The notes under the pieces are model-generated. The model saw nothing but the letters and a program-made list of their open reading frames with translations, searched no databases and was not told the origin of the DNA. From contig BBZX01000004.1 in the NCBI GenBank assembly GCA_001305055.1, forward strand, positions 124,001 through 188,000: 64,000 nt of DNA. Direction: 5' to 3'. Position 1 is the first letter of the stretch, and each line of letters opens with the position of its first letter. The position numbers were made by a program, and so were the translations under genes. Positions 1 to 64,000 of this stretch are shown here, in pieces. The DNA is from Clostridia bacterium UC5.1-1C12 (GTDB lineage Bacteria; Bacillota_I; Bacilli_A; Erysipelotrichales; Erysipelotrichaceae).

Positions 1-2
1 GC

Positions 3-245
3 GATCAACCTTGCATACTTGTCGCAAAACCGGCAAATCGTGTACCTTTTAAACAAATGGCTGATGGTATTAATGATGTTTATGTGCAGCTGATATTTTT
101 GGTTGTTGTGACTGATCCCAAAAAAGAAGTGCAAATATTAAAAAAACTGATGGATTGTTTCCTTTGCAAAGAAAAATTACAAGAGCTTGCATCAGTAAAT
201 ACACCGGAAATTATGATTGATGCAATTTCACGTTTATTAAATTAA
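3..245 (+). CDS. PTS EIIA component, galactitol/fructose-type (partial, 5' end outside window)
   Basis: Only the C-terminal 80 residues are present. The open frame enters from the left edge, so the apparent ATG at 57 is internal: the codons before it read ILVAKPANRVPFKQ in the same frame. The segment KPANRVPFKQMAD followed by VQLIFLVVVTDPKKEVQIL matches the end of PTS_EIIA_2 domains of the GatA type. The phospho-accepting His would lie upstream of the window. EIIA passes phosphate from HPr to EIIB during sugar uptake. The gene ends 15 bp before a LevR-type regulator, which commonly controls such PTS genes, so it probably belongs to the same locus as the regulator and the following sugar-acid kinase. 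The substrate cannot be told from this fragment. Confidence 0.72.
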   Translation, partial: DQPCILVAKPANRVPFKQMADGINDVYVQLIFLVVVTDPKKEVQILKKLMDCFLCKEKLQELASVNTPEIMIDAISRLLN

Positions 246-260
246 AGGCGGTGATATGTA

Positions 261-3020
261 ATGGGAAGAATAGATAAAATCTTGCATTTATTGAATGAAT
301 TAAATATAGATGAAACAGCTGATGACTTTTCATTACATAAAGAAATTGGCTTGACTACTGAAAAAATCAGTGAAAAGACAGGCATATCCAGAAGCAACAC
401 TTCAACATTACTGAATGATTTGAGTGATCAGCATCAGGTAATTAAATTAAGCGGACGGCCAGTGAATTATTTATCAGCTGAATTATTTATCAAACTGACC
501 GGAAACAAGCCAAGCAAAAGTGAGTATCAGCGTGATGAATTTATTAGCTTGATAAAGAAAAATAAAGCTGACCAGTATGATCCTTTCACAACAATCATCG
601 GTTTTGACGGCTGTCTTAAATCAGCTGTAAAGCAAGCAAAAGCAGCCATTATGTATCCGCCTAATGGCTTGCATACGATGCTGTTAGGTCCCAGCGGTGT
701 AGGCAAAACTTTTTTTGCAAATACTATGGTTGAATATGCACGCTTGTCTAAGGGTAATGATTATCCTTTTATGACTTTTAATTGTGCTGATTATTACAGT
801 AACCCTGAATTACTTTTGTCTCATCTATTTGGTTATGCGAAAGGCGCATTCACCGGTGCTGAAAGTCAAAAAGAAGGCATTGTTGCAAAAGCAGACGGCG
901 GAATATTATTTCTTGATGAGATTCACCGTCTGCCTGCAGCTGGTCAGGAAATGCTTTTTACTCTGATGGATAAAGGGGTATATTCCCGCTTAGGTGATTC
1001 TGATATTCATCATGCCAATGTTCTCATTATCGGTGCAACAACAGAAAATCCTAATGAACGATTATTAAAAACCTTTATGCGCCGTATACCCGTTACAATC
1101 AATCTGCCGCCGCTGGTACAGCGTCCTGCTAATGAACGCACAGCAATTACTGAACATTTATTTATAAAGGAAGCCAGCCGCATAGGTAAAAAACTGAAAG
1201 TATCAGCAAGTGTGATGAACCTGCTCTCGGCCGCTGATCTAACCGGTAATATTGGTGAATTAAAATCTGACATAAAGCAGATTTGTGCTTCGGCTTTCCT
1301 GCGGCAAATGAATAATCAGGAATTTATTGAGATTCACGAGGCAGATATTCCTGACATATTATCGGCGCAGCAGCAAATAAGCAAAGACAGTAATGATAAT
1401 GATCTGATCATACAACCCAATGAGCAGATAAAAAGTTACAAGATACCTACTGATACGATCTATGAGCGCATCAAAAATTATCTGATAATTTGATACTTGC
1501 CGGCAGTTCTGCTGAAGAAATCAATTCTCAGATTGCAGTTGAAGTTGAAAAATATATTAGGAAATTGAAGCAGAAGTATAACCGCAATGATGCTGAGGAA
1601 ACGGAAGCTTTATCTAAAATCATTGAACCAAATATAATCAAATTTGCCAGCAAAGTATCGAGTATGCCAAAAAACAGCTTAAAAAAGAGTTCGATGCCAG
1701 TATCCTCTGGGCCATGGCTTTTCATTTTAATGCCCTAATCAAACGTAATTCATCTATTTTGGAAGCATTCAAGCCTTCCTTAAATCTTCAAAATCAATAC
1801 AAGGAAGAATATGCAGTTGCTGCCTTAATCTTAAAACATTTTGAAGATGAATTTAAGCTGCATATCGATCCTCTTGAAATCAACTTTCTCTGTATGTTTC
1901 TTACAGAGAAAGAAGTATTATACAAAACACATTTAAAAAGCTGTTTACTGATTCTATGTCATGGCAAAACAACTGCTTCATCAATGGCTGATGTCTGTAA
2001 TAATCTATTAAATACTGATTTAGTAAAGGCTATTAATATGCCATTGACTATGGGAGTAGAAGATACTTATCAGCAAGTTCATAGATTACTCAAACAGTTA
2101 AATCCCACCGATGGAGTACTCTTATTCACGGATATGGGATCTCTTTGCCAGTTTAGTGAGCGTCTTAATAAAGACTTAAAGTTAGAAGTGATTTCAATTG
2201 ACAATGTTTCTACTTTATTCGTGCTGGAAGCCTTGCGCCGTGTCCTGTTTAAGAATGAAACAATTAAAGAAACTGCAAAGGCTATCAATCAGCTTAAGGG
2301 TATTAATATGGTTAGGGCTGACAATAACCTGAATAAGTCGATTCTGATAACATGCACAACTGGAATCGGAACTGCTAACCTGCTTAAGCAAAAAGTCGAT
2401 CAATTCCTGATTCAAAAGAATATAAGTGATATAAAAACAGATGTATTTGCTTATGTTGATATTCTGAATAATACGGATGCTTTCAAACAATTTTGTATCA
2501 AGCATGATGTTATTGCTTGTGCCGGAAATATGAATCCAAATATTTCAGCTGTTTATTTTGGTATTGAAGAAATCATGCTCACCAGTAATACAGGACGTTT
2601 GAAAAATTCTTAGAAAGCTATATTCAAAAACCAACTAATGCCTATGATCAAGCATTGTCACTATTAAAAATGTCTACACGAGCCTTGAACTGTGATCTGG
2701 CGGTTCAGCTGATTTATGATTTTAATTGCCGATTAGCTATTGATTTCAGTATTAACACGCAGGCTTTGCAGCTAAAAATTGCTGTTCATTTAGGCTATGC
2801 AATTGAAAGAATGCTAATTAACCAGCTTGTGCAATTCACTGACTGTCAAGCTTATCTTCAGACCCATAAGCATTTTGTTCAAAAGCTGAGAATAGCTGTA
2901 TTACCTATTGAAAATGAATTTCAGATTAATTTTAATGATGATGAGTTATGTTTTCTTATACAAATAGTAGAATCGGCGTTATTGGAAAAAGGAGATTCGT
3001 ATGATAACTATAAGCAATGA
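261..3020 (+). CDS. LevR-type sigma-54 activator with PRD and PTS domains (frameshifted)
   Basis: Reassembled across three frame breaks the product is about 920 residues, the usual LevR size. Domains in order: N-terminal HTH (about 20-70), AAA+ domain with Walker A GPSGVGKT at 143-150, the sigma-54 contact motif GAFTGAE near 200 and Walker B LFLDEIHR, then PRD1, a mannose-type EIIA domain, a Gat-type EIIB domain (ILITCTTGIGTANLL) and PRD2. This is the LevR order. Such proteins drive sigma-54 promoters of PTS operons and are tuned by HPr and EII phosphorylation. Breaks lie near 1478, 1650 and 2605; at 2605 one missing T restores GRFEKFLESYIQ. RBS GGCGGTGATATGTA precedes ATG 261. The 3' end overlaps the next gene by 20 bp. 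No -24/-12 promoter is identified in the window, so its target is probably the PTS genes to the left. Confidence 0.88.
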
Positions 3021-4439
3021 AGAGTTTGCAAAACTAAATTATGAAACACGCAATTCTGAGTATATTGATAAACAGCTTCTTGAAGCTATGAATCAGGCAA
3101 GTCTCAATAACATCAAGATCATAGTACTTGATGACGATCCAACCGGTACTCAAACTGTTCATGATGTTCCTGTATATACCTCTTGGGATCATGATGCAAT
3201 CTATGACATATTTACTTCAGATGCACCTATGGCTTTTATTTTAACAAATTCACGCAGTTTTTCAAAAAGAGAAAACAATTAGTGTACATCATAAAATTGC
3301 AGAAGCAATCATAGTTATCAGCAAACAGCTGAAGCTTCCTTTCATTATCATCAGCCGAAGTGATTCAACGTTAAGAGGACATTATCCGATTGAAACTGAA
3401 GCACTAAAAGAAGTGTTGGAAGCAGGAGGTTATAGAATTGACGGTGAAATACTTTGTCCCTATTTCAAAGAGGGCAATCGTTTCACACTTAATAATATCC
3501 ATTTCATAAAGGAAGCCTATGGCTTGATCGAGGTAAGTGAATCTGATTATGCAAAGGATAAAACATTTGGATATAAGCATTCCCATCTTGGAAAGTGGTG
3601 TGAAGTAAAAACTAAAGGAATTTATCAGAAGGAGTCCATGATTTACATCACTCTCAATGAATTGAAAAATGCAGATTATGATTCTATTCAGAAAAAGCTT
3701 GAAGCTTGTACAGATTTCAACAAGATCATTGTTAATGCAACGCATGAAAACGACTTAAAAATATTCATTACTGCTTATTTAAGAGCTTTGAAGCGCGGGC
3801 ACCACTTTATTTTCAGAAGTGCAGCAGCAATCCCTAAGGTATTGGGAGGCTGTAATGATATACCTTATCTTGATAAAAAGATTCTTAAGGACTGTGATAA
3901 TAAAAATGGCGGTTTGATCGTAGTAGGTTCACATGTTTATAAAACAACAAATCAGTTGAAACAGCTTGAAGCATTAGATAACCATGTACTGACAATGATA
4001 GAATTTAATCAGCATCTAGTAGTCAGCGGCAGCTTTGATAAAGAAATCAAACGTGTAATAAAAGCTGCTGAAGCAGCCATCGGTAATGGTAAAACGGCAG
4101 TCATATACACAAACCGTAAACGCTTTGACTTACCAAAGGGTGATAGTGAAGCACAGCTTGAGCTTGCGGTAAAAATTAGTGATGCAGTTGTAAAGATCGT
4201 ATCTGGAATTAAAACTAAACCAAGTTATATATTATCTAAAGGCGGAATAACATCAAGTGATATTGCAGTTAAAGCTTTAAAATATTAAAAAGGCTTTAGT
4301 ATTAGGACAAGTAAAACCGGCTGTTCCTGTATGGCACGCAAAAGATTGCAGTCACTTCACTGGGCTTAATCTGATTATCTTTCCCGGCAATGTGGGTGAT
4401 AAAAATACACTGAAAGAAATAGTAGAATTATTGATATAG
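3001..4439 (+). CDS. Four-carbon acid sugar kinase, DUF1537/OtnK-DtnK family (frameshifted)
   Basis: Two frame breaks, at the A run 3264-3268 (one A too many) and the A run near 4280 (one too few), hide a single protein of about 479 residues. The N-terminal substrate-binding half has VLDDDPTGTQTVHDVPVYT and FILTNSRSF, followed by IISRSDSTLRGHYP, all hallmarks of D-erythronate/D-threonate-type kinases. The C-terminal nucleotide-binding half has LSKGGITSSDIA and, after the second break, NLIIFPGNVGDK. The family phosphorylates C4 sugar acids with ATP, usually beside a PdxA-like dehydrogenase and aldolase, which are not seen here. Start ATG 3001 has RBS AAAGGAG and lies inside the 3' end of the LevR-type gene, so translation is probably coupled. 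Inference: it works on a sugar acid entering through the neighbouring PTS pathway. Confidence 0.82.
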
Positions 4440-4444
4440 AAAAA

Positions 4445-4505
4445 GCGAGACCATTATGATCCCGCTCATTTTTCTGTAACCGGCCTAGTAGCTTGCCGGC
4501 TTTTA
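4445..4505 (+). terminator. Terminator hairpins after the kinase gene
   Basis: AGCGAGA (4445-4451) pairs with TCCCGCT (4461-4467) with one mismatch and is followed by T5. A second hairpin CCGGC/GCCGG (4481-4500) is followed by CTTTT. Further perfect inverted repeats lie toward gnd: GCAGACTG/CAGTCTGC (4509-4537) and CTTGAG/CTCAAG (4549-4564). The genes converge here, so some of these may end the opposite transcript, though the last two lack a T run on either strand. Confidence 0.55.
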
Positions 4506-4575
4506 ATGCAGACTGATAATATGGGAAACAGTCTGCAAGTATTTCAACTTGAGTAATCTCAAGCGGAAACTGAAT

Positions 4576-5981
4576 TTACTCCCAATGAGTATGGAAGAAA
4601 CCTGGCTTATCCACTCTTTCATAAGTGTGAGCACCAAAATAATCACGCTGTGCCTGAATCAGATTAGCACTTGTTTTTTCACTGCGATAGCCATCAAAAT
4701 ATGAAATCGTACTTAGCATAGCCGGTGCATAAATACCGCTCTCAATGATATTTACCGCTATGGCTCGCCATGCATCCTGTGCTGCCAGCAATTCTGCACT
4801 GAATTTCTTAGTCATCATGAGATTCGGTACTGCTTCCTCATCATAAGCCTTCTTGATTTCTTCAAGGAAATCAGCTCTAATGATACAGCCTTCACGCCAA
4901 ATCATCGCAATCTCACCGAAATTCAATGTCCATTTATATTCCTTAGCTGCTTCCTTCAACAATTCAAACCCTTGCGCATAGCAGCAGATTTTTGCCGCAT
5001 ATACAGCCTGTTCCAAATTATTAATAAAAGCTTCCTTATCTTCAACTTTAAATGCAGATTCTACGCTGAAAACTTTACTGGCCTGAACACGTTCATCCTT
5101 AATTGCAGAGATACATCTTGAGAAAACAGATTCCGCAATCGTTGGGATTGCCGCACCGATATCAAGACCTTCCATACTTGTCCATTTTCCGGTCCCCTTT
5201 TGACCGGCGCGGTCAAGGATGATATCCACCATATATTCACCGGTCTCTTCATCTCTGCGCTTTAAAATTTCTGCCGTAATTTCAATCAGATACGATTTCA
5301 GCTTACCTGTATTCCAGCGTTCAAAAATATGCTGAATCTCTTCAATGCTGAAGCCAGCGCCATTGCGCATTAAATCGTATGCTTCACAGATAATCTGAAT
5401 ATCGGCATATTCAATCCCATTGTGTACCATCTTGACATAATGACCCGAACCATCACCGCCGATATATGTACAGCAAGGCTTTCCATCTTTCGCTTTTGCC
5501 GCAATATCCAAGAATATCGGTTCAACGATTTTATATGCTTCATAATCACCGGAGGGCATCATGCTAGGGCCTTTTAAAGCGCCCATTTCACCGCCTGAGA
5601 CACCGACACCGACAAAGTGCAGACCACACTCCTGAAGTTCTTTAAAACGCCGGATAGTATCCTTATAAAATGAATTACCGCCGTCAATAACTATATCGCC
5701 TTCATCCAGTACATCTTTAAGACCCTCAATTACTAAATCAACAACTTTACCCGCTGTCACCATTAAAAAGATACAGCGAGGTTTTTCCAATGAATCAACA
5801 AATTCCTTTAAATCATAGCAAGGAACTACGGATTGATTTTCAATCTTTTCCTTGATGAATTTCTCAGTCACCTCATGATTCTTGTTGAATACCGAAACCT
5901 GATACCCATGGTTCATCATATTCAGCGCTAAACTCTGACCCATGACTCCCATACCATAAACACCAATTCTGCTTTTTTCAT
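4576..5981 (-). CDS. gnd: 6-phosphogluconate dehydrogenase, decarboxylating
   Basis: Converts 6-phosphogluconate to ribulose 5-phosphate with NADP reduction in the oxidative pentose phosphate pathway. Visible motifs: dinucleotide loop GVYGMGVMGQS at the N-terminus, GGNSFYKDT, VGVGVSGGEMGALKGPSMMP and the catalytic lysine region HYVKMVHNGIEYADIQ. The first ten residues are in another frame. Adding one base to the T run 5973-5978 (plus strand) gives MKKSRIGVYGMGVMG from ATG 5981, with RBS AAGGAAG upstream. That gives about 468 residues, the normal length. It is the last gene of the strand that begins with the mannose-family PTS genes at 11.0 kb, although about 50 bp separates it from the gene before it. 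The neighbours suggest gluconate or pentose phosphate metabolism, but this is inference. Confidence 0.95.
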
Positions 5982-6031
5982 TTAGCCACTTCCTTTACCT
6001 TTTCTGAATAACTCATCGCTTATTCAATAAC

Positions 6032-6590
6032 CTAAGATTTTTGTTTTGTGAAAGGGTCCTGATATTCTTGAATATAAATCTTAGGGTTATATTTTTTGGC
6101 CAGAGCGATACAATCATGAAATATCTGAGCGAATTTCTTTTTCCTGTATCCAAAGCCATCGATGATTACGTTATAGTAAATCAGATTACCATTCGATGTC
6201 ATATTTTCTTTTAATTGCATCATTCATCACTGCTGCATCCTCAATGGTTTTACCAGCTAAAATACCTATTTGCAGTGAAGTATTATTCGACACCATTTCA
6301 ATCTTAACAATTTCATCCCATGAGAGAAACAGCACATTGCGCTTTTTTGTATAATCAGTTACACCATGCTCATCAAATTTAAAACACAAATCATGAGCAG
6401 CCATTGCCTTAATGGTCGTGAGACCTTGAATCAACAGCAATATACCAAGCACAGTAACGAAAATTTTTGCAAGAATGTGCGTATCTTCTCTAAAAAGAAT
6501 ATACCCGCAGCCTGCCAAAAATATCATCGTAGCGGCAAGTAAACTGCTTTGTTTAAACCGATCATGATATACAAGTACTTCTTCATCCAT
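6032..6590 (-). CDS. Small membrane protein with bacterial PH-like (STM3941-type) domain, frameshifted
   Basis: The first 134 residues carry two hydrophobic helices (about 17-35 and 40-60) followed by a strand-rich part containing FLSWDEIVKIEMV. This matches the layout of small STM3941-like proteins with a membrane-bound PH fold. The end of this frame overlaps another frame that reads on into YYNVIIDGFGYRKKKFAQ and about 40 more residues. One extra A in the A runs near 6210-6222 would join the two into about 185 residues. Function is unknown. RBS AGAAGGAAGTG precedes the ATG at 6590. It sits between the HAD hydrolase and gnd on the same strand. The family assignment is by overall layout only. 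Confidence 0.5.
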
Positions 6591-6604
6591 AGGATCACTT
6601 CCTT

Positions 6605-7303
6605 CTATATTAACTTAATAACATCAAATAATGATTCAAATACATAGTCTGGATACCCTTTCGGCAGACTTTTACGATCAATATTTCTTTTCAAGCCTAT
6701 ACCCTCATGCCTTACCGGCATATCATAAATATCATCATCAATCAGACAGCTGCGGATATGGGCTGCATTGGCCGCTTGGATACCCACCATAGAATCCTCT
6801 AATACAATCGCTTCTTCAGGTTTGAAACCTGCTTTTTCACATGCTTTTAGAAAAATTTCAGGATCTGGTTTACCTTTAGACACCTCATCACCTGCCACGA
6901 TTGTCTGATACCTGCCGTTCAGACCTTCAAGCTCAAGATACCACATAACAGTTTCGCGCTTTGTGGATGAAGCTAATGCTAATTGTACACCAGATTCATA
7001 ACAGGCATCAATCAACTCGACCAGACCCTTTTTCTTACCGACCCTTTGTTCGTTTTGTGCAATGAGTGTTTTATTCTGAACCATTTTCTTTCGCCAAGCA
7101 AGAATATCGTTTTCTTCACCATAAATTTCCTTCATTGCATCCACAATGCCGGCTTCCGTTCTGCCAGTCAGATAGTAATAAACATCCTGTGTCATTTCAT
7201 AATTAAAATATTCTGCCGAAGCAAGATAAGCCCGATATGCCAGCCGTCCTGTTTCAAACATCAATCCATCCATATCACAGATTACAAGCTTTATTTGCTC
7301 CAT
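6605..7303 (-). CDS. HAD-superfamily sugar-phosphate phosphatase / phosphoglucomutase-like
   Basis: 232 residues with the full HAD set: motif I DMDGLMFET near the N-terminus (nucleophile and acid Asp), motif II LASSTKR, a lysine in KGKPDPEIFL and motif IV VLEDSMVGIQAA. An alpha-helical cap lies between motifs I and II, as in the beta-phosphoglucomutase/YniC group. Such enzymes dephosphorylate or isomerise small sugar phosphates. ATG 7303 has RBS AGAGGAATC. It follows the D-2-hydroxyacid dehydrogenase by 53 bp and is probably in the same operon, so it may act on the phosphorylated product of the PTS substrate. The exact substrate is not readable from sequence. Confidence 0.85.
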   Translation of the reverse strand: MEQIKLVICDMDGLMFETGRLAYRAYLASAEYFNYEMTQDVYYYLTGRTEAGIVDAMKEIYGEENDILAWRKKMVQNKTLIAQNEQRVGKKKGLVELIDACYESGVQLALASSTKRETVMWYLELEGLNGRYQTIVAGDEVSKGKPDPEIFLKACEKAGFKPEEAIVLEDSMVGIQAANAAHIRSCLIDDDIYDMPVRHEGIGLKRNIDRKSLPKGYPDYVFESLFDVIKLI

Positions 7304-7356
7304 ATGATTCCTCTTAGAAGTATAAGCTCATCCCAGCTGCAGAATGAGCTTATAAT

Positions 7357-8346
7357 TTATTTCTCGATAGTAACTTTACAGCAATCCGGAACTTCGTTAT
7401 TCACAACATGTTCCACGTCACTAACACATTTTTCGCCCATTCCTTCAAGACACTCAATGGTATATGCTGAGGTGTGCGGTGTCACAATTACATTATCGTA
7501 ACGGAAATACGGATGTGTATTGCTTGCCGGTTCATCATGCATAACATCTACTGCCATGCCCTTTACAACGCCTGCGTCCAAAGCTCTGCATACTGCCTCT
7601 TCATCAATCAGATCGCCGCGAGCTGTATTGGTGATATAAACACCCTTTTTCATTTTATTAAATGCATCATCATTTAGAATATGATAAGATGTATCATTTA
7701 AGGTACAGTTCAGAGATATGACATCTGACTCTCTTAATAAGGTATCCAAATCAGCCTCTTCAATACCGTGCTTATCAGCCCACTCTTTATTTAATGCCGG
7801 ATCACAGGCAAGAAGCCTTGAATTAAAACCATGCTTTAATATTTCAGCTACTCGGCTGCCGATATTACCGCAGCCAATAACACCGATCGTTTTACCAGTC
7901 AGCCCATTGCCGACAAATTGTGCACGATCACGCCAGCGATCCTCATTCGTTGCCTTAACAGCCTGAATAGTCAACCGCATAACACACATCAGATTCGCAA
8001 CTGCATTTTCAGCAACTGCATCACGTTCCACAAGCGGCGCTACGATGGATACAAATGTGCCATGCGCTTTAGCGGCTTCTAGATCAACATTGTTATAACC
8101 GATGCCATGACGGGAAATCAGCAATAATTCATCTTTATTTTCAAAAAATTCTCGATCAAAAAATGGTGTAACAGAAGCAATGATTAAATTATAACCATTC
8201 AGTTTCTGTGCCAATTCTTTGCCATGCATCATACCATCTACGGTTATTCTTTCTACCTCACCAATCTTTTCCAAACGTGCCATCTGAGATGGAAAACGTC
8301 TGCCAAAACTGCTTGAATTAACGATTGCAATACGATAATTACTCAT
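7357..8346 (-). CDS. D-isomer-specific 2-hydroxyacid dehydrogenase
   Basis: 329 residues. The NAD-binding loop GVIGCGNIGSRVAEIL is intact. The catalytic triad is recognisable: Arg in NTARGDLIDEEAV, Glu in DVMHDEPAS and His in VTPHTSAYT. The N-terminal substrate domain includes SRHGIGYNNVDL. The family reduces 2-keto acids or oxidises D-2-hydroxyacids (SerA, glyoxylate/hydroxypyruvate and gluconate reductases). It starts 13 bp after the PTS EIIB gene and is surely co-transcribed with it. With gnd further along the strand, a role in oxidising or reducing a sugar acid is plausible, but this is inference. No ACT domain is present, so it is not a classical regulated SerA. Confidence 0.87.
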   Translation of the reverse strand: MSNYRIAIVNSSSFGRRFPSQMARLEKIGEVERITVDGMMHGKELAQKLNGYNLIIASVTPFFDREFFENKDELLLISRHGIGYNNVDLEAAKAHGTFVSIVAPLVERDAVAENAVANLMCVMRLTIQAVKATNEDRWRDRAQFVGNGLTGKTIGVIGCGNIGSRVAEILKHGFNSRLLACDPALNKEWADKHGIEEADLDTLLRESDVISLNCTLNDTSYHILNDDAFNKMKKGVYITNTARGDLIDEEAVCRALDAGVVKGMAVDVMHDEPASNTHPYFRYDNVIVTPHTSAYTIECLEGMGEKCVSDVEHVVNNEVPDCCKVTIEK

Positions 8347-8358
8347 AGGTGCCGCCTC

Positions 8359-8847
8359 TTACAGAAGCCTTTTCGCATCATCAAATGAGACACGTTTTGT
8401 ATCCGGAACGATTTGGAAATAAATTTCTACTCCCTTATCCTTCACTTCCTGAAGCAAAGCTGCATCATCCTTTGACAGCCCCACAGTTGAAATTACAAAT
8501 GTAGAATTAGGCTTCTTTGCAATACCGCCGATATTTAACTCGGCAACCGGCACACCGCTGTCAATGAATTTCTTTGCATTCTTAACCGTCTTAAACAATA
8601 AGATAACCTTGTCATTGCCGAATTCATCTTTCTTCCATTCCTCAATGACTTCATCAACACTGAACACCTTGATCTTTAAATCCGCTGATGAATTAGTAGA
8701 AATATAAATATCCTTCATAAAATCATCAGCTGCCGTAGCATCATCAATAACATAGATCGCATTTGTACCCATGCCCTTCGACCATTTTGTCATTACTTGT
8801 CCATGAATTAAGCGATCATCGATTCTAACTAAATTAATTTTTCCCAT
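8359..8847 (-). CDS. PTS EIIB, mannose/fructose/sorbose family
   Basis: 162 residues, the standard EIIB-Man length. The phospho-accepting His lies in LVRIDDRLIHGQVMTKW near residue 15. The subunit takes phosphate from EIIA and gives it to the sugar during transport through EIIC/EIID. RBS AAAGGAG precedes ATG 8847. It is the fourth PTS gene of an operon ordered EIIC-EIID-EIIA-EIIB. The complete set makes a functional four-subunit permease likely. Substrate is unknown; the family takes up hexoses, amino sugars and related sugars. Confidence 0.94.
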   Translation of the reverse strand: MGKINLVRIDDRLIHGQVMTKWSKGMGTNAIYVIDDATAADDFMKDIYISTNSSADLKIKVFSVDEVIEEWKKDEFGNDKVILLFKTVKNAKKFIDSGVPVAELNIGGIAKKPNSTFVISTVGLSKDDAALLQEVKDKGVEIYFQIVPDTKRVSFDDAKRLL

Positions 8848-8868
8848 ATTTTTGTTTCTCCTTTATCT

Positions 8869-9285
8869 TTATCTGTTTTTTAAGAAATCACGATCCAATA
8901 AGCGTATTCCCTCAATGGCTGTCTTTTCAGCTCTTGCTAATAAAGCAGCTGTGTCTTCTTCATTTTTATATCCTTGCAGCATTTCAATCAGCATTGGCAG
9001 ATTGATACCTGTAAAGATTTTAACATCATGCTTGGCTGCCAGATATAAGGCAACATTGCTTGGACTTCCGCCTAGTAAATCGCAGAGGATAATCACTTCT
9101 TTTCCTGCCTCTTTATAATTATCAACCACCGCTGAAGCTTCAGCACGTAAATCATCCACAGAATCTCCCGGACGCAATGCCAAGGCGCTGACATCCTCTT
9201 GTTCTCCCATAATCATTTCAGCACTTTTTACGATTTGTATGCCAAACTCTCCATGAGTAATTATAACTAATGCACGATCTGCCAT
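8869..9285 (-). CDS. PTS EIIA, mannose family
   Basis: 138 residues from ATG 9285, chosen because GGGGGT stands 7 bp upstream and the protein then begins MADRALVIITHGEFG, with the active His about ten residues in. A longer frame beginning at 9324 adds only non-family residues. LCDLLGGSPSNVALYL matches the second conserved block. The enzyme carries phosphate from HPr to EIIB. It lies 21 bp upstream of the EIIB gene and immediately after the EIID gene. Confidence 0.92.
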   Translation of the reverse strand: MADRALVIITHGEFGIQIVKSAEMIMGEQEDVSALALRPGDSVDDLRAEASAVVDNYKEAGKEVIILCDLLGGSPSNVALYLAAKHDVKIFTGINLPMLIEMLQGYKNEEDTAALLARAEKTAIEGIRLLDRDFLKNR

Positions 9286-9301
9286 ATTATTTACCCCCAT
9301 T

Positions 9302-10215
9302 CTACAGAATGCCGATAGCGGCAAGAATAATTAATGAAATAGTGAGTACGATCATACCGCGGGTAATCTTTAAGCCCTTCTTATCAAAGTAGAAGTATAA
9401 TGCCAATACAGTTGCCAGTGGCAGAATACCCGGCAGGATCTGATTCAGAATATCCTGAATGACGAATTCCTTCTGATTGATGACAAATTGCAGTGAACTT
9501 GACACTTTAACGTATTGGGCCGCCATGATACCCATCATATATAAGCCTAATACACCTAATGCATTGATCAATGTCTTGATCTTAGCCCCCGTCATGATTT
9601 CTTTAGCAGCATTCCGGCCTAATGAATAGCCCATTTTTGTAAATAAGTATCCATAAATAAATGTTGCCGTAGCAAAGCATAGGAATGGCAGAACTGCACC
9701 CAGACCATTGCCTGCCTGTGCATAAGGCAAGAAGATTGCGATAAAAATATATTGAACGGTCCCTGAGTCAATAGCATCACCAATACCAGCTAAAGGCCCC
9801 ATCAAACCTACCTTTGTGTTATTGATCATCGTGACATCTACTGCTTCTTCAGGACGGCCTTCAGCAAGTGCCTTAGCTCTTGATTCCTCAAGGGAAATTG
9901 CAATACCTGTCAATGTACCACCGCCCCAGCATGCCTGAGTGTTAAAGAACATCAGATGTCTTTGATAAGCTTCCGCCAGCATTGCTTTATCTTTATATAA
10001 TTTTTCAATGACGGCATCATACCGAATAAGAAGGATGGCGCAAGCATACGGTCATAGGTATGCGGAACTTCATTTGCCCACCACCATCTGAACCATGATT
10101 TCATTAAATCTTTATTTGTAATTTTTTCAGGAGCGTTTTCAGGATTAGTCATTACGCTGGTATCAGCCGTGATATTCCCTTCTTCGTCCATATATTGTTT
10201 GATATAAGCATCCAT
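9302..10215 (-). CDS. PTS EIID, mannose family (frameshifted)
   Basis: Two frames together give about 304 residues. The first 75 contain TNKDLMKSWFRWWWANEVPHTYDRM, typical of the EIID N-terminus (here with WWW), and the rest has FFNTQACWGGGTLTGIAISLEE, GLMGPLAGIGDAIDSGT and C-terminal hydrophobic helices. Adding one G on the coding strand near 10011-10014 gives GMMPVIEKLYKDKAMLAEAYQRH and restores the family sequence, so I read a sequence error. EIID is a membrane partner of EIIC. ATG 10215 has an AGGAGG site and starts 18 bp after the EIIC stop. Confidence 0.9.
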
Positions 10216-10233
10216 TTTCCATGTCCTCCTTGT

Positions 10234-10995
10234 TTATTCCTGTGTCTTACTTGTAAACATAACGTACATTGCGGCGAAGATACAGCCGAAGATCGCATAA
10301 GTTACAGTATTGATTCCCAGAGAGCTGAAAGATACGCTCATGAAGTATGCAAGGAAGAAGAAAATAAGCAGACTCTTCTTACCGATAACATGCATAATAA
10401 CAGCAATACCTAATGCTGCAAGACCGCCGCCGACAACACTTAGAATGTGGAACAATGGTCCGCTTGAAACGCTGTTTACTACATCAGCGATTACCGGAGC
10501 ACCATAGAACAAGGCAATAAATGTCAATGGAACAAATAAGCAGAATGAGATAATCGTTGGAATACCCATGATAGCAAATGTCAATCCGCGGTCATCTGCA
10601 TTAGCTGCTGCGTTATCCATCCATTTAGTAAATAAAGTATTCAAGAAGAATCTGAATTGGTATAAATAAGAACCTAATAGACCTACCGGTACTGCAATAG
10701 CAACAGCTTCTTCAGGACTTAAGTTACCTAACAAAGCTACCGGAACTGAAATAGCGGCAGCAATAGCCGGTTCAGACGGCAATGTTCCGCCCGGCGCAAC
10801 AGCGCCCATATAAATCAATTGGATGGTTGCAGTTACAACCATAGCGTCAGCTACATTACCCATAACTACACCTACTACAAAACCAGTCATCAATGGGCTA
10901 AATCTAAGTGTCAAGGTCGCATAACCTAAGGCACGTGACTCAACTAATGCAACCCAAATAGCAATTAGCAAAGCCTGCACAGCAGTTAATTCCAT
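10234..10995 (-). CDS. PTS EIIC, mannose/sorbose family
   Basis: 253 residues, strongly hydrophobic with several membrane helices. The N-terminus MELTAVQALLIAIWVALVESRALGYATLTLRFSP and the internal run MGAVAPGGTLPSEPAIAAAI are typical of EIIC-Man. It forms the sugar channel with EIID. RBS GGGAGGATTTT precedes ATG 10995. It is the first gene of the leftward PTS operon, with a promoter and a cre-like site about 150-200 bp upstream. Confidence 0.92.
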   Translation of the reverse strand: MELTAVQALLIAIWVALVESRALGYATLTLRFSPLMTGFVVGVVMGNVADAMVVTATIQLIYMGAVAPGGTLPSEPAIAAAISVPVALLGNLSPEEAVAIAVPVGLLGSYLYQFRFFLNTLFTKWMDNAAANADDRGLTFAIMGIPTIISFCLFVPLTFIALFYGAPVIADVVNSVSSGPLFHILSVVGGGLAALGIAVIMHVIGKKSLLIFFFLAYFMSVSFSSLGINTVTYAIFGCIFAAMYVMFTSKTQE

Positions 10996-11140
10996 AATAA
11001 AATCCTCCCTTTCATGGAATAAGTAATGGTTCTATTTCTACTGAGATGTGATGATATAGAAACAGAATCAAAAGTAAACGCTACTAGCCAGTTCCCACAA
11101 CCGGTACCATAACTGAAGAACTGAATCATTCATATTAAAA

Positions 11141-11198
11141 TGTAAGCTCTTTCAGTTACTTCATATTTTTATATTAACACAAAATATTTTTTTGTAAA
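11141..11198 (-). promoter_or_regulatory. Candidate promoter and cre-like site of the first mannose-PTS operon
   Basis: On the minus strand TTTACA (11198-11193) and TAATAT (11176-11171) are 16 bp apart and point toward EIIC. TGAAAGAGCTTACA (11154-11141) follows and differs from the cre TGAAAGCGCTTACA at one base. Position just after the start point suits CcpA roadblock repression. The rest of the 10996-11403 gap is AT-rich and holds no gene that I can see; it separates this operon from the divergent RpiR gene. Confidence 0.5.
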
Positions 11199-11403
11199 TA
11201 GATTTTATAAAAAATTTTATTTTTATTTTGTTCTCTGTAAACTGTCATAAACTTCTTATTTTACGCATAATATTCATTATTAACTGTATTTATGAAACAT
11301 CCTAGTAATTAGACAGCAATTTGGCCGACTCTTTACGCTAAATTTTTTGTGATATTATTAATATATAAAAAATTATTTTGTTTCATTCAGAGGCGGTGAA
11401 AAT

Positions 11404-12258
11404 ATGACACAAGAAAGTGTACGTCTGAAAATCAAATCGATATATCGTGATTTGAGTGTTAAGGAAAAAAGTATTGCAGATTACATTCTTAAAAATCCGA
11501 AACAAGTATCACGCAGTACGATCAATGAATTATCTAATGAGCTTGGAATTGCTGATTCTACCTTTTTCCAATTTACTCGCAAGCTGGGCTATTCAGGCTT
11601 TAAAGATTTCAAAATTGCCCTGCTTACAGAAGAGTTTGATGCGGAAATCTCAATTCATGAAAACATTTCTAAAAGTGATAATGAAATCATGATTGCAAGA
11701 AAAGTATTTGATTCCACAATTCAATCATTAGAAGACACTAAAAAGCTGATCGATCCTGAAAGCTTTAAAAAAGCGGCTGACATTCTCCTTTCATCGAAAG
11801 AGACTAGCTTTTTTGGTTTGGGCGGATCAAATGTAATTGCTCAGGATACTTATCATAAATTTCTTCGATCACCCATCAAATGTAATTGGACTTCAGATTA
11901 TCATATGCAGCTGATGTATGCTTCTATGCTTACAAGTGAAGACTGTGCCTTTGTTATTTCCCATACGGGTATCACTAAAGAAGCCATTCAATTAGCAAAA
12001 TGTGTAAAAGAAAATGGCGCAAAATTAATCGTTGTAACCAGTTATCCATTATCGGCCTTAGCTAAAATGGCTGATGTTGTTTTCATATCTATGGCCGAGG
12101 AAACTTCTTATCGTTCTGAAGCGCTATCGTCACGCATTGCTCAGCTGGCAATTATTGACGCGATCTTTGTGATTGTCATGTTCCATGATGAAAAGCGCTC
12201 TAATGAGTCATTAAAGAAGATTCGTCATGCGATAGCGATTACTAAAGACAGCGTTTAA
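11404..12258 (+). CDS. RpiR/MurR-family transcriptional regulator
   Basis: 284 residues: an N-terminal HTH_6 domain (about 1-77, with STINELSNELGIADSTFFQFTRKLGY as the reading helices) and a C-terminal SIS domain (about 105-260) with the sugar-phosphate loop around FFGLGGSNVIAQD and VISHTGITKEAIQLAK. RpiR proteins bind DNA and sense phosphosugars. RBS AGGCGGTGAAAAT precedes ATG 11404. It is divergent from the mannose-family PTS operon, so it most likely controls that operon in response to its phosphorylated substrate; no operator could be assigned with confidence. Confidence 0.92.
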   Translation: MTQESVRLKIKSIYRDLSVKEKSIADYILKNPKQVSRSTINELSNELGIADSTFFQFTRKLGYSGFKDFKIALLTEEFDAEISIHENISKSDNEIMIARKVFDSTIQSLEDTKKLIDPESFKKAADILLSSKETSFFGLGGSNVIAQDTYHKFLRSPIKCNWTSDYHMQLMYASMLTSEDCAFVISHTGITKEAIQLAKCVKENGAKLIVVTSYPLSALAKMADVVFISMAEETSYRSEALSSRIAQLAIIDAIFVIVMFHDEKRSNESLKKIRHAIAITKDSV

Positions 12259-12316
12259 AAGAAATTGTAGTTTTATTTTGCAGTGCCTAATTTTTATTTT
12301 AGCTTGAAAATTATGC

Positions 12317-12331
12317 TATAATAGGTGCATG
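12317..12331 (+). promoter_or_regulatory. -10 box placing the start of transcription at the TetR start codon
   Basis: A perfect TATAAT (12317-12322) ends six bases before ATG 12329. Transcription from it would begin at or within a base or two of the A of ATG, giving a leaderless message. No Shine-Dalgarno sequence precedes the ATG, and the -35 region is weak (TATTTT). Confidence 0.5.
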
Positions 12332-12888
12332 AAAAAACATTCAAATAAAGATAAAATTCTTGAACAAGTAAAATTATTGATGGATGAAGATGCCTTCGGC
12401 ACCATGACGGTAAGGGAAATATGCGGACGTGCTGACGTATCAATCGGCAGCTTTTATCATCACTTCAAATCAAAGGAAGATTTAATTATGGAACTCTTCC
12501 GCATTAGTTCTAAAAGAGCGGAAGAAAATCAGCGGCTGAATATGAATGATGAAAATGAGTGGAAAAACCTTGATGCCTATATCTTATTCCAGATAAAACT
12601 GCTGGAAGAAACGCCGATTGATCGTCTGAAGTATATTTATACATATAATTTGAATCATTATCAGCCGACGGCGTTAGCGCCTAATCGTGATATCATTAAA
12701 AGCCTGCTGACGCGGGCACAAGCAAAAGGACAAATGAATCAGCAGCTCACTATTGAAGAAGTCTGGAACATATCTTTGCCTTGATCTTGGCCAATTCAAT
12801 AAATTATTGTATGCAGAATGCACAGTATGATATAAAGAAACAGCTGCTGGATCAGATTCACCATCTTGTAGTCTTAATCAGCGCTTAA
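12329..12888 (+). CDS. TetR/AcrR-family regulator (frameshifted near 3' end)
   Basis: About 186 residues. The N-terminal HTH is clear: MTVREICGRADVSIGSFYHHFKSKEDL with the usual TetR spacing, followed by a helical ligand domain. The frame stops at 12784, but one more T in the T run near 12775 continues it as FALILANSINYCMQNAQYD to a stop at 12888, giving a normal TetR length. It converges with the flavin reductase gene, whose promoter holds a palindrome (GAACATGTTC) of the kind TetR proteins bind. Control of that gene is a reasonable guess, not shown. No palindrome of that sequence occurs upstream of this gene itself. Confidence 0.82.
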
Positions 12889-12893
12889 AACAA

Positions 12894-12938
12894 AAAGAGT
12901 CTCAGTGAAACGCCTGCGTTATCCTGGGACTCTTTATT
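12894..12938. terminator. Bidirectional terminator between tetR and the flavin reductase
   Basis: AAAGAGTCTCAG (12894-12905) pairs with CTGGGACTCTTT (12924-12935) with one wobble and A/T runs on both sides, so it can serve both converging genes. Confidence 0.85.
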
Positions 12939-12945
12939 TAATGTA

Positions 12946-14731
12946 CTATTTATTAGCTTTTGCATATTCGGCTGCTGTTTCACCGGCAATACGTCCCATA
13001 GTGACAAAAGACTGAATTGCTGTACCGCTGCCTGGGTATTCTTTATCGATCAAATCACCGCTGCTGACTTCACCTGCCGCGTACAAGCCTTGAATTACCG
13101 AACCGTCTTCACGAAGAACTTCAGCATTTAAGTTTGTTTGAGGGCCTGCGAATGTACCTGCGGTATTCATGGTACAGCGAATCGCGTAATAAGGCGCGCT
13201 GTCAACACGGCTCATCAATTCTGCATTCTTCCCAAAGTCATCGTCGATACCCTTAGCCGTCAGTTCATTATAACGGGCAACTGCGTCACTTAACTTCACA
13301 GCATCCATACCGGTCTGTGCTGCCAGTTCTTCCAATGTATCCGCGGTATAGCCAATACCTTCTTCAATGGATTTGATAATGTTTTCACTGCTCATTGAAT
13401 CATCCAGAATAATGAAGAATTCAGGTGCATTGGTTTCTCTTAAAACAATTGGTGTTCTTACTGGCCTAGGCGCTGATTCATCCATAAACCGTTCACCTTG
13501 AACACTTACAAATAAACCAGAGTATGTAAACAGATCGGCCATCGCAGAACCGTAAGGGAGGATCTGAGCGATTGCACTGTCATTGCCGATAATTTTAGCT
13601 CCGACGTCTCTAGCCATGATCAAACCGTCACCCTCATTGCCGGCACCGACATTTGTTCTCGAATCAGCATAAGAAGGGGAATATTCAGCTTTTAATTCAG
13701 GGCTGCGGTCATAGCCGCCGGTAGCCAGTATAACAGCCGCGGCATTGATGATTATCTTATCGCCATTACTTTGAGCAGCTTCAACACCTACTACCGCATT
13801 ATGTTCATCAACAATTAATTTTTCACCGCGTGTTTCCATCATAATCTCTACACCGGCATCCTTAGCTGCCTGTGCCAGCGGTGTAATGAAGCCCTGGCCG
13901 CTGCCGCTGGCTGCATTTAAGCCGCGGTTAGGCGTCATTTCCGGATTAGGAGTATCAATTACCTCTGAGAATTCAACACCATTTTCAATCAGCCAATCGA
14001 TATTGGCACTGGAATGATCAGCAATCATGCGCAGTTTATCTTCATTAACCTTGCCATTGCCCAGTTTAATTAAGAAATCCGCAAATTGTTCCGGTGTATC
14101 CACAATCCCCTGTTCACGCTGAAAAACACTGTCAGCCGCTAAGATTTTACCGCCAGACAGAGATGTGCTGCCGCCCAGCACTGCTGTTTTTTCAATCAGC
14201 AAAATCTGTTGACCGGTTTTAGATGCCTCAACAGCTGCTGACAAACCGGCAACGCCGCCGCCGACAATGACAATATCAACATTCTTTTCAGTAACTTCTG
14301 AAGTTTTTATCCTCTTTTTCAATTGGCTTCTTTAAAGCTTCAATATCTGCACCAGCTGCACTTAACGCTGCTTCTGCTGCTGATAAGATTGCCGTTGATG
14401 TTTCCGTAGCACCGGAAATTGTGTCAATCGCCAATGATTGATGATCAACGATCAAATCTGGAAGATCAGCCAGCGGTTTATCAGAAATCCCCGCTGTCTC
14501 CTGATGTTCAATAACACTTACACCAGTGATTTTATGATCCTTAACCGTTACTGCCAGTTTCAAATCACCGCCATGGCCGCTGCCGCTGCCTTCATAACTG
14601 CCGTCAGCAACATTCTCTAAGCCATTTTTTACATCGCCTATCTCTGGTGCCGGATCTTTAGCAGTGCAGCCGCTCATCGAGAAAAACAGTGTCAGCGACA
14701 ATAAAGCCGCCAAAATTTTACTAGATTTCAT
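12946..14731 (-). CDS. Exported lipoprotein flavin reductase: FMN-binding plus FAD_binding_2 (fumarate-reductase-like), frameshifted
   Basis: About 595 residues once two frames are joined. Residues 1-22 form a lipoprotein signal with lipobox FFSMSGC. Next is an FMN_bind domain with DTISGATE, the D-x-x-S/T-G-A-T motif to which ApbE attaches FMN covalently. The larger half is a fumarate-reductase/urocanate-reductase-like flavoprotein with dinucleotide loop DIVIVGGGVAGLSAA and C-terminal AGEVSSGDLIDKEYPGSG. The family's usual substrate-binding R-x-G-G-N near the C-terminus is replaced by YPGSGTAI, so fumarate is doubtful. The break is at the T runs 14304-14308 or 14315-14319 (one base too many). 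Family knowledge: such proteins pass extracellular or quinone-derived electrons to small organic acceptors. The ATG at 14731 and lipobox make export likely. Confidence 0.85.
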
Positions 14732-14752
14732 AGAGTCCCTCTTTTCTTACTA

Positions 14753-14797
14753 GAACATGTTCGGTTTCATTGTAGAAGATAGCAACGATTTTGTCAA
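14753..14797 (-). promoter_or_regulatory. Promoter and palindromic operator of the flavin reductase gene
   Basis: On the minus strand TTGACA (14797-14792) and TACAAT (14774-14769) are exactly 17 bp apart. The perfect palindrome GAACATGTTC (14753-14762) lies at the expected transcription start. It is a likely repressor site; the TetR-family gene at the far end of the reductase gene is the nearest candidate regulator. Confidence 0.75.
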
Positions 14798-14811
14798 TAC
14801 TATCACAAGTA

Positions 14812-14847
14812 TAAAAAAATAAAGACAGCCTTTAAATAAGACTGCCT
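14812..14847 (-). terminator. Terminator of the SIS-domain gene
   Basis: On the minus strand AGGCAGTC and GGCTGTCT form an 8-bp stem including wobbles (14847-14840 with 14830-14823), followed by TTTATTTTTTT. Confidence 0.75.
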
Positions 14848-14863
14848 AATTATTGCACTAAAT

Positions 14864-15601
14864 CTAATCTTTCTTTCTGTTAATGATGTACTTATCAAAC
14901 AATACCTTATTGAACTCATCAGCATTATCCGCATTGCTGCTTCTGAATACCGGAATTTCTTCCATGCCGTCATCGATGCATTTTTGAATGAAGGCAGACA
15001 TCATAGCCTGCAGCATAAAGCATGACATAATTGTTGATACAGGTCCTGTTGAGATGAACTCATTATGTTTAATGCTTGCATCACCTAAAGGACCGCGGTT
15101 ATCAAGAATTACATCAGCATATTCAAATAGCCGTTTGCCGCTTGGATGTCTGGATGTGATATTCTTTGAGTGTTCAAGAGATGTTACGGCAATGATCTTA
15201 GCCCCTTTTTCCTTTAAGCGCTTTGTGTACTCAACAACTAAGCCATTACGGCCGGAATTACTTGAAACAATGACTACATCATCGGCCTTCACATGATATA
15301 AATGTTCCAAGACATCGGCATATTCCGGAATTCGTTCAATCGTCGTACTCTTAGTTGGATGTGTTAAAAGAGTCAATTCAATCTCAACAATCGGCACTAT
15401 TTTCGCATAACCGCCTGCTCTTGCATAGAGATCCTGTCCCATCATGTGTGAATGACCGGTGCCGAATGCATAGATCGTTCCGCCTTGTTTTTCACAGCTG
15501 AATAACAGCTGAGCCGCCTGCTCAATCGCATCTTCATCATGCTCCTTCACATCATTCAGACGCTTTGTAATTTCATTATAATATTGTTCAAGCAGACTCA
15601 T
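14864..15601 (-). CDS. SIS-domain protein (sugar-phosphate isomerase/phosphosugar-binding)
   Basis: 245 residues. A SIS fold is shown by TIYAFGTGHSHMMGQDLYARAGG (phosphosugar loop) and DDVVIVSSNSGRNGLVVEYTKRLKEKG, then IIAVTSLEHS. This layout matches the SIS_2/UPF0309 proteins, which bind or isomerise phosphorylated amino sugars; the specific activity is not known. RBS GGAGG is followed by ATG 15601, whose A lies directly after the stop of a tiny upstream gene, so the two are translationally coupled. A terminator lies 20 bp beyond the stop. Confidence 0.87.
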   Translation of the reverse strand: MSLLEQYYNEITKRLNDVKEHDEDAIEQAAQLLFSCEKQGGTIYAFGTGHSHMMGQDLYARAGGYAKIVPIVEIELTLLTHPTKSTTIERIPEYADVLEHLYHVKADDVVIVSSNSGRNGLVVEYTKRLKEKGAKIIAVTSLEHSKNITSRHPSGKRLFEYADVILDNRGPLGDASIKHNEFISTGPVSTIMSCFMLQAMMSAFIQKCIDDGMEEIPVFRSSNADNADEFNKVLFDKYIINRKKD

Positions 15602-15744
15602 TTACGCATCCTCCTTCTTTCTTAATTTACAGCACGGGCAATGCTTCATTTCTTCCGGTGCAATCAACATAAAACCAACCGCTGTCCCCACTGCCACACC
15701 CAGCAGCACACCTGCTGTCAGCCAGCAAATTTTTTCTTCGACAT
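15602..15744 (-). CDS. Small single-pass membrane protein with CPCC motif (frameshifted)
   Basis: ATG 15744 has a good RBS (AAAGGAGATCTGTT). With one more A in the run at 15730-15735 (T on the plus strand) the frame reads MSKKKICWLTAGVLLGVAVG and continues through one hydrophobic helix to MKHCPCCKLRKKEDA, 47 residues in all. The stop TAA abuts the ATG of the SIS gene. The positively charged N-terminus and the C-terminal CPCC, a possible metal or redox site, are visible. No family is recognised. The strong RBS, correct spacing and coupled stop/start argue that it is real. Confidence 0.6.
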
Positions 15745-15836
15745 AACAGATCTCCTTTCGCTTTATATTTCCTATCATACACCAAACCCCTTGCGATACA
15801 ATTGGATTCCCTTATAATTAAGGATAAGGGAGTGAT

Positions 15837-16933
15837 ATGATGCGAGCAGCTTCAGTCTCATTTTGTTTTACACCGGATCATGCAATCTATCTTAACGGTT
15901 ATGAAAAAAGGCGCTGTCTGTCAGACGGTGTGCATCAGGATTTAAAGGCGACCGTGTTATTGCTTGAGGATGTAGAAAAAACAGCGATTATCAGCTTTGA
16001 CTTATGTGGTATTGACCAGGATCTGATTCAGCGGATTGCCAGCTTCAGCAATTTTTCCGTTGATCAGCTTTTTGTCTGCGCTACACATACACATTCTTCA
16101 CTGAATGAATTTCCGCTCTATTTATCTTTTGGTCAGCTTGCGATGCGTTCACCGGATGAAACTATCCGCAGTGAGCTGGCACGTCAAACTGCGAAAGCGC
16201 TGCTTAAAGCAGAAACAGAGCTTGAGGAAGTAACCCCTTATTCAAAAGTCGCGCAGGCAGCCGGACTTACGCCAACCGCAATGATCCAAACGGTTTAGTC
16301 GATCGTTTTTTAAACCTGCTTCTGTTTCAAACTCGGGATGGGCGCAATAAAGGCTGTATTCTGCATTTTAATGCCCATCCTACCGTACTTGATTATCATA
16401 ATACATTTATTTCACCGGATTTCATCGGCACAACCCGCAATTTAATGGAAGCTCAGTTTCATTGCCCGATCACCATGATCAACGGTGCCTGTGCGGATGT
16501 CAGTACCCGCTTTACCCGCCGTGATGCCAGTATCGCGGAATGTGAGCGAATCGGTACAGAACTCTATCATCGAATCAGTGACTGCACCGATTTGAAAAAA
16601 CTTGATCCTACATTTTCACTAAAACATCGAATTTATCAGACAGCTGCCTGCGTCTATCTGCCGGAGCTTAAGATGGATCTTTCAATTCTTGAAATAGATA
16701 AACTGGTACTGTTTGGTTTTCCCGGTGAGATCAGCGTTCGCTTTTCCCGGGAAATTAAAAAGCTGTTTGATGAGCGGCGGGTGTTGGTCTGTGGTTATAC
16801 AAATGACTATCTTGGCTATTTCATTGATAAAGATGATGCCAGAGATACATATGAAGCCAAAATCTGCACGCTTCAGCCTGAGGAAAGCACGACTTTTATT
16901 GAATGGTTAAAAACAACCCTTACAAAAATGTAA
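15837..16933 (+). CDS. Neutral/alkaline ceramidase-like protein (frameshifted)
   Basis: About 365 residues over two frames. The first part contains FVCATHTHSSLNEFP, which resembles the ATHTHSGP metal-binding stretch of neutral/alkaline ceramidases. The second has HFNAHPTVL, NGACADVSTRFTRRD (compare GDVSPN in the family) and GYTNDYLGYFIDKDD. A missing base near 16262 (CC to CCC) joins them and restores YANRNDPNGLVDRF. No signal peptide is seen, unlike classical secreted ceramidases, and the protein is shorter, so the substrate may be a different amide or lipid. RBS GGGAGTGAT precedes ATG 15837. It stands alone between the SIS gene, which is divergent, and an ABC exporter. Confidence 0.7.
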
Positions 16934-16942
16934 GGGTATTGT
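16917..16942 (+). terminator. Terminator overlapping the end of the ceramidase-like gene
   Basis: CCCTTACA (16917-16924) and TGTAAGGG (16929-16936) form a perfect 8-bp stem with an AAAA loop; the gene's TAA stop lies in the second arm. The downstream T content is modest (TATTGTT). Confidence 0.7.
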
Positions 16943-17010
16943 TATCCAAAGCAATGGCTTAGAAACAAGCAAACGGATACAATAAAGACAAGGAAAGAGA
17001 GGTTTGTTCT

Positions 17011-17777
17011 ATGAATAATCTTGTAGAAATACAGAATATAGAAAAATACTACGGCAATCGCAGCAATGTCACAAAAGCGATTGACAATATTAGTTTTACT
17101 GTCAAAAAGGGGAATTCGTAGGCGTTATGGGTCCTTCCGGTTCAGGTAAAACAACCTTGCTGAATTGTATCTCAACCATTGACACAGTAACCAGCGGTAA
17201 GATTTTTATCAATGATCAGGATATTACCAAGCTGAAACGAAATGGCCTTGCGAAATTCCGCCGCGAGGAATTGGGCTTTATCTTTCAGGACTTTAATCTT
17301 TTGGATACCCTGACTGCTTATGAAAATATCGCCTTAGCCTTAACGATCAATAAAGTACCGGCTTCTAAGATCGATGAGCGGGTCAAAGATGTCGCAAGTA
17401 AGCTGGAAATTCAAAATGAATTAAATAAATACCCGATTCAGATGTCCGGCGGTCAAAAACAAAGAGTTGCCTGTGCGCGTGCTTTAGTGACGAATCCAAG
17501 TCTGATATTGGCTGACGAACCCACCGGTGCTTTGGATTCTAAAAGTGCCAGAATGCTGCTTGATTCAATGGAAAAGCTGAATCAGGAGTTTAAAGCAACC
17601 ATCATGATGGTAACCCATGACGCCTTTACTGCCAGCTATGCACACCGTATCTTATTTATTAAGGACGGTAAGATATTTAATGAAATCATTCGTGGAACAG
17701 ACAGCCGCAAGACATTCTTCAATAAAATCATCGAAGTTGTAACTTTATTAGGCGGAGACAGCGGTAATGTACTTTAA
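17011..17777 (+). CDS. ABC transporter ATP-binding protein, BceA-like (frameshifted)
   Basis: About 255 residues from ATG 17011 (RBS AGGAAAGAGAGG). The frame breaks at GGGG 17109-17112; one more G gives VKKGEFVGVMGPSGSGKTTL. Walker A GPSGSGKT, Q-loop IFQDFNLLDT, signature MSGGQKQRVACARAL and Walker B LILADEPTGALDS are all present, so this is an intact ATPase. It resembles BceA/YxdL-type exporters that handle antimicrobial peptides or cell-wall inhibitors. It overlaps the permease gene by 11 bp. No BceRS two-component pair is adjacent, and a TetR-family gene follows instead. Confidence 0.9.
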
Positions 17778-19803
17778 GCTTGCACTGCGCAATGTCAGAA
17801 AATCATTCAAGGATTATCTGATTTATTTTCTGACGCTTACCTTCTCTGTCTGTCTGTTTTATGCTTTTAACTCATTTCAGGAGCAGCAGGCTGTTCTCGA
17901 AATGACAACTATGCAAAGTGAAATGATGGATAACGCGGCGATAATCATGTTGGCATTGTCATGGGTTGTAGCTGTTGTTTTGGCTTTTTTAATTATCTAT
18001 GCGAATAATTTTCTGATTAAACGCAGAAAAAAAGAATTTGGCCTGATGATGATTATGGGTATGTCCAAGACCAGAATATCCAAGATACTCTGCTATGAAA
18101 CATTTATGATCGGTATTGTTTCATTAATTACCGGTTTATTTGCAGGTTTTTTATTATCACAGGGACTGACAGTTCTGACGGCTCAGCTGTTTGTACTGCC
18201 GCTGACTAAATTTCGATTTATCTTCTCATGGAGTTCAATGCTGATTACGATTATCAGCTTTGCCATTATCTTTATTATTGTTATGTTATTTAATACTTTT
18301 ATTTTGGGCAAATATAAATGCATCGATTTGCTGAATGCCGATCGAAAGAACGAAGCTTTTAAGATTAAATCAACAACGCTTACTATCATTCTGTTTGTTC
18401 TCGCATGCATCTTGCTGATTGGCGACTATCTCTATGTAATGAAGGCAGGCATCAATATGTTTACAAATTTACCTGCAATCATTATAGCCGGCAGTCTAGG
18501 CACCTTGTTTTTCTTCATGTCATTATCCGGCTTCCTCCTGCGTTTTATCCAATCAAGCAAGCGCTTATACTACCGCAAGCTGAATATGTTTGTGTTAAGA
18601 CAGGTGAATTCCAACATTAATTCCAATGTAATTTCAATGAGTGTTATCTGTATTATGCTGTTATTAGGAATTGGTGCTTTTTCTACCGGACTCTCTATCA
18701 ATCAGACAGTCAATGCCAACATCAATGCCAATACGCCGTTTGATGTCACAGCAGATGTTTATTATCAGAATATGAGTTTTGATGATGCAATGGCTGAATT
18801 AGGTGCTGATTTAAGTGATATCAAATCAAAGTTCACAATGGATATATATTATGACTATGCCGGTGAGGATACACCTGGAACAACCTATGCCACATTGGCA
18901 AAACTGGTTCCTGAAGCTGAACTGGACAGTGTGATGACGAATGCCGGCAGTATGCCGCTGGCGATTTATCCATTATCTGATTACAATTCCTTCCTTCAGG
19001 CTAAGGGATTGCAGACAATTTCACTTAATCCCGATGAGGCGGTCTTGGCGGCAGCTAATGAGCAGGCATATGATACCATCAGCAGTGTGTATAACCATGC
19101 CCAAACCATTCAGGCATTGAATCAGGAATTACAGCTTGTAAAGCGGGATCTTCCGATTACAAACGTAATTAATAATACAGCAATAACAACAACGATCGGT
19201 TTAATTGTTGATGATTCGCTGATTGAAAATAATCCGCCTAATTCTGTTTATATGAATACTCAGTTTGCGATATCGCATTATACGAATATTACCTTAAAGG
19301 ATGGTGTAGATGACACTGCCTTTGCCCAGAAAATCTATGATGCCTATGCCCAGAATCAATTAGACGATATGTTTATCTTTATGGATACCCGCAGTGAAAT
19401 ATATGCAAGCAGCACCGGCTTGACGGTTACCTTTACTTATGTCGGTATTTATTTGGGTTTTGTATTCCTGCTGGCTAGCTGTGTCATGCTGGCGCTGCAG
19501 CAATTATCACAGGCAGCGGATAACCGCCGCTATTATCTGGTGCTTAATAAGATTGGCGCTGATGTCAGAATGTGTTCACAATCGGTTAACTTTCAGATTG
19601 CTATATATTTCATGATGCCGCTGTCTTTGGCCATCGTGCATTCATTGGTAGGTATTACTGCCATGGACAAGGTCATCGCGATTCTTGGCAAAACAGATCG
19701 TTTAATGCCGGCATTAATGACTTCAGGTATCGTTATCCTCGTATATGGGTTGTATTTCCTTGCGACCTGCAGCGGGTATAAACGAATCCTAAATCAAAAA
19801 TAA
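17767..19803 (+). CDS. FtsX-type ABC permease, BceB-like
   Basis: 678 residues. Layout is that of BceB permeases: one N-terminal helix with a short loop (about 15-35), further helices up to about 310, a large extracytoplasmic domain of roughly 200 residues (from NANINANTPFDVTADVYYQN) and C-terminal helices. The N-terminal FKLALRNVRKSFKDYLIYFLTLTFSV is typical for the family. Partner of the ATPase just upstream (11-bp overlap). The family moves or removes lipid-II-cycle antibiotics such as bacitracin and lantibiotics; the ligand here is unknown. The frame is unbroken, which is notable for a gene of this length in this window. Confidence 0.9.
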   Translation: MYFKLALRNVRKSFKDYLIYFLTLTFSVCLFYAFNSFQEQQAVLEMTTMQSEMMDNAAIIMLALSWVVAVVLAFLIIYANNFLIKRRKKEFGLMMIMGMSKTRISKILCYETFMIGIVSLITGLFAGFLLSQGLTVLTAQLFVLPLTKFRFIFSWSSMLITIISFAIIFIIVMLFNTFILGKYKCIDLLNADRKNEAFKIKSTTLTIILFVLACILLIGDYLYVMKAGINMFTNLPAIIIAGSLGTLFFFMSLSGFLLRFIQSSKRLYYRKLNMFVLRQVNSNINSNVISMSVICIMLLLGIGAFSTGLSINQTVNANINANTPFDVTADVYYQNMSFDDAMAELGADLSDIKSKFTMDIYYDYAGEDTPGTTYATLAKLVPEAELDSVMTNAGSMPLAIYPLSDYNSFLQAKGLQTISLNPDEAVLAAANEQAYDTISSVYNHAQTIQALNQELQLVKRDLPITNVINNTAITTTIGLIVDDSLIENNPPNSVYMNTQFAISHYTNITLKDGVDDTAFAQKIYDAYAQNQLDDMFIFMDTRSEIYASSTGLTVTFTYVGIYLGFVFLLASCVMLALQQLSQAADNRRYYLVLNKIGADVRMCSQSVNFQIAIYFMMPLSLAIVHSLVGITAMDKVIAILGKTDRLMPALMTSGIVILVYGLYFLATCSGYKRILNQK

Positions 19804-19834
19804 AAGCATGATCAAAAACTCGATATTTAACTTT

Positions 19835-19862
19835 ACAGCATGGCAAATGTCATGCTGTTTTT
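19835..19862 (+). terminator. Terminator of the bceAB-like operon
   Basis: ACAGCATG (19835-19842) pairs with CATGCTGT (19851-19858), followed by T5. Confidence 0.9.
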
Positions 19863-19970
19863 AATCACTTTATGTCTGGTTTGCGTTGATCACACTTGTG
19901 TCATAGGGCTTCCCTTGTTATAATAAAGATAGATTAAAATATTTGTTTTTATTTTCAGGGAGGATATGCC

Positions 19971-20581
19971 ATGCCTAAAATCGCCTATTCTGAAATGGAT
20001 CGCAATAAAATCAAGGAAGACCTGATAGAAACAGGTCTGGAACTGTTTTCTAAACAAGGGATTCAGCATACAACGGCTGAGCAAATATACACCCGTGTCG
20101 GAATTTCAAGAACCTTCTTTTACACCTTTTCCCGGCAAAAGAGGATTTGGTTATACAGGTCTTTTATTGTCAGCAGCCAAAAATCCTGGCATATGCGCAA
20201 AATCTGATGGATGATCAATCGCTGAGCTGGCACGATAAAATCAATCATTTTCTTCATGATTTCTGTTATGGCGGACAAGGTCATTTCACAATCATGAGTG
20301 TGGAGGAACAGCAGTCACTCTCCAAGTGTCTTTCCGGTGAAAAGCGCAAAGAATTTCAGACAACAAGGCTGACATTTTTCAAAGAAGTGCTGAATGTCTT
20401 TGAAATTGATGCAGATATACAGACCACAAAGCTGCTTGGCAATTTAGTATTCTCTGCGGCTATCTTATACAAAGCGATTCCGGACACACTGCCATTCTTA
20501 TTTTCCGATGCAGCTGATGATTTGGCAGAATTTCAAATTAATCACATATTTGAATACATGAAAACGCTGCATCTATCATAA
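19971..20581 (+). CDS. TetR-family regulator (frameshifted)
   Basis: About 203 residues. HTH: TTAEQIYTRVGISRTFFYTFF. One more T in the T run 20127-20130 restores the standard PAKEDLVIQVFYC after the helix; without it the frame ends at 20207. The C-terminal half is a helical ligand-binding domain with no assigned family. RBS GGGAGGATATGCC precedes ATG 19971. It lies 170 bp after the ABC exporter with a terminator between. It may regulate the exporter or the gene that follows; neither is shown. Confidence 0.85.
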
Positions 20582-20602
20582 ATCACAAGGAGGAATAACA
20601 TT

Positions 20603-21088
20603 ATGGGATTATTCAACAAATTTTTTAAAGGGCCTGAGATTGATCAGACCAAGAGTGAAGCGAACCGCAGCAAGATGCGTGCCCGCTTTGATCAAGTTGT
20701 GGAAAACGGTACCGAATACAAGCTGGCTGCCGGCTACACCGAAGATGTAAGCCGTTTTAACTATGGCCTGGTTCACGGCAGCAAATCAAAAATCGGCAGC
20801 TTGATTGTCGGCTGGAATGAACAAAACGAGACAATTGTTGTAGTACCTGCAACACCTGACCTTGATGAATGCGGCAGTCCAATCTACTATCGGCGCTCAG
20901 AAATTTATAAGGCATACCGCAATAAATATCCAACCGATGCCTTTATCATCTATCCGGATAAGAAAGGCTACATTGCAATCAATATTTTTGAGTGGCTGGA
21001 AGATGAAAGCTTATATATTTATGTTGATCAAGAGGATGAGGCGAAGGCCTTTACAGATTTCTTTATGAATCACTTTAAGACAAAGTAA
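20603..21088 (+). CDS. Hypothetical protein, 161 residues
   Basis: I do not recognise this protein. It is soluble, with no signal peptide or membrane helix, begins GLFNKFFKGPEIDQTK and holds a strand-rich core (SLIVGWNEQNETIVVVPATP, FIIYPDKKGYIAINIFEWL) and a charged C-terminal helix. RBS AAGGAGG precedes ATG 20603, 21 bp after the TetR stop, so the two genes are probably one transcript. The unbroken frame, strong RBS and normal codon use support a real gene. Function unknown. Confidence 0.75.
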   Translation: MGLFNKFFKGPEIDQTKSEANRSKMRARFDQVVENGTEYKLAAGYTEDVSRFNYGLVHGSKSKIGSLIVGWNEQNETIVVVPATPDLDECGSPIYYRRSEIYKAYRNKYPTDAFIIYPDKKGYIAINIFEWLEDESLYIYVDQEDEAKAFTDFFMNHFKTK

Positions 21089-21372
21089 GATTTACAGTTC
21101 ATATAAATAACATCCATATGTGGATACTTATTCTGGCTGATCTTGAAGAAATGATGAAACTAGTACAGGAAGCCAGTAAGGCTGCGTCCGAACGGTTAAT
21201 CAATATTTCGAAAATTAGGAATCAAGATTGTTTCAGCCTGTGATATCCCTTTTAAAATGGATACATAAAATTTAAGAAGGACATCGTATCTTGCGGTGTC
21301 CTTTGTGTCATATCATACAAGAAATTAAAATCAGAAGGTGCTACAATAGTGAATATTGAAAGGAGGTTCAGC
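21089..21372 (+). other. Intergenic region with hairpin, no convincing gene
   Basis: A 41-codon frame from ATG 21118 (ending at 21243) has no RBS and resembles nothing known. AAGGACATCG (21277-21286) pairs with CGGTGTCCTT (21294-21303) as a 10-bp stem with one wobble, probably the terminator of the preceding gene although the T run is poor. The rest shows nothing else. Confidence 0.55.
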
Positions 21373-22215
21373 ATGTCTCAAATACAGGAACAGCGTCATG
21401 TCTATTATGATCATGACTTGGATATAGAAGCCTATAACCTCAGCGGCATCGTTCAGAAATTTCCTAATCATTTTCATGAATATTATGTCATAGGCTTTGT
21501 CGAGGGAGGCAGCCGGCATCTTTGGTGCAAGGGTGAGGAATATGATCTGTCGGTGGGTGATCTGATTCTTTTTAATCCTCGTGATAATCATTACTGCGCA
21601 CCGATCAATGGGGAGATACTGGATTATCGAGCCGTAAATATTAATCCTGAAATCATGGTTAAGATGGCAGGTGAAATCACCGGTAAGGAATTTACTCCTT
21701 ATTTCATACACAATGTCATTTATCAAAGTGATATTACTCGTTCATTAAACGATTTATATAATGCGATATTAACTCATGCCCCTAAGCTTGAAAAGGAGGA
21801 AGCCTTCTTTTTCCTGCTGGATCAAGTATTTCAAGAGCATGTCATGCCCTTTGATGAAGTCAGCATCAGTGAACCTGATCAGCAAATTAAATACCTTTGT
21901 ACCTATATGGAAGAGCATTATTCAGAGAATATTCAACTTGACGATTTAGTGGCAATGACTAATTTCAGTAAATCATATCTTTTGAGATCATTTACGCGTC
22001 AAATCGGTGTATCACCTTACCGCTATCTGCAGACAATCCGAATTGACCGAGCTAAAAAACTGTTGGAAGAGGGCATCTTACCAATTGATGCGGCAGTGAT
22101 TACTGGTTTTGCGGATCAAAGTCACTTTACGAATTTCTTTAAAGAATTTATCGGCTTGACACCGAAGCAATATCAGCGGATATTTATCAATCCCGAGGGG
22201 AAGAAAAATGAGTGA
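21373..22215 (+). CDS. AraC-family regulator with N-terminal cupin domain
   Basis: 280 residues from ATG 21373, chosen because AAGGAGG sits 6 bp upstream; a longer frame would start at 21349. N-terminal cupin-like ligand pocket (HFHEYYVIGFVEGG, YDLSVGDLILFNPRDNHYC), then two HTH motifs (about 180-275) with LDDLVAMTNFSKSYLLRSF and AVITGFADQSHFTNFFKEF and the conserved GLTPKQYQR. It overlaps the EamA transporter gene by 8 bp, so it probably controls that transporter and the small DUF2000 gene as one unit. The effector is unknown. Confidence 0.92.
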   Translation: MSQIQEQRHVYYDHDLDIEAYNLSGIVQKFPNHFHEYYVIGFVEGGSRHLWCKGEEYDLSVGDLILFNPRDNHYCAPINGEILDYRAVNINPEIMVKMAGEITGKEFTPYFIHNVIYQSDITRSLNDLYNAILTHAPKLEKEEAFFFLLDQVFQEHVMPFDEVSISEPDQQIKYLCTYMEEHYSENIQLDDLVAMTNFSKSYLLRSFTRQIGVSPYRYLQTIRIDRAKKLLEEGILPIDAAVITGFADQSHFTNFFKEFIGLTPKQYQRIFINPEGKKNE

Positions 22216-23088
22216 TCAAGCAAAAGGACATCTGTTCGCATTCATTACGATTCTTATCTGGGGAACAACTTTTATTTCTACTAAGGTGCTGCTAGTTCAT
22301 TTTACACCGATTGAAATTCTTTTTATCCGCTTTTTGATTGGCATATGTACCTTATGGCTGGTCTGCCCGCATAAGCTTAAACTTACTGATCCGCGGCAGG
22401 AATATACCTTTGCGGCAGCTGGTTTGTGCGGCATCACCCTGTATTACTTATTAGAAAACATTGCGCTGACTTATACACAGGCGGCGAATGTCGGAGTCAT
22501 ACTTTCAATCGCACCCTTCTTTACGGTTATCTTCAGCTGTCTGTTTCTGCATGATCAACGGCCAGGCTTACGCTTCTTCTTAGGCTTTTTGATCGCTATG
22601 GCCGGTATCGCCTTAATCAGCTTCAGTAATGCCGCTTTGGAATTGAATCCGATGGGCGATCTGCTTGCGGTTGCGGCCGCTTGTATCTGGCTGCCTATTC
22701 AACGCTGACCAAGAAAATCAGCGGCTTTGGCTACACCACGATTCAAACTACGCGCCGAACATTCTTTTACGGTTTGATCTTCATGCTGCCGATCATATTC
22801 TTTACCGGTTTTCAAATGGAGTTGGAAAGTCTTGCCGATCCGCAGAATTTGTTTAATCTGTTTTTCCTCGGCTTAGGAGCATCAGCGCTTTGTTTTGTTA
22901 CTTGGAACAGTGCTGTAAATACGCTGGGGCCAATCAGAACTAGTGTCTATATCTACATGGTACCGGTAATTACGACTGCAGCCGCTGCCCTCATCCTTCA
23001 TGAAACGATTGCTTGGCAGATGCTGGCCGGTATACTGCTTACATTACTCGGTCTATTCTTATCTGAAAAACACAAAAAGGAGAATTAA
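22208..23088 (+). CDS. EamA/DMT-superfamily transporter (frameshifted)
   Basis: About 293 residues with ten expected membrane helices in two EamA repeats: GTTFISTKVLLVHFTPIEILFIRF in the first and FLGLGASALCFVTWNSAVNTLG in the second. The frame breaks at GG 22689-22690; a third G gives ACIWAAYSTLTKKISG. These carriers move small metabolites across the membrane, mostly outward. It is coupled to the AraC gene and 3 bp before the DUF2000 gene. Substrate unknown. Confidence 0.9.
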
Positions 23089-23091
23089 CTT

Positions 23092-23514
23092 ATGGATATC
23101 AACAACAATAAATGCGTGATGGTGCTTGATGCTGAACTGCCGCTTGGGTTATTAGCCAATACATCAGCGATTCTAGGTTTCACAATGGGAAAATTACTGC
23201 CGGAGATGGCAGGCCCTGATGTCATTGATAAAAGCGGCAAGCCGCATTTGGGAATCATTGCGGTACCAATTCCCATTTTAAAAGGCGATAAAGAAATTGT
23301 ACGCATGATTCGTGAAAAACTCTATCAGACTGAATATTCAGAGGTTGTAGCTGTTGATTTCTTTGATGCCGCGCAATGCTGTAACCATTATGATGAATTT
23401 ATTGAAAAAATGGCCGGGATTGAAGAATCTGAACTTAATTATATGGGTGTTGCTTTATTCGGCCCTAAAAAACTAGTTAATAAGCTTACCGGCTCAATGC
23501 CGTTGCTGCGATAA
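23092..23514 (+). CDS. DUF2000 family protein
   Basis: 140 residues. The beginning CVMVLDAELPLGLLANTSAILG and the later KPHLGIIAVPIPIL match DUF2000, a small cytosolic family with a fold related to peptidyl-tRNA hydrolase. Activity is unknown. It stands with AraC and EamA genes in one strand block (AAGGAG RBS, 3 bp after the transporter stop) and is followed by a strong terminator, which fits a three-gene operon. Confidence 0.8.
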   Translation: MDINNNKCVMVLDAELPLGLLANTSAILGFTMGKLLPEMAGPDVIDKSGKPHLGIIAVPIPILKGDKEIVRMIREKLYQTEYSEVVAVDFFDAAQCCNHYDEFIEKMAGIEESELNYMGVALFGPKKLVNKLTGSMPLLR

Positions 23515-23518
23515 AAAA

Positions 23519-23548
23519 CCTCAGGTCACATGCCTGAGGCTTATTTTT
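23519..23548. terminator. Bidirectional terminator
   Basis: CCTCAGG (23519-23525) and CCTGAGG (23533-23539) form a perfect stem, with A6 before and TTATTTTTAT after. It ends the AraC-EamA-DUF2000 operon and also the leftward sulfatase operon. Confidence 0.9.
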
Positions 23549-23550
23549 AT

Positions 23551-24213
23551 TTAAAATAGGATGCTTCGATCAAATTCAGTAAAATCACGGATTATTCCAT
23601 CAACACCCAGTTCTTTGAAGCGCGCATCCTTGCTTTCATCACCTAAAGCTATGACTGCCGCTTGAACGGCTTTGCCAAACTGAATACCGGATATACTGTC
23701 CTCTACAATTACTGATTCTTCGACCAGAATACCGATCAGCTCAGCAGCTGTTTTAAACATTGAAATCTTATTTTCATGACTGCCGTCATCATAAACGATC
23801 TTATCAGGATCAAACCAATTCGCTAGTTGGAAATGTTCCACAAAGAAATCGATATTCGGTTTAATCGAAGCGCTGGCAATATTCATCGGAACATTGTGTG
23901 CCTTTAAGTCATTTAGAAGCTCAATGACACCCGGTGCAAGCCTGAAGCTTTCCGGATTCTCAAGACACATCTGACGATAGCTTGCTTCCTTTTCCTCAGA
24001 TAACTGACGGGAATAATCATCATCAATCGGATGTGTGAAAATCATTTCCAGCACCTGTTTATTGTTGCGGCCGTGCATTTTAGATGTCAGTTCCTCATGA
24101 CTCATCGGTACACCGCGCAGCTTTTCAGACATCGCGTTCCAAGCTAATTCATGATAGTGACTGTCCCAAAACAAGGTTCCGTTAAAATCAAAGAGAATCC
24201 CTTTTTTCTTCAT
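23551..24213 (-). CDS. HAD-superfamily phosphatase, beta-phosphoglucomutase-like
   Basis: 220 residues. Motif I is GILFDFNGTLFWDS, in which Asn replaces the usual second Asp of DxDGT (DFNGT). This variant is common in some HAD groups but may weaken phosphatase activity. Motif II MNIASASIKPN, motif IV VIVEDSISGIQFGK. Last gene of the leftward sulfatase/PTS operon, 8 bp after the sulfatase stop, so it probably handles a sugar phosphate released after import and desulfation. Confidence 0.85.
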   Translation of the reverse strand: MKKKGILFDFNGTLFWDSHYHELAWNAMSEKLRGVPMSHEELTSKMHGRNNKQVLEMIFTHPIDDDYSRQLSEEKEASYRQMCLENPESFRLAPGVIELLNDLKAHNVPMNIASASIKPNIDFFVEHFQLANWFDPDKIVYDDGSHENKISMFKTAAELIGILVEESVIVEDSISGIQFGKAVQAAVIALGDESKDARFKELGVDGIIRDFTEFDRSILF

Positions 24214-24221
24214 TGCCTCAT

Positions 24222-25708
24222 CTACTCCTTTAAGCCAAGGCGCTGCTTCTGTTCCGCAGGTGCTTCATGCTCGTCCAGTGCCTTATCTAAAAGCTTGATA
24301 CAATATTCTTCAGCCTGATGATCAACACCGGCCAGATTGATTTTCTCCGCATAATCATTATCTAAATTAAATAGTTTAGTCGCTTTTACTTCGGACATAC
24401 CGCAGCTTACATTATCGATAATCGACGGTGCATTAACCGGTACACGGTAAAGCGGATAAGCTGTGCGTTTCAAATATCTGCCCATCTCAATCTGCGGCTC
24501 CAATCCCTTACCTAAGTATTTGCGGATCGTAGTTGGAATACATGTATATTCGTAACATGGTTTATTTTCGCTGTTTGGTGAACGCAGATAGACATAATGA
24601 CCGTCTGTCACATTCACTGCCATCGCATGATAACCAAATAAGGCATAGTTTTTTTCATAATGCTCTGAGTCATGAATCAGCTTCATCCATGAGCTTCCCT
24701 TTACACTGTCAGGGATTGCGATGTTGCTTGCTTCAAGAACCGTCGGCATGATATCGATATTCTGCGTAATTTTGGATATACGCTGACCGCCCAGCTCATT
24801 CTTTGGAAATTTCACAATCAGCGGCAGATGTGCAAGCTCATTATAAAGATGCATATAATTCTTACCGAAATAGTCTCTTTCCCCCAAGAAATAGCCATGA
24901 TCCGTTGTCATAATCACTAATGTATCCTCGTACATATCGAGTTCCTTCAACTGATCAATCAGCTTGCCGAACCATCTATCCGTCATCGTCAGCAGTGCTG
25001 CATAGCGTTTTTGAATATAATCCACAGCATCATCAGGCACATTAACACGATCATAATCCGGGATTTCAAAATACTCACGGTCAAGCTTGGTATCTGCATA
25101 CAGCTTCATGTATTCTTCCGGTACATCAAATGGTTCATGCGGATCAAACGCCTCAACCATCAAGAAAAAATCATCCTTGCCCTGATTATCCTTCAGCCAG
25201 TCACAAGCTGACGCAAAGGTTCTTGGTGACGGATATTCCTCTTCCATCGGCCATTTGGTACGGTTCCATTGATATTGACGTCTTACTTTGCCATAAGAAC
25301 TCTTAGGCATCGTTGGATCATCAATTCTCGATATCCATGGATCGCCTTCCTGACCGCGGTGATAATCCCATGTATTAAATTGCTGCACATAGCCTTCACC
25401 GCCTAAACGGAAGTAATGGCAATGATCGGTTGTGATATGAGTAAATATATCATGCTCCTTTAATACAGAAGGTAATGTTACATCAAAAGGTTCAATCGGC
25501 CCCATGAACGCTCCAAGAAATTTAGACGGCCGCACAAGATATCACGGCGCGCCGGCATACATGGCGCTGATCCGATCCAGTGCTGGTCAAAGGTTGTAGC
25601 TTCCTTTGAGAAGCTTAGGATATTAGGTGTCTTAACAAATGTCTCAGGATTATAACAGGAGAGCATTTGTCTCCTGAGTGTATCCATCAATATTACAACT
25701 GTTCTCAT
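24222..25708 (-). CDS. Type I sulfatase (frameshifted)
   Basis: About 495 residues. N-terminal metal-ligand Asp in VVILMDTLRRQML, then the formylglycine site in SAPCMPARRDIL (C-x-P-x-R), with the cysteine that is converted to formylglycine. Downstream TTDHGYFLGERDYFGK provides the second metal site. Adding one G near 25500-25503 joins the first 76 residues to the rest (ERSWGPIEPFDV). No signal peptide, so it acts in the cytosol, as expected if sulfated sugars enter through the PTS. It follows EIID by 4 bp in a PTS operon. Being an anaerobic cysteine-type sulfatase it needs the anSME at 32.3 kb. Confidence 0.9.
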
Positions 25709-25712
25709 TTAA

Positions 25713-26531
25713 TTATGCTAAAATGCCGACCCATGATAATGCGATACAAGCAACCAGCACCCCGAGGATGACCCAAGCTGTATTTTTACCATTGGATTTC
25801 TTAATAAATAAGTAGCAGATCAATACCAAAATTACCGGCAGCAAGCAAGGCAGAACCTTATCTAATTGTTCCTGCAATGCAATCGATCCTTCACCTGAAG
25901 CAATCGTAATACCTGTAGCAACCTTAACGGTTGTTGGAATCAGACCGCCGACAACGACAACACCTAATACATTCGCGAAATTAGCAAGACGGTCAAAAAT
26001 CTGCAGACCGCCGATGCCGCCTTCAGCACCTAATAGAGAAACACCTTTTTCATAACCTAAATGCAAACCATAATATTTTAAAGGCCAATAAAGCAGGTTA
26101 ATCATTAAGAACATAACAATCGGACCGATAATGCTGCCGTTGGCTACGCACATTGAAGCACCGATACTGCCGGCAATTGGGAACCAAGTCAGGTTCAGCA
26201 TACTGTCGCCTAAACCAGCGAACGGGCCCATCAAACCTGTCTTAATCGCTACTACTGAATCTTTATGATCTTCATCTGTACTTTCTTCAAGTGCAGCCGT
26301 GATTCCTAAGATAAAAGGTATCGCAATTGGATGTGTATTGAAATACTCAAGATGACGCTGCATTGCATGTACGCGTTCTTCCTTTGGGCGATCGCCGTAC
26401 AATTCTTTTAATACCGGAGCAAAATCATAAGTTAAGCTTAAGCTTTGCATACGTTCATAATTGTGTGAAAACTGAGTAGTCTGTGTTCTCCATAATACTT
26501 TATTTAAAGTTTTCTTAGTAATTTTACCCAT
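25713..26531 (-). CDS. PTS EIID, mannose family (second system)
   Basis: 272 residues, unbroken. TKKTLNKVLWRTQTTQFSHNYERMQ and EEVHAMQRHLEYFNTHP-like residues mark the N-terminal part, and TGLMGPFAGLGDSMLNLTWFP the conserved GLMGP block. Overlaps EIIC by one base (TAATG). Followed 4 bp later by the sulfatase gene, a link that suggests the system carries a sulfated sugar. Confidence 0.9.
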   Translation of the reverse strand: MGKITKKTLNKVLWRTQTTQFSHNYERMQSLSLTYDFAPVLKELYGDRPKEERVHAMQRHLEYFNTHPIAIPFILGITAALEESTDEDHKDSVVAIKTGLMGPFAGLGDSMLNLTWFPIAGSIGASMCVANGSIIGPIVMFLMINLLYWPLKYYGLHLGYEKGVSLLGAEGGIGGLQIFDRLANFANVLGVVVVGGLIPTTVKVATGITIASGEGSIALQEQLDKVLPCLLPVILVLICYLFIKKSNGKNTAWVILGVLVACIALSWVGILA

Positions 26532-27331
26532 TATAGATCATACTCTCCTTCCTCATCGGTTCCCGTTGTATTGCTTACAGCAGCTCCGGCAGGTCTGGTC
26601 ATGATCAAATCATAAAGACCGGCAACAACAGCACCAATCAAGGCAACAGCAAGGGTTGGAAGTCCCATATAAGCAGATAATACGAAGCCTAAAATTAGGA
26701 ACATCCACATATTTTTCTTCATCATCATCGTTAACAGCATTGCAAGACCAACAGCTGGAATTGCCTTAGAAGCAACGTTGAAGCCAGTTAGGATCTCAGC
26801 CGGAATTGCAGCCAGAATCGCATCGATAGTATTAGCACCTAAATAGCAAGCAATGAATACAGGTACGGCACGGCTTAAGAAGAAGAACAAGCCGCCTAAG
26901 TAATGAAGCGGCGTGATCTTATCAAAATCACCGCTCAGCGCTACATTATCTGCAGCATGCACTAATGAAATATTCGTTGTCATAATCAGCATGTTGATCT
27001 GCTGAACAAGCATTGCTGTTGGTACTGCCACAGCTACTGCCGTAGCGATTGCTGTTTCAATATTTGCACCAGACATAATAGCAATAGAAGCACCTACTAC
27101 TGTACCAGAAATTACATCAGGAGGTACATAGGCTCCAATATTGTTTACACCAAGCCACATTAATTCAAGTGTTGCACCAATAATAATTGCAGTTGTCATA
27201 TCCCCTAAGATAATACCAACGCCAACTGACGCAAGAAGCGGTTTTCTAAAGCCTAAATGCGGACCAAACTGATCCAATGCGCAAAGTCCTGCCCATAATG
27301 CCAGAAGCAGTGACTGAACCAAGATTCCCAT
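26531..27331 (-). CDS. PTS EIIC, mannose family (second system)
   Basis: 266 residues with many hydrophobic helices. The N-terminus has LLLALWAGLCALDQFGPH and the conserved loop IGAYVPPDVISGTVVGAS, as in EIIC-Man/Sor/Aga proteins. It begins 2 bp after the EIIB stop with AGGAGG upstream. Forms the sugar-conducting unit with EIID. Confidence 0.92.
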   Translation of the reverse strand: MGILVQSLLLALWAGLCALDQFGPHLGFRKPLLASVGVGIILGDMTTAIIIGATLELMWLGVNNIGAYVPPDVISGTVVGASIAIMSGANIETAIATAVAVAVPTAMLVQQINMLIMTTNISLVHAADNVALSGDFDKITPLHYLGGLFFFLSRAVPVFIACYLGANTIDAILAAIPAEILTGFNVASKAIPAVGLAMLLTMMMKKNMWMFLILGFVLSAYMGLPTLAVALIGAVVAGLYDLIMTRPAGAAVSNTTGTDEEGEYDL

Positions 27332-27333
27332 GG

Positions 27334-27822
27334 TTAATCCTCCTTATAGTTTTTAAGTAAATCAACAAACATCATTTTTTCATCACGAGTTGTTGTCTGC
27401 ATCGTTACCGATACGTGTTCATTATTGATCAAACCATCAAAAGCAGCCTTTTCTTCTGGCGTTACTGACACATTCTTATGCAGGCGCACACGCTGATCGT
27501 TAAAACGCATGCCGCTGACATTCATCTCGCTGAATTCAAATCCATTCTGTTTGCATTTTAATGCATCGATTGGAGATGTAAACAGAATCATTGTCACTTT
27601 TTTAATTGTCGTCTTTTTCAGAACATCCAAGAATTGATCAACACCAAAGATGCTGACTTTAATTCCCGGTACCGCAAGTCCCGCAACTGATTTTTGAATC
27701 GGATCATTCGCAACCGCGTCATTAACAATAATTACTGACTCAATGCCATAATCCTTGATCCATGTAGTCGCAACCTGACCGTGAATTAAACGGTCATCAA
27801 TATTTACTAATCTTACTGCCAT
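27334..27822 (-). CDS. PTS EIIB, mannose family (second system)
   Basis: 162 residues; the phospho-accepting His lies in LVNIDDRLIHGQVATTW. Third domain block SEMNVSGMRFNDQRVRLHKNVSVT is typical. It lies 36 bp after the EIIA gene. Confidence 0.93.
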   Translation of the reverse strand: MAVRLVNIDDRLIHGQVATTWIKDYGIESVIIVNDAVANDPIQKSVAGLAVPGIKVSIFGVDQFLDVLKKTTIKKVTMILFTSPIDALKCKQNGFEFSEMNVSGMRFNDQRVRLHKNVSVTPEEKAAFDGLINNEHVSVTMQTTTRDEKMMFVDLLKNYKED

Positions 27823-27858
27823 TAATATAACCCCTTTCCAAACGCTTGTTTGTATGAC

Positions 27859-28290
27859 TTATAGATCGTCTATGTCGTCTTCATCGCTGTTCAGCGAAAC
27901 ATTAATTGGTGAAAGAGCAATGGCATGAGTAGCTTCAATCCGCTTCTTTGCCTCTTCACCACTTAAATCTCTGCAAAGCAATAAGTCGATCAATACCGGT
28001 AAACTCAATCCCGTATAGCCAATGATCTTCTTACCCTTCAGGATACAGCGGGAGACAGCATTGAAGGGTGTACCGCCGTAAATATCACATAATACGATAA
28101 TTTCCTTGCATGTTTCTGCCAGAGAGTCATAAGCAGCAGCTATTTCCTCTTCAAAAGCATCCAGTGATTTATCAACCGTAAGTGCCAGAGCAGTTACTTC
28201 TTCCTGTGGACCGACAATCATTTCTGCACTGCCTAACGCAGCTTTGGCGAATTCACCATGACTGACTAAAATGATTCCTAAATTACTCAT
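27859..28290 (-). CDS. PTS EIIA, mannose family (second system)
   Basis: 143 residues from ATG 28290, chosen because TAGGAGGAATA directly precedes it; a longer frame begins at 28359 but runs through the promoter and operator. MSNLGIILVSHGEFAKAAL puts the active His at about residue 11, as usual. First gene of the operon EIIA-EIIB-EIIC-EIID-sulfatase-HAD. Confidence 0.92.
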   Translation of the reverse strand: MSNLGIILVSHGEFAKAALGSAEMIVGPQEEVTALALTVDKSLDAFEEEIAAAYDSLAETCKEIIVLCDIYGGTPFNAVSRCILKGKKIIGYTGLSLPVLIDLLLCRDLSGEEAKKRIEATHAIALSPINVSLNSDEDDIDDL

Positions 28291-28312
28291 TATTCCTCCT
28301 ATCGAACCAATA

Positions 28313-28370
28313 TGTAAGCGCTTAATATTGTGTACATGGTTATTATATCGGCACTGCAAGCCTTGTTCAA
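28313..28370 (-). promoter_or_regulatory. Promoter and operator of the PTS-sulfatase operon
   Basis: Minus strand: TTGAAC (28370-28365) and TATAAT (28347-28342) with a 17-bp spacer. TGTAAGCGCTTAAT (28313-28326, written on the plus strand) lies about 10-20 bases past the start point. The core AAGCGCTT is shared with a second copy near 28616. The remainder of the gap to 28600 is AT-rich with no gene. Confidence 0.75.
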
Positions 28371-28615
28371 TGTATTTTTTTCTACTAAAAGTTGTTTATT
28401 TCACATAAAGTTTAAATATTTCATAATTTCCCAATTATAGAACATTTTGTTAATAAATTACATATCCAAATCTTAATAAAAATAGATTGATACTCAATAA
28501 TTTACATATTTTGCTAAATTTTTAAATAAATAGCAGATATTTTCTATTTTAAACGAAAAAAGCAGTTAAAATAATCCATGATATTTTTATTTTTTCACAT
28601 TTATAACTATTTAAT

Positions 28616-28636
28616 TGTAAGCGCTTTTAATATAAT
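28616..28636 (+). promoter_or_regulatory. Operator and -10 box of the divergent sulfatase gene
   Basis: TGTAAGCGCTTTTA (28616-28629) repeats the operator core of the divergent operon and lies directly before TATAAT (28631-28636), between -35 and -10. A LacI-family or CcpA regulator would block both transcripts. It differs from perfect cre in its last bases, so a dedicated LacI-type repressor is equally possible; none is encoded nearby. Confidence 0.65.
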
Positions 28637-28657
28637 AAAAGACAAAGGAGACTGGAT

Positions 28658-30111
28658 ATGAAAAACCTAATATAATTTTATTAATGTGCGATCAGCTCCG
28701 TGGTGATTGTTTATCCTTTGCCGATCATCCGGATGTAAAAACACCCTATCTTGATACGCTGGCTGCTGACGGCGCTTTCTTTGAAAATGGTTATAGTGCC
28801 TGTCCAAGCTGCATACCGGCACGCGCCGCGCTGCTTACCGGACGTTCTCAAACTAAACATGGCCGAGTAGGCTATCAGGATGGTGTCAATTGGAACTATG
28901 AGCATTATCTTGCTGAAGAATTAAGCAAAAATGGATATTATACACAATGTGTCGGCAAGATGCATGTCCATCCGCCTCGCCTGCTCTGCGGTTTTCAGGG
29001 TATGCGGCTGCATGATGGCTATATTGGTCACTACCGTAAGGCGGATACGCCTTATTGGATGCATCAGAATGTCAGCGATGATTATATGCGCTTTTTAAAA
29101 GATCATTTAGGTCATGATGCAGATGTAAATGCCAGCGGTGTAGAAAATAATTCATGGGTTACCCATCCATGGATCTATGAGGAACGTTATCACCCGACTA
29201 ACTGGGTTGTTGATGAAAGCATCCGCTTTTTAGAAACGCGGGATCGGACGAAGCCTTTCTTCTTAACTGCTTCCTTTGTCCGCCCTCACCCACCCTTTGA
29301 CGCACCGCAGTCCTATTATGACTTATATAAGGATAAACAGCTCCATGAACCGGCTCATGGCGATTGGGTCGATCCAAGCCTGACCGAACAATACGGCAGA
29401 GTATTGGATTCTGTGCATGGCTGCCGTGATGATGAAATGCGGCATCAGGCAATGGCTGGTTATTACGCATGTATCACTCATATTGATCATCAGATCGGCC
29501 GTTTGATTACCGCCTTGGAAAACGATGAAACTTATCATGATACAATCATTGTTTTCACTGCCGATCATGGCGAGATGCTGTTTGATAACAACTGCTTCCG
29601 CAAAGTACTTCCTTATGAGGGAAGCACTCACATACCAATGATCGTACATGTCGGTAAAAACATTAGGCAAATCACACCATTCAGAAGTGACAGTGTGGTT
29701 GAATTAAGAGATATTATGCCTACGCTGCTTGATTTTGCCGGCATCGCTATTCCTGAAACCGTAGACGGTATATCAATGGCACCGGAAATTATCGGTGAAC
29801 AGGGGCAGCACCGTGAATATCTGCACGGTGAACACAGCGGCGGTGTGCAGTCAAATCATTATATCGTTACCAGTCATGATAAATACATCTGGTTCTCCCA
29901 AACCGGCAGAGAGCAGTATTTCAGCCTTGACCAAGATCCTCGTGAGGAACACGATTTAATTCATGAGCAAGCATATCAAGAACGAATTCATACATTGCGT
30001 AACCATTTGATTAATGAATTGAAAGAGCGTGAAGAAGGTTATACTGACGGCAAACAGCTGCTTAAAGGAACTCCTAAAGCAACCCTTGACTGGCTGAAAA
30101 ACACAATTTAA
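28658..30111 (+). CDS. Type I sulfatase, cytoplasmic (frameshifted start)
   Basis: About 484 residues. One more A in AAAAA 28661-28665 after ATG 28658 gives MKKPNIILLMCDQLRGDCL, with RBS AAAGGAG upstream; otherwise the frame would have to start late at 28684. Formylglycine site SCIPARAALLTGRS (C-x-P-x-R), DHQIGRLITALE and VFTADHGEMLFDN metal and substrate regions. Resembles choline-sulfatase/heparan-type family members. No signal peptide. Divergent from the PTS-sulfatase operon with a shared operator core, so the two sulfatases belong to the same regulon. Terminated by a strong hairpin. Confidence 0.92.
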
Positions 30112-30115
30112 AACA

Positions 30116-30143
30116 AAAGAGATCCGCTTGGATCTCTTTATTA
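30116..30143. terminator. Bidirectional terminator
   Basis: AAAGAGATCC (30116-30125) and GGATCTCTTT (30130-30139), a perfect 10-bp stem with GCTT loop and A/T runs on both sides. Confidence 0.92.
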
Positions 30144-30640
30144 TAAGGAAGCAATTTGCTTAGCCGCCATTGATGCTGAAATATCACTGACATCAAGCTT
30201 AATCGAATTCAGTGTTTTGTAACCATCAAGCCGCTGTAAACTGCGCTGCATGATTTCTGGTTCGCGAATTCTTGATCAATATCCTTTTGAAGACGTTCCC
30301 GCAGACTTTCTTTGCAGCATATCAAAGAAATCACTTTTATCTCACAATTTGCGGTTTCTATTGCAGATATTAATTCATCAATGATTGACTGTTCATGCAA
30401 AACCCAACAAAAGATTATATTCTCATACACACTGCATTGAATAAAACTATTTAATAAGAATTTAATATTAGCCAGCACCATTTGTTTCGTTTCTTCATTA
30501 ACTTCAAAAGGATGCATATCCCAACACCAGTCACCGTCAAGAAATACACAATGATTTAATTGCTTCTTCAGCAGCTGACAAACAGTGGTCTTTCCAACTC
30601 CCATCGTACCGCCGATCATATAAAGCTTTTTCATCATCAA
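30141..30640 (-). CDS. P-loop kinase-like NTPase (frameshifted)
   Basis: About 167 residues. Walker A GGTMGVGKTTV near the N-terminus, then CVFLDGDWCWDMHPFEV, similar to gluconate/shikimate-type small-molecule kinases and AAA_33 proteins. One missing A near 30265 restores DIDQEIREPEIMQRSLQRLDGY to a stop at 30141; without it the product ends early at 30209. It overlaps the start of the two-component regulator by 4 bp on the same strand, so the two are translationally coupled. Substrate unknown. Confidence 0.7.
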
Positions 30641-32201
30641 TCAACTGCCTTGCTGCGGTATTTACTTGGTGAAATGCCGATAATCTTCTTAAATACCTTA
30701 TTAAAATACAGCTGATCCTCAAAACCCACTGCCTCAGCAACATCCTTAATTTTCATATTCGAATGCTCCATTAATTCTATGGCTCGCTGAATCTTCTGTT
30801 CATTAATATATTGAATCAGATTCTTGCCGGTTTCTGCTTTAAATATACGGCTCACATGAATTTCACTGATGCCTAGATGCTTTGCAATCATTTCCAAAGT
30901 AATCTTCTCATTGATATGCTGTTCCACAAATAAAATGATCTTATTCACATTTTTCTTATATTTACGGCTGGTTTTATCAAATATCCAATTCGCAATCGTA
31001 TTAAAAATCGTATCTAATTCATTACTGAGCTGTTTCAGTGTTTCACATTTACTGATAACTAAACGCATTGAATCAAAATCACAGGTACCGCTCTTATAAT
31101 GCTGTGCTTCCTTTTCTTCAATCAGCGTCAGAATCATCATAAACAGTGAAATGATTTGTTCCGGATCTGTATGCTGTATCTCAAAATTATGCAGCAGCTG
31201 ATCCTTGCAAGTCAGAATTTCATGAATATCCCTTACGCTGACCTTGGTTAAAAAATCAATTTGATTTTGAATCAGCTCCCGATTAACATCATTAAAATCA
31301 GGCACATGTTCCATAACACACACCGTACTGTCACCATGATAGAATTTCCAATTATGGTAATGCAATGTCTTAATGTACTGTGAATAGAAGGAAGAGACAC
31401 CGCTCACCGCATCTGAAATTGTTATACAAAACGTAAACCCGGTACCGCTCTCTAAATTCATCAGCAAGCTTTTCGCAATTTCAATATATGTTTCAAGCTG
31501 ATACGGCGGAACAAGAACGATGCCGGAGTGCTTCTTTGAGAACAAAATCTTCGCATTCGGTATATTCTTAAAAGCCTTTTCTAATTCATAACTGATATCA
31601 TTATGCAATACATCCTTATCCTGACCAAAAATCTTCGTATGAAACAGATTGTACACATGATCAAGTCTGAACAAAAACATCCGATATGTACTGTTTAAGA
31701 TTGGCAGCTTATCAATATCAATAGCCTTTAACACACGCTTCTCATCAATTTTCTGCTTATCACGAATCAACCCCATCAGCTTCTGCAAATCCGATTCAAT
31801 AGAGATATCAGAATAAGCAATTAAATAATCAGCTTCATTTAGTTCATTCAATAAATCAATAAAATTCGCAAAACGCAGCTTACTTTTCACAAAATAATCA
31901 TAGGCTCCCAGCTTCATTGCCATACGCACAGTTTCATAATCAGATTTTTCAGAGATCACGACAAAACGGCTGCTTGGATACATTTTCTTAATTCGGCTTA
32001 AAAAGGAAAGCCCATTGCCTTCTCTTAAATCAATATCGGTTATCACTAAATCATACAAATATTCTCCATAAGATGAGATTGCATTTTTTCATTATCAACA
32101 GTTGCCAGAATTTCATAGCCATATTCATCCCAATTGATCATATTCTTATACAGATTCAGAATATCCTTATCTTTATCTACAATAAGTACGGTTTTTTTCA
32201 T
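30637..32201 (-). CDS. YesN-type response regulator: receiver plus AraC domain (frameshifted)
   Basis: About 521 residues. A missing A in the A run 32084-32089 (T on plus strand) hides the first 48 residues: MKKTVLIVDKDKDILNLY gives the acidic pocket and YDLVITDIDLREGNG the phospho-Asp. A long middle region links to a C-terminal AraC pair (ITLEMIAKHLGISEIHVSRIF, IKDVAEAVGFEDQLYFNKVF). RBS GAGGAAGTG precedes ATG 32201. YesN-type regulators control carbohydrate genes with a YesM-type histidine kinase; none is encoded in this window, so this is an orphan. Its position between the sulfatase genes and the anSME suggests it controls the sulfated-glycan genes. Confidence 0.88.
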
Positions 32202-32299
32202 GCTGACACTTCCTCATTTTATTCATTATAACATATTTTCTTAATTGAAACGCTCTCATAAGTTAGCTATAATGATATTATGATGTTAGGAGATATACT

Positions 32300-33393
32300 A
32301 TGCAAAGTGCTTCTTTTTTAATTAAACCCGCATCTTCAAGCTGTAACCTGCGATGCAGTTATTGCTTTTATTTTGATGTAAGTAATAACCGTGAACAGGA
32401 TAATTACGGTATCATGGATGAAACAACGATGAATGCGATGATTGAGCGGATTTTTGCGGATATGGATGAAAATGGCAAAGTCACCTTTGGATTTCAGGGC
32501 GGCGAACCGACGGTTGCCGGTCTTGATTACTTTAAACGATTTATCGCTAAGGTAAATGAAGTAAAGGGAAGCTGTACCGTCAGCTATGCCTTACAGACTA
32601 ATGGAACACTGCTGGATGATGAATGGTGTGAATTTTTCATGAGAATAAATTTTTATTAGGTGTATCCTTAGATGGTTATGAAACGAATATGAATAAATTC
32701 CGCTATGATGCTCAGAAGAAAGGTGTCTATTATCGTGTATTAAATGGTATTAAGCTGCTGCGCAGGCATCAGGTTGATTTTAATATCTTATGTGTAATTA
32801 CTAAATCACTTGCCGAACATCCAAAAGCTCTTTTTAATTATTTTAAAGAGAATAAGTTTGATTATGTTCAGTTGATTCCCTGTCTGCCTTCATTGAATAA
32901 TGATGAAGAAATGAACCGTGAAGCATTGACCCCTGAATTATATGCCTCTTTCTTTGGCCAGTTTTATGACTGCTGGCTGAAGCATTTAAGAGACGGCCAT
33001 TATTTAAGTGTAAATCTGTTTGATAATCTGATCGGTATGATTAATGGTCATGCCCCCTATCAGTGCGGTTTGCTGGGTAACTGTTCACCGCAAAGTGTGG
33101 TGGAAGCCGACGGCAGTGTGTATCCTTGCGATTTCTTTGTTACGGAAGATAGGAAATTAGGTAATTTTAAAGAGATGGGCTTGGTTGATTTAATCAAGAG
33201 TGAGCCTTCACAAGCATTCCTGAAAGTGCGCGCTGAAGAAAAAGCTGTCTGTCAGTCCTGTCAGTTCAGAAATATATGTCATGGCGGCTGTAAGCGTCAA
33301 AATGTTTGTTTCTTAAGCGATAACTACTGCGGTTATCAGCATTTCCTCGGTTATGCGATGCAGACATTGCCGCAGATAGCTAAAATGTTTTAA
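32300..33393 (+). CDS. Anaerobic sulfatase-maturating enzyme (radical SAM/SPASM), frameshifted
   Basis: About 365 residues. Radical SAM cluster motif SSCNLRCSYCFYF (CxxxCxxC), GGEP in TFGFQGGEPTVAG, and a C-terminal SPASM region CGLLGNCSPQSVVEADGSVY plus CQSCQFRNICHGGCKRQ with auxiliary cluster cysteines. This is the anSME pattern: it oxidises the active-site Cys of a type I sulfatase to formylglycine without oxygen. One more T in T5 32633-32637 gives CEFFHENKFLLGVSLDGYE and joins the halves. ATG 32300 follows AGGAGATATACT. The two sulfatases in this window both carry the CxPxR site it modifies, so it most likely serves them. Confidence 0.93.
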
Positions 33394-33400
33394 CAATTTT

Positions 33401-33424
33401 AAAGGGACGTACGTCCCTTTATTT
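33401..33424. terminator. Bidirectional terminator
   Basis: AAAGGGACGTACGTCCCTTT (33401-33420) is a perfect 20-bp palindrome that ends the anSME transcript and overlaps the end of yigZ. Confidence 0.88.
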
Positions 33425-34036
33425 CATTATCGCCTGTTCGACAATTTCTTCACCGAGGAAGATAATTTCTGCATTGCCGCTGGCAATTTCCTGTATCGCG
33501 TCATTCAAATCATTACTTCGTGAACGATAGATATAGGTAACCTTTTCATCGTATTCCTTATTTAATATCTCTGTTTCATGATGAGCAAGAAAATAATCCA
33601 GCTTGCCGATCAAATCATAGCTGAAAGCTAATGAATATTTATAAGTTAAAATTTTATCGGTTAACGGTGCCAGCTTAATGGCTTCTGACACGCTTTTAGA
33701 ATAGGCGCGAATTAAACCGCCAGCTCCCAGCTTGATGCCGCCGAAATAACGCACGACAACAGCTACCACATCATTCATCTTATTCATCCGCAGGCTTTCC
33801 AGCATTGGCACACCGGCTGTACCGCTTGGTTCACCATCATCATTGCTGCGCTGTAATTCACTATGCTCCCCGATTAAAAAAGCAGAACAGTGATGAGTTG
33901 CATTGGGATGGAGTTTCTTTATTTTCAGAATATACGCTTTTGCTTCTTCTTCATTAAAAGCCCGATTCAAATAACAGATAAATCGGCTTTTTTCAATTTC
34001 AAATTCATTAATAAATTCTTCTTTTAAACGAGGCAT
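33419..34036 (-). CDS. yigZ: YigZ/IMPACT-family protein
   Basis: 205 residues from ATG 34036. This start is chosen because a TATAAT box and GCGGTGATT lie just upstream; a longer frame to 34081 would include that promoter. N-terminal UPF0029 (IMPACT) domain with FEIEKSRFICYLNRAFNEEEA and the core NDDGEPSGTAGVPMLE, then VVRYFGGIKLGAGGLIRAYS, and a C-terminal DUF1949 domain. Universal bacterial protein with a translation- or stress-related role that is not well defined. A single gene unit. Confidence 0.92.
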   Translation of the reverse strand: MPRLKEEFINEFEIEKSRFICYLNRAFNEEEAKAYILKIKKLHPNATHHCSAFLIGEHSELQRSNDDGEPSGTAGVPMLESLRMNKMNDVVAVVVRYFGGIKLGAGGLIRAYSKSVSEAIKLAPLTDKILTYKYSLAFSYDLIGKLDYFLAHHETEILNKEYDEKVTYIYRSRSNDLNDAIQEIASGNAEIIFLGEEIVEQAIMK

Positions 34037-34113
34037 ATCAATCACCGCTTCAATTATAGGGGAAATCGGCAGAAGTTGCAAATTGAGTATAATTAAAATA
34101 GGGATGTGATGGT

Positions 34114-34640
34114 ATGAAGCGGTAGAAAATAAGTGAATTCGCCCGTGAGAGGGGTATCAGTCAGGATATGATCAAACATTATGGAAAATATGGCATCATT
34201 AAGTCTGAGGCTGATGATCAGACTGATTATCGCTATTTTAATATCAATCAAGGTGAAAAATTATTGAAAGCAAGAAATATAGAATTCTTGGCTTTACGAT
34301 TAAAGAATCAGCCGATTTAATTTTTGATAAGGCTTTTGCCGGAATTCTCAGGCACTGAAGGTAAAACGGAATGAGATGGAAATCGAAATAGAGCGGATGC
34401 AGGCATATTTAAGCCAGATCAATCAGCTTCTGAAAAGAGGTGAACGTTTTAATCAACTATCTGACAGCTGGGAAATTGTTCATTTAGAACTTTTACTTTC
34501 TGAAACAGACCGATAATTATAAATTCAGTCAGGATGAAGCCGTTAAAGACAATCAGCGTTATATTGAAGGCGGCCATCAGATTGATACAGATCAGCACGG
34601 TGCTGACAGCATTATGCCAAAAGATTGTACGGTGAAATGA
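34114..34640 (+). pseudogene. MerR-family regulator, disrupted
   Basis: Translated fragments read KISEFARERGISQDMIKHYG (MerR HTH start), then TDYRYFNINQGEKLLKARNI, EFLGFTIKESADLIFD and a helical EIEIERMQAYLSQINQLLKR, all MerR-like. The HTH frame has an in-frame TAG three codons after ATG 34114 and no other normal start. Indels near 34295, 34350 and 34515 break the rest. Unlike the other broken genes here, the early TAG cannot be explained by a homopolymer error; an ATA at 34132 may stand where an ATG used to be. I read it as a dying gene, with the caution that all indels could still be sequence errors. Confidence 0.6.
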
Positions 34641-34680
34641 CTGCCGCTAAATCTAATTAAATTTATATTACCTACAACTT

Positions 34681-34725
34681 GGTCCTTTCAATGAGTGTGT
34701 AAAATACTATTGAATAGGACCTTTT
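34681..34725 (+). terminator. Terminator before degV genes
   Basis: GGTCC...TTCAA pairs with TTGAA...GGACC (34681-34721), followed by TTTT. Confidence 0.7.
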
Positions 34726-34852
34726 ACATATCTTATAAATGAATCATCGGTCTTATTTGTCATTTACTCTTGAATTGATTTGTGAGAACATCAAAAATAG
34801 GGTATAATATTCTGCATAGGTAACTGTCCTCTGACAGGAAAGGATGGATGAA

Positions 34853-35703
34853 ATGAAGTTGCATTCGTAACCGATACAAGCTGTGGTGTTTCACCCGCTG
34901 AAATGAAGAAGAAAGATATAATTTGCATTCCTTTGCAGATTGTATTTGTAGATCAGGATAAAACACTGCTGGATTTTGTTGATACCAGCAATGCTGAAAT
35001 TTATAAGCTGATTCGTGAAGAACAGCGCATGACAACTTCAATCCCGCCATTGGGACTGATTGAGAAAATATTTGATGATATAAAGAAACAGGGCTATGAT
35101 ACTGTGTTTTGTATACCGATTAATGCCGGTTTATCAAGTGCCTATAACGCATATCGTCTAGCGGCTGAAAATATTGGATTGAAATTCATTCATGTAGATA
35201 TTTATACAACAGCCTGTATGCAGAAATATTGTATTGAATTGGCGCATAAGATGTATAATGAAGGTGTGGCAATGGATGATATCATCGCAAAGATCCAAGA
35301 TATCGGTGATACTGGACTAACGCTTGTTATGCCCGGTGATCTTGACCACTTAAAGCGCGGCGGCCGCTTGACACCGCTGGCTGCGACCTTGGCTGGATTG
35401 CTGAAAATTAAACCAATTCTGAAAATTGATAAAAGCTGCCTTGGTAAGATTGATGTTTTCGATAAGGTCCGCACTTACAACAAAGCGGTTGACCGCATGG
35501 TTCAGGAGCTGATTAATCGTAAAGTTGATGACAATTATATGATTTATGTCGCAAACAGCGATTCACCGGAACAAGCTGAATATGTGCGTGACCGTTTGCA
35601 GGAACAATTTCCGAATCATGAGATTGAAATCTGTGATCTGGTTTCCGTTATTTCCGTTCACACTGGCTGTGAATGTGTAGGTATTCAGGCATTTAAGAAG
35701 TAA
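34853..35703 (+). CDS. DegV-family fatty-acid-binding protein, copy 1 (frameshifted start)
   Basis: About 283 residues. One more A after ATG 34853 gives MKVAFVTDTSCGVS, parallel to copy 2. DegV/FakB proteins bind a fatty acid for phosphorylation by FakA. TTSIPPLGLIEKIFDD stands in the fatty-acid site, where the family usually has TSQPS. LDHLKRGGRLTPLAATLAGLLKIKPIL is the signature block, and the C-terminus has HTGCECVGIQAF, replacing the usual HTGPGxxG. It lies 20 bp before a second copy on the same strand. Confidence 0.85.
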
Positions 35704-35723
35704 AACTTACGGGGGGTAAGAAC

Positions 35724-36581
35724 ATGAAAGTTGCATTTGTAACTGACAGCGGCTGTGAACACAACCAACAAGAAATGAAAGCTTTGGGAATTTACAGTTT
35801 ACCGCTGCAGATCAGCAATGGAAGTGAAACGATATTGGAATTGGAAGATGCCAGTATTGAAGAGGTTTACAAAAGAGTACAAGCAGGTGAGTTAATGAAG
35901 ACTTCCCTGCCGCCGTTAGGTTTGATTGAGGAATTGTTTGCTGATCTGAAAAAGAATGAATATGATACTGTATTTGCGGTGCCAATCTGCAATGGTTTAT
36001 CAGGTACGATTAATGCCATGCGGCTGGCTGCTGCGGAAAATGGACTGACTTTTATCTGTATGGATACCTATGTTACCGCAGAAGTACAGTTTTACTGCAT
36101 CACATTAGCAAAGAAACTTTATGAAGAAGGAAAAAGTCTTGATGAGATTCAGACGATTCTCCATGCTGTTATTGACAGTGCCAGCACGCTGCTGATTCCA
36201 GTGGATCTGAATCACCTGAAAAGAGGCGGCAGGCTGACGCCGTTGGCGGCAACTTTAGCTGGATTGCTGAAAATAAAGCCTATCTTAAAGATTGACAAGT
36301 CAACTCAGGGACGCATTGATGTGTCTGAAAAGGTTCGTACTTTGTCTAAAGCTATGGATAAAGCTATTGATTTAATGATTGAGAATGGATTAAACAGCGA
36401 CTATGAATTAGTTGTTGCTTATGTGTTAGAAACTGCTGATTGTGAAGATATGATTCAGCGGATTCAAGACCGTGTATCCGGACTTAAACCGCGGCTGATT
36501 GAGTTAATCAGTGTTGTCGGCTGTCATACTGGTATCGGCTGTATCGCAATCCAATATTTTAAACCTTATAAAGAACAATAA
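35724..36581 (+). CDS. DegV-family fatty-acid-binding protein, copy 2
   Basis: 285 residues, unbroken, starting MKVAFVTDSGCEHNQQEMK with RBS GGGGGG. Shares with copy 1 the block HLKRGGRLTPLAATLAGLLK and the unusual KTSLPPLGLIEELFAD in place of TSQPS, with C-terminus HTGIGCIAIQYF. Two linked DegV genes with the same odd fatty-acid-site variant suggest a recent duplication and a ligand that may differ from plain fatty acids. The FakA kinase is not in this window. Confidence 0.9.
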   Translation: MKVAFVTDSGCEHNQQEMKALGIYSLPLQISNGSETILELEDASIEEVYKRVQAGELMKTSLPPLGLIEELFADLKKNEYDTVFAVPICNGLSGTINAMRLAAAENGLTFICMDTYVTAEVQFYCITLAKKLYEEGKSLDEIQTILHAVIDSASTLLIPVDLNHLKRGGRLTPLAATLAGLLKIKPILKIDKSTQGRIDVSEKVRTLSKAMDKAIDLMIENGLNSDYELVVAYVLETADCEDMIQRIQDRVSGLKPRLIELISVVGCHTGIGCIAIQYFKPYKEQ

Positions 36582-36617
36582 ACTTCGCAGAGAATCAGCT
36601 GCGATTATAACCTAAAA

Positions 36618-36656
36618 ATACCCTTCACAAATTTTAATGTTGAAGGGTATTTTTTA
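36618..36656 (+). terminator. Terminator of the degV pair
   Basis: ATACCCTTCA (36618-36627) pairs with TGAAGGGTAT (36641-36650), followed by TTTTTTAT. Confidence 0.88.
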
Positions 36657-37089
36657 TACAGGGTTAACAACGCTTATTGGCGCTTGTGTAACCTATAGGG
36701 CGTTTGATATAACTATCATTACATATCTTTTAGTGATCAATCAAAATAAATCTGCTGAATAACAGGATCAGCATGCTTTGTGTTACTTACCCTATCATTG
36801 AGTAGCTATCATTTTCGGTTGTTTTAGATATAACCGATCTATTTAATTTAAACAAACGATTTTCTAACATGTCTGCCCTAAGTTATACCCATGCATCAAC
36901 AAATTCATCTATACTGATTGAAAGAAATTATCTTTAAGATACCAATAAATAATAAAAGAGCTAAACTGAATGCTTTTCTTTTTAAGAGATATGGTACCTA
37001 AATACTTGAAAATACAACATCCTTTCTACTTAAAAAAACAAGATGTTACAGCCCTGTGCTATATCATCCTGCATATTTATTTTCTAATT
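36657..37089. other. 433-base AT-rich region with no gene
   Basis: No frame of more than about 40 codons with an RBS is present. A bulged inverted repeat, GGTTAACAACGC against GCGCTTGTGTAACC (36662-36693), and the short hairpin GCTGA/TCAGC (36751-36769) are visible. Neither matches a known RNA. The region sits between converging transcripts, so promoters would be unexpected. Confidence 0.5.
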
Positions 37090-37230
37090 TTACACTTTTT
37101 TATTACATGCCGCGCAAGCATGATTACAACTGCTGTCATGACAGCATGAAGGCTTTTTTCGATAGGCTCTTACCGCGGCAATGACGGCAGCTGCAATCAG
37201 CAGAATCACAATAATATCAATCAGCTTCAT
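37090..37230 (-). CDS. FeoB-associated Cys-rich membrane protein
   Basis: 46 residues from ATG 37230, which overlaps the FeoB stop by 4 bp. [20 protein letters not shown] is one membrane helix, then basic residues and CCHDSSCNHACAACNKK, seven cysteines in all after the helix. This matches the small FeoB-associated Cys-rich family, thought to help ferrous iron uptake. A longer frame starting at 37365 is only the C-terminus of FeoB read through. Last gene of the feoA-feoB operon. Confidence 0.88.
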   Translation of the reverse strand: MKLIDIIVILLIAAAVIAAVRAYRKKPSCCHDSSCNHACAACNKKV

Positions 37231-39234
37231 ATCATACTCACCAATTTCACAAGGTGATAGACAATAAAAAGCGAAAATCCAAGCTACACCACATTGTGCA
37301 AGTACCATGAACAACGCACTTTTCGCACTGCCCATTTCACGCTTGCAAGCCGCAACAGCCGCCACACAGGTGTATATAACAACGTAAAAATCAGAAAAGA
37401 AGCTGCACTTGCGGTTGTAAATAAGGAACCTAACACAGCCGGTAAAGCCGTTGAGGTTGTATTCATCAGTACGGTTAAGGTCGATACTACCGCTTCCTTG
37501 GCGGTAAAACCTGTAATCAATGCCGTAGCTGCCCGCCAGTCACCAAAGCCGAGCGGAGCGAATATTGGAGCAATCATTCTGCCGACATTCGCAAGCATGC
37601 TTAATGAGCTGTCATCGACTACATTCAGTCGTGTATCAAAACTCTGTAAGAACCAGATAATAATTGATGCTAAAAAGATAATGGTAAATGCCTTGGTCAA
37701 GAAATCCTTAGCCTTATCCCACATCAACAACAGTACACTTTTAGCGCTTGGCAGCCGATAGTTAGGCAGTTCCATTACGAATGGCACCGGTTCTCCCTGA
37801 AACATAGAATTTTTTAAAAGAAAAGCACAAAGGATACCAACCAAAATTCCTGTTCCATAAAGCAAAATCATTACCCATGCCGCATTATTAGGAAAAAAGG
37901 CAGCCGTAAACATCGCATATATCGGCAGTTTCGCACTGCAGCTCATAAAGGGAGTCAAGAGAATGGTCATCCGCCGGTCTCTTTCACTCGACAAGGTTCT
38001 AGTGGACATGATTGCCGGTACTGAACAGCCAAAGCCAATCAGCATCGGCACAAAGCTTCTGCCTGACAGACCTAAATGACGCAGCGGTTTATCCATAACA
38101 AACGCAACGCGTGCCATATAACCGCTATCCTCAAGAATTGATAAGAAGAAGAATAAAATAACAATGACCGGCATAAAAGAAAGCACACTGCTTACACCGG
38201 CGAAAATTCCGTCAATGACTAAAGAATGCACGACCGGATTCAGACCATAATTCAGGAGAAAATCAGAAACAAAAATCGTCAATGCATCAAGAGCACCGCT
38301 GAATAAATCACTTAAGGTCGTGCCAATCACACCAAAAGTCATCCAGAATACGAAAATCATAATCAACACAAAAGCAGGCAAAGCAAAATATTTTGATGTC
38401 AGAACATTATCGATAGCGACACTTCTCAAATATTCTTTACTTTCATGACACTTAATAACTGTATCAGCACATAGTTTTCAATAAAACAGTATCGCATATC
38501 CGCCATTGCCGCTTCCCGGTCTGTATGCAGTTCACTTTCCATTTCTTTAACACTGTGTTCAATCAATTCAATCTCATTCTGACTGAGCGCCAGCGACTCC
38601 TGCATTGGCATATCCCCCTCAACAAGCTTCGTTGCCGCAAATCTGACCGGGACACCGATACGCTCTGCATGATCCTCAATCACATGACATACTGCATGAA
38701 TACAGCGGTGCATCGCACCGGTGCAGAAATCGACCCGAGCCGGCAGAATCTTTTGTTTTGCTACTTTGAAGGCGACCTCAATCAATTCATCGATACCTTC
38801 ATTTTTACTAGCAGAGATAGGCACGCAAGGTACACCTAGTTTTTCTGCGAAAGCCTTTATTTTAATCGTACCGCCATTGGCACTTACTTCATCCATCATA
38901 TTCAAAGCCAACACCATCGGGATACGCAGTTCCATCAGCTGCAGACTTAAGTAAAGATTACGTTCAATATTTGTCGCATCCAATATATTAATAATTGCGT
39001 CAGGATGCTGGTCAAGCAGGAAATCACGAGTTACGATTTCTTCAGAAGTATAGGGTGATAATGAATAAATACCGGGTAAATCTACCACTGTACTTTCCTT
39101 GTGGTTACGAATCAAACCATCCTTGCGGTCAACCGTAACACCAGGAAATTTCCAACATGCTGATTAGAACCTGTCAGCTGATTGAAAAGTGTTGTCTTAC
39201 CGCAGTTCTGATTACCGGCGAGTGCAAAAATCAT
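37227..39234 (-). CDS. feoB: Ferrous iron transporter FeoB (several frameshifts)
   Basis: About 669 residues. N-terminal G domain: G1 [14 protein letters not shown], then [19 protein letters not shown] (G3), and ALNMMDE (G4). C-terminal membrane part: Gate motifs [11 protein letters not shown] and [10 protein letters not shown]. The C-terminus reads [16 protein letters not shown] and ends [14 protein letters not shown]. Breaks near 39144 (C), 38445, 37365 (C) and 37267 (one T too many) are each repaired by one base. Start ATG 39234 lies inside feoA. The protein moves Fe(II) into the cytosol, powered or gated by GTP. The number of breaks is high, but every repair restores family sequence, so I do not call it dead. 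Confidence 0.92.
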
Positions 39235-39460
39235 CGCTGTCACCTACAACTTCTATTTTCTTCGCATCATCAATACGAATCGTTAAATTATATCCACGCA
39301 GCCGTATTTCAATTGGATCACCCATCGGTGCTATCTTATGCAGCTGCACAGCCGTTCCCGGTGTGATACCCATATCAAGCAAATGTCTGCGCAAAGCGCC
39401 TTCACCATTGACAGCACCTACAATCGCGCTGCTGCCAACCTCTATCTCATTTAAAGTCAT
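39212..39460 (-). CDS. feoA: FeoA, ferrous iron transport accessory protein
   Basis: 82 residues with the SH3-like FeoA fold: [20 protein letters not shown] and [15 protein letters not shown]. It helps FeoB. Starts MTLNEIEVG at 39460 with RBS GAGGTG and overlaps the start of feoB by 23 bp. First gene of the operon, with promoter and palindrome immediately upstream. Confidence 0.93.
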
Positions 39461-39491
39461 GACTACACCTCTTTTGAATGTTATCTTTATC

Positions 39492-39530
39492 TAACATGAT
39501 AATGTTATCGCAGAGTCACCACCATGTCAA
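39492..39530 (-). promoter_or_regulatory. feo promoter with overlapping palindrome, likely metal-regulated
   Basis: Minus strand: TTGACA (39530-39525) and TAACAT (39507-39502) with a 17-bp spacer. The palindrome TAACATGATAATGTTA (39492-39507) covers the -10 box, with 6-bp arms around GATA. Fur- or DtxR-type control of Fe uptake would place a repressor exactly there. The sequence is not a textbook Fur box. Confidence 0.75.
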
Positions 39531-39610
39531 TAGTAAGCAAAGAATAAACCAATAAAAGCACTTTCATTGTCATCAATGGCCAAGAAATTCGTTTTTTAAC
39601 TGATTTATAT

Positions 39611-39638
39611 AAAAAGCCGTATCCGTCGGATACAGCCT
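39611..39638 (-). terminator. Terminator of the aro operon
   Basis: On the minus strand GGCTGTATCC and GGATACGGCT pair (10 bp with wobbles), followed by T5. It lies 11 bp beyond the tyrA stop. Confidence 0.88.
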
Positions 39639-39648
39639 TACGTTAAAT

Positions 39649-40499
39649 CTATTTATCAAAAAACTTACGGCGCTCTGTCGATTGAATAAATTTCTGTTTC
39701 ATGCCATCGACATCCTCAGCCATCAGCTTTTGTTTAAAATCATTAATCTCATCTACAAAAGCCGTAATCTCATTGACCAATACATCTTTATTCATCAAAA
39801 ACAACTCAGTCCATAGATTTTCATTAATCTTAGCGATTCGGGTTAAATCACGGAAACTGTCACCGGTATATTCCTTTAAATGCGAGTTGTCATTTGCATT
39901 CATTAATGAAACAGCGATGACATGTGTCAGCTGTGATAAGTAGCCTATCATTTCATCATGTTTTTCCGGTGTAAGAATACAGATATTATTGAAGCGCAAT
40001 TCAATACCAAATTCATAAAGAAAATCGATAGCTGCCTGTGTGTTCTTTGATGTAGGCGTTATGATGAGATTTGCCGGTAAAAAGATAGAAGGGTCAGCAA
40101 ATTGAACACCGCTGACTTCCCTGCCGGCCATTGGATGACTGCCGATAAACTCACAGTCTTCACGCAGCAATTCCTGAATCTTATAGATAATACTGCACTT
40201 TACACCTGTCACATCCGTGATTAAAGCGTTCTTTTTGAAGTATTGCTGATTCTCACTGATCCAGCCAACGATGGTTTTGGGATATAAACCAGATATAATC
40301 ACATCAGCCCGGCTGATTAAATTCGGATCTGCAATTGCCGCTCCCTCATCAATAATGCCCTTTTCTAACGCATAGTCGATGGAAGCTTCGTTAATATCGA
40401 TGGCCGAAACGATATGGCCTCTTTTTTAAGACCCATCGCATAACTGCCGCCTAATAAACCAAGTCCGATAATCAGAAATCTTTTCTTTTTATCAATCAT
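39649..40499 (-). CDS. tyrA: Prephenate dehydrogenase (frameshifted)
   Basis: About 283 residues from ATG 40499. The NAD loop is LIIGLGLLGGSYAMGL in the first frame; one more A in the A run at 40422-40427 (T on plus) continues KKRGHIVSAIDINEASID into the second frame, IISGLYPKTIV, DVTGVKCSI and IGSHPMAGREVSG. The last, with catalytic His and Arg, is typical of TyrA. Converts prephenate to 4-hydroxyphenylpyruvate on the way to tyrosine. Overlaps aroA by 8 bp, last gene of the aro operon. No chorismate mutase domain is attached. Confidence 0.92.
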
Positions 40500-41758
40500 G
40501 AAACTCACTCACCTTTATCATTACCTTGCGGCAGTCATCAAAGAATGCCGGATAGCTTTTTTCAATATACTCCGCTTCATCAATAACTACCTCATGATCT
40601 GCAATCACCGCCGCTACTGTCAAAGCCATTACAATACGGTGATCTTTCCAGCCGCTGAGCGCATCAGGTGTCTGTGTCATGCCGCCATAAATGATAATTT
40701 CATCTTCACTGCTGCTGATTTCACAGCCAAACCTGCGAAGTTCTGTTTCCATTGCTAAAATCCGATCACTTTCTTTAATTCTCAGCCGGCCTGCATTGTA
40801 AATCTTAGTACGGCCTTGGGAAGCCATGGCGAGCGTACAGACAATAGGGCCAAGGTCCGGGCAATTATGCAGATCAATATCATGGGCATGCGGTACACCT
40901 TTGCATACATGATAACCGCCTTCAATCTCTTTAACAGTGATGCCGAAATCCTTGATGATATCAAGAATCTGCTTATCTCCCTGTAAAGAGTCATGGCGTA
41001 CACCTAAAATGTCCAAATCATGATTAAGCGCCGCCATCACCGCAAAGAAAGCAAATTGTGAAAAATCACCTTCCACAGCGGTATCATGAGAATGATAACG
41101 CTGATTACCTTTAATATATAATGTATTCTCATCCTCAAAGCTGACTTTACGCCAAACTCTTCAAGCATCTGCAGCGTCAGCAGCACATAGCTTTTAGATT
41201 CAAATGTATTTTCAATATGGATTCTTGAATCATCCCCAAGCAGCGGCAGAATGAATAACAAGCCGCTTATAAACTGTGAAGACACATTTCCCGGCAAAGT
41301 ATAATTACCAGGTTTCAGTGTCCCTTCAATAGTGATTGCATGCTCATCCTGTTCATAGAAGCAGCCCTGAGCTTTAAACAAATCCTCGTAAATCTTCTGC
41401 GGGCGTTTCAAGAGACGATTTTGCCGGTAAAGCTGACCCTTTGTCCAGTCGCAGCAAAGAGGGGAATAAAGAATCGCAGGGTAGAGCCTGATTCATTACA
41501 GTTTATCACAGACGCATTCAAGTGATTAAAATCCTTGATGCCGTTAATTTTTAAGCTGTGCTCATAGCATTCAATTTCTGCTCCTAAAGCGCGCATCCCT
41601 TCTATTGTTGTCTGTACATCCACTGAATAAGCAATATTGTCGATGTGTGAAACTCCCGGTGCCAGACAGGCGCAAAGAATCGCACGGTGACTCATGCTTT
41701 TGCTTGGCGGTATCTTTACACTGCCGCTGCAGGCGGAAGGCGTAACCGTCACTTTCAT
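40492..41758 (-). CDS. aroA: 3-phosphoshikimate 1-carboxyvinyltransferase (EPSP synthase; frameshifted)
   Basis: About 422 residues over three frames. Start MKVTVTPSACSGSVKIPPSKSMSHRAILCA is typical, with the PEP-binding lysine in PPSKSMSHR. Internal NCNESGSTLRFF, the second-half LRIKESDRILAMETELRRFG and HRIVMALTVAA are conserved. Missing bases near 41419-41422 (A) and 41144 (G) restore GKNRLLKRPQKIYED and GVKVSFEDENTLYIKG. Produces EPSP for chorismate. Within the operon it stands 1 bp after aroF copy 1. Confidence 0.94.
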
Positions 41759-41759
41759 C

Positions 41760-42775
41760 TTACAGATCCCTGCCGATCACTTGCGCGATCGCACGGCCTT
41801 TCTTAATTACATTCGCAAATTTCTCTGGTTTCAATGACTGCGCGCCATCACTCCACGCGCATTCAGGGTTATCATGTACCTCAATAATCAAACCATCAGC
41901 ACCAGCCGCAATGGCAGCTAAGCTCATTGATTCAATCAGTTTCCAATTACCGGTCGCGTGTGATGGATCAATAATAATCGGCAGGTGTGTCTTTTCCTTA
42001 ATGATTGGAACAACACTTAAATCTAAAGTATTTCTTGTATATTTTTCAAAAGTACGGATACCGCGTTCACATAAGATAACATTTTCATTGCCGCCAGCCA
42101 TGATATACTCTGCTGACATGATCCATTCTTCAATTGTGTTAGCTAAACCGCGTTTTAATAAAATTGGCTTCTTAGTTTTACCTACCGCTTTCAGTAAAGA
42201 GAAGTTCTGCATATTTCTCGCACCGATTTGAATAATGTCGACATTTTCCACAAATTCATCGATATGCTCGGCATCCATCAGCTCACTGACAATCGGCAGT
42301 CCTGTGCGTTTTCTCGCTTCTGCCATGGCGCGGATACCCTCACTTTCAAGTCCTTGGAACGCATAAGGTGAGGTTCTTGGCTTATAGGCACCGCCGCGCA
42401 GCATATCACCGCCGGCTTCCTTGACTTCCTGTGCAATGCGGCAGATCTGATCTTCACCCTCGACGGAGCACGGACCACCGATAATCACAATTTTTCATTA
42501 CCGCCAATCTTAATACCTGCCGCTTCTACAATTGTATCTTCCGGATGGAAGAGACGGTTTGCTTTTTTATAAGGTGCCGCGATACGGGTAACATTCTCAA
42601 TCCATGGATTTGCTTTAATGATTTTTTCATCCAATGAGGTAGTATCCCCAATCAGACCTAAAATATGGTAATTACTTCCCTGTGAATTATTAACTTGAAA
42701 GCCTCTGTCTTCATAAGACTTAATAATTCGTTCAACTTCATTTTTCGGTGTATCTTTTTTTAATGTAAGTATCAT
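41760..42775 (-). CDS. aroF: DAHP synthase (type I-beta), copy 1 (frameshifted)
   Basis: About 338 residues. A small N-terminal ferredoxin-like regulatory domain ([20 protein letters not shown]) joins a TIM barrel with [43 protein letters not shown] and IIDPSHATG. One more A in the run 42491-42495 joins the two. Condenses PEP and erythrose-4-phosphate, the first step of the shikimate pathway. It resembles Thermotoga-type enzymes, whose N-terminal domain binds the inhibitor. It lies directly after a closely similar copy 2. Confidence 0.95.
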
Positions 42776-42787
42776 AATTTATCCCCT

Positions 42788-43803
42788 CTAGATATCACGG
42801 CCAATAACTTTGGCAATCGCTCTTCCTTTTTCAACAACCTGTTTGAATTTAGCCGGCTTTAATGACTGCGCACCGTCACTCCATGCGCATTCAGGATTGT
42901 CATGAACCTCAATAATCAAGCCGTCAGCACCTGCCGCAATTGCCGCAAGACTCATTGACTCAACAAGATCCCAGTCACCGGTCGCATGTGAGGGATCAAT
43001 GATGATTGGCAGGTGGCTCTTGCGTTTAATGATTGGCACAACACTCAGATCCAATGTATTTCTTGTATATTTTTCAAATGTACGGATACCGCGTTCACAT
43101 AAGATAACATTCTCATTGCCGCCGGACATAATGTATTCCGCTGACATCAGCCATTCTTCAATCGTATTACTCAAGCCGCGCTTTAATAAGATCGGTTTGC
43201 GGATCATACCCAGTGCTTTTAATAAATCAAAGTTCTGCATATTGCGGGCACCTACTTGAATCAGATCGACATTTTCAACAAACTCATCAATCTTATCCAC
43301 ACCCATAATCTCTGAAACAATTGGCAAACCGGTACGCTTTCTGGCTTCAGCCATATCCTGAATTCCCTCACTGCCTAAACCCTGAAACGCATAAGGCGAA
43401 GTTCTTGGCTTATACGCACCGCCTCTTAGCATTACACCGCCGGCATCTTTGACCTCTTGAGCAATGCGGCAGATCTGTTCCTCACCCTCAACCGAGCATG
43501 GGCCGCCGATTACAACAATATTTTCCTTGCCGCCGATTTTAATACCCGCGACATCTACCACTGTATCTTCCGGATGAAACAGGCGGTTTACCTTTTTATA
43601 AGGTGCCGCGATGCGGGTAACCTGTTCAATCCATGGATTCGCGCGAACGATTTTTCATCAACAATCGTTGTATCGCCGACAATACCAAATACGTTATAAT
43701 CAACACCGCGGATCAGATTGACTTCCAACCCTTTATCTTCAAATTCCTTAATAATTTTATCGATTTCTGCCTGTGGGGCACCCTTTTTACAAGTAATAAT
43801 CAT
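42788..43803 (-). CDS. aroF: DAHP synthase (type I-beta), copy 2 (frameshifted)
   Basis: About 338 residues. N-terminal domain MIITCKKGAPQAEIDKIIKE; barrel with [45 protein letters not shown] and DPSHATGDWD. One more A at 43651-43655 restores VDEKIVRANPWIEQVTRIA. RBS AGGAGAAAG; overlaps aroQ by 4 bp. The barrel is near-identical to copy 1 over long stretches, while the N-terminal regulatory domains differ clearly (for example [13 protein letters not shown] against VDYNVFGIVGDTT), so the two may respond to different amino acids. This is inference. Confidence 0.95.
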
Positions 43804-44243
43804 GATTCTTTCTCCTTTAATTTTTCAATCAATATTTCTATCGCATGCTTATATCCCTGAATTCCTTCACCGGTAATCGTTTTGAAACAAGCCAATCCCG
43901 GATAAGAAAGCTGCCTGAATGCTTCACGGCTTTCAATTTTAGAAATATGTACTTCTACCGTCGGGATACCCACTGCCTTTAATGCATCAAGAATGGCAAT
44001 GCTTGTATGCGTATAAGCTGCCGGGTTGATTACGATACCATCAATTCTGCCATAGGCTTCCTGAATCTTATCAACCAATGCACCTTCGTGATTGCTCTGA
44101 TAGAATTCTACCAGCACTTGATGCTCATCGCAAGTTTTCTGACATAAATCAAGCAATGCCTGATAGCTTTCACTTCCATAAATCCCCGGTTCTCTGATGC
44201 CGACCATATTGATATTCGGGCCGTTAATTACAAGTAACTTCAT
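43800..44243 (-). CDS. aroQ: 3-dehydroquinate dehydratase, type II
   Basis: 147 residues. Type II signature: MKLLVINGPNINMVGIREPG, catalytic Tyr in GIYGSESY, NPAAYTHTSIAI, EVHISKIESREAFRQ with catalytic His, and GEGIQGYKHAI. Converts 3-dehydroquinate to 3-dehydroshikimate. Overlaps the aroF copy 2 start by 4 bp. Unbroken frame. Confidence 0.96.
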   Translation of the reverse strand: MKLLVINGPNINMVGIREPGIYGSESYQALLDLCQKTCDEHQVLVEFYQSNHEGALVDKIQEAYGRIDGIVINPAAYTHTSIAILDALKAVGIPTVEVHISKIESREAFRQLSYPGLACFKTITGEGIQGYKHAIEILIEKLKEKES

Positions 44244-44255
44244 TAAATCGCTCCT

Positions 44256-45470
44256 TTATCTGTTTGAGGCTGCCTCAATTGTCGAGTTATTCTCTATTTC
44301 AAAGTGACTGTATTTCTGATACAGCGGCATCCGTTCCTTCTCCATTGCCTGCAGACGTTCTTTACTTGAGGAAAGCGGCCGGCTGTCATCAACCAACAAT
44401 GCGTCCAAATTGCGTCGAATATGGAAGATAATACCATTTTGTGCCAATGCCCGCATATTCTCTTCCTTTTTAATAATGCCGCCGCCGCAGGAAATAATCA
44501 GCTTTGTCTGCTTAGCGAGATCTTTACAAATCGCTGTTTCAATTTCCCGAAACTTTGCTTCACCCTCTGTGTCAAAGATTTCCCTGATTGTGCGCTGTTC
44601 TCGGCGGACAATTTCTTCATCAATGTCAACCAAACGTTTATCACAGCTTTCAGCCAAGTCCCGTGACAATGTTGTTTTGCCGCTGCTTGGCATACCGATT
44701 ATAACGATGTTGGCCATATCCTTATAGATTTCATCAGTAATCTGATAAATTATTTCATCATCAAGCGTTATGTCATGAAAGAATTCACATGCTGCCTTTG
44801 CCTGTGCTGCCAGCATTTCCAAACCATTCACATGCTTCAGCTTCAGTTCTTCCGCCTGCTGGCAGAGTCGGGTTGTCAATGGGTTATAGATCACATCAGC
44901 TACCGCCTCTACATGGTCAAAACCGGCAAGATCGATGATTTGATCCTCATTGTTCGGATACATACCGACGCTGGTCGCATTGATGAACACTTGAATTTCC
45001 TGATGCTGTTTCAAATCTCCATAGCTGATGATCGGTGCCGGTTTATTGCGACCAGCAACCAGTATTTCCTTCGCTCCCATCGCTTTTAATACCGCCTGTG
45101 CCGTTTTACTTGTACCGCCGGTTCCAAGTACACAGCAGCATTTATCCTTGATGACAATGTTATGATGCTCCAGCATCAGCTTTAAACCGGTAAAGTCGGT
45201 ATTTGTCGCTATCAGGCGGCCATTTCGGTTGACAATTGCATTCACCGCATGAATTGCTAATGCCTGTTCATCGATTTCATCACAATACTGCATTACAGTT
45301 TCCTTATAAGGAATTGTTACATTGATGGCTTTAAAAGCCTTTGCTTCCATGAACTCTGCGAGCTGCTGCTCATCAAGCTCAATTAATTCATAGGGCTGAT
45401 CAATCAGTTTTTCATGTATCATTTTAGAAAAGCTGTGCCCTAATTTTTTCCCAATTAATCCAATTCGCAT
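44256..45470 (-). CDS. aroEK: Shikimate dehydrogenase-shikimate kinase fusion
   Basis: 404 residues from ATG 45470 (an earlier start at 45488 lacks an RBS). Residues 1-255 are AroE: GLIGKKLGHSFSKMIHEKL, NVTIPYKETVMQYC with the catalytic Lys, and NADP loop GTGGTSKTAQAVLKAMG. From about 260, NIVIIGMPSSGKTTLSRDLA (Walker A), DIDEEIVRREQRTIREIFDT and ISCGGGIIKKEENM form AroK. The linker is IYQITDEIYKDMAN. The frame is continuous, so the fusion is seen as written, but RBS-like AAGGAT and ATG in KDM lie exactly at the junction. An indel just before would yield two separate genes. Reduces 3-dehydroshikimate and phosphorylates shikimate. Confidence 0.9.
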   Translation of the reverse strand: MRIGLIGKKLGHSFSKMIHEKLIDQPYELIELDEQQLAEFMEAKAFKAINVTIPYKETVMQYCDEIDEQALAIHAVNAIVNRNGRLIATNTDFTGLKLMLEHHNIVIKDKCCCVLGTGGTSKTAQAVLKAMGAKEILVAGRNKPAPIISYGDLKQHQEIQVFINATSVGMYPNNEDQIIDLAGFDHVEAVADVIYNPLTTRLCQQAEELKLKHVNGLEMLAAQAKAACEFFHDITLDDEIIYQITDEIYKDMANIVIIGMPSSGKTTLSRDLAESCDKRLVDIDEEIVRREQRTIREIFDTEGEAKFREIETAICKDLAKQTKLIISCGGGIIKKEENMRALAQNGIIFHIRRNLDALLVDDSRPLSSSKERLQAMEKERMPLYQKYSHFEIENNSTIEAASNR

Positions 45471-46557
45471 AATGAATCCCTCATCCATTCACCGCCATAG
45501 GCTTCAACACATAAATCAAGCAGGCACAAAGCGGTCACTGCATCAACTACGACTCTTGCCCGATGGAAAATTGCCGGATCATGGCGTCCTTTCAATTCCA
45601 ATATGGCATCCTTTTTCTCATTGTAATCAACCGTCTGCTGCGGCTTGAAGATGCTTGGTGTAGGTTTAATTACCGTTCTGAATAAGATTGGCATACCATT
45701 TGCGATACCGCCGTTGATTCCGCCATTGTTATTGGTTTTTGAAACGATCTTATCACCGCTCATCAGCCATGCATCATTTGCTTCACTGCCATAATGATTG
45801 ACAAAATCAAAGCCCATTCCGAATTCAACCCCCTTGACTGCCGGCACTGAGAATAGATACGCACTTAGACTGCTCTCAATCGAATGAAAATAAGGCTCGC
45901 CGATGCCGGCCGGTACATTCAGAATCATTGTTTCAAGAATGCCGCCAACGCTGTCCTTTTGGGCCGCCGCCGCTTCTATCAGGTTGATCATAGCACTTTG
46001 AGCATCACTGTCCAACACGGCAAAATCCATGGCTGACAAAGCTTTTAAATCTGCGGTCAGATCAACAAATTCACGGTCATGAACATTCATGCACTGTTTG
46101 ATATGGGTACCAATTAAAATGCCCTTTTTTCAAGAATCTGTTCAGCAATCGCGCCTGCCGCTACCAATGGAGCAGTAATTCGGCCTGAGAAATGTCCGCC
46201 GCCGCGGTAATCCTGACAGCCGTGATATTTCACATAGGCCGTGTAATCAGCATGTGAAGGTCTCAGCAGCTGCGGTGTATAATCTCTGGATTGCTGTTCC
46301 TTATTCATGATTTGAATATGCAGGGGGGTACCGGTTGTGCAGCCATTAAAGTAACCGCTGGTTATATGAAACAAATCCTCCTCATGGCGCTGTGTTGATA
46401 TCTTTCCCTTAGCCCGGCGTTTATCAAGCTGTGCCTGAACCGCATCGAGATCAAGCTTAATGCCAGCTTCTAAACCATCGATGACCACACCGATCGATTC
46501 ACCGTGGCTTTCACCATAAAGTGAAATCGTAATATTTTTGCCGATTGTACTTTTCAT
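45455..46557 (-). CDS. aroC: Chorismate synthase (frameshifted)
   Basis: About 367 residues. Signatures GESHGESIGVVIDGLEAG, RRAKGKISTQRHEED, SGYFNGCTTGTPL, DYRGGGHFSGRITAPL (FMN/flavin-site region) and SNNNGGINGGIANG-type residues near the C-terminus. One more A in the run 46125-46130 (T on plus) gives EKKGILIGTHIKQC and joins the halves. Makes chorismate from EPSP with reduced FMN. Follows aroB by 9 bp and overlaps the start of aroEK by 16 bp. Confidence 0.95.
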
Positions 46558-46566
46558 GAAAACCTC

Positions 46567-47586
46567 CTATAAGTATTTTCTTAATGTCTCAATATCAACA
46601 TCAATTAACTGCGCATGACCAATTTCTTCAACCTGTACGATGGTAACCTTTTTGCCATCGGCTTTTTTATCATTGAATATTAAATGAATGACTTCATCAG
46701 GATCATAAGCCGCATCAATCGGCAGATTCATTTTAGTCAATATCGCCTGTAAACGCTGTTTAATTTCCTCATTCTCGATAATTTTCATCATTCCGATGCT
46801 GACACATTCACCATGATAATAATCATGAAGGTGGTACAGACTCTCAACAGCATGACCGATGGTATGACCAAAATTCAATATTTTACGAAGATTGGCTTCC
46901 TTTTCATCCGCCTCAACCACTTTCTTCTTGACAATTAAGGAACGGGTAATAATTTCCTCAAGAATTTCATCGGGTTCATTATTCTGGAAATCGGCGTCAT
47001 GTTTCTCAAAAAGCTCAAACAATTCAGGATCGGCGATTAAGCCTTCCTTGACCGCTTCCGCAAGACCGTTATAGTAATGCCGGCGCGGCAGTGTTTTTAG
47101 AGTTGTTAAGTCTACAATTACCACCTCCGGGTGATAGAAGGTCCCTAATACATTTTTTACTTCATCCAGATTGATCGCTACCTTGCCGCCGATGCTGGAA
47201 TCAATCTGTGACAGTGTTGTGGTTGGAATTGATGAAAAATGGATGCCTCTTTTAAAGGTAGCCGCTACAAATCCGCTTAAGTCGCCGATGACACCGCCGC
47301 CCAGCGCAAGAATTAAATCATTTCTTGAGAAGTTCAATTCCAGAAGCTTCATGCAGATCTGCTGATAAACACGAACGCTCTTAGCACCCTCACCCTGCTC
47401 GGTAATAAACAAATGACCGTTAGGGCATTGTGACAAGACAAGCTGCTGATATTCGGCAGGAACTCCCTCATCAGTGATGATCATCACCTTGCGATTCAGA
47501 TCAATGTAATCTGCCAGCTGTGTTATCGCGTTTCTAACTATAACAATACGGCTGCTTGCTTCACTTAAGTTAACTGATAATTCCAT
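46567..47586 (-). CDS. aroB: 3-dehydroquinate synthase
   Basis: 339 residues from ATG 47586 (MELSVNLSEASSRIVIV). The RBS AAAAGGAGATCAGAAT decides this start; an apparent upstream extension to 47676 crosses the leader terminator and is not coding. NAD/metal motifs ILALGGGVIGDLSGFVA, SQIDSSIGGKVAIN, GLAEAVKEGLIADPEL and ILNFGHTIGHAVESLY are all present. Converts DAHP to 3-dehydroquinate. First structural gene of the aro operon, downstream of an attenuator-like leader. Unbroken frame. Confidence 0.96.
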   Translation of the reverse strand: MELSVNLSEASSRIVIVRNAITQLADYIDLNRKVMIITDEGVPAEYQQLVLSQCPNGHLFITEQGEGAKSVRVYQQICMKLLELNFSRNDLILALGGGVIGDLSGFVAATFKRGIHFSSIPTTTLSQIDSSIGGKVAINLDEVKNVLGTFYHPEVVIVDLTTLKTLPRRHYYNGLAEAVKEGLIADPELFELFEKHDADFQNNEPDEILEEIITRSLIVKKKVVEADEKEANLRKILNFGHTIGHAVESLYHLHDYYHGECVSIGMMKIIENEEIKQRLQAILTKMNLPIDAAYDPDEVIHLIFNDKKADGKKVTIVQVEEIGHAQLIDVDIETLRKYL

Positions 47587-47604
47587 ATTCTGATCTCCTT
47601 TTTT

Positions 47605-47638
47605 AATAAAAAAAGCATCCGTCTTACCAGAATGCTTT
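47605..47638 (-). terminator. Attenuator terminator before aroB
   Basis: On the minus strand AAAGCAT (47638-47632) and ATGCTTT (47618-47612) pair, flanked by further pairing C-G, and a U7 run follows. The RBS of aroB begins a few bases later. An intrinsic terminator inside a leader before an operon is the mark of attenuation. Confidence 0.85.
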
Positions 47639-47643
47639 GTTAT

Positions 47644-47703
47644 GCCCCTCTTTTGATTAAAAGTCAAAATGACCAATCGTATTTCGAATTGGTTTATCGG
47701 GGC
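47644..47703 (-). promoter_or_regulatory. Structured leader RNA: three-way junction between leader peptide and terminator
   Basis: GCCCC (47703-47699) pairs with GGGGC (47648-47644) and encloses two hairpins: ACCAAT/ATTGGT (47693-47672) and TTTTGA/TCAAAA (47669-47651). The peptide's stop codon is adjacent to the outer stem. A ribosome stalled on the aromatic codons could shield the start of the fold. Alternative: part of an uncharacterised riboswitch. Confidence 0.7.
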
Positions 47704-47751
47704 CTAGCAATAAAAGTAAAAGACTGACGCTTTATTTAACATTGTTTTCAT
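47704..47751 (-). CDS. Leader peptide rich in aromatic residues (aro attenuator)
   Basis: ATG 47751 to TAG 47704 encodes 15 residues, MKTMLNKASVFYFYC; an in-frame second ATG at 47742 would give 12. The four codons TTT-TAC-TTT-TAT for Phe-Tyr-Phe-Tyr directly precede Cys and the stop. Such a run is expected by chance very rarely and is exactly what ribosome-stalling leaders show before aromatic amino acid operons (as in E. coli pheA). Downstream are a structured region and an intrinsic terminator, then aroB. When Phe-tRNA or Tyr-tRNA is low the ribosome would stall and favour read-through. The start codon is weakly supported, since no good Shine-Dalgarno is present and the -10 box is close. 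Confidence 0.75.
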   Translation of the reverse strand: MKTMLNKASVFYFYC

Positions 47752-47757
47752 GCTTCA

Positions 47758-47786
47758 AGTTTAAAACAATTTAAAATGAATTGCAA
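47758..47786 (-). promoter_or_regulatory. Candidate promoter of the aro operon
   Basis: Minus strand: TTGCAA (47786-47781) and TAAACT (47763-47758), 17-bp spacer. Transcription would start at about 47751-47752, next to the leader-peptide ATG, giving a leaderless or nearly leaderless peptide. Another promoter further upstream is possible. 47787-47924 otherwise shows no gene. Confidence 0.5.
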
Positions 47787-47924
47787 GTAAAAAATGAAAA
47801 GAATTTCACCATTCAATGAAAATTTATATCAACGCTGTTACATTTATCGGCGATCAGAAAAACATTCATTTTGAAACAGACCTATGATACACTTAGTTTA
47901 ACAATTATATCAGGGGAAAAACTT

Positions 47925-48442
47925 ATGCTTTACAAACATCAAAGAAGATTAAGACCGAGACGCAAAATAGATCGGCTGATTGATACAGTATGTGCGGTTT
48001 TCTGCTTAATGCCGATGCTGCTTATAGACCTAATCAGTGATAATTTCATCGGGAAGGAAAACATAATGATGACCATCACGTTTTCAAGAGCCGCATCTTA
48101 TGCGCTTTTCGCATTTGCCTTACTCAATTTGGCATCATTCTGTCCGCAGGGACTGGCGTTTATAGTACCTGTTACCGATGATAATCGTGAAAGCTGATTC
48201 AGATATTTAATAATATGTTGAATATGATGAAGCTGGTAGTCTCAATGGTTGTTCTATATCCGATCTATACGCTTCTTCAGCTGCCAATAGGCTTTTTTAT
48301 TATCATCATGCTCATAGCGTTGATTATCATCGGCAGGTTATATCTCAACAATATAAAAGCAGCAGCTGAATCAAAAAAAGTAAGCATAAAAAAGCTGGAA
48401 ATCTTAATTTGCGCACAATTTCATTTGGCATCCAAACTGTGA
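47925..48442 (+). CDS. Small membrane protein of unknown function (frameshifted)
   Basis: Two frames combine into about 172 residues, with a break near 48190. The first starts MLYKHQRRLRPRRKID at ATG 47925 (RBS AGGGGAAAA) and holds two helices (about 17-36 and 47-65). The second adds VVSMVVLYPIYTLLQLPIG and FIIIMLIALIIIGRLYLN, two more. A basic N-terminus and four helices suggest an inner-membrane protein. No family is recognised. It is divergent from the aro operon and convergent with the phospho-beta-glucosidase gene. It might also be two genes. Confidence 0.5.
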
Positions 48443-48468
48443 TGTGTACCTTAAGTTCTCCAGCTTTT
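48390..48468 (+). terminator. Weak long-loop terminator
   Basis: AAAAGCTGGA (48390-48399) pairs with TCCAGCTTTT (48459-48468), a perfect 10-bp stem with a loop of about 59 bases, followed by AT. Its first arm lies inside the previous coding frame. The pairing is good but the loop is unusual. Confidence 0.45.
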
Positions 48469-48515
48469 ATGATCCGGCATCTTAAATGCTGTTGGGAATA
48501 AATTATAATCAAATC

Positions 48516-49924
<1,409 letters not shown>

Positions 49925-51778
49925 CTACACCTCCTTCAATATCATTACGGTATCATTAATAGCTACCGTTTTATTCTTCTCGCAAGTAAATTCATAGTGA
50001 TCACAATTAGCGACTACCATCGGTGTTACCACATCATAGCCTTCATTTTTAATCGCAGCTATATCAAATTCCATCAGCAAATCACCGGCTTGCACTTGAT
50101 CACCATCTTTAACCAAAACATTGAAGTATTTACCATCAAGCTTTACTGTATCTAAGCCGACATGAAGAATTAAATCAGCCCCGGCTTCAGAAGTCATCGT
50201 TATTGCATGTTTAGTCGCAAATACCGTCTTGATAGTGCCGGCAGCCGGCGCATATAACTTTCCCTCATCAGGCATTATCGCGATTCCTTTTCCTATCAAT
50301 TCATTCGCAAAAGTTGGATCATTGACTTCATTTAAGGCAATGCATTTTCCTTTCATCGGTGAATGTAAGACTGATTGTCTGAGCGTTGATTGTACTACGG
50401 TTTCTTTCTTTGTCTCCATTTCTTTATCTTTAAATAATACAAATGATACAATGAAACTGACTGCAAATGCTATCGCTGCCCCTGCGCATGCCAGATAGAA
50501 GTTTGACATCGGAGCGTCAATTCCGATATAGCTGGGTAATGTAAGCAGACCCGGTGAACCGCCTGAGAAGTTCTTAATGTTTAATAATCCCATAAATAAA
50601 CCACCGGCACAGCCGCCCGCCATTGCCGCAATCAGATTTGTGCGGATTTTCATTGTCACACCAAACAATACCGGTTCAGTAATACCGCAGACAGCAGTAA
50701 TACCTGTTGCTGATGTCAGCTGTTTCAATTCTGAATTCTTTGTTTTCACAGATACGGCTAAAGCAGCGGCTCCCTGAGCGACATTGCTTGCCAGCTGACC
50801 TGGATATATGATTGTATCAAAACCCATAGTCATACGATTATTGATACCGATCGGCGTAATTGCATGATGCGTACCCGTCATAACTAAGAATGGCAGGAAG
50901 GTACCCATCAGAGTTGGTACGAGCCAGCCAGCATAGCTGTTTAGAGTGTTGATGCCGGCCGCAATAAAGGTACTGATAATATACCCTAAAGGTCCTAACA
51001 CAACCAAGGTAGCAATACCGGTAATCAGAATCGTGATCAATGGTCCTGTGAAGTATTTAATCGCTTTAGGTGAAATCTTATCCGCAAAAGGCTCAACGAC
51101 AGACATCAGCCATACACCTAAAATAATCGGGATTACCGATGAGGTATAAGAAGCGTTATAAATCGGCAGACCAAAGACGGTAATGGCTTCACCAACTTCT
51201 TTTGAAGCTGCGACCATACTTATAAAGTTAGGATGAATCAGCATAGCGCCCAGCATCATTGCCAGATATTGATTGCAGCCAAACTTCTTCGCCGCTGAAT
51301 TAGCAAGTAACACCGGCAGGAAATAGAAGGTAGCATCTGCCATAAGTTAATCACCTGATAGGTGGAAGCCTGATTATCTACCCACTTAAATGCAACTAAT
51401 AATGCCAGCACTGCCTTAAGCATACCGGCAGCCGTCAGCGGCGGCAGGATAGGTGTAAAGATACCGGCGATCGTATCAATAAGATTATTAATTTTATTAC
51501 CATTTTTCTTTTCCGGTTTCTTATCCATTTCATTCAGATCAATCATTTTAATTAAATGCTGATACACCTGCGGGACATCTGAACCAATAATTACTTGATA
51601 TTGTCCGCCCTTTGATACAACACCGACAACTCCCTCAGTATTTTTCAGCGCTTCAGTATCTGCTTTAGCTTCATCAATAAGATTGAAACGCAGACGGGTA
51701 GCGCAATGGCCCACATGTGATATATTTTTTCACCGCCGACATGCTTCAGTATAATGCCGGCTATTTTTCATAATCCAT
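49925..51778 (-). CDS. bglP: PTS beta-glucoside EIIBCA permease (frameshifted)
   Basis: About 617 residues. Start MDYEKIAGIILKHVGGEKNI at 51778 (RBS AGGAGG) after repair at the T runs 51764-51768 and 51725-51730. EIIB with the phosphocysteine in HVGHCATRLRFNL; then EIIC helices with PILPPLTAAGMLKAVLALL and TGTHHAITPIGINNR; C-terminal EIIA with the active His in ADLILHVGLDTVKLDGK. A break between 51256 and 51343 is also repaired by one base. Imports aryl-beta-glucosides and cellobiose. Co-transcribed with licT and the GH1 gene. Confidence 0.92.
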
Positions 51779-51822
51779 CTTAATCCTCCTCGTAAAATAG
51801 TTTTGTATAGGTATTTCGCCTT

Positions 51823-52656
51823 TTATTTGTTGTTTAATATACGTTTTATGTGAATCGCTAAATAAAGTAATTCAGTATCCGGAATATTGATTCCTTTCTG
51901 CTGGAGGAAATAACGTTTAATCTTCCCACAGCACTTGAATTCTTCACTGAAGTGATCCTTTAATGTTTCATATAATTTTTCATCTTCCGCAAAAGCCTGA
52001 TTCTTTAAAACTCTTTCAATAAAGAATTTCAGGTGAACCATAAACCGATCAAAAGCCAATGAATTCTCATCAAGATTAATCTGAAAGTGGAACTTAATGA
52101 TACTCAGAATTGCTTGAATCATTGTGACAGTTTCACTTACATAGCTTGAATCCTCTACATTCACACTGGCTTCTACAAGATGGATTGCAATGTACCCGGC
52201 TTCATCCTCAGGCAGTTCAACACCTAACTCACGCTTAATAATGGCCAATGACTCAAGTCCGATGCTGTACTCACTGTGGTAATATTTCTTTATTTCCCAT
52301 AAGAGTGCGTTTTTAAGCGGCATGCCTTTTTCCATTCTTTCTAACGCAAAACTGATATGGTCAGTAATTGAAATATAGATGTTGTCGCTTAACTCCTTAT
52401 CTAATGTCTGCTTGGCATAATCAATAATGAGATTAGCGATGCGGACATGTTCCTGAGGTATTTCAAGCAGCAGATCACTCAGCTTCTGAGCAGTGTTTTC
52501 ATCAGTGATACGATATATCTTTTCGACCATCGACATATCGATCTCATCGTCTGCTTTTTTCTTATACCCCAGTCCACATCCCATAACAAGTACTTCATTG
52601 CCCTTTTCGTCAAAAGAACGCACCAGATTGTTGTTAATGACCTTATTTACTTTCAT
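51823..52656 (-). CDS. licT: BglG/LicT-family transcriptional antiterminator
   Basis: 277 residues from ATG 52656 (RBS AGGGAGGTACCT); a longer frame to 52773 runs through the RAT and terminator and is rejected. N-terminal RNA-binding domain MKVNKVINNNLVRSFDEKGNEV, then PRD1 and PRD2, with the phosphorylatable His in ITDHISFALERME and EAGYIAIHLVEA in PRD1 and LLYLAIHIKRIL in PRD2. It binds the RAT RNA just upstream and stops termination when beta-glucosides are present. First gene of the operon. Confidence 0.94.
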   Translation of the reverse strand: MKVNKVINNNLVRSFDEKGNEVLVMGCGLGYKKKADDEIDMSMVEKIYRITDENTAQKLSDLLLEIPQEHVRIANLIIDYAKQTLDKELSDNIYISITDHISFALERMEKGMPLKNALLWEIKKYYHSEYSIGLESLAIIKRELGVELPEDEAGYIAIHLVEASVNVEDSSYVSETVTMIQAILSIIKFHFQINLDENSLAFDRFMVHLKFFIERVLKNQAFAEDEKLYETLKDHFSEEFKCCGKIKRYFLQQKGINIPDTELLYLAIHIKRILNNK

Positions 52657-52673
52657 AGGTACCTCCCTGCTAC

Positions 52674-52749
52674 AAAAAAAAGCTACACCACAACATAAAA
52701 AACCTAAAAGTTTCTTATGTGGTATAGCCTGCATTACCAGTAACAATCC
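52674..52749 (-). promoter_or_regulatory. RAT antiterminator sequence and overlapping terminator for licT-bglP
   Basis: On the minus strand GGATTGTTACTGGTAATGCA (52749-52730, continuing GGC to 52727) matches the LicT RAT consensus GGATTGTTACTG...GCAGGC. The overlapping terminator has GCTATACCACATAA pairing with TTATGTTGTGGTGTAGC, then T8. Two exclusive structures, as in the B. subtilis bglPH leader. Confidence 0.92.
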
Positions 52750-52763
52750 ATCTTTATGATTAA

Positions 52764-52800
52764 AGATTAGCACGTTTGTTACTGCTTGTCAACGCTTACA
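52764..52800 (-). promoter_or_regulatory. Promoter of licT-bglP with embedded cre site
   Basis: Minus strand: TTGACA (52792-52787), 17-bp spacer, TAATCT (52769-52764). TGTAAGCGTTGACA (52800-52787) matches the cre consensus TGWNANCGNTNWCA and overlaps the -35 box, so CcpA binding would block RNA polymerase. RAT lies just after. Confidence 0.9.
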
Positions 52801-52836
52801 AAAAATAAAAATTCAATAATGTCTAAAAAGCCTTAT

Positions 52837-53469
52837 TCAATCATTCCCATGTCTTTTCTCATAAGAGAACTTACATCCGCAGTAATCCTGCCGATAGAGA
52901 TTATTTTCTCTTGACAGCTCCAGACCGCGGTCAATTCCCCGTTTCTTTTTAAAGTCCGAATAAAAATACTTCACATTTGGATATTTTGCTGACAGCTTAC
53001 GGCCCACATCATTTAATATCTGACTGTTTTTCTGTCTTGATATCGTCATAACGGTTGTGAAATAGTCGAACGCATGCGCACTTGCATAGGCATAAGCTTC
53101 ATTCATTCTTAATGTATAACACATGACACAGCGGCTGCCGCCCTCCGGTTCATCTTTCAAAACACCGATCTTTTCAGTATAAGCTTCACCCCTATAAGGT
53201 GGCACAATCAGCTTCACCTCATAACCGGTCTTTTCCCGCCATGTATCTAAATACTGACGTAATTCATGCAGACGGCGCGTATATTCATATTCCGGATAAA
53301 TATTGGAATTATTATAATAAATAGTGATATCAAAATAAGGACATAAGAACTCAAGCGGAAAGGCACTGCATGGCGCACAGCATGCGTGCAGCAACAGTTT
53401 CGGACGCAATTGATCCCGCTTAATAGCTTCAAGTTCATCAACGCTTTGCTGATAATAATTAATTTTCAT
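52837..53469 (-). CDS. queH: Epoxyqueuosine reductase QueH
   Basis: 210 residues. QueH/DUF208 motifs: LLLHACCAPCSAFPLE (cluster cysteines), GSRCVMCYTLRMNEA, RQDYCGCKFSYEKR. Reduces epoxyqueuosine to queuosine in tRNA, the last step of the pathway, with an Fe-S site distinct from QueG. Its ATG overlaps the queA stop by 1 bp, so tgt-queA-queH is an operon. Confidence 0.94.
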   Translation of the reverse strand: MKINYYQQSVDELEAIKRDQLRPKLLLHACCAPCSAFPLEFLCPYFDITIYYNNSNIYPEYEYTRRLHELRQYLDTWREKTGYEVKLIVPPYRGEAYTEKIGVLKDEPEGGSRCVMCYTLRMNEAYAYASAHAFDYFTTVMTISRQKNSQILNDVGRKLSAKYPNVKYFYSDFKKKRGIDRGLELSRENNLYRQDYCGCKFSYEKRHGND

Positions 53470-54491
53470 TATTCAATAAACATACTGTCACCAAAGGAGA
53501 AGAAACGATATTTCTCATCAATGGCTTCTTGGTATGCTTTCATTATTAATTCTTTGCTTGCCAGCGCGCTTACCAGCATAACCAGTGTGGACTTCGGCAA
53601 ATGAAAATTAGTAATCAGCGCGTCGACGGCTTTAAACTCATAACCGGGATAAATAAATATATCAGTTTCTTCAGCACATGCCTGAAATTGCCCATATTTC
53701 TGCATGATAGCTTCAAGTGTACGGCAGCTTGTCGTACCGATTGCGATAATTCTTCTGCCTTCTGCTTTCGCTTGATTTAAACGCTGTGCAGTATCCCCAT
53801 CCATCATATAAAACTCTGAATGCATGTGGTGTTCCAGCACATCTTCAGTATCCATGGGACGGAAAGTGCCAAGCCCAACATGCAGTGTAACATCTTCAAC
53901 CTCAACACCCATCGCTTTAATTTTCTCAAACAGCGCGTCAGTAAAATGCAGCCCGGCCGTCGGTGCCGCAGCGGAACCTTTGACCTTTGCATATACGGTC
54001 TGATAACGTTCAGGATCTTCAAGCTTCTCCTTGATATAAGGCGGCAGCGGCACATTGCCGAGATGGTCAAGAATCTCATAGAAGATTCCCTCATAAATCA
54101 TTTTAAAGGTACGCAGACCTTTTTCACCGATACCAATACATTCAGCCTTTAACTCACCCTCGCCGAAGCTGATCACCGTACCCATTTTCACAACTCGGGC
54201 ATTGCCGACCAAGCACTCCCAGACATCGCCTTCCTGCTTCAAAAGCAATAGTTCAACATGAGCATTTGTCTCTTCTTTAGTACCAAATAAACGGGCGGGA
54301 ATTACACGGGTGTTATTGCGCACCAAGACATCTCCCGGTTTCAGATAGTCACATAACTCATAAAAATGACGATGTTCAATCTCACCGGTTGAACGATGCA
54401 GAACTAAAAGACGTGATTCACTCCGTTCCTTTAAGGGTGTCTGAGCTATCAGTTCCTCAGGCAGATCAAAATCAAATTCACTTGTTTTCAT
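53469..54491 (-). CDS. queA: S-adenosylmethionine:tRNA ribosyltransferase-isomerase QueA
   Basis: 340 residues. Conserved: [62 protein letters not shown] and [16 protein letters not shown]. Makes epoxyqueuosine on tRNA by moving ribose from SAM. Starts 1 bp after tgt stop. Unbroken. Confidence 0.96.
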
Positions 54492-54492
54492 A

Positions 54493-55646
<1,154 letters not shown>

Positions 55647-55712
55647 TTATTTTATCACAAATCAGACTTCTAACACAAACATTCAATCCTGATATTCCTG
55701 AAAATAACAGCT

Positions 55713-56999
55713 TTAATTTAAGATTTCAGGCTTTTTTTCTTCAGGATAAGTCATTTCTTCCACTTTTTCCTGCTTTTTTCCCTTGATTCGGCTAAAGACT
55801 TCTTCCGCCCATGGCTTATCTTCTTCATTATTAAAACATAAAGTCATTAAATATAAACCATTCTGACAAAGAATCTGACCAATACCCATAAAGTATTTTT
55901 CACCATTTTCTTCAGCTTCATGAATAACATACCGGCATCTGCCCTCACCGCAGATGATTTCAGTATAAGGCTCACTGCCTTCACCGAATACCGGGCCGAC
56001 AAAATCAGCATCCCCCTCATTCATAACATAACCGCTCACCCGCATATTCTTCCAGTCAGGATAAGCACCGTCATACCATAAATTGTTACCATCCGCTTCA
56101 CGTTCATAACGAAAATTACCAGGCATATCAATATCAATCTTGCCAAAATGAATCGTTACCCATCCCTTGCGATAGCCAATCGGTGTTTCCGAATAATAAA
56201 CGGCCTGTTTTGAAGTATCCACCGGTGTCCGCTCATCTAAACGGCAAAGATATTCATAGTCCTTGATTGGAATCGGAATCTCATGGCTCATTGTCATTGC
56301 CTGCTCAAGATAATCCAGAATCGAAGTATTCAAAATCGCATCCTCATCACTGCGGGAACTTGGCATGTAATAGCATTTCTCCCACATTAAATGCATCGCG
56401 CAGTTACGATAAAAATACGCATCCTGCTCCTCATTATTCCAAATGAAGAACTCTTGCGCAAAGGGATGGATGCCCTCCTGTGCTGCTCTTGAGATCAGTT
56501 TCTTAATATTAAAGCGGCCAAAGGGTGACAGCACACAGCCCTCACAACCCGCTGGCTGATACTGATTCATATCCCAGCAAATACTGAGATTGGAATAATC
56601 ACCGGCTGCATAATCATGACAAATCTCGATGATATTCTGAAGCCAGGAATAAAAATGATCCTTGCGCATCCGTTCAAAGTCACGGCGTCCTTCATATTCT
56701 GTATCATCCTCAATCAGCATGTGCTTCCCTAAACGTTCCTGAAATGCATCAATAAACTCAATCGCATATTTATGAAAACCGGCGCCTACCAGATTCGTCT
56801 GACAATCTCCTTTAAATATCCACTCATTTCCATCCTGTATAAATTCTACATAAAGATTACCTAACGGACAGAAATGGATGCCGGAGTTATTTTCATCCTC
56901 ATCATAACCAAGTGTCCATTCCTGACATAATTCAGACAATAACCGCTTAACCCCATGCTTGTCTTCAATTTTTGTTTCAAATGAAAAACCGATGCTCAT
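55713..56999 (-). CDS. Hypothetical protein, 428 residues
   Basis: I do not recognise this protein. It is soluble, acidic and rich in aromatic residues, with no signal peptide or membrane helix. The first half (about 1-200) includes a region with WNNEEQDAYFYRNCAMHL; the second contains GWVTIHFGKIDIDMPGNFRYE, MRVSGYVMNEGDADF and ends in a Lys/Glu/Pro tail. Strand-rich stretches suggest two beta domains. The frame is unbroken with normal codon use. It lies upstream of the tgt promoter on the same strand. Possibly an immunity or stress protein of gut Firmicutes; I have no evidence for that. Confidence 0.75.
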   Translation of the reverse strand: MSIGFSFETKIEDKHGVKRLLSELCQEWTLGYDEDENNSGIHFCPLGNLYVEFIQDGNEWIFKGDCQTNLVGAGFHKYAIEFIDAFQERLGKHMLIEDDTEYEGRRDFERMRKDHFYSWLQNIIEICHDYAAGDYSNLSICWDMNQYQPAGCEGCVLSPFGRFNIKKLISRAAQEGIHPFAQEFFIWNNEEQDAYFYRNCAMHLMWEKCYYMPSSRSDEDAILNTSILDYLEQAMTMSHEIPIPIKDYEYLCRLDERTPVDTSKQAVYYSETPIGYRKGWVTIHFGKIDIDMPGNFRYEREADGNNLWYDGAYPDWKNMRVSGYVMNEGDADFVGPVFGEGSEPYTEIICGEGRCRYVIHEAEENGEKYFMGIGQILCQNGLYLMTLCFNNEEDKPWAEEVFSRIKGKKQEKVEEMTYPEEKKPEILN

Positions 57000-57201
57000 T
57001 GTACTCTTCCTCTCGTTCTAGTTATAACTATATATAATTCCTCAATATATTTTTACCTAAAACAGCATTGATATGCTGCCGTTATTTACTCGCTTTAAAA
57101 GCCATCTGTATCATAACACAACCCATTCTCAGATTAAACTAAATTCAAGCTTTTTATACCTTAAGAATGAAATGCCTAATACGTTAGCCGATATTCCAAT
57201 T

Positions 57202-57241
57202 AATAAAAAGGATGTGTGAAGTTTGAACCTCATACATCCTT
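57202..57241 (-). terminator. Terminator of the surface-protein gene
   Basis: On the minus strand AAGGATGT pairs with ACATCCTT, extended by TGA/TCA after one mismatch (57241-57208), then TTTTTATT. The rest of 57000-57290 shows nothing else. Confidence 0.85.
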
Positions 57242-57290
57242 AATTTAAAGCTTATAAACTTCTGCCTTCTTACATACAGGACTCTCTTAT

Positions 57291-60200
57291 TTATTTTTGT
57301 TCGTCCTGCTTAAGAGCCTTCTTCCTTTTAGTAACCTTACGAAGGATGAATGCTGCGATTGCGATCAGTATCAGCAATGGCAGCCAGCACCATGGGCAAA
57401 TACAAGTAAAGGTTGGGAAGAACTGATACCAGAACTCACATAGTATACAACCGCAAGTTACACCGCTTGTAGTTAGTTCGCTTGGTTCTGCCGTTGTACT
57501 TTCTTCCTTGAAGGTAACTTCGATCGTGGTATCCTCATTGATTTCATCTAAAGTTATACTTCCTGAAGATACAGCTACTTCTTTGCCATTAACATATACT
57601 TTATCAAGTACATAACCGTTTTCCGGATAGAAGTAGAAAGTCTGTTCCCTTCCCTTAATTACTTTTAGCTTATCGGAAGGACTGATTGAACCGCCCTTGC
57701 CATCAATCGTTACAATAATCGTTACAAATTCGTCAGCTTCCTTAGCGTCAGTATTCGCATTCGTTTCCGTATCAGTAGCTGCAATATTGCCATTATCAAA
57801 ACCTTGGTTTGTCGGTTTCTCCGGGGTCTCCGGCACTGGTTGTTCGGCTGGCTTTTCAACAGGTGTCTCCGGTGTTTCTTCAGGAGTTGTATCAGGTGTT
57901 TCCTCAGGAGTTGATCCCGGTGTTTCCTCAGGGATTTCTTCCGGTTTAGGTTTAGGCTTATTACCGCCGCCGGTATTACCACCCGTATTGCCTGTGTTCT
58001 CAACCTTAAAGGTAACACTTATTGTATGATTAGCCGTAATGTTATTAAACTTCCAATAATTAGAAACACTCACTGCTTTTCCGTCTACAATTACCTTATC
58101 AACCTGATAACCGGTATCCGGTATAAAGTAAATGCTTAGACTGCCATTCTTGTTCACTGTGGTTTCACCGGATGGTGATACAGCACCGTGACTGCCTGCC
58201 GTAGATGTAATCGTGAATGTCGAATTATCAGGAGTACTGCCGATTGGTCGGATTGCCGCCATATCGTTCTTAGCCTCATTGAAAATCTGGAACATTTCAC
58301 TTAACATTGCATCATCAGCTAAAGCACCCTTAAGATCATTTACACCTTGGTTATAAATATCCGTTAATTTCTGATAATTTTCCTCAGTATAATCATTCTG
58401 ATCATATTTCTTGTACTCAGCTTCAAGTTTTGCTAATAGATCATTCAAATCCTTTTCAGTAGCAGGGCGGTCAGCCATCGTTGTCGGCTTTGTCACCACT
58501 GCATCATAGATTTCTCTGATTGTAGGACCATAGAATAATTCATCAACAGCCTCTTGAACACTATCAGGCAGCTTATTCAGAGCTACAACAGCATCAGTAA
58601 CCTTATCTGCGATATTGGCATCACTAACCTTGATACCATTGTCTGAATCTTTAGAAAAACCTTCGCCTTCATATTTTTTGTTATCCGTTGTCGCATATTC
58701 CTTCACAAAGATTTCCGCAAGTTTGTCTGATTCTTCATGAAGCTTTTCTCTTGCCTTATCTAATTCATCCTGCTGACTGCTTAATTCCTTTTGAATCTCA
58801 ATCGGCAGTCTGTCAATCATATCCTGTACTTGATCGATGGCTTTCTGATAAGCAACAAGCTCATCAATACGCTCACTTACGGTTCCATCCCTATCAGTAT
58901 TACCTATAATACTATCAGAATCAGGATCAAAAGAAGGACACTCCGGTAAGTTAACAACTAAACCTGATACATAACCAACATCGCCTAACTCTACACGTCT
59001 CAGCGTGTCAAGTAAATCCTTAAGCTCCGGCAGCTTACCGGTTGGATCAGCTACTTGCTGCATCTTCTTTGACAATGTGTCATATTCGATACCGGCTTCA
59101 TCGATGCCTGTCTTTTGATCTTCGCTGACTGCACCTGAAATCGTATTATACAATGCATCTAACTCATTCTGGCGTGCCTCAACAGCTGCTTCCAGATCAG
59201 CATCTTCCGGATCTGCTTCTGCCGCCGCCTTTGCTTCATTCAGTGCATCAATAGCTGCTTCCAGCTGTTCTTTAGCTGCAACTAGGTTGCTCTTATCCGC
59301 ATCCTCATTATCGATAGTGCCGTTAAGATCATTATCGATCGTACTATGCAGTGATTCAATCTTATCACGGAGTAATTCCGCACGTTCATATTCTCTGATT
59401 TGTTCTTCAAGATCAGCTAAGACAGGTTTCTTATCTAACAAGTGAGAACGGTTTTCATCAGATAATGAATCTAATGCACCTTCTCTGAATTGTTCGATTA
59501 ACTTATGCACCAAATCCTCGCTTGCCTGACGATCATCAGCATCATCAAAATTGATGTTGCCATCAAAGTCTAAGTAGCTTTCCAATGCTTCATAATCTTC
59601 AATGAAAGATTGATATTGTGTATTTTGCGGTACACACATTAATTTCAAATCATTGAAGCCAGGGAATACATTGCCGGTTAATACTTCGTAATAATCAGCA
59701 AAGCTATTCACATTGATTTCAATTTCACCGCTATTACTTGTACGGTCTAACAGTGGATTACCGCCTTGTACCCAAGTCAAGATACCGGCTTTTTCTAATT
59801 CAGCAACTTCAAATAACTCACCGCCTGCCCAAAGTGCATCCAGTGTATGATAAATTATCCCGCTTTTTACAAAGTCATCTTGTTTAAAGTTCATTGCGAT
59901 AGACAGAATATCATCTGCACCCTCATTAGGCAGCAGAATTTCTACTTCATCGCCTAAATAATCAGTAACCTCTGCATCACTAACAGGAATAGTCTCTTCC
60001 TTGGCACTGCTTGCTTCACCGGTTTTCTTAGCCGTCATGGTAATACTGTTTAAACCATCCGGATTGCTTGTGATAACCTCTAATGCTGTCGGCAGCTTCC
60101 AGCCATTCAAAACAGTATCTACACTGATACGTCTAATATCGGCAGCTTTTGCTTCTTCTGCACCCATTACCGCAGTCAAAATCTCATCAAGAGCAGCACC

Positions 60201-63200
60201 CGGTATTGTAACCTTTAAGCTATCTACGGCAGTACCCATGCCTTCCATTACCGGCCGGCTTAATTCAACTTCATAAGATGTGCCGTTACGGTCAGTAACC
60301 GTAATCTTGCCATCGCTGCTGCTCTTAGGAATACTGATCTGTGTACCATCATCGGTAATAATCGTGATGCCGATCAAATCAGTTAATTCTTCAAGCTTAA
60401 TGTTATCAACTAATAAATCATCAAGTTTGCTGACACTTAACGGTGCTTTATTCAGCTTAGTATGCAAGTCAATACCCGCTGTTACCGCTATGCCCTGACC
60501 TGCATTTCCACCATTATCCTCAGTATTTACATCAACATGCGTCAAAGTCTTATCACTTTCTTGCGCTGCTTCCAAAATACCGGATAGAATTTCAGGTGAG
60601 AGTGTGATCGTATAAGGTTCACCCTCATTGCTGATTACATTACTTAAATCAATATCCTTTAATGCTTCAGTTAAATCAACAGGTTCACCCTTTTTAACTG
60701 CCAGGAGTTCACCCGCAGGCGTAACCGTTATAATCGTATCCTTTTCTTGACCGATCATTAAGGTTACATTCTTCACATGATGATCCTCATCCTCAGCACG
60801 TACGTCATGGATCGTAATTCCCTTATCGATATTCATGTCCTCAAGGATAACCGTTTTAACTGCTTCCTCTGTACGGATTGAAGGTGCAGAGCTTAATCCC
60901 TCATGGGCTTTGATTGTATCAGGTAATAAATGGCCATTCTTTACATCATCAACCTTGATACTGCTGATAAACATATTTTTAGGCTCTTCTAAACCTGAAA
61001 GCTGTTTCACCAGCTCATGAAGCGTATCACCCGGAATGGTGATTGAATAAGGACTATTTCCTTGTAGGCTGCCGCCTAATTCTTTACTTAAATCTATTTC
61101 CCTTACTTCACCCGCAGGCTTACCGTTATCCGGATTGATTTCCACTGCAGCGATCGGCTCAGTAATCAGGGTAGCCGGATAATCAGCAGGAAGCTTCACT
61201 TCATAAACCTTTTCATTTCTTGCTTCGTCAAATACGTGCACACGAATTGCAGTCCCATCCGGAATGTAATTTGGTGCCGTTTGAATATCAGTTAAAATTA
61301 AATCATTATAAATGCCTTCCTTATCAGGCTGTACATCTTGTACGCCGTTAGATGTAGTAACCTTTGGTGTGTCTGTCTTGCTTGCGGAACCTGCTGGTTC
61401 GGCTGTTTCAGGCAATGTTATACCAAAGTCGGATTTCGCATTTACGACAATCTTTTGAATGTCAGTATCCACCGGACTGATGTCAATTACATCGGCGATT
61501 TCTTCAGCCGTAAGTACACCTTGAACAGCCTCACTGATGATTGCATCAAGTGCATCGCTCGGAATCGTAATCTTATTCTGATTTGTGTCAGCATTAAAAT
61601 CAACTGTTACCGCAGTTTCAATCTTAACTGTTACACGAATTGCATGTGAATCGCCATGTTCATCCTTATACACTACATCCACTTTTACAGCTGTATCAGC
61701 ATCATTGATTGAAGGCACCGGTACACTGATAATGATCGGCTGGCCAGTAACCGGATTTTTAACCGTCATATCCACATTTCTTAGCGAAAAATTCTTTTCT
61801 ACTGTATTCTGATCGATGATTAATGCCTCAGCACCTTCAGTGACCTTGATTGCGAGCTTATTCACGTCGTCCTCACCATCATTCACTCTTACAATGCCCC
61901 CATTTACTACACCGACACCGGCTTCTGCATCTTTAGCCATAGCCACGGCCGTACCTGCAACAGCAGGCAGTCCATAACCGATACGGTTACCGGCAATAGT
62001 GACAGCATTGATTACACCCGCAGTGATTGTACCGTCAGCTTTTAAAGCATTCAATAGAGCATCAATACTAGCACCCGGTAATACAGCTACATTTTTATCA
62101 TCGCCTTTTTCATTAACAATAACACCTTGGATTTCTCCAACATTCAGCTCTTTTTCATTGCCGTTTGGCTGAATGATCATGACTTTTCCATCAGGAAGAT
62201 TTTCTGCATCCGTTACCGGAATAACCACCTTTATTGTACTTCCGGTATTTGGATCGATAATATCAACAATCATACCGCCAATTTCATGTGTTGGCTTAGT
62301 AACAATGCTCTCTACCTTTAAATCAGAACTATTGTCATTCATACCCGTTGAAGGCTTAGTGATCGTACCGACACCTTGAATACCGGCACCCGCACTGCCA
62401 TTTGTAAGTTTATCTGACAATGGCATAGCATCTGATATAACCTTCACATCGCTTACCACAACGGTGGATAAATCAACATCGCCTAACTGCTTCTTAACTG
62501 CATCAGCTAATTGTTCAGCAGTGACAGCCGTTTGGAAATCATTTGGATAGTCGAGTTTATCACCCTCATTGATTTCTTCATAATCATCGGTATCCTTTTT
62601 CTGAGTATTTGTATGATCCGCCGGCACATAAACAACATGTGTCTGCTTATTCTTATCCAATACCGTTATCTCTATACCCTTATAGACATAACCGTCAGCC
62701 GGCTTGATTGGCTGAATCGTAATGCCCTCATCGCCTAAGGTAATCGTTGTATCAGCATTGCTAGGATCACCGGCAGTATTCGTGATCGTACCCTTTACAG
62801 CAGCAGTCTCGAGGAAGCCTTCACCCATTGTTGGTTTAGTGCCATCAAATGCCTTGACCTCATCGGTATTGATTACAAGCTTACCGATCACACCACGGTC
62901 GCCGCAATTGCCGCAATCTTTTCATTTGAAATTGTAACCTTTTTCGTACCGTCAGCATTTGTGTCAATGGTTAAATCACCAATGGAAACGACTTGATCCG
63001 TTGTCGTTCCTTTATCAGGATCGATCATTGAAATAGTTACCTTTTGAATTGAATTACCCGGAAGAACGGATACATGATCAAGAACTAAAGGATTACCACT
63101 GCTTACACCACCGGCTGTCGGATTGATTGTAATCTGTTCCAGCTTATCCTGATCAATACCGGCATCAGCACTCACACCCTCGTTAAATACCGGTAATACA

Positions 63201-64000
63201 GGTGTTGTGTTACTCTTTTGAGTTAAATTTAAAATCGAAGTATGCAAGTCATCCTTTTTATCAGCTATAAAATCAGTCACCGCCGTACTGCCCATAAAGC
63301 CTGTATCTAATAAATGATTGATTTCATCGACAGCAACATCGACTGAAGCCGCTCCTGTGATACTAGGCAGTAATTTACCATCAGCATCTGTCAGCTTTGT
63401 GTACACATCCTTCGCAGCCGCTAATGTACCCTCGGAAGCATCCTTCGCAAAAGCATTCCACTTGTTATCATCAGTAACATAAGGAAGGCAGTTTGACTTT
63501 TCTTATCAACGATATTATCGCCTAAATCAATTGCTTGTTTCAATTCATCTAATAAAGCATCGAGTGCTGTTATCAATGTTTCAGTAGATTGGTTCTTTGC
63601 TGTGAAACCATTCTTAACCGTAATTTCAAGCGGCCCGGTAATACCTTCCTCCGGTTCCTTTTGAGTGCCGTTAACCGTGATTGTCACCTTACCATCAACC
63701 GCATTCTTAACGCTGAGATTAGGATATTTACTCTTATCCGCCAAATTACGGATCGTATCCTTAATGATAACTTCTTTATTACTGCCAACCGGTGTAACCG
63801 TGATTGTGACAGTTGCATCTAAATCCACCTTCATACCGCTGCTTGGTGTTAAAGTAAGGACGGCATTATTCGAATGGGTAATCTTACCGGTCATATCAGT
63901 ATTACTGCCGCTGACTAAAGCTGCTGTACCGCCTGTTATACCGACAGGCACACCCAAGTTATAAACATTATCCTTAATTTCTGCACCGGCTGTATGATTA
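57291..64000 (-). CDS. Very large repeat-rich cell-surface protein (5' end outside window; frameshifted)
   Basis: At least about 2,230 residues, entering from the right edge; breaks near 63480 and 62905 join three frames. From the N-terminal side: strand-rich repeats (about 60.1-63 kb), a long helical, charged region (about 58.4-59.6 kb) with EF-hand/dockerin-like acidic loops, a FIVAR-like helical segment (KLEAEYKKYDQNDYTEENYQ), two InlB B-repeat-like domains separated by a Pro/Glu/Thr-rich spacer (KPKPKPEEIPEETPGSTPEE), and a C-terminal anchor: cysteine-rich TCGCILCEFW and CICPWC, one membrane helix, then RKVTKRKKALKQ. No LPxTG motif is visible. Terminator follows at 57.2 kb. Role probably adhesion or host interaction, by analogy only. 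Confidence 0.85.
57510..58215 (-). repeat. Two InlB B-repeat-like domains flanking a P/E/T-rich spacer
   Basis: 58005-58215 encodes a domain with HGAVSPSGETTVNKNGSLSI, YQVDKVIVDGKAV and ISVTFK; 57510-57735 encodes a second with KGGSISPSDKLKVIKGREQT, YVLDKVYVNGKEV and IEVTFK. About 70 residues each, the second more diverged. The Pro/Glu/Thr-rich spacer between them may span the cell wall. Not a CRISPR array: no constant DNA repeats. Confidence 0.7.
60164..62945 (-). repeat. Seven degenerate protein repeats in the surface protein
   Basis: A motif of the form h-T-[I/L]-P-x-x-x-L-x-x-h recurs about every 400-520 bp: VTIPGAALDEIL (60164-60213), ITLSPEILSGIL (60565-60612), ITIPGDTLHELV (61000-61045), ITIPSDALDAII (61519-61572), VLPGASIDALL (62044-62090), VTAEQLADAV (62470-62535) and VTISNEKIAAI (62900-62945). 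Each is followed by a strand with h-x-V-D. Similarity is at protein level only, so the copies are old. Confidence 0.6.

Follow-up and report, generated by a model that had tools for sequence, protein, structure and literature searches.

Operons of the shikimate pathway are thought to be controlled in Firmicutes mostly by T-boxes, and ribosome-based attenuation fits poorly with an RNA polymerase that outruns the ribosomes. Leader-peptide attenuation, including that by Phe/Tyr upstream open reading frames (uORFs) before shikimate genes, is already known or predicted elsewhere. The E. coli-type Phe leader (RF01859, the pheA attenuator) has Phe codons, a leader-codon strand that pairs downstream, and a terminator. 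In Acholeplasma, the uORFC-13-1 motif lies before aroF and has 24 representatives, from Acholeplasma and unassigned sequences (PMC8632094), and two uORFs of shikimate genes have been noted for their Phe and Tyr codons (PMC6429828). Attenuation by His leader peptides has been predicted in Firmicutes (PMC2965389), and in Erysipelotrichales, Peptostreptococcaceae and the B. cereus group (PMC9413887); that of the S. aureus ilv-leu operon has mutants in its support (PMC5794164), and leaderless cysteine attenuators are named for mycobacteria (PMC9031893).

The window, meaning the whole 64-kb stretch of DNA analysed, carries a short ORF with Phe and Tyr codons, a structured RNA and a predicted terminator ahead of a shikimate operon. 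An earlier note had taken this for a leader-peptide transcription attenuator that senses charged tRNA-Phe and tRNA-Tyr before the whole operon, and we give that reading a probability of about 0.8. The locus resembles RF01859 in its Phe codons, its leader-codon strand with a downstream partner and its terminator, but the leader strand pairs here with the terminator itself; the full-length match of the Rfam model to the window (27.5 bits, E 0.006–0.015) is half the gathering score of 55, and no match at E 0.5 or better was found on either strand of 20 family loci. By its description, uORFC-13-1 also joins a Phe-coding uORF to a terminator ahead of a shikimate gene, in a low-GC relative. It is set apart in lying only before aroF, with a minimum of one Phe codon plus one more paired element; the section that describes it gives no alternative folds (PMC8632094). 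The uORFs of PMC6429828 share Phe/Tyr codons and shikimate genes with ours and are likened by description only. The predicted His leaders belong to the same order and the same kind of attenuator but differ in amino acid and are given for six species of the order (PMC9413887), whereas the S. aureus leader has Leu/Ile codons, a different fold and a putative ribosome-binding site before it (PMC5794164), and the mycobacterial attenuators share a leaderless short ORF but concern cysteine and actinobacteria (PMC9031893). Among open-licence papers, searches for aromatic leaders of the order or the genus showed none whose title, abstract or passages describe this one. As far as these searches reach, the new elements are an order-wide family, a switch in which one segment has three partners, variants that use a spare strand or the ribosome-binding site, and a predicted leaderless start.

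The features, all on the minus strand, are listed in the order in which they would be transcribed.

47781..47786, minus strand: -35-like hexamer TTGCAA, 17 nt before the -10, a spacing shared by 9 of 11 leaders of the window's subgroup
47758..47763, minus strand: -10-like hexamer TAAACT, whose distance of 6 nt from the leader AUG predicts a transcription start at or near the A of that AUG
47704..47751, minus strand: leader ORF, MKTMLNKASVFYFYC and stop, 15 codons, predicted leaderless; F/Y-rich leaders are conserved in the order
47726..47733, minus strand: leader segment L, AAAGCGUC, a copy of the terminator 5' strand that is able to pair with the terminator 3' strand (p=0.0074, 11 species)
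47710..47721, minus strand: Phe-Tyr-Phe-Tyr codons UUU UAC UUU UAU, read in the sequence
47699..47703, minus strand: stem P1 5' strand GCCCC, the first bases past the stop codon (permutation p=0.0014, 11 species)
47672..47693, minus strand: inner hairpin ACCAAU..AUUGGU, then a U-rich stretch; CCA..UGG with a U-rich run recurs by eye
47651..47669, minus strand: second inner hairpin UUUUGA..UCAAAA, window-specific, absent from 4 folded relatives
47644..47648, minus strand: stem P1 3' strand GGGGC, pairing with GCCCC 50 nt upstream
47612..47638, minus strand: predicted intrinsic terminator hairpin, AAAGCAUUC..GGAUGCUUU, kept in the family, with a U-tract continuing to 47608
47595..47600, minus strand: aroB ribosome-binding site AAGGAG, read in the sequence
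46567..47586, minus strand: aroB, the operon's first gene (PF01761 and PF24621), ATG at 47586
39649..47586, minus strand: operon aroB-aroC-aroE/K-aroQ-DAHP synthase-DAHP synthase-aroA-tyrA, from domain matches

The leader, the GCCCC/GGGGC stem, the terminator and the aroB ribosome-binding site that the earlier note had described are all present on the minus strand of 47587-47790. The peptide has the 15 residues and the Phe-Tyr-Phe-Tyr run claimed for it (M K T M L N K A S V F Y F Y C stop, 47751-47704), but the run was placed one codon too close to the stop, since a Cys codon lies between them. Folding of 47602-47702 (101 nt) gives -22.7 kcal/mol (z -2.59; 4 of 200 shuffles do as well), and that of the whole 211 nt gives -42.8 kcal/mol (z -1.85, 6 of 200). 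A three-way-junction-like shape does appear in the window's own fold, but the four relatives from its subgroup that were folded (L019, L020, L021 and L024) have instead a single inner hairpin with a near-continuous helix, so that the second inner hairpin is not conserved; a three-way-junction aptamer was rejected, the second hairpin being missing in these four. A pairing reported as weak between the Val-Phe-Tyr codons and the terminator loop exists, but belongs to a longer helix between leader and terminator (-15.5 kcal/mol), which is present in the minimum-energy fold of the whole leader. The U-rich stretch after the ACCAAU..AUUGGU hairpin is a possible RNA polymerase pause site.

Domain matches and the reading frames of Dielma fastidiosa confirm that eight aro genes follow the leader. 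Their products are AroB, AroC, a shikimate dehydrogenase-shikimate kinase, a type II dehydroquinase, two DAHP synthases, EPSP synthase and prephenate dehydrogenase. The AroB of the window is 99% identical to that of D. fastidiosa JC13, in which eight long, closely spaced open frames follow the same order of sizes; the identity of these frames rests on a 94% DNA match to the window. Between 39649 and 46557 of the window, aroC and aroA are split, and the frames of a DAHP synthase and tyrA are shorter, where D. fastidiosa has long open frames. The alignment of the two contains 20 gap positions in 10.9 kb, which suggests that the split and shortened frames are long-read assembly errors. Elsewhere in the window, at 57291-62891, a very long ORF of 1866 aa with repetitive stretches and a hydrophobic C-terminal part has, by eye, the look of a surface protein.

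Against this background of divergence the leader hardly varies. Across the operon region the window and D. fastidiosa differ by 652 mismatches in 10907 aligned bases (6%), and just upstream of the promoter by 10 in 102 positions, versus 1 in 35 from the -35 box to the leader ATG and 1 in 165 from there to the aroB ATG; at the operon rate, one change or none in 165 has a binomial probability of 0.0004. Sequence constraint begins at the promoter.

Comparison was extended to the order, in which aroB was found in 177 of 315 genomes. Upstream regions were obtained for 146 of these (30 and 116); the 31 left out include cases with aroB at a contig start (e.g. G045), and a second aroB copy of G189 was also omitted. 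A leader was recognised by rule as an ORF of 7–30 codons with at least four Phe/Tyr among its last eight residues, ending 90–300 nt before the end of the fetched stretch, and the rule was applied to 140 regions, namely the 139 of sufficient length and the window, the D. fastidiosa region (L013) being excluded as a near copy. Such leaders precede aroB in 77 of the 140, as against a mean of 6.35 in dinucleotide shuffles (range 3–11 in 20 rounds), 8 of 140 on the reverse strand and 4 of 135 in a more distal upstream stretch; 63 regions have no F/Y leader by this rule, and none of the 20 of them that were scanned contained an Rfam family at gathering level. Curation reduced the set to 72: six leaders were dropped as likely chance (L030, L102, L104, L112, L139 and L143), L017 was added by hand, and ORFs or starts were reset by hand in six leaders and then in two more (L025 and L035), as were the terminators of L020 and L066. 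The last eight residues of the curated leaders comprise 213 Tyr and 153 Phe among 576, partly as a result of selection; Trp, which the rule did not penalise, occurs there in none of the 72. Both Phe and Tyr are present in 65 leaders and Tyr only in 7. Downstream, a hairpin with a U-run of -10 kcal/mol or better follows 60 of 72 leaders versus 4 of 216 shuffles, and at -6 kcal/mol 71 of 72 versus 41 of 216. A plasmid search with the leader found no match. The outcome that the earlier note named as refuting, aromatic codons or stems without conservation in relatives, was thus not observed: the codons are conserved (77/140 against 6.35), and so, through sequence change in the window's subgroup, are P1 and the terminator; many relatives in the order seem to keep such a Phe/Tyr switch in varied forms.

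These data also bear on explanations that do without a Phe/Tyr leader peptide. The most sceptical, a constitutive terminator with a chance ORF and no regulation, starts from the fact that AT-rich DNA, when shuffled, still yields F/Y runs in about 6 regions of 140, but it would have to account for 77 of 140, for the alternative helices described below and for near-invariance against D. fastidiosa, and we consider it most improbable. Just as little credence attaches to a T-box leader too divergent for Rfam. T-boxes are a usual device in Firmicutes, and the D. fastidiosa genome has 22 matches at E<=0.001, the nearest on the aroB contig being about 61 kb from aroB; but the earlier note's remark that no T-box sequence is present was borne out, with no match to RF00230 in the leader and consensus matches found only at three mismatches, at chance level (7 against 4.42 expected) and none in the leader. 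A T-box identity was thus rejected, and the 165 nt from AUG to aroB hold a conserved ORF. No Rfam family reached its gathering score in the 64-kb window, and STnc350 and other near-matches below cut-off were rejected. A metabolite riboswitch or protein-binding leader, to which the short ORF would be incidental, is improbable too, if less so. It would suit a structured element before a biosynthetic operon, and the trpB motif, which is among strong riboswitch candidates (PMC11109978), weakly matches one locus (L043, 34.4 bits against a cut-off of 59); yet the F/Y codons persist while the stems change freely, leader composition is far from chance, and no conserved aptamer-like core is seen by eye.

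On the RNA that follows the stop codon the 72 leaders were sorted by hand into group A (11, including the window), group B (47) and group C (12), with two unassigned (L063 and L119). The fullest evidence for switching comes from group B, the sister group, for which 42 of 47 leaders (41 distinct) were aligned, leaving out near-duplicates (L028, L077 and L117), one with a mis-assigned terminator (L048) and one divergent sequence (L060). After the stop come a hairpin A:B, a segment C (approximately GGCAUUAUCUGAAUGG) and a terminator whose 5' strand and loop form segment D (approximately CCAUACGGAUAAUGCC). Pairing is maintained in 91.2% of cells for C:D, the antiterminator, in 84.2% for B:C, in 90.6% for leader end:C and in 97.8% for the terminator, with 27, 19, 10 and 59 double-change cells against 10.2, 6.9, 3.9 and 10.5 in shuffles, respectively, whereas in slid controls at most 52.3% of cells pair. 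None of 500 shuffles reaches the covariation score of any of the four helices. Under a stricter count of pairs changed on both sides, the observed value is reached by 3 of 500 shuffles for B:C and 1 of 500 for the terminator, and is not exceptional for C:D (100 of 500) or leader end:C (64 of 500); relatedness among the sequences is not corrected for in any of these shuffle tests. Since C:D, B:C and leader end:C all beat shuffles, segment C has three partners, and the alignment supports in group B a mutually exclusive antiterminator and gives the full logic of an attenuator.

By this predicted logic, a ribosome at the stop codon would cover A, so that B takes C and the terminator forms (off); one stalled on Phe/Tyr would let A:B form and C take D, preventing termination (on); and with no ribosome the leader end would take C and the terminator would form (off). 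Folding of group B transcripts before most of the terminator 3' strand matches the first two states. With the ribosome at the first F/Y codon, mean probabilities are 0.95 for C:D and 0.00 for B:C, and at the stop 0.72 and 0.54; moving the ribosome to the stop raises B:C in 30 of 42 leaders and lowers it in none, and stalling raises C:D in 17 and lowers it in 1. Equilibrium folding did not reproduce the fail-safe without a ribosome (leader end:C), C:D still standing at 0.84. In 43 of the 72 curated leaders the last residue is Arg, which in group B goes with a conserved strand, UUUAGAUAA, that pairs with segment C; hence, the end of the peptide may be shaped by the RNA fold.

Group C, tested without the near-duplicate L059 and, in later tests, with L027, has its stem P1 starting at the stop codon and kept through strong sequence change (0 of 5000 permutations). 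The Shine-Dalgarno sequence and start codon of its leaders pair with a segment inside P1, at up to -24.2 kcal/mol (p=0.0004), a pairing that is incompatible with P1 and would bar ribosomes from the leader. Complementarity between this start region and the downstream stem, with compensating changes between species, was observed in L039, L041, L057, L023 and L032, giving the appearance of a self-closing leader.

In group A the terminator is kept through change (0 of 5000 permutations, 11 leaders), and P1 (p=0.0014) and the pairing of L with the terminator 3' strand (L:T3', p=0.0074) are also supported by permutation among the 11 species. Segment L lies just upstream of the Phe/Tyr codons, AAAGCGUC matching AAAGCAUUC in the window; its pairing is kept with other letters in L072, but 3 of the 11 leaders have it only in a weak form (above -5 kcal/mol). 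The best antiterminator candidate for groups A and C, marginal in A, is a longer P1 that would also pair the last codon and stop to the terminator 5' strand (UGCU with AGCA in the window). At three footprint offsets it gives p=0.075, 0.135 and 0.50 in A and 0.011, 0.004 and 0.059 in A and C together, and as a plain duplex 0.47 in A and 0.049 in A and C, all uncorrected for multiple tests. Other upstream segments paired against the terminator 5' strand or loop were not significant in A, C or both (lowest p 0.078), and duplex tests of own against swapped strands gave no clearly supported antiterminator on the terminator 5' strand in A or C. No weight was given to a D1:T3' pairing (p=0.044 in A, 0.048 in A and C) or to sliding windows near the promoter with t of about -4 among 833 uncorrected tests.

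The sequence comparison supports, for the window, the leader, P1 at the stop codon, the terminator and the copying of the terminator 5' strand by L, and what P1 could sense is occupancy of the stop codon by a ribosome. When both Phe and Tyr are plentiful, the ribosome would reach the stop and cover the P1 5' strand, so that P1 is blocked and the terminator folds (off). With either scarce, it would stall on the four aromatic codons, short of the last codon, the stop and P1, which stay uncovered; P1 would then form and its base extend into the terminator 5' strand, favouring read-through (on). We read stalling on Phe/Tyr as the on-signal because in all three groups it is the state that frees the hairpin at the stop codon to form. 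With no ribosome, L would pair with the terminator 3' strand beside the U-tract as a replacement terminator stem (off); if P1 does extend in this way, L can be understood as a spare terminator strand, holding the operon off while the leader is free of ribosomes. Read-through by P1 extension and the role of L as a spare stem are the weakest steps of this proposal.

For the window, thermodynamic folding speaks against this proposal. At equilibrium the terminator of the window has a probability of 0.85–0.86 with the ribosome stalled, 0.86 at the stop and 0.00 without a ribosome, so the stalled ribosome by which the earlier note would have termination set leaves the terminator intact. Before the terminator 3' strand emerges, its 5' strand is engaged at 0.77 with the ribosome at the stop and at 0.49, 0.01, 0.01 and 0.80 at the four stalls, a modelled pattern that mostly runs in the wrong direction for an operon switched on by stalling. 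Over all 72 leaders the terminator wins at equilibrium in nearly every state; 11 switch as expected (terminator above 0.5 at the stop and under 0.5 at one of the first three stall positions) and none in reverse. Folded before the terminator 3' strand, 18 go in the expected direction and 13 in reverse, all 13 in groups A and C, and the window stays outside these 13 only through its last stall position, at 0.80.

Since the window's terminator is equal in the stalled and stop states and falls to 0.00 without a ribosome, we retain another wiring of the same attenuator, in which L:T3' would act in the window's subgroup as the antiterminator and form whenever the leader is free of ribosomes; read-through would then depend on how often the leader is translated and not on stalling at Phe/Tyr. 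In its favour, L:T3' is the sole clearly supported helix that competes with the terminator of the window (p=0.0074), and the ribosome-free fold gives just the loss of termination that it calls for. Antiterminators, however, usually pair with the strand made first, whereas L takes the terminator 3' strand; L adjoins the Phe/Tyr codons and is covered in every stalled state, which would mean less expression in starvation; and L:T3' reaches the U-tract as a terminator stem does. We regard this wiring as unlikely. The Phe/Tyr attenuator remains our preferred interpretation, supported by conservation of the leader, the kept stems and the alternative helices of the sister group, with the response to Phe and Tyr itself a prediction; the switch of the sister species is better supported than that of the window and seems to do the same task.

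In group A, 9 of 11 leaders have the arrangement TTGNNN-17 nt-TANNNT-6 nt-ATG (six found by script, three read by eye from the sequences). At usual promoter spacing, a -10 six nt before the AUG would have the window transcript begin at or near the leader AUG; its leader is therefore predicted to be leaderless. Promoters are mixed in group B (a gap of 6 in 7 of 47, and of 7–9 in 7 more), and in group C 12 of 13 leaders examined have GGAG before the start and 11 of 13 a -10 box 21–23 nt away. An AUG at the 5' end of the transcript would, in this reading, let a 70S ribosome bind immediately and follow RNA polymerase at the same pace. The full layout, in which the codons of a leaderless leader double as a spare terminator 5' strand and expression of the operon requires a ribosome to be held on the four Phe/Tyr codons, is advanced tentatively, the odds being somewhat against it as a whole. 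It includes the view, drawn from the three group layouts, that one sensing task has been wired in at least three ways within one order: by a spare terminator strand, by one segment with three partners, and by a segment that would shut the ribosome-binding site of the leader itself.

The element may extend beyond aroB. R1, a model of the group B off-state, matched 62 of 314 order genomes at E 0.01, in a list whose weak end is unreliable, and six of the matches away from the known aroB regions were examined (L159–L164). One leader, MIKLDKKGFYYFYYR and stop (L159), precedes a DAHP synthase (Pfam) and an ORF reading like tyrA; three that are Phe- or Tyr-rich (L160, L161 and L163) precede ABC substrate-binding proteins, with PF04392 in the two scanned (L160 and L163), and these transporters perhaps serve aromatic amino-acid uptake. 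Leaders of these three are Phe-rich (SFFFFFR, stop) or Tyr-rich (YYYFYYS, stop), with a similar attenuator fold. An aroB-type leader lies at a contig end (L162), and in G085 a group B-like terminator stands before an aroC-like ORF without a clear F/Y leader (L164), perhaps a decayed attenuator. Over 395 genomes of the class R1 gave five matches, namely three already known from the order, a bare terminator (L169) and, in a genome outside the order sample, a His leader, MKIQLQEQVHWHHHF and stop (L168, E 4.7e-4). The latter has a similar fold at about 1460–1640 and, some 600 nt on, an ORF that reads like hisZ, with what looks by eye like another structured RNA between them.

For annotation, the gain would be that aro operons of Erysipelotrichales, and some PF04392 transporters, can be marked as Phe/Tyr-controlled. 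T-boxes are common in the D. fastidiosa genome but absent at its aroB, and a Phe/Tyr attenuator found across an order whose genomes carry T-boxes (22 in D. fastidiosa) offers a test of when each device serves. A leaderless start, as predicted here, offers an answer, open to test, to the problem of coupling ribosome and polymerase, and the same input and output, wired through different RNA in many species, would constitute a natural experiment on the evolution of attenuators.
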